From positions 193,640 through 234,867 of the forward strand of contig WELB01000004.1 of the NCBI GenBank assembly GCA_009602725.1: 41,228 nucleotides of DNA, in the 5' to 3' direction. Both the position numbers and the translations under genes were made by a program. Source of the DNA: Spirogloea muscicola. Lineage: Eukaryota; Streptophyta; Zygnematophyceae; Spirogloeales; Spirogloeaceae. Below the pieces are notes generated by a model. It saw only the letters and a program-made list of their open reading frames with translations. It had not been told where the DNA came from and ran no database searches. Position 1 is the stretch's first letter. Every line of letters starts with the position of its first letter. Shown in pieces: positions 1 to 41,228 of the stretch.

Positions 1-2108
1 GCCGCCGGCGAGGGAGGCAGCGGCGGCGGCCGCGGCGGCGCGCAGAGCCTGCACCACGGCCGCGGCGCGGAGCGCGCCATCAGGGACATCTTCAAGAGGT
101 GACTGCTCTTGCAGCGCTGCGGTCTAGATTCAGAGGTCATGGGTTCAAAGCGGGCTCTCCGCAGCACCGAGGCGCTTGCGGAGCAGTGGGAGAACGGGGC
201 TCGTCCATAGCGCGCCCACAGCGCTGTGCGGCAAGCGAGCGAGGAAGCGGTGGTGCTCTTGAAGCAGGGATTTGGTTGCGGCTTGTGTCACCAGTCAGTG
301 GCTACAAGGTCATTATCACTGACGCTGTGGTGGGTGCTGCAATTGTGCGATCGTGGGAGCAGCACCCATGGTGGTGCAGAGGCAGTGGTGAACCACCTGA
401 CGCGCTCCATGGAGCTGGGCGGCGAGGTAATTGGCAGGCCGAGCATACTGATCACTCACCTGATGTTGCTTGACAGTGGCGGGAAGCTCGACATTATCTT
501 GTTTGAGGAGCGGCCGAACTCACCAAATTCCGATGCGCTTGCCCGGCTTGAGCGGATCACATCCACGTTGTGACGCCCTCAGCTCGCGTCTATGACCAGC
601 TGAGAAGGCTCCGCTTCTGATGCCATCTTGCAGGATGCTGTCATTTGGAACGACCTCTCGCTAGCCCATCGCGCATCGAACGATCTCGACAGGGCGCTGC
701 TCAGCATGAAGCGGGCACTGGAGCTGGAGGTCAGCTCCACGTTCTCAATGCCATTTGCATTCCTGATGCAAAGCATGGCTGTGGATGTGGCTTTGTACAA
801 TCCCCAAGCTGATCACAGCGTTGACTGTGCCGCGCCGCATCCTGCACGCAGACGCATGCTGACCTTTGGATGAACTTTGGATCGGTGCACTACCTCCTTG
901 GCAACTACGATGACGCTGTAAGTGTCACCCAGACTGGCAACTTCCGCGGTTGCTCAGGGAGCAGCTCTCTGGTGGGACTCACCGAGCTACCCAGTGCACT
1001 GCGCCGGCACTGTGCTGGAGAGGCCATGCCACTCAAGGTGCACTGTTTGTCTTGTCGAAGCCTGAGTGCTTGAGTGCCCACTGGCTTGTTGGTTTGCCCA
1101 GGCGGACGCCTTTTGCGAAGGCCTGCAGCTTGACGTACGGCATGCGCTGCTGCACTACTGCCTTGGCAACACGCTCTTTGTCCTCGGCTTCAGGGCATGT
1201 CCCGAGCTCCCTTTGCACTTCCCTTGCCGTCAACGACAGCAATGAGATTGCTTGCTGCCGTAGTTTTTATCTGCTTGTAATAGTAGGCTGTACTCATTTC
1301 GAATTTCACAATTGAGCCCTAAATTCCTGGTAGGACTGTGTGGCATGCGGGCTATCTGGCCGGAGCCTATTCAGCAGATGACTTGCTCAAGGTCGGCAAG
1401 GTCCGGTTGCTTGTTGTGCAGAAGGACGCTGTGTTCCACGTACAGGAGAGCACAGTACTTAAGGGGGACTTCATTGAGGCCTTCAGGTACGAGTCGCCAG
1501 AACGCAGCGCTTGGTGGTCACATGTAGCAGAGGCACAAAGTTAGCATCCTACAGACAGCTGTATTGCTTGGTCATTAATTGATATAGTAGATATAGTAGA
1601 TAGATAGATATGGTATGAATATAGAAATAGACATGGTATTAGATGGCATCCTCACATCCTAGAGCTGGATGCAAGCAACCTCAGATTTTAAAGGGGGGTA
1701 GCTGCGCATCTTGTCTCTCTGAAGTATGTTGAAGGGCTTGCCCTTAAGCCTTCGCTCTCACCCTATTCAGGCGCCTGAAGGTGCTTCAGTCTCAGACAAG
1801 AAAGCAAGGGGCTGAGCAAGCTTGCGCTTGGCTTGTGCTCGGAGGGTTAGCTTTTGCTGGCTTCTGTGCAGCTGGGCAGCACTTGGTCAAGGTAGTGTCC
1901 TCCTCCTTCAGCTGTCCTGCTTGCTCCTCATCCCCTTTCGTACTGCATACCTCAAGCACAGCAGAGGGCAGCCTCATCAGGTGTCATGTATTTATCAATA
2001 AGCCTTCGCGCTATCTTGACGTCCTTTGCGGGCCAGGTCATGGTGATGCAGAAGCCTACCTCGGGCAAGCCAGCGGCCCACCGTATCCTCAAGAAGAAGA
2101 GGCATTAG
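1..2108 (+). CDS. 3' part of an unrecognised TPR-like protein gene with a C-terminal membrane segment
   Basis: The gene enters from the left edge, so its start is missing. Seen: exon 1-98 (Gly/Ala-rich, ending IRDIFK), a probable exon from 363 (AG|C, then THGGAEAVVNHLTRSMELGGE), exons 634-729 (NDLSLAHRASNDLDRALLSM), 852-917 (HADLWMNFGSVHYLLGNYDD) and from 1102 (EGLQLDVRHALLHYCLGNT). The last three read like helix-turn-helix TPR units. Exons 1334-1486, 1771-1891 and 2037-2108 join in frame (phases 2 and 0) and give a C-terminus with a hydrophobic stretch (WLVLGGLAFAGFCAAG) and a basic end (ILKKKRH, then TAG). The link between the exon at 1102 and the one at 1334 is not resolved, and neither is the donor near 573. 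These could therefore be two genes, or an exon may be missed. The lysine-rich end after one membrane segment would suit an ER or other internal-membrane tail anchor, which is inference. The family is not recognised. Confidence 0.45.
1580..1611. repeat. GATA-type microsatellite
   Basis: A short run of degenerate GATATAGTA and GATA units lies between coding exons 1334-1486 and 1771-1891, inside the last large intron of the left-hand gene. No function is apparent. Confidence 0.6.
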
Positions 2109-2720
2109 GCCGCTCCAGCCGAGACCCCTTCCTGGAATGAAGCAGCTCCAGTGGCAGGACGAGGGTCGCTTTCTGTGACTTCTTAATTAGCAGCAGCAGC
2201 CTTGGCTGCTTGATGTCCCTCCGGAGGAGCGGCTGCCTACTGTACCAGCTATGATGCATGCACAGTGGAGCGGCAGTAGAGGCCCTTAGATAGCCCCGAG
2301 GCATTATTAACGTGCTCCTGCTATGCACGCTGCCATCCTCCCCTCCCGTTACTGGGGTAGTGAAGGCTTGTGTAGCTCGCTGACCCTCAAGGTCATCACG
2401 GCGAGCCCCTGTATATGCAGCTTCTTTTGCGGCAATGCCAACATCTCTTCCCTCTGCTATTTGGTCAACTGGACTGTAATAATCACCATTCAAACAGCAC
2501 GCCTCTTTCCTTGTGATTCAGCCCCTGCAGATGCGTAGGCGTGACGCTTGCCTATGCCACCAAAGTCAGGTGAATCTGAGCAGAGAGTGGGCAAACAACG
2601 TGACCACTGGGTTGCCTGCAAATTATGAGGAAGTATCCTTGAAAGAAAGGCTGGACACTTGCAGCTAAGCACAGTACTGCCGTACTTGTATGTGGTTGGG
2701 GGCTGCGGAGGAGCCTTGTG
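2109..2720. other. Convergent 3' intergenic region
   Basis: This stretch separates the TAG at 2106-2108 (plus-strand gene) from the TGA at 2721-2723 (minus-strand RabGAP). It should hold both 3' UTRs. Open frames on either strand have no family resemblance and no exon-like borders. No RNA gene was seen. Confidence 0.5.
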
Positions 2721-5477
2721 TCAAGTTCTAATCTGGCGTGCTGCTTCGATGATAGTCTGGATGCTGATCCGTGGGTAATGTTGTAGGAGCTTGAGGTTGG
2801 TAGTGAAGTCTCCTGCCAGCAGCCTTGAGCGTATGCACAGCAACATCGCGCAGCAAACGTGCAGAAGTGTGTCCTGTCCAGCATACAAAGTAACTTTGAG
2901 TAGGGCCGAGACCCGCTGTATTCCTGCAACAGTACTTCCAGGCAGCTGCGACAACTCATTTCTGTTACTGATTGTTCGTGTTGCTCTTATGTGCTACCCA
3001 CCATAGGCCCATTTCCGCTGCTCAAAAGCGAGTCCCACAAGCGAAGGCTGTCTTCAAAGCTGAACTCCTGAGTGAGGAGCAGGGTGATCCACCGAAATGC
3101 ATAGAAGTGCGGGTCGACCTGGAGACAAAGTAGTACGTTGAGAGAATAAAATTCCACTAATGGAATGCAACAAGCTTTGGGCCAACTTTGTAAGAACGTG
3201 CTCAGCACAAATATCTGTCAAATCGTAACTCTTAAAGCCAATTCTGACTATGTGAGGATGGTGCCTGGAACGTCCCTCAAAGTTTGTCAGAGAGCTGTAC
3301 CTTGTCTTCTTCAAGGTGTTGCCAGAGCTCCTCATCATTGTTCTTCAGGAGCAAGGACAGGCGTGAGAGAGTGGCTTTGATACCAACAACACTGTTGTCC
3401 AACTTTTGGACAAAGTGGTCCCGAAATTCCGCCAACAAAGCTACGAAGCAGAAGAAAGAATCTGCTTCTGCATGTTCCTGAAGACCAACGCCATCATCAC
3501 CCGAGGAAATGCTGCAGAAGTAAGACAAGCACCACTTTGACCTCGCTATAAGTGAACCTTTACTATCCGTCATTACAATACAGGACCTAGAACCTGCCCT
3601 GTGCAAGAGCTAGCTGTAGGTCAAGGAAATGGGGACTTGAGGGCGGGGAATACACGTAACGTAGTCATAGAAATGATGTACATAGGACATGTTTAAGTTT
3701 GTTGCTGTTGAAGTGTTAAGGATAGCTGTTATCAATCAAGTCACTTCCGGGCCAGTACTCACAGAGATGGAGGGGTCTGGATCTGTCCTGAAGACATATA
3801 GCAGTGGTGCAAACACCTCATTCATGCCTTGGACATACTGGATACCAGGGTTTAGCTTGGCATAGATGAAGAGCGAACGACGCAGAGATGCCTTGTTGGC
3901 CTCAGCATTACTGTCGCCGCTATTGAAGAAGGGCATGTCAGGATGTGTCCGCAGTACATCCCGCTCAATCTGCTCTACAAGCTCATTGTCCTGCAAGCAG
4001 GCACGACACGGCTAGTATCAGGCTTGGCACACCTTAGCTGAACCTCTTACCAGCCCTGCAAAACCCTACACTATGGATTCACTAGTCTCAAGTGCTGCTT
4101 GACTGACTCGCAAAGGTAGGCACATCTTGCCGGCTAAATGTTAGGCTTGCATAAGCATGCATACGATCAGCTTGTGCAGGCTGCCAGCAAAGCGTGTAAC
4201 TAGACAATTTGGCCGCTGTTAAGAACTTGGCTTCCAGGCCATGCCTGAAAGAACTTGTGCCAGACGGATGTTGTCCCCGTGCTGAGCGGGTGATCATCAT
4301 TGGAGACATCTAGCCTCCGGAGCGCTCCTTCCACTTCCTCCGTTCCACTGTCCCTCTCTGCTCCACCCTCCTCAGCTCTCCTTCGAGAGATTTCTGACTG
4401 TGAGCAGCTCATACATGTTGGTCTCAGGAACAATTACTACCTCCCAAGATTGGGATTGACAGGACCACGGAGCACAGCAACAAGACCTCAACAACCTGCA
4501 CATATAACAACCTGAAAAAGCTGCTGGTAGATACTGCCACCACTTATGTGCAATAGCTGACCTCCTCCTCTGCTACAAGGAAGGGCTTTGCTGCAGCTTA
4601 GAAAAGCGAGTTCGGCTTCTCACAGGGTTGACCATCAGCTCTGCCTGAAACTGGGCATACTCGGCCCGCTTCTTCCTTAGCTCAGCAACCCAGGCCTCCC
4701 TTTGCACAGGCAGGTAGCGCAGCAGCAACTACTGCCGCAGAAGCTGCCACGTCAGAGGCAACCAGGGCAAGAGAAGCCCGGCAGGGCCGAGCCTGCACCT
4801 ACCCAAGCTATTGCTTGAGCCATTGCTTGTGACTTTGGTACAAGACGTGCACATCCAGTCAATGTAATCAAGCCTCAAAGAAATTGTTGCAACATACCGG
4901 AACCATGTCAAGCTCCCTTATCATCACGGAAGTTGTGTACGTACAAGCAAAGACAGGTAGCTGTGCAGTGTGAGGTTGTTCGAGACACTTGCCTTCCACA
5001 CAGTGGATCGGAGGCTGCCATCCTCCGGGATGCCATCCCATGCAAGGGCCTGCAACGCAGCCAGTTGAATTCTGTCCCTGGACAGCTGCATTGCAGGCAT
5101 GCTTGCGTCAGCTGCAGGTAGAACATCCTCACAAAAGCAGGCAGCATTGGACCTAGTTCCAGTGGACCCTCATTCATCTGCTGCCACATCCTGCAGGTAA
5201 GACACGTTGCAATATGATCGATAGGAACCGGATATAACGTACAGCATACTTGAAGGAGGTCTTTGTCCTCGATACTCCATATGACCGCCTCTTCAAGCTA
5301 GCAGTGAAGCTATCATGCAAACATCATGGCGGCGAATCTCGCAGCCCTTACCTCGGCTCGGAACGAGGCGATGCGGTCCTCTGAGCGATGCAGCGACGGT
5401 GGCGGCGCCGGCGGCGGCGCCGCCACCGCCTCCTCTTCCTCTGAGAAGGCCACCTCAGCGAGCAGCTCGGCAGCCAT
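2721..5477 (-). CDS. TBC domain RabGAP, TBC1D13-type (complete, 9 exons, 399 aa)
   Basis: The TBC domain stimulates GTP hydrolysis by a Rab GTPase and so controls vesicle traffic; the human TBC1D13 family member acts on Rab35. Exons in transcript order: 5477-5352, 5297-5250, 5085-4993, 4728-4624, 4397-4245, 3990-3763, 3477-3301, 3118-3002, 2873-2721. Every exon length is a multiple of three and the product is 399 aa, close to the 400 aa of the human protein. Both catalytic motifs are present: IxxDxxR (IERDVLR, residues 183-189, arginine finger) and YxQ (YVQ, 227-229, glutamine finger). Family blocks include WDGIPEDGSLRSTVWK, EHAEADSFFCF, HFYAFRWITLLLTQEF and LLHVCCAMLLCIRS. The start Met opens an acidic Pro/Ala-rich leader before HRSEDRIASF, which matches the human N-terminus in kind. 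Two introns start with GC (donors at 4992 and 4244). All eight introns are phase 0. The exact substrate Rab is unknown. Confidence 0.93.
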
Positions 5478-5675
5478 GCGTGCTTGCGGGGGCGCAAGCC
5501 GCCGCTCTGAAATGCAGGGGGAGGCAATGCCGGGGGCCCTGATTTAACGGTATAGCACTGTAGGTACTCGCAAACCCCTTCACCGGCAGATTCGCTCTTG
5601 GCGGCGGCAGCCGCGACCGGCAGCCGCGGGCGCACGCCCCTGGGTGGCTTGTCTCGTCTTGCAAGAGAGAGAAGG

Positions 5676-5818
5676 CGCGCGGGGCGCATGAATTGAAAGG
5701 GAGGCCAATTCAAGCCAATACATTGTTCAGGCAGAGTCGAGTGCAGACTAAACAATGCTACATAATACGGAGACCTAATCTAAGGTACCTAAGATGACAT
5801 TAGTACCCACGGGTGAGC
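5676..5818 (-). repeat. Short dispersed repeat carrying the common coding-end motif
   Basis: The block GCGCATGAATTGAAAGGG and the following AGGCCAATTC recur almost unchanged at about 11840-11870. At the right end the minus strand reads TGCTCACCCGTGGGTAC, the motif that ends the repeat family seen throughout the window. It is probably a decayed member of the same family. It lies just upstream of the RabGAP start. Confidence 0.55.
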
Positions 5819-5929
5819 ACAAAAGCAAGCGAACGCTCCACGAAGAAACTTTCTAAACAGGAGGCGACGGCTGTCAAAGCCACTCACAGCCTTTGGAAGA
5901 GCTTCTTGCTGCCTCTGGCTCTGGCCAGG

Positions 5930-6047
5930 CATGAGTGTGTGTTAAGAGATGGAGGGCCTGTGTGGCCAAGTACAAAGGCAAGCACATTGACAAATGTACG
6001 TCACCTGCTGCTAATCTGACCCGCTCAGTAACCACGAGTCAGCACAT
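5930..6047 (-). repeat. Repeat copy with 'W' tail (minus orientation)
   Basis: Read on the minus strand it contains ACTCGTGGTTACTGAGCGGG, then GTGCTTGCCTTTGTACTTGG. The same order of blocks occurs at 15470-15592, and the second block occurs in the 7035-7093 insertion. It is a third, diverged copy of what I call the W tail. Confidence 0.6.
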
Positions 6048-6061
6048 AGAGGTCGCTAAGT

Positions 6062-6323
6062 GATGCCCGAATACTGGACGGCAATCGACGAGCTCTTGAG
6101 CTACCAGCTAAGGCTCGACCAGCTTTCTAATGCAACGCATGAGCCTGAGCTCGCTGCAGACAAGCTGACACTCAACGTCGCAGGAATGACAAGTAGGCTG
6201 CCGGCATGCCCATCTGAGCTGGAAGCCTATCCTCACGTCGAGCATATCCCAAACTTGCAACATTCTCCAGTAAGGTATGGAAGCGAGGACCCATGCAGCC
6301 GAAAATGTCATTGCCGCCGGTAG
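6062..6323 (+). CDS. Small open frame, unrecognised (possible remnant)
   Basis: ATG at 6062 opens an uninterrupted frame of about 86 codons beginning MPEYWTAIDELLSYQLRL and ending in RRYGS-like basic sequence near the stop at 6321-6323. The start is helical and coding-like and the later part is not. It sits between repeat copies, with repeat on both sides. It could be an exon, an old gene piece, part of a mobile element or chance. I recognise no family. Confidence 0.2.
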
Positions 6324-6419
6324 GAGGTGGCCAGGGAACCCGCTTCCAGGAGCCAAGTTTCTCTGACCCGAGGCTGCTTAGCAGCGGTTACTGAGTGCTT
6401 CTTAGCTGCTTAGTTTCAT

Positions 6420-6570
6420 CTTAGTTGCTCATTGGCTGATGCGGTCCACGCGCGCGCTGGTCGTGCTATGGCTGCTGCTTCCAGGTCTTGGCAGAGTGCC
6501 GCTTTTCCTGCTTCGAGTTACTCTGATCTGCTGTTGCTCACACGTGGATACTGAGCATCCATCTGCATCT
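6420..6570 (+). repeat. 5'-truncated copy of the SDLxLLTRGY repeat family
   Basis: The plus frame gives AAASRSWQSAAFPASS, then YSDLLLLTRGY and a stop at ACTGA. The same residues and the same stop position recur at 13530-13625 and 15740-15845. The upstream part seen in longer copies (MRLSxSLQRS) is missing, so this copy is truncated at its 5' side. It runs on into the H tail (6571 onward). Confidence 0.65.
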
Positions 6571-6708
6571 CCCTCTGCACCGTCTCGTGCTTTGTAGTGT
6601 AGTCCTTGTACGGCACTTCTTTCTTTGTCTTTGGACACTCCCTCTGCACCGTCTCGTGCTTTGTAGTGTAGTCCTTGTTCGGCACTTCTATCTTTGTCTT
6701 TGGACATT
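6571..6708 (+). repeat. Two tandem 69-bp units in the H tail
   Basis: CCCTCTGCACCGTCTCGTGC begins at 6571 and again at 6640. The units differ at only a few bases (GTACGGC versus GTTCGGC, TTTCTTTG versus TATCTTTG). The unit is the 5' half of the H tail, so one tail has duplicated part of itself. The 69-bp period keeps frame, which gives a repetitive open frame on the other strand that I treat as non-coding. Confidence 0.8.
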
Positions 6709-6721
6709 GTCCATTCTTTTT

Positions 6722-6740
6722 GGGCTGGCTTTGCCAGCCC
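6722..6740 (+). repeat. Perfect hairpin of the H tail
   Basis: GGGCTGGC, loop TTT, GCCAGCCC: an 8-bp perfect stem. It is preceded by GGACATTGTCC, a second small inverted repeat (GGACA-T-TGTCC). The identical hairpin occurs at 15268-15286. Near-identical versions occur at 13236-13255 (minus), 12846-12862, 16136-16155 and other places in the repeat islands. Confidence 0.85.
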
Positions 6741-6772
6741 CTCTTCTCTATGGGCGAGCTCTTCTTCTTGTG

Positions 6773-7133
6773 CTTGTTTTTCTTAGAGAGAAGGCGCTTA
6801 GTGCTTCCCCTGGCCCCTTCTCGTACTTAGTAATTCTCTTTTGGGCTGGCTTTTCCCAGCCCCTATCCTCAGTGAGCGAGCCCTTCTCTCTTTCTTGACT
6901 CTATCGTGTCAATGGGCCGCCACTGAGACGGATGTCCAGGAATGAAAGAAAGGGCTCGCCCATTGCGGATAAAAATCAAAGGGATAGGGGCTGGAAAAGC
7001 CAGCCCATGACGAAATGGACAAAGTACGAGAAGGAAAATTTCGTGTATTTGAAACAAACGAAGGCCAAAGGCCAAGTGCAAAGGCAAGCACAAGAGAAGG
7101 GGGCCAGGGGAAGCGCTAAGAAAAACAGGAATG
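6773..7133. repeat. Fold-back (inverted) repeat
   Basis: The left arm at about 6773-6897 pairs with the right arm at about 6940-7133 around a loop of roughly 40 bases. Matching blocks include CTTAGTGCTTCCCCTGGCCC (left) and its reverse complement near 7098-7120, and the GGGCTGGCTTTTCCCAGCCC hairpin on both arms. The right arm is longer because it carries the 7035-7093 insertion. GGGCCGCCACTGAGACGG at about 6914 is repeated with one change at about 7149. Confidence 0.75.
7035..7093 (-). mobile_element. 59-bp W-tail insertion with 7-bp target duplication
   Basis: GAGAAGG at 7028-7034 is repeated at 7094-7100. The other arm of the same fold-back (about 6803-6830) shows the uninterrupted sequence with a single copy. 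Read on the minus strand the insert starts TTGTGCTTGCC and ends TTTCAAATACACGAAATTTT. That is the same 3' end as the 123-bp insertion at 15470-15592, but with a much shorter 5' side. This pattern suits a 5'-truncated retroinsertion. Confidence 0.7.
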
Positions 7134-7580
7134 GGCTTCTCGGTCGATGGGCCGCCACTGCGACGGGGCGCCTCCCCTGTCCGATTCTCTCATATCAGCA
7201 GCCGCTTTCCTTTCGGTGTGGCCTGCGCCGCCCGACTATCAGTTCCCGGCACCCAACAGGCGCGTGGCTCCGCGCCAAGGCCAGGCGGGGCCTAGGGGGC
7301 CAGCTGCGCCCAGGCTGGCAGCCCCTGGCCCCCTTTCCGCATTCTCCTCTTTCCTTTGAACTCGGCCACTCAGGCCCTCCATCACTCGATACACACTCCC
7401 GTTCCTTTCGCCCGGGCGGCCCGTGTGCCCGGCCGACATCTGACGCCCGTCCCGGTACGCCCGTGGCCCTCCGATCCACTGCGCCGCCGTCGTTGGCAGC
7501 CTCCGCCGCGGCGGCGACCGCGGCGGCGACGAGGCGGAGTCGCGGCGGCGGGAGGCGGCCGCGGCGGCGGCGCTGCCTCC
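7134..7580 (+). promoter_or_regulatory. GC-rich 5' flank of the hydrolase gene
   Basis: Base composition shifts sharply to GC, ending in GGCGGCGG runs just before the ATG at 7581. The upstream open frame continues into the coding frame without an ATG and is read as 5' UTR. Fold-back repeat sequence ends only about 450 bp from the start codon. No TATA-like box stood out. Confidence 0.4.
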
Positions 7581-8998
7581 ATGTCCGTCCTGGACCAGCA
7601 CAACCTGCGGGTGATCGGCTCCGGGGAGAAGCTCGTCGTGCTCTCGCACGGCTTCGGCAGCGACTCCTCCTCCTGGCAGCACATCGTCCCGCACCTCGTC
7701 GATGACTACCGCCTCATCCTATTCGACCTCATGGGGGCTGGCTCCACAAATCCCGAGAACTTCTCGTTCAGGCGCTACGCCACGCTGCACGCCTATGCCG
7801 ACGACCTGCTCGCCATCCTCGACGAGCTAGACGTGGAGAGCTGCATCTATGTTGGTCACTCTGTGTCCGGCATGATCGGCTGTCTGGCCTCTATTGAGCG
7901 TCCAGAGGTCTTCGAGAAGATCATTATGATATCTACATCCCCAAGGTGGACTCTCCATATATAAACTTGTCAAACATCAAGTTGCTCAGAGAGGTCTAGC
8001 ATGAAGCTTTTGCAATATCTCATACAAGTCCACCTTACACAAAGGTAATGTGCTGACAAAGCTGTGGTCACAGCAATGAGGTACCTTAGAGCGCCCGCTG
8101 TGCTTCTCTAGGTACTTTTTCTTCGACCAGATTTCAAGCAGCAACTTCATAGGCGCAAGAAACTCTTCAATGTTCTCGCTTGATCCCTCACCAATTGCGT
8201 GGACGAGTCATCAGCGTTCTTAAGTTGTCTGCCTGCGCTGATGTGTTACCTTCGTCTGTGCAACAGATACCTGAATGACAAGGACTACTTTGGGGGCTTT
8301 GAGCAGGAGGACTTGAATGGGCTCTTCGAGGCTATGCAGCAGAATTTTAAGGCTTGGGTATCAGGATTTGCACCACTGGCAGTTGGAGCCGATATTGAGT
8401 CCGATGCCGTGCAAGAGTTCAGTCGCACGTTCTTCAGCATCAGACCGGACATTGCATTAAGTGTGGCTAAGACCATCTTCCAGGTGAACATGACGTGGCC
8501 TGCTGTCATCAGCAGGCATCATGGACAGCCTTGCAAAATGAATCGCTCGTCGTTTTTGACCCTTGGCTTTCTGATCACCCCACCGCATATTCATCTGGCA
8601 AGAGCAAAGCACTGCAGCAGTCTGATCAGATGTCTAGTTATCCACCACTGGACGTTGTCATTCTAGACTTATCAACGTCAAAGTTGGAGTCCGGTCAGGG
8701 ACATTCGTGATGCAGAGTGCTGCATGTTTGCGTACTTGTCTAAAGTATGCGCAACTGTGACCCTCTTTTGCTACAGAGCGATTTGAGGAGATTACTACCT
8801 CTGGTCACGGTGCCCTGCCACATATTGCAGAGCAACAATGACATGGCTGTGCCAGTTGTTGTCGCCGAGTACTTGCACATGACACTCGGGGGAAGAAGCG
8901 TGGTGGAGATACTCCAGACTCAGGGCCACCTTCCACAGCTTAGCTCGCCTGAAGTCGTGGTTCCGACTTTGAGGCGGCATCTTCTTGGATGCATATGA
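7581..8998 (+). CDS. Alpha/beta hydrolase of the KAI2/D14/RsbQ family (complete, 3 exons, 267 aa)
   Basis: In land plants KAI2 and D14 perceive karrikins or strigolactones with a slow hydrolase; in bacteria RsbQ is a stress-signalling hydrolase. Which role applies here is unknown. Exons: 7581-7945, 8267-8483, 8777-8998; introns are phase 2 and phase 0, both GT-AG. The product is 267 aa, the usual family size. The catalytic triad is present: Ser94 in GHSVSG, Asp216 in SNNDMAV, His245 in QGHLPQLS. Other family blocks are [39 protein letters not shown] and [11 protein letters not shown]. The ATG is the first in frame after a GC-rich leader and [15 protein letters not shown] is a typical N-terminus. 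The neighbour upstream is divergent and unrelated. No truncation or frameshift was seen. Confidence 0.95.
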
Positions 8999-11150
8999 AG
9001 CAAGGAAAGGGAATGAAGAGGTTGCTTGTCATTTCTGCCGATTGAACAGTCTACTCTACATGGACCGGAGGTTTGCCTGCTCTGGTGTGGCTAGTAGCGT
9101 GTAGCAAGCCATGAGTTGCTCATGGTTCATGAGACCTCCAACTTGGGCTCCTCTTTGGGAGGTGACGATGGGGACTGGATCTGCTTATCAAGGACGGCAA
9201 GAGATACTCTTTCAAGGACGTGTGGCATTGCTACACACAATCTAGAGTTATAGCTGCTTCAGAATGAGCCCTTCTGAGCAAGACCAAGGAGGCCGGAGAA
9301 CAATTATTTATGCTCGACACTGTGGTGTTTAGCACAGATTGTTAGTCACTATGTGGCATTGCCATACACAAATTAGATTTGTAGCTGCTGCCGAGTGAGC
9401 CCCTCTGAGGAAGACCAAGGAGGCCGAAGGGAGACTATCTATGCTTGCCACTCTGGTGTTCAGCACAGAGTGTTAGACATTGAGGTGTCTAACAATCTGC
9501 GCTAGACAGCCTGCGCAGGTCAATCTGCTCTTAAAGGCATGGCCATTTAGGTTCAGTAGTCTGCAGGTATGAGTGTGCAGAGCAGGCATTCTTCAATCTT
9601 GCGCCCCAACCCATCAATGGTTGCCATGCCGTGCATATAGCACTATAATCTAATGTAGTCTGGACTGATAGCAATCTTTCTGCTTTGTAGCTTGGCTATC
9701 TTCTGTGCAGCTTTCAAAATCTTGCATCTCGCTCGAACTTTTCGTCTTTGCAGACTTGATCATCCCCTTTAAGCTCGGGAGGAGGCATTAGATAGATGTT
9801 GTTGCGGCAGCTGGGATTGTGCATAGTGACACTGTGTCTTGGCTCCATATTGTGTGCTTTATGCCTTCGCCTTTCCAAATGTTGAGGTGTGACTTGGAAG
9901 AAGTAGTGAGCTTGTTGTCATTGTGACTGCTTCTCCACAGTAAGCCTGCATACTATACCTTTTCTCAGAATATGACAATCCTGGAGGAATGCCTCGTTTC
10001 ATGCTGGTTCAAGCAACTTGGTTTTGCCAATAGTTGGTGTGATTTAAGGGGTGCAATGAACTTCTTTGGTTCGGCTGCAGCAGGCATTTAATACACAAGG
10101 TGCATAGAGTCAAATCGACATTGTTTTCCAGAATTTGTTACATTGGACTGGGAGAGCTACGTATTGAGCGCCAGCCCTAGGCGTGAGGGCTAGTGGGCAG
10201 CCCCCCTTGGAGGTCTTGCAGCAGCTTGGAGGCCCCTCCTGCTGTGACAGCGCCAGCTGCAAAATGGAGCAAAATGGACTACATGAGGTGCCAGGACACA
10301 GTGGTGGCGGGTGTGCGGTGGAGGTGGCGCGGGATTCTGGAATGCAAAGATCATGGTGTGCATGTGTTGAAAGGGGGGCCAAGCCGAGCTACCACTCTGT
10401 TTATGCGAACGAAATGCAGAGGATTGAAAGGGATGGGGCTACACCAAAACCCTTGGGGAAAAAGGTCCTAGAATACAGGCCAAAAGCAAGGCTGGAGGAG
10501 AGCTTCATTATACACCAATGAGCATACACGAGTCGGACAGACTAATTTGGGGAGCTGGAGCACCGCCATGTAAGCGGGTGGCCTGACTTGGGGAATACAA
10601 GCACGCAAATGAGTGAAAATGGAGTAACCCTCCCCCAGTGGGCCAAGGTGGCCAAGGAGGCTGGTAAAGTCGTGGTGGCTGCTGCACGGCACCTTCGGGA
10701 GCTGGGGGAAATTAAGTGGTCCTACTGGCGGATAGGCAAAGATGTCTTCCATGAAGAAGCAGCAGGTCTTGCAAAGGTGCCGAGGACTACGGAAAGCCAG
10801 CCCGCAGTTTTTTTGAGCGCTTCTTCCAAAGGTGCGATACCTTGAAAGCAGATGGACTCTTCCGGTAGAGGGCGATGAAGTTTGATTTGCCAGCCCATAA
10901 TGAAAACAGATTGAAGGGACCAGAAAGCAATAACGCCCTCAGCGACTCCAGTGGCCACTGGTCTGAAAGGCCAGCCAGTATAGGAAAACCAAGCAGCTGG
11001 TCCAGCGTAGGCGAGGGTTGCAAAAGGGGCCAGCCCACAAATGTATGACAAGGTCCAGAAGAAAGTGAAAGCAGATAGCACACAGGGAAAAATGGAAACT
11101 TTAAGTATGGCCGCTCAGTAACCCCTGCTTACACAGCCGCAAATTGGAAA
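8999..11150. other. Long gene-poor stretch, then reversed repeat sequence
   Basis: Up to about 10100 the sequence is AT-richer, with no convincing open frame apart from the tandem duplication at 9221-9480. From about 10150 it becomes purine-rich on the plus strand. It contains GCCAGCCC near 10890 and 11032 and GCTCAGTAACC near 11112, which are reverse complements of the hairpin and coding-end motifs of the repeat family. Open frames here (for example 10183-10521) look like shadows of repeats. Confidence 0.5.
9221..9480 (+). repeat. 131-bp tandem duplication downstream of the hydrolase gene
   Basis: TGTGGCATTGCTACACACAA at 9221 recurs as TGTGGCATTGCCATACACAA at 9352. The copies stay alignable through AAGACCAAGGAGGCCG and GTGTTNAGCACAGANTGTTAG to about 9480. 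There are roughly 15-20 differences over 130 bp. It probably lies in the 3' UTR or just past it. No open frame or mobile-element end was seen. Confidence 0.8.
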
Positions 11151-11157
11151 TAAGCAG

Positions 11158-11560
11158 CCAGCTCACTTGGAAGGAAGAATGATACTGAAGAATGAGCTTG
11201 ATTCATTCCTTTCACCGTGCTTGGTGGCTCGAGCTCCTGCATCGGCTCGCGCGCAATGCAATCTCCCGACTTTCTCATGATGAACAGGCCAATCTCGTCG
11301 CGGCAGGCTCAATTGCCCAGGGTTGATCATGCGCCTGTCAGTATCCCTGAAGCGTTTAATGACACACGCGCTTCGTCTGCGTGCTGGTCGTGCTTTGGCT
11401 GCTGCCTTTGGCTATAGACAGGGTACCGGCTACCCGGAGGCTATTTTAACCGACCTGCAGCAATCAACAGGTTACATTGAGCATCCAGTGGCCACGTAGT
11501 CCGCTGTGTGCTTCAGCGCTTTTCTGGCCCCTTCCAAATCTGTTCACTCTTTTTCCTGGG
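11158..11560 (+). repeat. Long repeat, copy A
   Basis: AGCTCACTNGAAGGAAGNATGA, then GCTTGGTGGCTCGAGCTCCT and GCGCTTCGTCTGCGTGCTGG, are shared in order with copy B (14512-14930), at roughly 85-90% by eye. The reading frame resembles LARNAISRLSHDEQANLVAA, then a frame change and MRLSVSLKRL. It is a decayed coding-like remnant with frameshifts. Confidence 0.75.
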
Positions 11561-11639
11561 CTGGCGGCCGATCACAGCCATCGCCCTCTACAGCAAGAGT
11601 CTCTCTTTCACAGCTAGTGCCCTCCTAGTTAGCTCAGGT

Positions 11640-12110
11640 TTACAGCATGCGTCTTTCCACTTCCCTTCGGCGGTCATGGCCCACGCCTTGCACCTGCGTG
11701 CTGGCCGTCCTCTCGCTGCCGCCTCTGGCTTTCGTCAGGGGAATTGCTTTCGGGCAGCTAGTCTTGCGGATCTGTGGTTCCTCACTCGTGGTTATTGTGT
11801 GGTTCATCTTACCCCAGTTCTGAGATAAGGCGTGCGGTGCGCATGAAATTGAAAGGGAGGCCAATTCTAGCCTTACAAATGTCTTTTCAAGTGTATAATG
11901 AGCTGGCTAAGGGGGACACTAAATATCCCCGAGTGAGCACATGCATATCTGACAAGCTATACTGAGGAGCCAAACCACCCCCACGGAAGCCATTAGCCTG
12001 GGCTAATGCACGACCAGCACGCTGGTGGATCGCGAGTGCCTGAGAGCGCTGCAGACTCAACGATAACCGCATTCTGAAGCATGCAACTATGGCTTGCGGG
12101 ACGCTAGAAT
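11640..12110. repeat. Two opposed copies of the repeat family
   Basis: On plus, 11640-11815 reads MAHALHLRAGRPLAAASG, FRQGNCFRAASLADLWFL and TRGY, but the stop is replaced by TGT. On minus, 12085-11890 reads MRLSLSLQRSQALAIHQRAG, then SLSDMHVLTRGYLV. The two copies face each other across the GGCCAATTCTAGCC block at about 11860, which also occurs at 5676-5720. Protein-level similarity is clearer than DNA similarity for the minus copy. Confidence 0.65.
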
Positions 12111-12419
12111 GGCCTAAGCTACCCGCCCGACTATGTCGGCGGGCATCGACATGCAGTGCCAGGCGATGGAGGAGGGCAGACCGCTTCGTTCCGTAGCCGC
12201 CGTAGATGTCCATGGCGCATGGGAAGAAGTGCTCGCTCCGGGGGTGGTCACTAGTGCCTCTCCTCTTCCTCTCCGCATGATGTGTCGCCCAACCTGGCAC
12301 AGTCGGTGTGGGTGCCCCTGGGTTGGAATGCGTCGATGAGAACGACGTCGAGGAGAAGACGAGGCCCATGATAGCGCTTTTGGCCCCTTTGTAATCTGGC
12401 CCCTTCGAACCTTGTCAAG

Positions 12420-13110
12420 TCTTTTCGGGCTGGCTTATCACAGTCCTTGCCCCCATTAGGAGAGCCACTTCTCTTCTCCTACTTTTTCTAGAGCACCAAA
12501 TTCACACCCGTCGCCAGTCGCGCCGGCAGATGGAGCAGGCTTCTTCTGTTCGGGCTCGGGCCATATTGGAAAAGCTGTCATTCCATCGCCCTCTACTGGA
12601 AGAGTTTTCCTTCTCATTCTTGCGAAGTCGGCGTTACTAAGCTCCCATCCGCTGTAGTCTCATGCATGGCTGTGTGGTTTAGGCGGCTTTCGGCCCTTGT
12701 CCTCTCTTTCTGGGCTGGCTATCTCGTGGTTACCACGTGATTCATCCGACCGGCCAAGCTCTGAGCCAACACTTTCGGCCCCTGCAGACTTTGTCGACTG
12801 CTTTCGGGTCATTCGGCTCCTCTTGACCTTGTCCATTCCTTTTGGGCTGGCTTCTCCCAGCCACCAGTCAATTCGGCCGCGCTTTTCTCTATTTTCGGGC
12901 TGGCTGTCATATCCCTTGCCCCCTTTGGGAGAGCCACATTCTTATCTACAGCCCCTCTGCCTTAAATTGGAAAAGCTGTTGTTGTCATGCTGCTGACGTC
13001 TTGGGGACTAGTATCCTGCTTTATGCGCCAGAGACTTGTCTCCTGCTTTATGCGCCATCCGGCCCGTTCAGACCTTGTCCTTTCCATTGCGATGGGAATA
13101 ACAGGGAGAG
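12420..13110 (+). repeat. Repeat segment shared with 14985-15720
   Basis: Blocks in the same order as the downstream segment include CACACCCGTCGCCAGT, GCTCCCATCCGCTGTAGTCT, TCTCGTGGTTACCACGTGAT and TGACGTCTTGGGGACTAGTA. This copy has the uninterrupted site CCCCCTTTGGGAGAGCC near 12920, which the downstream copy has broken by an insertion. Several GGGCTGGC hairpins are present. Confidence 0.75.
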
Positions 13111-13117
13111 GATGAAT

Positions 13118-13490
13118 CACTCAGTAATTACGAGTGAGGAGCCTCAGATCCGACAGACTAGCTGCCGGGAAGCTATCACCCTGACGAAAACCAGAGGCCG
13201 CAGCAAGAAGAAGGCTCGCCCATAAAGAAAGAGGGGCTGGCAAAGCCAGCTCAAAAAGAATGGACAATGTCCAAAGCCGAAGAATGAGAAGCCGAGGAAG
13301 CAGCAAGAGCACGGCCAGCACGCAGATGCTGAGCGTGGGCCATGGACCGCTGGAGGGACACTGACAATCGCATCCGATATACCTGAGCCCACGAACCAGC
13401 TGCATTAAAGTCAGCCGGTTCGCCGCGCCGGCGGGATACAGCCGCGCGAGCCTGGCCAGTAGGTCGAGCCACTGGGACCCGCGACACTTT
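13118..13490 (-). repeat. Longest readable copy of the repeat family (minus), interrupted
   Basis: Read on minus from 13490: WLDLLARLARL-like text, YRMRLSVSLQRSMAHAQHLR, AGRALAA; then the 91-bp insertion (13299-13209); then AASGFRQGDSFPAASLSDLR and LLTRNY with TGA. The coding frame resumes on the far side of the insertion. There is no long intact frame, so it is a relic. Confidence 0.7.
13209..13299 (-). mobile_element. 91-bp H-tail insertion with 9-bp target duplication
   Basis: GCAGCAAGA at 13200-13208 is repeated at 13300-13308. The related copy at 11700-11745 runs straight through this site. The insert (minus strand) contains TTTGGACATTGTCCATTC and GAGCTGGCTTTGCCAGCCC and ends near ATGGGCGAGCC. 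Longer H tails elsewhere (6600-6770, 15200-15310) extend further 5', so this copy is 5'-truncated. Confidence 0.75.
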
Positions 13491-13499
13491 CTTCTCTTT

Positions 13500-13725
13500 C
13501 CATTGGGCTAGGCTCTCATAGCGAGCCCTTCGTCGCTCTGGCCGCGGTCTCCGGGTCTCGGCGGAGTGCCTCCTTCCCTGCCTCGAGCTACTCGGACCTG
13601 ATGTTGCTCACTCGCGGGTACTGAGCTTCCCTAGTATGTTGTCGTGATTGGTAGAGTAGAGGAGTCCTTCCTCGGCCTCTCATTCTTCGGCTTTGGACAT
13701 TGTCCATTTTTCATAGCCACCCCCG
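13500..13725 (+). repeat. 5'-truncated family copy followed by H tail
   Basis: The plus frame reads SGSRRSASFPASSYSDLMLL, then TRGY and TGA at about 13621. The H tail follows (GTCGTGATTGGT ... GGCTTTGGACATTGTCC) and breaks off near 13720, where the sequence changes toward the LINE fragment. It shows that the coding end and the H tail belong to one unit. Confidence 0.7.
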
Positions 13726-13736
13726 CTGTCATTTTA

Positions 13737-14511
13737 GGGTGCTGCGCATGTGGAGCAAGTTGTGGAGTCCACCCTTGAGAACCATCTCCAGACCCTCCCG
13801 GCCCTCCCCTCCTTACAGAATGCGCAGCTTGCGGTGGCCATCCTCACCCGGTGTGTGGCCCAGCGTCCCACTTACCTGTTGCGGACTGTACCCCCCACCA
13901 CGGCACTAAACGCCATCTACTCTACCGTGGACTCCAGACTCCAACAGGCTCTTCACGGCCTGGTGGACCATCCCAATTTGTCCGCCACGCCGGCTGCCAT
14001 CCTCCAGTGTACCCTTCCTACCAGCATAGGCGGCCTTGGGTGCCGTCCACTGGCTCGCCTGTCCCAAGCAGCTCACCTGGGTTGCTGGGCCCAAGTGGCC
14101 TCCACCATCTCCAGTCGCTCCATCCTGAGGGGCCAGGCTGTTTTAGCACCCGCTATAGCGGGTGTTGCAACAGGGACCAGGCCCTTCCAGCTTTCCCCAA
14201 CCGCAGCACTGCATGACCTCTCGAGCTCCCTACCAACACTTGCCGAGGGTCATGCAGATTTTGCGGCATGGGCACGCTGTTCCGATAGGAAAGCGCAGGC
14301 TCACTACACACACGCTGCGGACGTGCAGGCCGCCTCCGACTTGAAGGGACTGCTCAAGGACGATAGACGTGGCCTTACCCAGCTCCTTTCAATCGGCTCC
14401 CCGGGCGCGTCGGAGTGGCTAAACGCTCTGCCGATCTACGAGTCCCTTCGGCTTTCTGACAACCTTTTCCGCACGGCGCTCCACCACCACCTTGGCCTCC
14501 CCCCCNGCTAG
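13737..14511 (+). pseudogene. Non-LTR retrotransposon (LINE) reverse-transcriptase C-terminal fragment
   Basis: An open frame of about 258 codons runs from just after an in-frame TAG at 13735-13737 to the N at 14506. It begins GAAHVEQVVESTLENHLQTL. Blocks such as NAQLAVAILTRCVAQRPTYL, LRTVPPTTALNAIY, LPTSIGGLGCRPLARLSQAA and DNLFRTALHHHLGLP are typical of the region after the RT palm in LINE ORF2 proteins (GGLG-type block, then the run-up to a zinc knuckle). The polymerase motifs (YADD) are upstream and absent. The expected C-terminal cysteine-histidine knuckle is cut off at the ambiguous base. It has no start and no end, so it is a fragment, and there is no evidence that it is active. The frame is still open, so it is either young or short by chance. 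Confidence 0.7.
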
Positions 14512-14930
14512 CTCACTAGAAGGAAGGATGAAATCGACAAATGAGCTTGTTTCGTTCCTTTCACTGTGCTTGGTGGCTCGAGCTCCTGCATCGGCTCGCG
14601 CGAAACGCAGTCTCCCCACGTTCTCAAGATGGGCAGGCCGATCTCATCGTGGCACGCTCAGGTGTATCATGCGCCTGTCAATATCCCTGCAGCGGTCAAT
14701 GGCACACGCGCTTCATCTGCGTGCTGGTCGTGCTTTGGCTGCAGCCTCTGGCTATAGACAGGGGACCCGCTACCTGGAGTGAAGACTACTTTCGCCAACC
14801 TGCGGCTGCTAAACAGGGGGCATTGAGCATTCAGTAGACACTTAGGTCGCCGTGTGCTTCAGCACTTTTCTGGCCACTTCGAACTTCGTTCATTCATTTT
14901 CCTGGGCTGGCGGCCGATCACAGCCATCGT
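14512..14930 (+). repeat. Long repeat, copy B
   Basis: It matches copy A (11158-11560) from AGCTCACTAGAAGGAAGGAT onward. The frame MRLSISLQRSMAHALHLRAG, then RALAAASGYRQGTRY, is readable, then breaks. Copy B starts within a few bases of the N that ends the LINE fragment. Confidence 0.75.
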
Positions 14931-14984
14931 CCTCTACTGGAAGAATCAATTGTTCACAGTTAGTGCCCTCCTAATGAAGAACTT

Positions 14985-15720
14985 CTGGAGCACCATATTC
15001 ACACCCGTCGCCAGTTGCACCTGCAGATGAAGCGGGCTTCTTTTGTTCAGGCTCGGGCCATTTTGGAAAAGCTTTCACATCATCGCCCTCTGATTATTGG
15101 GGTGTTCCTTCTCTTTCTTGCCAACTCGGGGTTACTAAGCTCCCATCCGCTGTAGTCTCTTGCATAGCTGTGTGGTTTAAGGCGCCTTTAGTAGTCGTGG
15201 TTGTCGTGTTTGGTGTAGTCCTTCTCGGCACCTCTTTCTTTGGCTTTGGACATTATCCATTCTTTTTGGGCTGGCTTTGCCAGCCCTCTTCTCTCTGGGC
15301 GCGCACTTCTCTCGTTTGGCCCTTCGGACCTTGTCCTCTCTTTCTGGGCTGGCTATCTCGTGGTTACTACGTGATTCATCCCACCGGCCAAGCTCTGAGC
15401 CAGCACTTTTGGTTCCTTCAGACTTTGTCGACTATTTCGGGCTGACTGTTATATCCCTTGCCCCCTTTGACCCGTGGTTACTGAGCGGGTCAATCTGCTG
15501 TAGATTACTTTGGTCTTCAGATGTGCTTGCCTTTGTACTTGGCCATTTGGCCAAGTCCAAAGCTTCGTTTGTTTCAAATACACGGAAAATCTCCTTTGGG
15601 AGAGCCACGTTCTTATCTACAGCCCCTGCCTTACATTGGAGAAGCTGCTGTTGTCTTCATGCTGCTGACGTCTTGGAGATTGGTATCCTGCTTTTTGCAC
15701 CATCCGGCCCTTTCAGACCT
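14985..15720 (+). repeat. Repeat segment shared with 12485-13075, plus an H tail
   Basis: It holds the same ordered blocks as the upstream segment. It also contains a full H tail at about 15195-15310 with the perfect GGGCTGGC-TTT-GCCAGCCC hairpin, and the 123-bp insertion at 15470-15592. Confidence 0.75.
15470..15592 (+). mobile_element. 123-bp W-tail insertion with 6-bp target duplication
   Basis: CCTTTG at 15464-15469 is repeated at 15593-15598. The sister segment near 12915 has one copy and no insert. The insert starts ACCCGTGGTTACTGAGCGGG (the coding-end motif), carries the hairpin ACTTGGCCA-TT-TGGCCAAGT, and ends TTTCAAATACACGGAAAATC. It has no terminal inverted repeats. The 3' end is shared with the 59-bp insertion at 7035-7093. 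Confidence 0.8.
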
Positions 15721-15734
15721 TCTCCATTCCTTTG

Positions 15735-16000
15735 GGCTAGCCTTTGGGCCGTGCTATCGTTGCTGCTTCCGGGTCTCGTCTGCCTGCATCTTTTCCAGCT
15801 TCGAGCTACTCTGACCTGATGTTGCTCACCCGCGAGTATTAAGCTTCCTGTGGTTCCGTCGTGTCTAGTTGTGTAGATGCTAAGCTGTGTATTTCCCTTC
15901 TTTCCGGCACCTGTTGTGGCTCTTTGGTGTTTGTCCATACTTTCTTGGCTGGCTTCTGCCAGCTCCTCTTTTCTGTGGGCGAGCTCCTCTCAGAAGAAAA
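15735..16000 (+). repeat. 5'-truncated family copy followed by H tail
   Basis: The plus frame reads VAASGSRLPASFPASSYSDL, then MLLTREY and TAA at 15839-15841. A diverged H tail follows (GTCGTGTCTAGTTGTGTAG ... GGCTGGCTTCTGCCAGC ... GTGGGCGAGCTCC). The order is the same as at 6420-6770 and 13500-13725. Confidence 0.65.
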
Positions 16001-16444
16001 GAGCCTCTCTCACAGAGCCCCTGTCATTTGGCCCCTTCGAACCGCTGGCTTTTCACAGCCCTTGCCCCCATTGGGAGAAGCACTTCATTCTCACAGCCCT
16101 TCATTCATCTCACAGCCACAGCCCTTGCCCCCATTGGGCTGGCCTTTCCCAGCCACCAGTCAATCTGGCCGCGCTTTCTTCCATTGGGAGAGCCACTTCT
16201 CCCACAGCCACCGCTGTCGTTGCTGAAGAGCTGTTTCCTTCGCGGACCACGCCACGCGTCACGCTGGAGAGGTGAGTGGCACTTCCTCGCTCGGCCAGCC
16301 GGAGTGGCGACTGGAGCCCGACGGATCCCCAGCCCCTCATACACTTTGTTGGGCTGGCCTCCCACAGCCACGGCGTAACATTCGCAGAGCTGCTTCTCCC
16401 GATCCCCAGTCTCTTGTCCGCCCCCCGCCCACGGGAGCCGCTCC
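16001..16444 (+). promoter_or_regulatory. 5' flank of the UGPase gene, built partly from repeat sequence
   Basis: GGGCTGGC-type hairpins at about 16136 and 16350 and CCCTTGCCCCCATTGGG blocks (three times, about 16060-16140) belong to the repeat family. The last lies less than 100 bp from the first ATG. The promoter and 5' UTR therefore overlap old repeats. No core promoter element stood out. Confidence 0.4.
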
Positions 16445-21640
<5,196 letters not shown>

Positions 21641-22500
21641 TGATCAGTGTTACCAGTGCCTTGCCATCAGGTACAAACGACGCAGAAGCCAAGTGTGTCA
21701 CTTGTGCCATACCATGCCACGCCATGCCATGACTTTGTTCCGCTGCTTTGAAGTCTCCCAACAGCAGACTTCTTGCGTTGTGAGCATGTAAGCAAAGCTG
21801 CTCTGTTTCATAGTCACTGCAATCACCTCTGCACATACAGAGGTGACTAAGTGTCTCAAGTGCCTGCTTGCACACTAAAGTATCATGTCAAGTACACAGG
21901 TTCTGCATCTAGCAGGAAGCCCATCGGGCTTCTGCGAATGCTCCTCCTTCACAGTGATATCCAGCTTTCCAAGTGGGATCAACAAGTAGACTAGAAAAGT
22001 TGTGCAGCTTCACTTGCGGACTTTTGTAGCGAGATACGAGGAATTGCTGCTCATTGTGGCAAGAGTGCGTTGTCCAATCTGCCAGTTGTGGATGTTGATG
22101 CGGCTGCACAGATTGGTCTTAGGACTTTATTTGTCACCGGAATGATATTTTTGCCCGTTTCAAGCATATTCTGTTTTTGAGGAGCAGAAGCAGCGGGCAC
22201 CAATTGGACTTCACTTCCAAATGACGTAGAGAATAAGCACATGTGCTCGCAGCATGTTACAAGCAGCACAGCAATTCGTCTTCTGTAGAAATTCGTCAAT
22301 AGAGGGGGCATCCCTCCAGCTGCTTCTGTAGAAGATCCTCACCAGAGAGGGGATCCCTCCAGCTATGTAGCAGGCAGGGCCTGGAGAACGAGTATGTTGG
22401 CCTTGCAGCAGCTGTGGTGCCTAACTTGCAGCATAGTCCAAGGCTGGATAGGCGGTCACAGGAGATACGAGCTCGAGCAAACATCCCTGCTTAAGGGCGG
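21641..22500. other. Region downstream of UGPase, no gene seen
   Basis: It should include the UGPase 3' UTR. CATGTAAGC at about 21787 contains TGTAA, the poly(A) signal used by many green algae, but one pentamer is weak evidence. A short duplicate, GGGGGCATCCCTCCAGCT at 22303 and GGGGATCCCTCCAGCT at 22350, is about 45 bp apart. No coding-like frame was found. Confidence 0.45.
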
Positions 22501-22539
22501 CTGTGACAAGTTAAGGCAATGGCTATGAGAGGCCAGCGC

Positions 22540-22995
22540 AAAAGGAACAGCGCTTCCACATTGACTGGTGGCTGTGTGACTGGTGACTGGAGGCCAGCCC
22601 AAAAGTAGTGTACAAGGTCTGAAAGGCCGAAAGGCGCAGAAGGCATGAAATTACTCATGACTCCTGCGAGTGGGCGCTCAACTACCTCATGTCAGCAAAT
22701 ACAGATAAAACTAAATAGAGGGCGAAGATGGGTCGCCCTGTCGGATCCCGAAGGCAGCAGCCAAGGCGCGGCCTGCCCAGACGTGGACGACTAGTGCCAA
22801 GGACCGGCTGCAGGGAGAGCAAGTCGGAAGCTGTACACTTGAGCAAGCGACCCGACGGCACCGGGCCGCTCGCTCTGCTGCCCTTGGCGGCGGGACACAG
22901 CCCGCCGTGCAAGCAGCTGGAGTAGGTCGAGCCAGCGAGTCCCAAACGTCGGCTTTAGAAGCCCCCCAGGTGCACATAGACGGGGATCCATGACT
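22540..22995 (-). repeat. Minus-strand copy of the repeat family with an RT-like motif
   Basis: Read on minus from about 22950: TGGCTCGACCTACTCCAGCT, then RALAAAFGIRQGDPSSPSI in one frame and FALYLVLSVFAD in another. The start matches the 13490 copy. GIRQGDP followed by FALYL is reminiscent of the LINE RT motif GxRQGDPLSPLLFALYL. Inverted H-tail hairpin pieces (GGCCAGC) lie at 22530-22600. The copy is frameshifted and not functional. Confidence 0.6.
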
Positions 22996-23426
22996 GTGTG
23001 AGCGGAGCGACAGGCTAGGCAGACAGGGGCGCTCAGAGATCCCCCGTGTCAGCAATGGGAAGCCAGATGAGCTGAGGGGAGGCAGAGCAACCCCGCTGCG
23101 CACGCCAGAGGCTGCCCAGTGGGGGGCGCCCGGCAGGGGGGAGCGAAGGGGGCGGAAGATTCAGCGGCGGCGAGGTGGCCCGGCTGCCGTGGTGGCGGCG
23201 CGCGCGGCCACGCCGGCGGCGCCAGCATCGTTGACAACCACCACAGCCCCACCGGGCACGCCCCGCTCCACGTGTCATGCTGACGGCGCGCCGCAGGGGG
23301 GCTCGTGCCACGTGGTAGAGGGGGGTGGATCGGGGGGGGGCGCTCCTTCCCTCCCCGGCAGCGGTACAGCGACACTTGGCCCGCCTCGCCCGGGCGGCGC
23401 CCCCCCGCCCTCCCTCCTCCCTCCCC
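22996..23426. other. GC-rich sequence leading into the assembly gap
   Basis: Strong GC enrichment, a run of nine G near 23331 and CCTCCCTCCTCCCTCCCC at the gap edge. It resembles the GC-rich 5' flanks of the other plus-strand genes here, so the missing 5' part of the gene at 24159 may start in or near it. No exon could be delimited. Confidence 0.4.
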
Positions 23427-24158
23427 NNNNNNNNNNNNNNNNNNNNNNNNNNNNNNNNNNNNNNNNNNNNNNNNNNNNNNNNNNNNNNNNNNNNNNNNNN
23501 NNNNNNNNNNNNNNNNNNNNNNNNNNNNNNNNNNNNNNNNNNNNNNNNNNNNNNNNNNNNNNNNNNNNNNNNNNNNNNNNNNNNNNNNNNNNNNNNNNNN
23601 NNNNNNNNNNNNNNNNNNNNNNNNNNNNNNNNNNNNNNNNNNNNNNNNNNNNNNNNNNNNNNNNNNNNNNNNNNNNNNNNNNNNNNNNNNNNNNNNNNNN
23701 NNNNNNNNNNNNNNNNNNNNNNNNNNNNNNNNNNNNNNNNNNNNNNNNNNNNNNNNNNNNNNNNNNNNNNNNNNNNNNNNNNNNNNNNNNNNNNNNNNNN
23801 NNNNNNNNNNNNNNNNNNNNNNNNNNNNNNNNNNNNNNNNNNNNNNNNNNNNNNNNNNNNNNNNNNNNNNNNNNNNNNNNNNNNNNNNNNNNNNNNNNNN
23901 NNNNNNNNNNNNNNNNNNNNNNNNNNNNNNNNNNNNNNNNNNNNNNNNNNNNNNNNNNNNNNNNNNNNNNNNNNNNNNNNNNNNNNNNNNNNNNNNNNNN
24001 NNNNNNNNNNNNNNNNNNNNNNNNNNNNNNNNNNNNNNNNNNNNNNNNNNNNNNNNNNNNNNNNNNNNNNNNNNNNNNNNNNNNNNNNNNNNNNNNNNNN
24101 NNNNNNNNNNNNNNNNNNNNNNNNNNNNNNNNNNNNNNNNNNNNNNNNNNNNNNNNNN
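23427..24158. other. Assembly gap (732 N)
   Basis: All bases are N. The gap follows a polypyrimidine, G-quadruplex-capable tract and is followed at once by coding-like sequence, so it removes the 5' part of a gene. Open frames drawn across it are meaningless. Confidence 0.99.
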
Positions 24159-24843
24159 GCCGCTGCACCTGCCCCGCCGCGTCGTGCGCTTCCGGCCCTC
24201 GGAGCCCGCCGCCGCCGTGACCGCCGCGCTCGACGGCGGCTTCGCCTCCCGGGCCGTCGCCGACCGGCCGGCGGTCAAGTCGCAGCTTTCCACGCTGCTC
24301 AAGAACGACGAGCCGGCCGAGCAGCGGGTGAGGGGCCGCGCCTCTCTCCAGCCCTGCACTACCATGGCTGCGGCTCTGTCGTCTCCGTTGGCACAACTGG
24401 CGACGGGCCAGCAATGCTCATGGCAGCTTGATGGCGACTCGTGCGCAGCGGGGGGACGAGGAGCTGCTGCGAGTGGCGGTCGGCGTGCCCGGCAACGGGC
24501 AGCCGCTGGCGCTCGCCGTGGCCCCCAGCACCCCGGTGCAGCGCGTCATCGCGCTCGCCCTGGCCGAGCACCGGCGCGGTGACCGGCTGCCGCTGCTCGG
24601 CCTGGACGCCAACTCCTACGAGCTCCTTCCGGTGCGCACAATGGGGTCCTCGGACCCCATCTTCGTCCCCCGTCTGATGTTGCCTCTCTGCTGTCGAGCA
24701 CCCACTTGCCAGTTCCTGAGCACTTACCCTCGTTGGACTGCCGCAGGTGGACTGCTCCAGGGGCTCGGAGGCGCTGCTGCCATGGCAGCCCATTGGCAAG
24801 TGCTGCCTGTCTCGCTTCACCCTGCGGAGGCATCACCGCCACG
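24159..24843 (+). CDS. Broken gene after the gap, possibly Sin1/CRIM-like (5' end missing)
   Basis: Exon 24159-24327 (in frame VVRFRPSEPAAAVTAALD, then VKSQLSTLLKNDEPAEQR) joins through GT-AG to exon 24449-24631 (phase 0; RGDEELLRVAVGVPGNGQPL, ALAVAPSTPVQRVIALALAE, LLGLDANSYELLP). This in turn joins an exon from 24747 (VDCSRGSEALLPWQPIGK, then SRFTLRRH). The order, a basic-strand start, then VQxVIxLA, then YxL, then PLxxxxPIxKxxxxxFTL, resembles the CRIM ubiquitin-like domain of Sin1/Avo1, a TORC2 subunit. This rests on pattern memory only; another beta-grasp domain is possible. The end of the third exon is not clear (about 24843). The very high GC of the first exons fits the 5' part of a gene in this genome. 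Confidence 0.35.
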
Positions 24844-27350
24844 GTGCACTGTCTGCACCAGCCCGCCTCTTGCCAGCCTGCCGGGAAGTCGCGGCCTGCT
24901 AGTTTGCTGCGCATGCCACCTTGCGACCCACCAACATGCCATCATTGCTTTTCATGCCCAAGGGGCAACTTAGAGCCCCCACATTGCAGCCTCACTTGCC
25001 AAGCCTGTAGCTTTCACCTCTTACAAGCACTGTCCTCGTTGCACAGCTCTGCAAGCTTGTGCTGCCTGCTCTGTGCATACATGTCACTCCACTTCAATTC
25101 TTATTTAGATACCTTTAGTCGCATCCATGAAGGTGTCAGGCCAACAAGTTTGTCAGCAAGTGACTCTTTAGCCTATGCAACGCTGGAACATGAGTGAGGA
25201 GCGCCGTTGCAGCAGTTGCCAATATAGTGTCTGCCGGCCACCTGCGGCCATCTGAGGGGCCATGACTCGATGCGTAACTTTACGGGCTTTGAATGCGTCT
25301 CCAATGCCCATCTGGCAGAAGACGGTAGATCTCTCACAATCAGGGGGAATACAGGTGAATCTTACACGAATTATGCTCGTTGCTGAACTAGTGCAGGCCT
25401 CCTTTTTGGATCAACGAAGGGAAAACAATTGTATTCTCAGCAATATTGTCCAAACCTCCTTCGTATCTAGTGACAGGTCATTTTTGATCGGCACAGCACG
25501 TGAGCTCCGCCATCCTCGGTCAGCGAGCAGTTTTGCCTGCTTTTAAAGAAGCAGTTCCTGCCAGACAGTCTGTCCAACAAATTAAGACTGCTGCGCGTTT
25601 GGCAACTAGCGTAGCAATCTCTTCTGTACAAGTGCATCGTGGGTCTTTGTACATGTTGAGGTCCGAGCCGCCCTCAGAGAACTCGTGCTTGTGTCCGAAG
25701 CCCGGGTTCGACGTGTTATTATAGTGGTGATGGTGATTCCTTTCAGAAAGTGTAGGCAGCTCCTTCTGATTGTCGTCCTCATCGACAACTTCAGAGACGT
25801 TTAGGTTTTAGGGTTTAGTGCAGACAAAGTCGAGGACTTTGTCTGCGCAGACAGTCCTCGACCATTGAATGACCAGTACCAGGACCATTATGCTGGCGAC
25901 GACTTTTCAGATTTAGCAATGACATACAGAGGTTTACCGTGGCAGGTGGTTCAGTGTGCTTGAGCTACTTGCTTGCTTAACTGAGACTAGGCAACGCAAG
26001 AAGGGTACGCTTCTGAAGGTTTTGTGCCCTCTGGTCTGGTGTCTGTCTCGTAGACTGCTGTCCGTAAGCATCTACTGCTCCAAGCTTCATGCACTGCGTC
26101 ACTGTGCTGGATGAGCTCCAGAGTTGCGCGGCCAAATTCTGTCCCCTCTTCAGCTCTTCCAACATCGTTACACAATCCGTTACTCAGCGGCCCTCCTGGC
26201 GAGAGGCTTTTATTATTAAGCACGTTATACCTATCTATTCTACGCAACTCTTAGTATCCTGCTTCCTCCACGAGTTTCTCCTTACTGTCTGGGCTGCCCT
26301 TTCACAGCAACCTCTTCCTGGATGCAGCCTCTTCTCTGGCTTCTATACACTGCCTCATACAGGAGCCAACCTGTTTGCGAGCACTTTGCTGGCTTTGGCA
26401 GCAATAGCAACAGCCTGCCCACCCCCCCCAGCTTCGTGCCTCCTGTACTCCCCCATTACTCGCTCACCCACCAACAGTTCTCCCCCTCATCCCCTCCTCT
26501 GCCTCCTGCTCGCGTTACACCACCTCTCTAACAGCACTGACTTCTGTCGCCTCTGAAGGGTGTCCTCCTCTACAGGAGGAGCTTTGGAGCTTGAGAATAC
26601 CAGGTCAGCTGACACCATCCTGTAGTCGCACAGTTACTGCACCTGCGGCTTGGTGCTTTCTGTCAGTGGAGAAGTCGACGCGCTCGACCAGAGGAGCAGA
26701 GTTGACGCCCTCGACCACGAAAATGTTCTGTCCAACATCCAAAGATTCTTCCAGCACCTAGTGATGTTCCAGCAGCGGCACCTCAAGAATTGATAGCTTG
26801 CATCGAGCAATAGCCATGCCGAAGCAACAGGCAGTGACACTCACCAGCCTTGCCTCTCTTAGCCCCTCCAACAAAGAGCAGAAAACAGGTGAACAAACTG
26901 TGGAGAATCGTCATTATCAGCGGCCATAATAGAATGCTCATGACTACTCACGTCTGCAATGGAGAGCGACAAATATGAAGAATGGACCTGAACAGGTGTT
27001 GCAGAGCAACAAAAATAATACAAATACATTGTCAGGCCATTGCATACACAACACAGTATGACCCTGCAGTGGCAGCACTTGGGCATGGAAGGCCCCGAAG
27101 GTGGTGGAAGGTAGTGTGAGAGTCTCAGGCCCATCTTGCAGTAATGGACTAGTGGAAGTAAAAGGGCTCACTGGCATAGACAAATGTGAGCAGCCAGTGA
27201 AAATGTGTGACATTGAGCCCAATGAGGAGAGAAGTGGTGGCCCCCCATACAGTTGGCCTCCCATACTGTAACTTTGACAGAGGTTCATGTGAAGAGGTCT
27301 CAATTAATGTACATAAATGAATGATGGCACCCATGCACAACCCTGGGGCT
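24844..27350. other. Unresolved region with scattered coding-like segments
   Basis: Possible plus-strand exons of the preceding gene: 25257-25354 (HDSMRNFTGFECVSNAHLAE, AG acceptor and GTGAAT donor), 25851-25945 (LNDQYQDHYAGDDFSDLAMT, flanked by CAG and GTGGTT), 26310-26510 (Ser/Pro-rich) and about 26660-26793 (VDALDQRSRVDALDHENVLS, ending TGA). I could not join them with consistent phases. On the minus strand 25790-25600 gives VDEDDNQKELPTLSERNHHH and GSDLNMYKDPRCTCTEE, which also looks coding-like. The strand is therefore uncertain for part of the block. No product is recognised. Confidence 0.25.
25797..25846. repeat. Telomere-like motif next to a perfect 12-bp-stem hairpin
   Basis: GTTTAGGTTTTAGGGTTTAG (from about 25799) is made of plant/algal telomere-type units (TTTAGGG, TTTTAGGG) and on the other strand contains AAACCCTAA, the plant telo-box. 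Immediately after it, 25820-25846 reads GCAGACAAAGTC, GAG, GACTTTGTCTGC, a perfect 12-bp stem with a 3-base loop. Confidence 0.7.
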
Positions 27351-30300
27351 TCAAGAGGGGTGGCCTCTGGCAGCACCCTGATGCTGCCCCTGCAAATCGG
27401 CGCTCCTGGAAGGTACAGGCCTTTGGAGGGGTTTCAGCTGGGCCATTATCTCCGTGAAGGACGGGCGCTCGCTTGCTTCTCTGCAAGCACGCAGGATGGC
27501 ATGCGGCCAATAAGAATGGCAATCAAGCACTACACTCGTGTTGTTTTGGCGGCAAAGGAAAATTGTCTCTCCTCTCACCAGCCTCATGCTGGGGACAGAT
27601 GACAAGATGGTCATAGAGGTAACGGTGCCAGTACATTCTGAAGCAGGCGTTGATGATGTCTGCAATGCCTGGCTCCACTGTATCTGGTAGAGGAAGAGTC
27701 CGCTGCTGGAAGCCAACCGCACCCACGACCTGCATGGGGTTCAGCTGGCCCCATGGTTTCTCCAACGTGGCTAGCTCCCAAAGAATCACCCCAAAGCTGA
27801 AGATGTCCGACCTGGTAGACATGCAGGGAAGGAAGTGCGAAATGACACCACTGACAAATCAAGCGTCAAAGTATAGATACATATACAATGTAAAAGATCT
27901 CGCACATAAATGTACAAACCTGACCTAGTGTCCTCAGCAAATTAGGCCATGCACAAGCAGCTCAACCCTTTCATGATCCCTGTTGTTGTGATCAAACGAG
28001 CTATTCTTTCATAAATGCGAAGAGTGCTGAATTATAAAGAAAAGCAAAAGCTACATCATGCGGTACGCACTTCTCATTGGAGGGCTCGTTGCGGAGCACT
28101 TCTGGAGCCATCCACTCTGGCTGCAACCACAGGCAAGCAGGTCAATCAGTAAGCCGAAAGAGGCAATGAAATAGAAAACTTGTGCACCTCATATGCGGTC
28201 TACTTGACCTAAGCGTTCTCCTTGACCTATTTCCTCTGCTCAATGAAGTGTACAGCAAAACCTGGTCAACAATGAGAGTGTCGAGTGTCTGCTGCTAATA
28301 CAGGCTACTAACTTAATAGTAACTCACTGTGCCAGCAGTTGACTTTGAAGTAAGGAAAGTGTGATTCTTTATCTTGGAAAGCCCAAAGTCACACACCTGC
28401 ACAAGGAAGCATAGTCAAGCAAAAGCTCCACAACCAAACAATTGACAACAATGTAAACAAGGAGACTTACCACTGTGCACGAGTAAGGGAAGAGAATCAG
28501 GTAAGGGAAGCATTGCCCTGCCTACGAAAGAGACAGCTGCAATTTTGATGTTTGGCTCATGAAAACTTGCACAAATGCATGTAACTGAGCACTTTCTTAC
28601 CTTGACAACCCAATTCTTGTCGACAAGAAGGTTGGGCGACTTCAAATCACGGTGGACAATGGGAGGATTGCTGCTGTGGAGGTAGTTCATACCTTTGGCC
28701 TGGGCAAACCGGGATCAAAGCAGGGCCGAATTAACGTAAGCAATGAGAAGAGCACCACCTTGCTCTACAGTGTGAAGCTAAGGAAGGCTAGACTCAACAT
28801 GGCAGTGATTGTAGCAAAGAACACATCGCTACTTGCCTACTTCACAGTGCCAAGCTCCGCAGACAAGCTGACAAGCTGCAAACCCTCACCACATCAAGTG
28901 CCATACGAAGCCTCCGAGCAATGTCGATAGTAGTATTGGCATGTTGTCGATGGAGCAGTCTGTACAGGCTCCCCCTGCAGCGAGCTAGGGTTGGAGCAAA
29001 TTAGTCGCTCAGTAATCCAGTGTCCCATGAAGACCACAAGACATGACCCTGGTCTTCTCAATCAGGAGCAGGCTGTGGAAAGCTCGCTTGGTGCTGTTGG
29101 CCTTTGTGGGCTCAAAGTGTACAATGAAATTTGACTCAAGCTTTTGGCATGGGTGCTTGTGCACAGTAGCTTGGTAATAAGTTTTTCTAATTGCTAGGCA
29201 GAACTTCTTGCACTGACCTTGGAAGGAATTCTGTCACAATGGATAGGTGCGGAGGGCGCGTGACTGCACCCATGAAGAGAACCACATTTGGGTGCCGCAA
29301 ACGCTTCATTATGGCGACCTGAAATAGATAGGGTATAGGTCAGTCCATGATTGAGCTTCCACTTGCGCTGCTGATCCAGGGTGATTGACATGGAGGAGCT
29401 TGCGTTCTCATAGACAGCGTGACGCAGTCTGAATAAAGGTAGGGCCCAACTGTAGTACCTCGCCACGGAATTCCTCCAATGCTGCACCCTGCACATCCTG
29501 CTCCAGGAACTTCTTTACAGCCACTTCCTGTACAAGGAGCATGAAGTGCAAGCACGTGTGAGTGAGAATTGGATGAGCCCCTGGGCTGATGACTGAGGGA
29601 GGGAGGGAGGGAGGGAGGCTGCAANGGAGGGAGGCGGGAGAGAGGAAGGGAGGGAGGGAGGGAGGAGAGAGGGAGGGGTGTCACAAGTACTAGCCAATTC
29701 CAGCATGGAAGCATGATGGCTGCCGAGCAGCTAGCAGTATACAAAGTACACACAGTCACCCACCGATCCATGCCAATCACCGCGGTACACTTCGCCATAT
29801 GAGCCTGCTCAAAGGATGAGACAAACATCAAATAGCATACTTCCAACATGTTGCACCTGCCTTCAAATTGAGCAATTGTAAGAATGAATGTATATAAATA
29901 GCAAGACTACTTGCTGATGGTGCAACACCTGCAAACTAGTCAGAGGAGGCACCAGGACCTTTCAAGCACAGTCGATTTGGTCAGAAGCTAAGCTGGCCAA
30001 TATCCCATCTGCCAATGCCGCACATGGGCTACTGCAGTGCTTGTTGTGCTTACCTAGTCCTATCCTATCGCCAATGATGATGTCCTCCCAAGGAATCTCC
30101 CACTCCTCCGTCTCTTTCAGCATCCTCTGAAAGTTCCGCTCTGACGAAGCATGATGCATGTCACTCTCCAGCTGCTCGCCAGTGCTCACATCATCTATTC
30201 TCATAGTCTCCTCCGTGTCGCGGATGTGCATGGCTTCCAGCTCCGCTCCTCTGACCTCCGCAGCTGATCCCAGGCGGCTGAGTGGCAGCCTGGCGCTGCC

Positions 30301-33300
30301 CTCTGACGGGGCTAGGGACCTCAGTCTGAGTGCATTCTGATCGTTGCCAAATGAAAGGTTGTCATCTGAGACTCTCCTGTCAGAGGCGTTGCTCAACTCC
30401 GAAGCCTGGCGGGAGAGCTCCCCCGCCACGTGTACAGCAGTTGACATGGCAGCTGCAGTGATCGGAACCTGAAGGGAGGTGATGTCTGCGTTGTGGGCCG
30501 CAGCTACCATGGAGGAGGCCACCATGGCAGCTGTGGCAGCGACAGCCGCGGCGGACACGGGCAGGTTCGACAGGCTGGAGGTGGCAATGCTGGTGAGGCT
30601 TGACAAGGGGACAGAGGAGCCGTTGGAAGCCACGCTCTGTGGTGTCATCTCCAAGGGGTGCGCGCTTCCGAGTCCAGCGACTGGATCGAGCTTCCTGTCT
30701 CGCAAGCGCGGTGAGACGGGTATCTCTGATGCTGCAGGCCTGCCAGGCCCCTCCGAAGCAATCTCCTCTGATTCCCTGCGGTGCCCATCACTCGTCCCCG
30801 CCACATTCTCGACGCGCCAGATTGCAGCTAGGGGGTCTTTCGTACTGCCAGGCCCTTGGGAAGCAGTGGCTTCAGGTTCCTGTCAAGTTTGAGCATCCGC
30901 CACTTGAGCGTTGAGGTCAACATATTTCATGCAAGAGGTGGATGCTGCAAGCACAGGCAACAGCTGGGAAGCCGGCAGGGCTGATAGAGCGTTGCGGAAG
31001 TGTATCAGCTAAGCCTTGTTAGTATTGTCAGAACAACCAAGTAGCCAAGCTGTGCTGCGCTCAAATGCCATGCCATGGGAAAACGCAATGGCAAGGCCTA
31101 TCCACTCTGAGAGACAATGTAACTTGACTGAAGGAGACACAAAGCGCGCAGTTGAATTGCAAAGCTCACCTTCCTTTCTTGCAAATGGATGGATTCTTCG
31201 TGAGGAGCAGCCATTTGCTTCTGTGACTGCCCATTTGGGTTATGCCTCCTCTGGAATGGGGTGGGGCTCAGCGGGCACGCCTTCTCGCTGCCCCTGTAGG
31301 CCCGTCCCAGGTCCAGTGAGCCCCCAGCATGGTCATCCTCTGGCCCAGATGTACCTGGCACCTCCTCCGATTCCATGTGCGTCCTCTGTCCTAAAATCCC
31401 AGGGATCTCCACAGCCGCAGCAACGGCTCCAGCCTCTTGTGGCTGCTCATGACCGCCTGCTTTGCTTGGAGCTTGGACTGGGATATCGTTTGGCACTTGA
31501 TGGGGCCTACCCAAGGCCGCATCAACGAGGGAGGGTCCAGCAGGTTGCCCAGCAACTGTTAACATGAATTCCCTGCTACTGCTGCGTACTCGATGGTTGT
31601 TGTTGTTGTCATCCTTCGTATCAGCGAGCAGGGGTGGTGCAGGAGGTACATGGAGGTTGGTCAACTCCACGGGTATGAGAGCGCCTGGTGCTGCCATGAC
31701 GTCTATGAAGTACTCCTTGTTGTCCTCGTCCAAGATGAGGTTAACAGCCCCCTCATCAGCGCCCGTGTAAACTCGCCCGCGCAATAGGCGACACGGGAGC
31801 CCTACTCTGTCAGCCAGCACCTGTCCAGGAGAAGGCCAGTTTTCATCACAGGTTGATGGTCATGAGTCAAGACAACAGTCAGCTGCTCGGTACAAGTTCA
31901 CATTGAATTCTGTCTGATGCTGTCAATGAGCTTCATTCAAGAAAAGTTATAATGTTCCAAGCTTGCTTGAAAGATAGTCAAGCATGCAAGAGCAAATTAT
32001 CAACACTTACAAGCCTCATCAGGCTAAAGCCGCACCTTGAAAAGCAAAGCCCTATGCCTTACAAGCCCCATTCGCAGGGCACCAAGAGGAAGAATGAGTG
32101 TGCGCCGGCGGCACTTGAGCTCCCAGCTGCTTGCTTGCCACGATGGCAGCAGGTCGCCATCGGACACTGCCGCCCCTCCCAGGTGGCCTGCTACGCAGAT
32201 AGCCAACTGCTCAGCTATCCTGCCCCTTGTGGAATGGCCACCCTGGCTGCCCACCTGTGCCCTCTTGCAAGCATTTGCAGCGAGCACAGAGGCTGCGGCC
32301 TCCAGGTTCGCCAGGTCGGGATCGGCGAGCCTGTTAACAAGGACAACTTCTATGGTGATTGTGGAGCTTAGCGGTAGGGACTGCAGCTCGGCCAAAGACG
32401 GCATACGGCCGACGGCATTGCCGTATGGCGAGATGCCCCAGATGACGTAAAAGCCGTCAACTACACGCTCGTTGCAGTTGAGGACCTTGTGCACCTGAGC
32501 AGCAATGCAAGAGTGCAAGTTAGTCTCCAGCCAAGCCCAGGCAAACAGCTAGTGTGCTCTGTATACACAGTCTGTCCAACACGCTTCAACGGACGTGACA
32601 CGCAGCCATGCAGCTCATCAAAATCTAGTCTGTGGCGACTCCGCCGGAGCTACCTGATATTTATACAGCGACCCATTTGACTGTTCATCAAAGCCACATA
32701 CCCAATATCTGTTGGACGAATCCACCGCTGAATCGGCTTGCACAGCATCCTCAAAGCCCAGAGACGCCCTCTTTGCAGCTTCCACCTCCAAGGACTCCCA
32801 GGACTCCTGGCTTAGAACCATACTTGACGCACTGATGGCCATGGCAAGCTGCAAATGGTTGCAAGCATCTTTTAGTGTTGTCCTGTTCATAAGAACTTGT
32901 GCGAAATTGGATCACGCCACCATAACAATATTCGGCCCGGCAGCAACAGATTCCCAGCAGGATTATCCTCTTCTTGGAGCCTCCTCTTTGCACAACGAGA
33001 CGGAGGATGGTGAAGGCCGGTTGGCCAGAGCTGAGCCAGCATCTGAGGGAAAGACTGTCAGTGGCAACGATGCCTTACCTGCAGTTGGAAATGCTCCTCC
33101 TCCAAGTCCCTCTGCCTGTCCAAGTTGACAGCCATGGATAAATCTGCCGTAGCGTCCGAGACGGCGGGTCTGCCTGGGCCAGAACCCCGACGGCTGTCAT
33201 CAATGCCCGGTGTTTGTTGATGGAGCCCTCCGCTGCTGAAGTCACTGGCAGCCTCAGTGACTTCCTCACCGACTTCCTGGTCAGCGCGACCACCGGAGTC

Positions 33301-33606
33301 TTCAACAGATTGGCACAAGCCATTCGTTTCCCGAGCGTCCGCTTTGGCTTCTCGCGCGTCCGCTTGAGCAGCGGGTGGCCTGCCGCTGCACATGCCGGAG
33401 TTGAGGTCGACGTCCGGTGCCAGAGCGCCTGAGGAGGAGGAGGCCTCGGCAGCCCCCGCCGGCAGCTTCCAGCGGGGGCTGCCCCTGGGGGACGGCGAGG
33501 CGTCCCTGCTCCTGGGCGGGGACTGCGACGCGTCCGAGGCGACGGAGGAGCAGGCGCCGTCGTCCGCGGCGCTGGCCAGGTGCAGCCGCCGGAAGAGGCT
33601 CCTCAT
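27351..33606 (-). CDS. EDR1/CTR1-type Raf-like MAP kinase kinase kinase (complete, 14 exons, 1150 aa)
   Basis: In plants this family (EDR1, CTR1) works in defence, ethylene and stress signalling. Exons in order: 33606-33079, 32848-32654, 32494-32063, 31820-31170, 30879-30054, 29804-29764, 29527-29459, 29318-29218, 28974-28890, 28699-28601, 28396-28328, 28120-28071, 27811-27635, 27480-27351. Frame is kept throughout and all introns are GT-AG. The N-terminal EDR1 domain (roughly residues 165-430) shows [55 protein letters not shown] and [16 protein letters not shown] long Ser/Ala-rich linker follows. The kinase domain has GLGSYGEV (876-883), Lys896 in [14 protein letters not shown] (Asp994), DFG (Asp1012), PEWMAPE and [15 protein letters not shown], so it should be active. 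It stops soon after the kinase. The divergent neighbour is PRP19. Confidence 0.93.
29594..29680. repeat. GGGA microsatellite in a kinase intron
   Basis: Repeated GGGA/GGAG units lie in the intron between exons 29804-29764 and 29527-29459, with one ambiguous base at 29625. The plus strand has many G-triplets and could form a G-quadruplex. In the transcript (minus) it is a long pyrimidine run upstream of the 3' splice site. The N suggests a length error in the assembly. Confidence 0.85.
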
Positions 33607-34223
33607 CTGGAGCAGCCCGGCCGCCGCGCCCGGAGCTCACGGCGGCCGCGCGCAGGCGGCGTCTGCGAGCGGCCCCGGGGCGGCGGGCGAGGGATTCACC
33701 ACCCCAATCGGTGAGCGAATGCCGCCCCGGTGGCCAGAGCCCGGACGCTCGGGAGTACCGCAGTGCTGGCCGTGGCGTGATGCGGGCGCCCGACGTCGGG
33801 ACCGTCCGGACGGACGATCCCGCGGGCGGGCGGCTTCCCGCACCGAAAAGCGTGCCCGCCCCGGGCCGGCCCGGCCCGGCCCGGCCCTTGACGGTCGCGG
33901 CCCCGGTCAGGCGGTGCCGGCGCCTGACGGCGGCAGCTTACACGCCGTGCCGTTAGCGAAGGTTTAGGGCATTGTTCCCGCAGTCCCCACTGCTCAGAGC
34001 GCGGGGGTTTTGGCGCGTCGTCCGCCGCGAACGCCGCCGCCGCTGCAGCAGCCGCCGCCGCCGCCGCCGCGGAAAGCTGCGCCGGTCGCTGCGCCGACGC
34101 CGGGAGGCCCGCCCCTGCACCTGCGGCGACGGCCGATGGCGGCGCCCTGAGGCAGTGGCTCCGCCGGGCAGCACCCCCGGCCCGGCCACAGCCGTCGCTG
34201 CGAGGCGGCCGCCCGCCGCCGCA
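33607..34223. promoter_or_regulatory. Shared spacer between divergent kinase and PRP19 genes
   Basis: 617 bp separate the two start codons, so both promoters and both 5' UTRs must fit here. It is extremely GC-rich, with GGCCC units repeated near 33862-33886 and GCCGCCGCC runs near 34040-34072. No TATA box was seen. A bidirectional promoter is likely by position alone. Confidence 0.5.
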
Positions 34224-37200
34224 ATGTTCTGCGCGAGTAAGCTACAGGAGCCGATGGCGGCCCGGCTGCCATGACTGTCTAGTGCCCTGCACCCCACGGG
34301 CTTAGCTTGAGATCCCGATCTTGCTCTCTTGGGAGCCTTGCGCCAGCTTCCACAGCAGCACGGCCGACGGCTGCGACGCCCGCTACGCCAGTTCCTGTGC
34401 CGCTGTCAAGCGCACCAGCTGTGCATGGGTGCTGCGACACCCAGCCAGAAGCCACGATTGATCAGCGCTACGCCGTGGGCGCCATGGCCGGCGGCCAGCC
34501 ATATAGTGCGCCCTGCTTGTTGCAGGGCTAGCTGGCACTGGCTGCATGGCCTCAGACATCCTGCTGCACGCTTCTGGGTTGTTCTGCATAGCAACTGCTT
34601 CGCAGTACCAGCCTCCAGCGTGCTGAGGCGCAGGATAGCGCATGTGTGACCAGCCTGCCGCTTGTCTCACGACCTTACTGCGCCTTGTGCTGAGCCGCTC
34701 CTCGCGCTCGATGCTGTTCCCACAGTTTCTGGCGTCTCTCCGGAGGACCCCGTGGTGTCGAAGAAGTCGGGCCTGCTCTTCGAGAAGCGGCTCGTGCAGC
34801 AGTACATTGCGGTGAGCACTGTGGCTGCCAGTGACGGAGATGGGGATTGTGGGGGCGTTAGGTGATCGTTGTGGACCTGACCACCATGGCTGGCATCAAG
34901 GGGGGTGCCATTTGCAAGGGCTGACGGAGTTAATACCACCAATTAGTCTATGCCTTCAGGGACGGGCTCAGCTCAGGAGCTCTGCAGACATGGCACTTGC
35001 TCGTGTCCTTCTGGTGTAGAGGTATCTCTGGCAACCCCTCCTCTCGCTCACAAAGTGTGCAAGTCTGGGGGCCGGCAGGAGCATGGCTCGGACCCGGTCA
35101 CCGGAGTGCCCTTGGCGGAAGATGACCTCCTGCCCATCAAGTCCAACAAGGTGCGCACGCCGACGCCTTTTTAAGTCGCTCAGACTGACCTTCCACTGGC
35201 TGGAAGCAATCTTGCTCTCGCTCTTGTATGCTCAAAGTGCAATGCCTGGGCATAATTGAGAACAGGACAGACTGTGCAGCAGTGTGTTACTTGCTGGGCT
35301 GGCAGCTCATGATGCAGTCTTTTGCAGCTTAGTCACTAATACGCGTTGGACACTGAAAATGTAACAAGGTGCAATTGGCCACTGACTGGATGATCGTGTG
35401 CTGATCGGTGGCACTTAGCCTCCATGTGCACTGACACTCAACTCCCTGACTTTCCATTGCTCTCCACACCATAATTGCCTGCAGGCTGTAAAGCCTCGGC
35501 CTTTGCAAGCAGCCAGCATCCCCGGCATGCTACACATTTTCCAGAATGTGAGTGCCAAACAGCCAGCTCATTGAGGCTTATATCAGTCTGCAGGCAAAAG
35601 CAACGGGTGCGTCCAGGTGGGTGCGTCCAGGTAGATGCCACTTGTTGTTATATATTGAGAAAAATCATGTTGAGGTTAGTCTTGAGCAGCATGATTACAG
35701 TCGGGGACAAGGTCTGTCAATGGACGATTCACACTGCTGTATGCTGGGAGTGCTTGCTGTGACCAGCTCGTCCTGAATAATGAAGTTGCAACAATGACTT
35801 CCTCGCAAAACAAGTCTCTCATAGGCCAGCTTGCACCTCTATCTTGGACAGGAGTGGGATTCACATGTCCTTGGAAGTTACGCTCTGGAGCAGCAGCTGC
35901 ACACAGTCCGGCAAGAGCTCTCGCATGCGCTCTATCAGGCACGTGTACCAAGCTACATTGGTTGAAAGACAAGGCCTTTCTTGTTTCTAACCTGGCCTCC
36001 ATTTGGCTGTCTAGATGTTACTGTTCAAGGCATAGTCTCTTCAATGCTCAGGTAGTCTTTGACTCGGCTCACCTCATATGTGCACTGCTTGTTGTCCAGC
36101 ATGATGCGGCATGCCGTGTGATCGCCCGCTTGAAAAAGGAAAGGGATGAAGCCCGGGCGCTGCTGTCGGCAAATGCGCATGTTGCCTTTGATGCTCAGCC
36201 TGTCCCAATGATTGCAGCAAATGGGAAGCGAGGTTTGTACCTAAGGTTGCAATGGGACCTGTGCTTAAGCACATTACGGACAGCATGGCCTGCAAACTTG
36301 GAGCTTCATTGTAAAGACAAGCAAAGCTTGAAGTATGATTCACGCTTCTCAGCCTCATCAACTTTCTTGTGGCTGGCAGAGGTGGACGATGAGGTGATGC
36401 GAGATGGAGATGTAGCTGCTAAGAAACCACAGGGCGGCATTACAGAGGAGATCGTAGCTGCATTGACAGACTGCAATGCTCGTCTGTCCAGTGCACGGAA
36501 GAAGCGGCAGGTGACTAGCTCGTCTTGCTGTTCTTTCTGATCGACCTGCCGTCCTCGCTTGTGACCCTCGATGACTATTTCCATTGCGTTTGTAAGTAGC
36601 TTGCTGAAGTAAAGCCCCTTGCTTTTCTTGGCAGATACCTGCCACCTTGGCAGCTCCAGAAGCCCTGGAGGCTTTCACCCAGCTGTCGAGTCACCCGCTG
36701 CACAAGACGAACAAGCCTGGCATCCTCTCGCTGGACATCGATGCCACCAAGGACCTCATCCTCACAGGCGGGATCGACAGCTCCGCGGTTGTCTTTGACA
36801 GAGCATCAGGGGAGATCAAGGCCTCTCTGGCAGGACACACTAAGCGGGTGACCATCCTCAATCTACCTGTTCCTGTTTGAGTCACATGTGTGTTACAGGG
36901 ACTTGAAAGTCTGCACCAGCTGGATTGTAACTTGGGTCTGACAATGCCGCAGATGCTTGTGTATTGACAGGTCACGAGTGTCAGGTTCGTACCGGAGAAA
37001 GAGTACCTTCTTACAGCCTCAGCAGATAAGGTGAGTGCCAGCTATTGTCTAATATTCGAAAAGTAGGTGCAGTCTTGCAAGTTGTAAGCAGACATGCAAG
37101 TGGTATAGATTGTTGTTTGAAGTCCCGTGCCTGGCTGCATTTAGAGCTGCTCACCTTGGGTCCTTGCAGACAGTCCGCATCTGGAAAGAGGGTGAGGAAG

Positions 37201-39145
37201 GTGCCTACGAGTGCAAGCACGTCTTGACTGAGCACACAGCAGAGGTGACTTTGCTTGCAATAATGTGCATTTTGTCAAGCGTGTATTGATGCAGTAGGTT
37301 AGGAAGTCTTGTGTTGGGGCTGACTTTGCTCCACTTGCCTGGCTGACAGCCTACCTCTTTCTATTGGTCCAGGTTAAATCCTGCACTGTCCATGCCACCA
37401 ATGATTACTTTGTCAGCGTTTCCGCCGATCGGTCTTGGTGCTTCTACGAGGTTCAAAGCGGCCTCTGCCTGACGCAGGTATGCTTCTAAAGCCAAAGCAC
37501 GCTGTCAATGTTTTCTCTGAGCTTCGCACCACCTTACATGCTTTATAGCATCCTTCCATCTCATAGATTAGCTAAGGAGGTTCTGATGTATACAGCAAAG
37601 TGGAGGATGACTGCATGCTCGTACACCTCTCTGTCCTGCTTCGGATGCAAGAGTTGACATTCATGACTTTGCAGGTCATGGACCCGACAGTGGAGGATGC
37701 ATACACTGTGGCAGCATTCCACCCTGATGGCCTTATACTGGGCACGGGCACCGCTGAATCTGCTGTGCGCATCTGGGACGTCAAGAACCAGGTTTTTTAT
37801 CTCCTGCTACCTTCGGGGTCAAAATGAGAATCTGGGCATGTGTTAAATTTGTGGATGCACCAGCCAGTGACCCTCCTCATGACCTCTGGCAAACGTGTCA
37901 CTTAGGCATAGCTTCACTGCGTGCAGGAGCATCTTGCCAAGTTTGAGGGCCACTCGGGTCCCGTGACAGGCATGTCGTTCTCTGAGAATGGCTATTTCCT
38001 TGCGGTAAGCGTTCTGGCTGGGATGTCAGATCGGATCACATTTTTCCTAATTGTAAACAAACATATTGGCCTAATTTCATGCAAGCATAAGATTGACAAC
38101 ATTCAACACACCTGGATTGCAATTAAACCTTCAGTGACAATTCTTGGGTTACCTCGCTTGTCATTGGCAGACTGCTGCCATGGATGGTGTCAAGTTGTGG
38201 GACTTGCGGAAGCTCCGTAATTTCCGCTCATTTGCTCCATATGACGCCAATACACCTACCAATGCAGGTGAGCAGCCTGAAAAAGATCATTTGTTGTTCC
38301 AAGTCTGATTGCTTTTATCTCAGTGCAAGTGATATTCTCTAAGAAGCACAGCTTGCTATGAAGGCACAAATGACAAGTCCCGTTCAGAAGACCTAGGCCT
38401 CGAAGTATGTCATTGGCTGTCTTATACTCTACTGACTTGGACGTTGTTGGTACTGCAGTTGCATTCGACCACAGTGGCAGTTACCTTGCTATAGCCGGTG
38501 CCGACATCAGGTACTGGTATCTTTGGAGTCTGTGACTTACTGACAAGAAGTTCTTGAATACACTTTGAGTGACTTCTATCAACCCCAAATGCTAGAAGCT
38601 CATCATTGTCACCGTGGCTCATTGCAGGATCTACCAAGTGGGTACTGTCAAGCAGGAATGGAATGTCATCAAAACCATTCCTGACTTATCAGGAACAGGT
38701 GTGCAGGCTTGCATTGACTCTTGAGTGAGGCTTGCAGAGTATAGTGGATGTAGATTTTAGACTAGTACCTGTAAGAGCTGGCAACTGCATGTGCATTTTC
38801 AATATTGGAATATTATCAGTGTATCTTGTGTCTGCCACTACTTTTATCACGTAGAGCTTGTAGCAGAGCCCATGAAGCAGTGCTTCATGGTTTCCATATT
38901 GCACATTTAGCACTTCTGTCACATGAGCTGTCTATAACCACTTCCATCAGAAGGTTGGCTACTCACCTTGACTTCGCTGCTCCCTGGCTTTTGTCTAGGG
39001 CTGGTAATTGATGTGTCTCTGGCTTTCTGCAGGGGTGGTGACTGATATCAAGTTTGGACCAAATGCGAGCTACTTAGCCGTGGCAACCAAGGATCGCAAT
39101 CTCCGGCTCCTCGGCAGCACAAGCACGCAAGCAGCGGAGTCCTGA
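34224..39145 (+). CDS. PRP19: Pre-mRNA-processing factor 19, U-box/WD40 E3 ligase (complete, 17 exons, 521 aa)
   Basis: Core of the NineTeen complex, needed for spliceosome activation, with a U-box ubiquitin ligase; nuclear. Exons: 34224-34236, 34726-34811, 35079-35150, 35485-35547, 35852-35938, 36100-36232, 36380-36510, 36635-36847, 36971-37030, 37170-37244, 37373-37477, 37675-37791, 37927-38004, 38171-38267, 38459-38510, 38628-38698, 39033-39145. All junctions keep frame. The U-box starts at Met1 ([20 protein letters not shown], then [17 protein letters not shown]). The Prp19 coiled coil follows ([18 protein letters not shown], then [19 protein letters not shown]), then a linker and WD40 repeats from about residue 210 ([47 protein letters not shown]). 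521 aa matches plant PRP19 length. The first exon is only 13 bp. Intron 5 starts with GC (CAG|GCACGT). Confidence 0.95.
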
Positions 39146-40084
39146 CAAACTTGCTCCTTCATTCTCCACCCTGCATGGCTCCGCCATGCTTGCCCTTGGT
39201 CTGTGCTGTGGTAGCCGTCCATGTTGCAGATAGCTTTCCGGCTTATGGTTAGCCGTTCACAATTATCTGTTGTGGGAAACGGAGGCAGAGGTAGAAGTAG
39301 GAACCAGGGGAGTTATTCCCATGCGCAACTTTGCCGCCGCCTGAGCATTTGGAGAAGCTTGACCTAGCACGAAGCAGATTAACGGGGTCCTTGCTTGTGA
39401 GTATGTTGGTTAGAAGTTGCTCACCTTTGTCTATGTATGTCAGAAGCTGCTCTCATTGGTCATGAGTGAAACTCAGGCATCATAAAGAGGAGGGATGCCT
39501 TGGTGTTGTGCAATAATTTGTCTGCATGATGAAGGCACTAAATAGCACAAGGAGACACCATCATGTCAGCTTACAACAGCACCAGGGCTGGCGATGACAG
39601 GCCTACCATGCATGACTGCAGGTAGCCATGCACGGTGTCATGGCATTGGCCAGCAATTTGTAGCATGAGCTACAACAAAATGTCAACCATCTCAAGCCAC
39701 ACACTCCCCTTGACACGCCTGTGTTCTCACTTGAAGGCACGGCACGCAGTAGCTAATGCCGCCCAGGATAAGAATGGAAGTGGCTCTCCCCAGAAAGTGG
39801 CTCTCCTGCCCGGAAAAAGGTGTTGAAGTATGCCGGCTATCCCGTGGAGGATGAGTTCGTCCAACTTGCAGTCAAATTCATGGGGCGTTCAGGTGGATGG
39901 ACCTTCTGCAGCCGCTCGAGCAGTGTCGTGATAGCATGGGCAGCATAAGGAGCAGCCAGGACTGAGGGCCGTGAGCTCGCTGGTGCTTGTGTATCGTATG
40001 TATCTGTACATCTTGCTGCAGCGACCTCTAGCAAATTGCCATGCCAGCTGCGAGCTGGCCATACCCTGACTGGCGCCTCAGCCT
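39146..40084. other. Region downstream of PRP19, no gene seen
   Basis: Likely PRP19 3' UTR followed by non-coding sequence. Open frames are short and without family resemblance. GTGGCTCTCC appears twice about 20 bp apart near 39780-39805. Nothing else is supported. Confidence 0.5.
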
Positions 40085-40660
40085 ATCAATGGGATTCTGT
40101 GCCTCTTGGCCCCTTCTGACCTTGTTCATTCCTTCTTCAGACTGGCCTTTCAACCATCCCCCTTCTTTGGGATAATCCTCTGCATTAGCTAGAGCTCATT
40201 TACCCCTTGTGGGCCAATGCCCTTCTGAGAAAAGCAGTTCCTCTTCTTTGGGCTGGCATTTGAAGTCCATCTCCCCCTTGGTGAAGAGAGGCTTCTCTCT
40301 TTTCCCACCTGCTATACCTATACATTCCGATTCGAAGCAACTGAGTACAGCTGATCTCGTGGCCATCAGTTGTAGCCATTGCTTTGCTGAGTGCTTAGCG
40401 CTTTCCAGCCTTTGGACCTTGTCCTTTGGGCTGGCCTCTCACAGCCCTCGCCTCACGCGCCTCGCTTACGTTCTGTGAGTAGTCAGCCCCCACAAGACAG
40501 TGAATCAGGCACAAGACAACGAATGAGGTGCTGAGGAGCGGGAAAGGTCAAGACCACAAAGGAAGCCCGCTCAACACTCACAACAAGGGGCTCTCCCAAA
40601 AGCGGGCGTGGGCTGTGAAAAGCCAGCCCAAAAAGAGAGAGAGAAGAAGAAAAGGACAGG
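40085..40660. repeat. H-tail-like repeats on both strands
   Basis: On plus, CTGACCTTGTTCATTCCTTC, GGGCTGGCATTTGAAGTCC (about 40250) and GGGCTGGCCTCTCACAGCCC (about 40428) are family motifs. On minus, 40640-40605 reads TTTTTGGGCTGGCTTTTCAC and AGCCCACGCCC. These are two opposed, diverged tails. The family therefore also occurs about 18 kb from the previous cluster. Confidence 0.6.
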
Positions 40661-41130
40661 GCAAGGTCGAAGGGCCCAAAAGCGCCTGAACACACGACGA
40701 CTGAGCAAGTGCCACGGAGGATGAGCGTGGAGACGCTTCCACAGCACAGAGCGATGGCTGTGAGTGGCCAGCCAAGGAAGATGGTCACTTTGTAACCTCT
40801 CGTTACGCAGTCATAGAAGGGTCGCGTCGGCCTCACGAGCAGGAGAACGCCGTCGGCGAGACGGGACGGCGGCGGGCGGGCCCCCAGCCCCGCGCCGCCG
40901 TGAGCACGTGACGCGGTGGTGCCACGTCGGCGCGGCGGGGGGGGCGGGCGCGGGTTCGAACCGCGGCGGCGCCGCTCCGCCTCCGTGCTTTTCCGCCGCG
41001 GCCGCCGCCTCCCTCCTCCCGGGCGGCGCAGTCCCGTCCCCTCCAACCATTTATAGCTGTTACCAGAACGCTGCCTTTTGGGGGACTCCCCCCTTCCCTT
41101 TGTCCGCCACTCCTCCCTCCTCCCTGGCAG

Positions 41131-41133
<3 letters not shown>
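40661..41133. other. GC-rich end region, no defined gene
   Basis: From about 40840 the composition is like the first-exon regions of the other genes. It includes CACGTG (G-box core) near 40905 and GGCGGGGGGG. Open frames here are Arg/Pro/Gly-rich on minus and look like composition artefacts. A gene start just beyond the window is possible. Confidence 0.3.
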
Positions 41134-41178
<45 letters not shown>

Positions 41179-41187
41179 CCCCCCCCC

Positions 41188-41228
<41 letters not shown>
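41134..41228. repeat. Poly-C tract at the window end
   Basis: Almost pure C for 95 bases, with T at 41176 and 41188 only, preceded by CCTCCCTCCTCCCTGGCAGG. It is either a real homopolymer that stopped the assembly or a sequencing artefact at a contig or gap edge. Confidence 0.9.

Follow-up and report, generated by a model that had tools for sequence, protein, structure and literature searches.

Along 41,228 nucleotides of Spirogloea muscicola contig WELB01000004.1 (positions 193,640 to 234,867, hereafter the window), a short coding end recurs while the sequences downstream of it differ. Ten analysed copies of this end, referred to as the head, share RAGRALAAASGxRQG…SDLxLLTRGY followed by a stop. 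Does a single coding end acquire exchangeable 3' tails, or do the copies descend from separate families? The original prediction favored the former, invoking template switching or competition between tails for a reverse transcriptase. We consider it probable that several related families of LINE-like (non-LTR) retrotransposons lie nested within one another here, heads and tails being their decayed 3' ends, truncated on the 5' side. Such nesting is mostly an ordinary feature of eukaryotic genomes, for which a tail-swapping system is not needed.

The recurrent head is truly coding, because 748 of the 1,626 differences in all 45 pairs of the ten heads fall at codon position 3, with 454 and 424 at positions 1 and 2. 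The p value of this third-position excess, 2.5e-26, treats the pairs as independent, which they are not. Among single pairs, the differences by codon position are 2/5/13 for h5/h8 (p 0.004) and 5/2/12 for h1/h5 (p 0.007); the excess is not significant in h3/h4b (p 0.20) or h1/h8 (p 0.065). Fourteen regions were translated and ten heads counted, the regions Y_A, Y_B, 11117(-) and 40793(-) being too degraded. On the forward strand, h1 lies at 6435-6554 (ORF end ...SYSDLLLLTRGY, stop) and h3 at 11676-11828 (...LADLWFLTRGYCVVHLTPVLR, stop). On the reverse strand, hW, the most diverged head, occupies 6025-6126 (...SLSDLYVLTRGY, stop), and h9, with a T2-type tail downstream, occupies 22711-22797 (...AGRALAAAFGIRQGDPSSPSI, stop). 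The longest listed intact ORF with a head at its end is that of h7 (11887-12369, reverse strand, 160 aa, ...SDMHVLTRGYLVSPLASSLYT, stop), which is followed by a tail of type Q.

Tail classes were defined by alignment z-scores (60 shuffles per pair, 18 tails of 200 nt), a comparison in which the h7 tail started 15 nt early and others a few nt off, and in which several tails extend into nested elements, inflating some scores (Ya, Ya2, Yb, Yb2). The H/T2 group has a GC-rich hairpin core, GGGCTGGC…CAGCC, common to H and several other tails of the window and often followed by GGG[A/C]GAGC. In the H tail of h1 (6569-6764, +), which contains a 69-bp tandem duplication (97%), the hairpin reads GGGCTGGC-TTT-GCCAGCCC. 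Alignment detects no similarity between the H/T2 group and either W or Q. The W copies at 5930 and 15470 score z -0.9 to 1.7 against the tails of h1, h5 and h8, whereas W against W scores 15.7, and the motif CTCACTCGTGGTTACTGAGC has six matches at up to three mismatches where 0.01 are expected. These z-scores uphold the predicted joining of a retrotransposon-like ORF end to tails lacking detectable similarity. H and several other tails do look like one diverged sequence, but this does not hold for all of them.

Good folding was observed in three of seven tails, namely W (z -3.6), H (z -3.7) and a second W (z -3.1); the other four are not clearly distinct (z 0.2, -1.75, -1.95 and -1.0). In 16 chosen sequences, the hairpin core is paired in 85.7% of cells, compared with 27-62% when it is slid and 85.3% in shuffles, and its covariation is no more than that of shuffles (309/500).

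The predicted order of a head followed by H is present in three places: 6435-6764, 13535-13711 (h5, +), where the H tail ends short of its hairpin, and 15753-15990 (h8, +). W directly follows the LTRGY-stop in two of three W copies. One of these joins, at 6027-5928(-), connects hW to its W tail (5928-6024, reverse strand; 3' boundary approximate). The other, at 15470, is found as described but is the edge of an insertion, a 123-bp W tail (15470-15592, +) that begins within the LTRGY codons and is flanked by CCTTTG; the corresponding sequence is uninterrupted within about 12901-12945. Likewise, heads followed by other sequence occur at 11796 and 13123(-), and the H hairpin core is absent from both tails. 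At 13123(-), however, this sequence runs for only 31 nt past the stop before a 406-bp insertion ends and the host repeat resumes. Nesting accounts for several of the proposed joins, mostly with empty sites, and goes part of the way towards what the original prediction named as its refutation.

Exact flanking repeats of 6, 7, 9, 10, 7 and 6 bp border six of the seven examined junctions. Among random junction pairs (3,000 draws, ±3 bp slack), repeats of at least 6 bp arise in 1.4%, at least 9 bp in 0.1% and at least 10 bp in 0.03%. An empty paralogous site is present for most of the examined insertions. A truncated W tail of 59 bp (7035-7093, reverse strand) is nested in an H/T2-type tail with the flanking repeat CCTTCTC, and its empty site lies in an inverted copy, within 6801-6845 (+). 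We had also considered W and H at 7093-6964(-) as one bipartite tail; this was rejected because the CCTTCTC repeat and the empty site delimit W there. Among both W and H there are copies that inserted as separate units with flanking repeats.

Further insertions lie in two related blocks. Block A consists of part X (11157-11627, +), which carries the diverged head h2 (11359-11499, +) as well as a T2-type tail that includes the hairpin core, and part Y (12486-13089, +), with further head and tail remnants. Between them sits a composite insertion (11628-12475, +) with h3 (+), h7 (-) and a T2-type tail, flanked by the 6-bp repeat CTCCTA. Also nested in block A are a truncated T2-type tail of 84 bp (12809-12892, +; flanked by TTTCGGG, its empty site lying inside 15416-15465 of block B) and the 406-bp element with head h4 (13090-13495, reverse strand; ...SDLRLLTRNY, stop; 10-bp repeat CAATGGAAAG). 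Inside h4, in turn, lies a truncated H tail of 91 bp (13209-13299, reverse strand; 9-bp repeat TCTTGCTGC). Part X of block B (14507-14973, +), which includes head h6, is 84.4% identical to block A, and part Y (14983-15734, +) has two insertions absent from block A. An H tail nested in block B (15190-15317, +) has no exact flanking repeat. Upstream of block B, an open frame of 256 aa (13738-14505, +) ends at a single N (14506). We take this frame to resemble the region behind the reverse transcriptase domain of LINE-type proteins, which the heads presumably resemble as well.

The ends of the insertions are informative, though few copies are available. For the two W insertions with mapped boundaries, the starting point differs, and the 3' end falls in each case 7-8 nt past ...TTTCAAATACACG, without poly(A). 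The two nested H insertions also differ in their starts, pass through GGGCGAGC or GGGCGCGC, and stop 5 and about 15 nt later. Truncated copies that share a 3' end in this way, like the variable length of the target-site duplications, are as expected of non-LTR retrotransposons. By eye, no terminal repeats were seen at the ends of the insertions, all of them partial copies.

Could a single active ORF lineage have acquired a different 3' tail again and again, whether through recombination or template switching, with the tails competing for one reverse transcriptase? The dissimilarity of the tails that follow the coding end favors this, and the H/T2 core is retained across H and T2 heads whose identity is only 47-61%, little more than that of hW with the H heads. 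The heads, however, have diverged like old families. hW is 39-50% identical in nucleotides to the other nine heads, compared with 77-78% for the H heads among themselves, and its identity to the three H heads is only 42-47%; the coding ends preceding H and W are different DNA. Among the ten heads of this one window, no near-identical head DNA is followed by unrelated tails. In the head tree, a weak one with no starred branch, the H heads group (82/84), hW forms the longest branch, and the Q head h7 is placed, with weak support, among the H/T2 heads. The five tail labels, assigned by eye, need four changes on it, which is the minimum possible. Moreover, the W joins at 15470 and 7093(-) are nested insertions. 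Template switching and tail competition are therefore unsupported, since the divergence of old families suffices; given the weakness of the tree, exchange retains a low probability.

It is likewise improbable that the short head-plus-tail units are mobile, non-autonomous SINE-like elements with a borrowed LINE ORF end and tail. The six insertions with exact repeats are indeed short (59-848 bp), and no reverse transcriptase or endonuclease domain was found in 125 of 210 stop-to-stop frames or in 20 more frames. On the other hand, the 5' ends vary by copy, one lying inside the LTRGY codons, as in truncation and without a fixed SINE start. The codon selection on the heads also indicates that they came from coding parents. 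A search in bacterial mode revealed no tRNA, and nothing in the window reached the gathering score of an Rfam family; a snoRNA-like match below that score was noticed at 3504-3588. Chance nesting of repeats that are unrelated, in which case heads and tails would have nothing to do with each other biologically, seems very improbable. Nested insertions are abundant in the window, but the head-H order in three places, the W tail behind the LTRGY-stop in two of three copies, and the h5/h8 coding pattern all speak against it, the last showing that these heads are not merely copies made after death.

The window holds only the 3' ends of elements. As no reverse transcriptase domain was detected, membership in the LINEs rests on anatomy and on the protein similarity that we assume above. 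Pfam (five repeat pieces) and NCBIfam (two) gave no family at E up to 10, and the 13738-14505 frame had no database match above chance. No relatives were confirmed in IMG/VR and GTDB contigs for the 13750-14505 frame or the h7 ORF, three DNA patterns, one each from a head, an H and a W, had no exact match in IMG/VR, and phage records yielded no match. A single PDB match, a lectin (E 0.77), was taken as chance. The AlphaFold model of the 13744-14505 frame (pLDDT 37) is unusable.

Under the reading that we prefer, nested ends of related LINE-like families, the head would be the C-terminal end of a LINE-like ORF, its conservation reflecting selection on the protein in active parents, and the tails would be 3' UTRs diverging much faster. 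We infer a reverse transcriptase that recognizes the 3' hairpins; each element presumably moved by target-primed reverse transcription, which would start at that element's own 3' end and frequently terminate prematurely, with each insertion leaving a target duplication of 6-10 bp. Apparent modular tail exchange can thus arise from nested LINE-like 3' ends and fast UTR divergence. Judged from sequence, the H/T2 core surviving between diverged heads and the Q head among the H/T2 heads leave room for real tail replacement. It is conceivable, though doubtful, that a single LINE lineage kept its ORF end but exchanged the entire 3' UTR on two or more occasions (H/T2, W and perhaps Q), and that copies of several tail types inserted into each other within this one genome. 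In that case, the reverse transcriptase of the lineage must have changed tail recognition each time. If the source genome has full-length H, W and Q copies, these would provide a natural series in which to study the joint change of reverse transcriptase and 3' tail.

Among the matches listed, the literature on algal nesting, tail exchange and UTR replacement offers no direct precedent. In stringent-type LINEs (zebrafish ZfL2-1 and ZfL2-2, eel UnaL2, silkworm SART1), the protein recognizes its own 3' tail, and the excerpted text of PMC4176376 states that swapped stem-loops abolish ZfL2-1 and ZfL2-2 retrotransposition, the loop being recognized specifically. The elements of the window resemble these LINEs in having family-specific 3' tails, with a stem-loop in several cases, and differ in that recognition would here be deduced from a hairpin without covariation signal. 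Nested or clustered copies are also known from green-algal LINEs, according to passages on Zepp clusters nested in Coccomyxa (PMC3446292) and on clustered ZeppL (ZeppL/L1-1_CR) in Chlamydomonas (PMC8226300). Green-algal LINEs also include RandI/Dualen of Chlamydomonas, with SINEX partners. An extract of PMC3747384 describes SINE/LINE pairs with common 3' ends and lists Zepp and L1-1_CR with poly(A) ends, unlike the 3' ends mapped here. Chimeric LINE-1 insertions, in which LINE RNA has recombined with other RNAs, as outlined in part of PMC13174262, come near the mechanism originally proposed; here, nesting and family divergence are enough.

The heads, ORF ends that close in SDLxLLTRGY-stop, are coding. 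A codon-by-codon comparison of ten heads, out of 14 translated regions, gave 454, 424 and 748 differences at codon positions 1, 2 and 3 across all 45 pairs. In a random-placement test on 12 chosen head pairs, amino-acid changes fell below expectation in nine (p < 0.02), and no such deficit appeared in h1/h8 (0.064), h3/h4b (0.079) and h2/h6 (0.83). The h2/h6 changes distribute as 2/3/2 over the codon positions (position 3, p 0.74), as expected of dead sequence, because h2 and h6 sit in blocks A and B (from 11157 and 14507), which are duplicates of one block. Unlike this pair, h5/h8 differ by 2/5/13 changes, as if their lineage of origin were still under selection.

The sequences 3' of the heads sort into classes, as revealed by pairwise comparison of 18 tails, each pair scored against 60 shuffles. 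Among the H tails, h1 resembles h5 (z 13.4) and h8 (z 11.7), h5/h8 reach only 2.7, and the H tail nested at Yb matches all three (z 14.9–20.6). T2 and H tails have the core GGGCTGGC...CAGCC in common, often next to GGG[A/C]GAGC. Against the Ya2, 40793 and h9 tails, h1 scores z 5.4–7.2 and h8 3.6–11.0; against the X tails of the blocks, both score only 1.4–4.1. The h5 tail, which lacks the hairpin, ranges from z -0.7 to 3.9 in the H-versus-T2 comparison. W tails are mutually similar (z 15.7) and show no resemblance to the h1, h5 and h8 tails (z -0.9 to 1.7, 60 shuffles); the W tail joined to hW has a weak likeness to the Yb (z 3.6) and 11117(-) (z 4.0) tails. The H/T2 core is not seen 3' of h3 and h4, whose tails share by eye a short GTGATTCATC-like stretch with Ya2 and Yb2. 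The tail of h7, named Q, has about 50 bp in common with 5667–5716. We also notice a 69-bp tandem duplication in the H tail of h1 (6569–6706), 97% identical and far less diverged than the other repeats.

In the tree of ten heads, where no branch is strongly supported, the three H heads group together (82/84) and hW forms the longest branch. Nucleotide identity is 77–78% among H heads, 82% for h3/h4b and 39–50% between hW and all nine others. H and T2 heads (h2, h6, h9) are only 47–61% identical, though the tail core is common to both, and h7 falls among the H/T2 heads in this weakly supported tree; both observations are evidence against a clean head-tail story. The simplest account is several LINE-like families, in which selection keeps the ORF ends and UTRs diverge fast. 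Replacement of a whole UTR is still conceivable in the W and Q lineages.

Blocks A and B are 84–94% identical across five segments (11157 to 13030), and their alignment located insertions as stretches found in one block and missing from the other: a W tail (15470–15592), an H tail (15190–15317), a T2 tail (12809–12892), a composite insertion (11628–12475) and the minus-strand h4 element (13495–13090). An H tail is nested within h4, and it is other, diverged heads alone that provide the matching empty form. The 6.8–7.1 kb inverted repeat holds another truncated W tail (7035–7093), with the empty site in the opposite arm. Exact flanking repeats of 6 to 10 bp were found at six of seven junctions, and none at the H tail at 15190. 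Because the boundaries were set by eye, a fair null must allow ±3 bp of slack; in 3,000 draws this null gave chance repeats of at least 6, 7, 9 and 10 bp in 1.4%, 0.6%, 0.1% and 0.03%.

At 6816–7034, two H/T2-type tails are mutually inverted, the minus-strand arm carrying the W insertion (7035–7093) at its edge. Between 12809 and 15592, the mapped sites lie by eye mostly within pyrimidine-rich tails of other elements, which may reflect target preference or merely where insertions are detectable. Block A has a 27-bp near-tandem duplication (~13004–13057) that block B lacks.

LINE reverse transcription begins at the RNA 3' end and often halts early, so that new copies are truncated and have short target duplications on either side. 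The elements here would have moved likewise; the observed truncated copies and flanking repeats match this process. Domain scans of 125 of the window's 210 stop-to-stop frames, and of 20 frames in further scans, found no reverse transcriptase; the 13738–14505 frame and the heads presumably resemble C-terminal parts of LINE-type proteins. Contiguity is uncertain at 14506, because exactly one N separates the 256-aa frame from the block B start there; it may be an assembly join, so the local order may not be real.

When seven tails were folded, one W (z -3.6) and one H (z -3.7) beat 200 of 200 shuffles; a second W tail gave z -3.1, and four of the seven do not stand out clearly. Covariation is not shown in the hairpin core, which is too conserved in sequence to reveal it. 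Since these four tails give no clear folding signal and the core no covariation, protein recognition of the H/T2 and W hairpins is something we infer. PMC4176376 describes stringent zebrafish LINEs whose proteins bind their own 3' stem-loop.

The window is eukaryotic DNA, probably from a green alga. Diverged repeats are tangled between its host genes, mainly at 5.6–7.1 kb and 10.8–16.2 kb, with further ones around 22.6 and 40.6 kb. A direct repeat pair at 9221–9479 (128 bp, 81%) gave no head or tail match in self-comparison. Host gene pieces identified through Pfam include a RabGAP-TBC domain, Prp19, a short match to UDP-glucose pyrophosphorylase, an alpha/beta hydrolase (7296–7961, plus strand) and, on the minus strand at 27526–32548, an EDR1/CTR1-type protein that includes kinase pieces.
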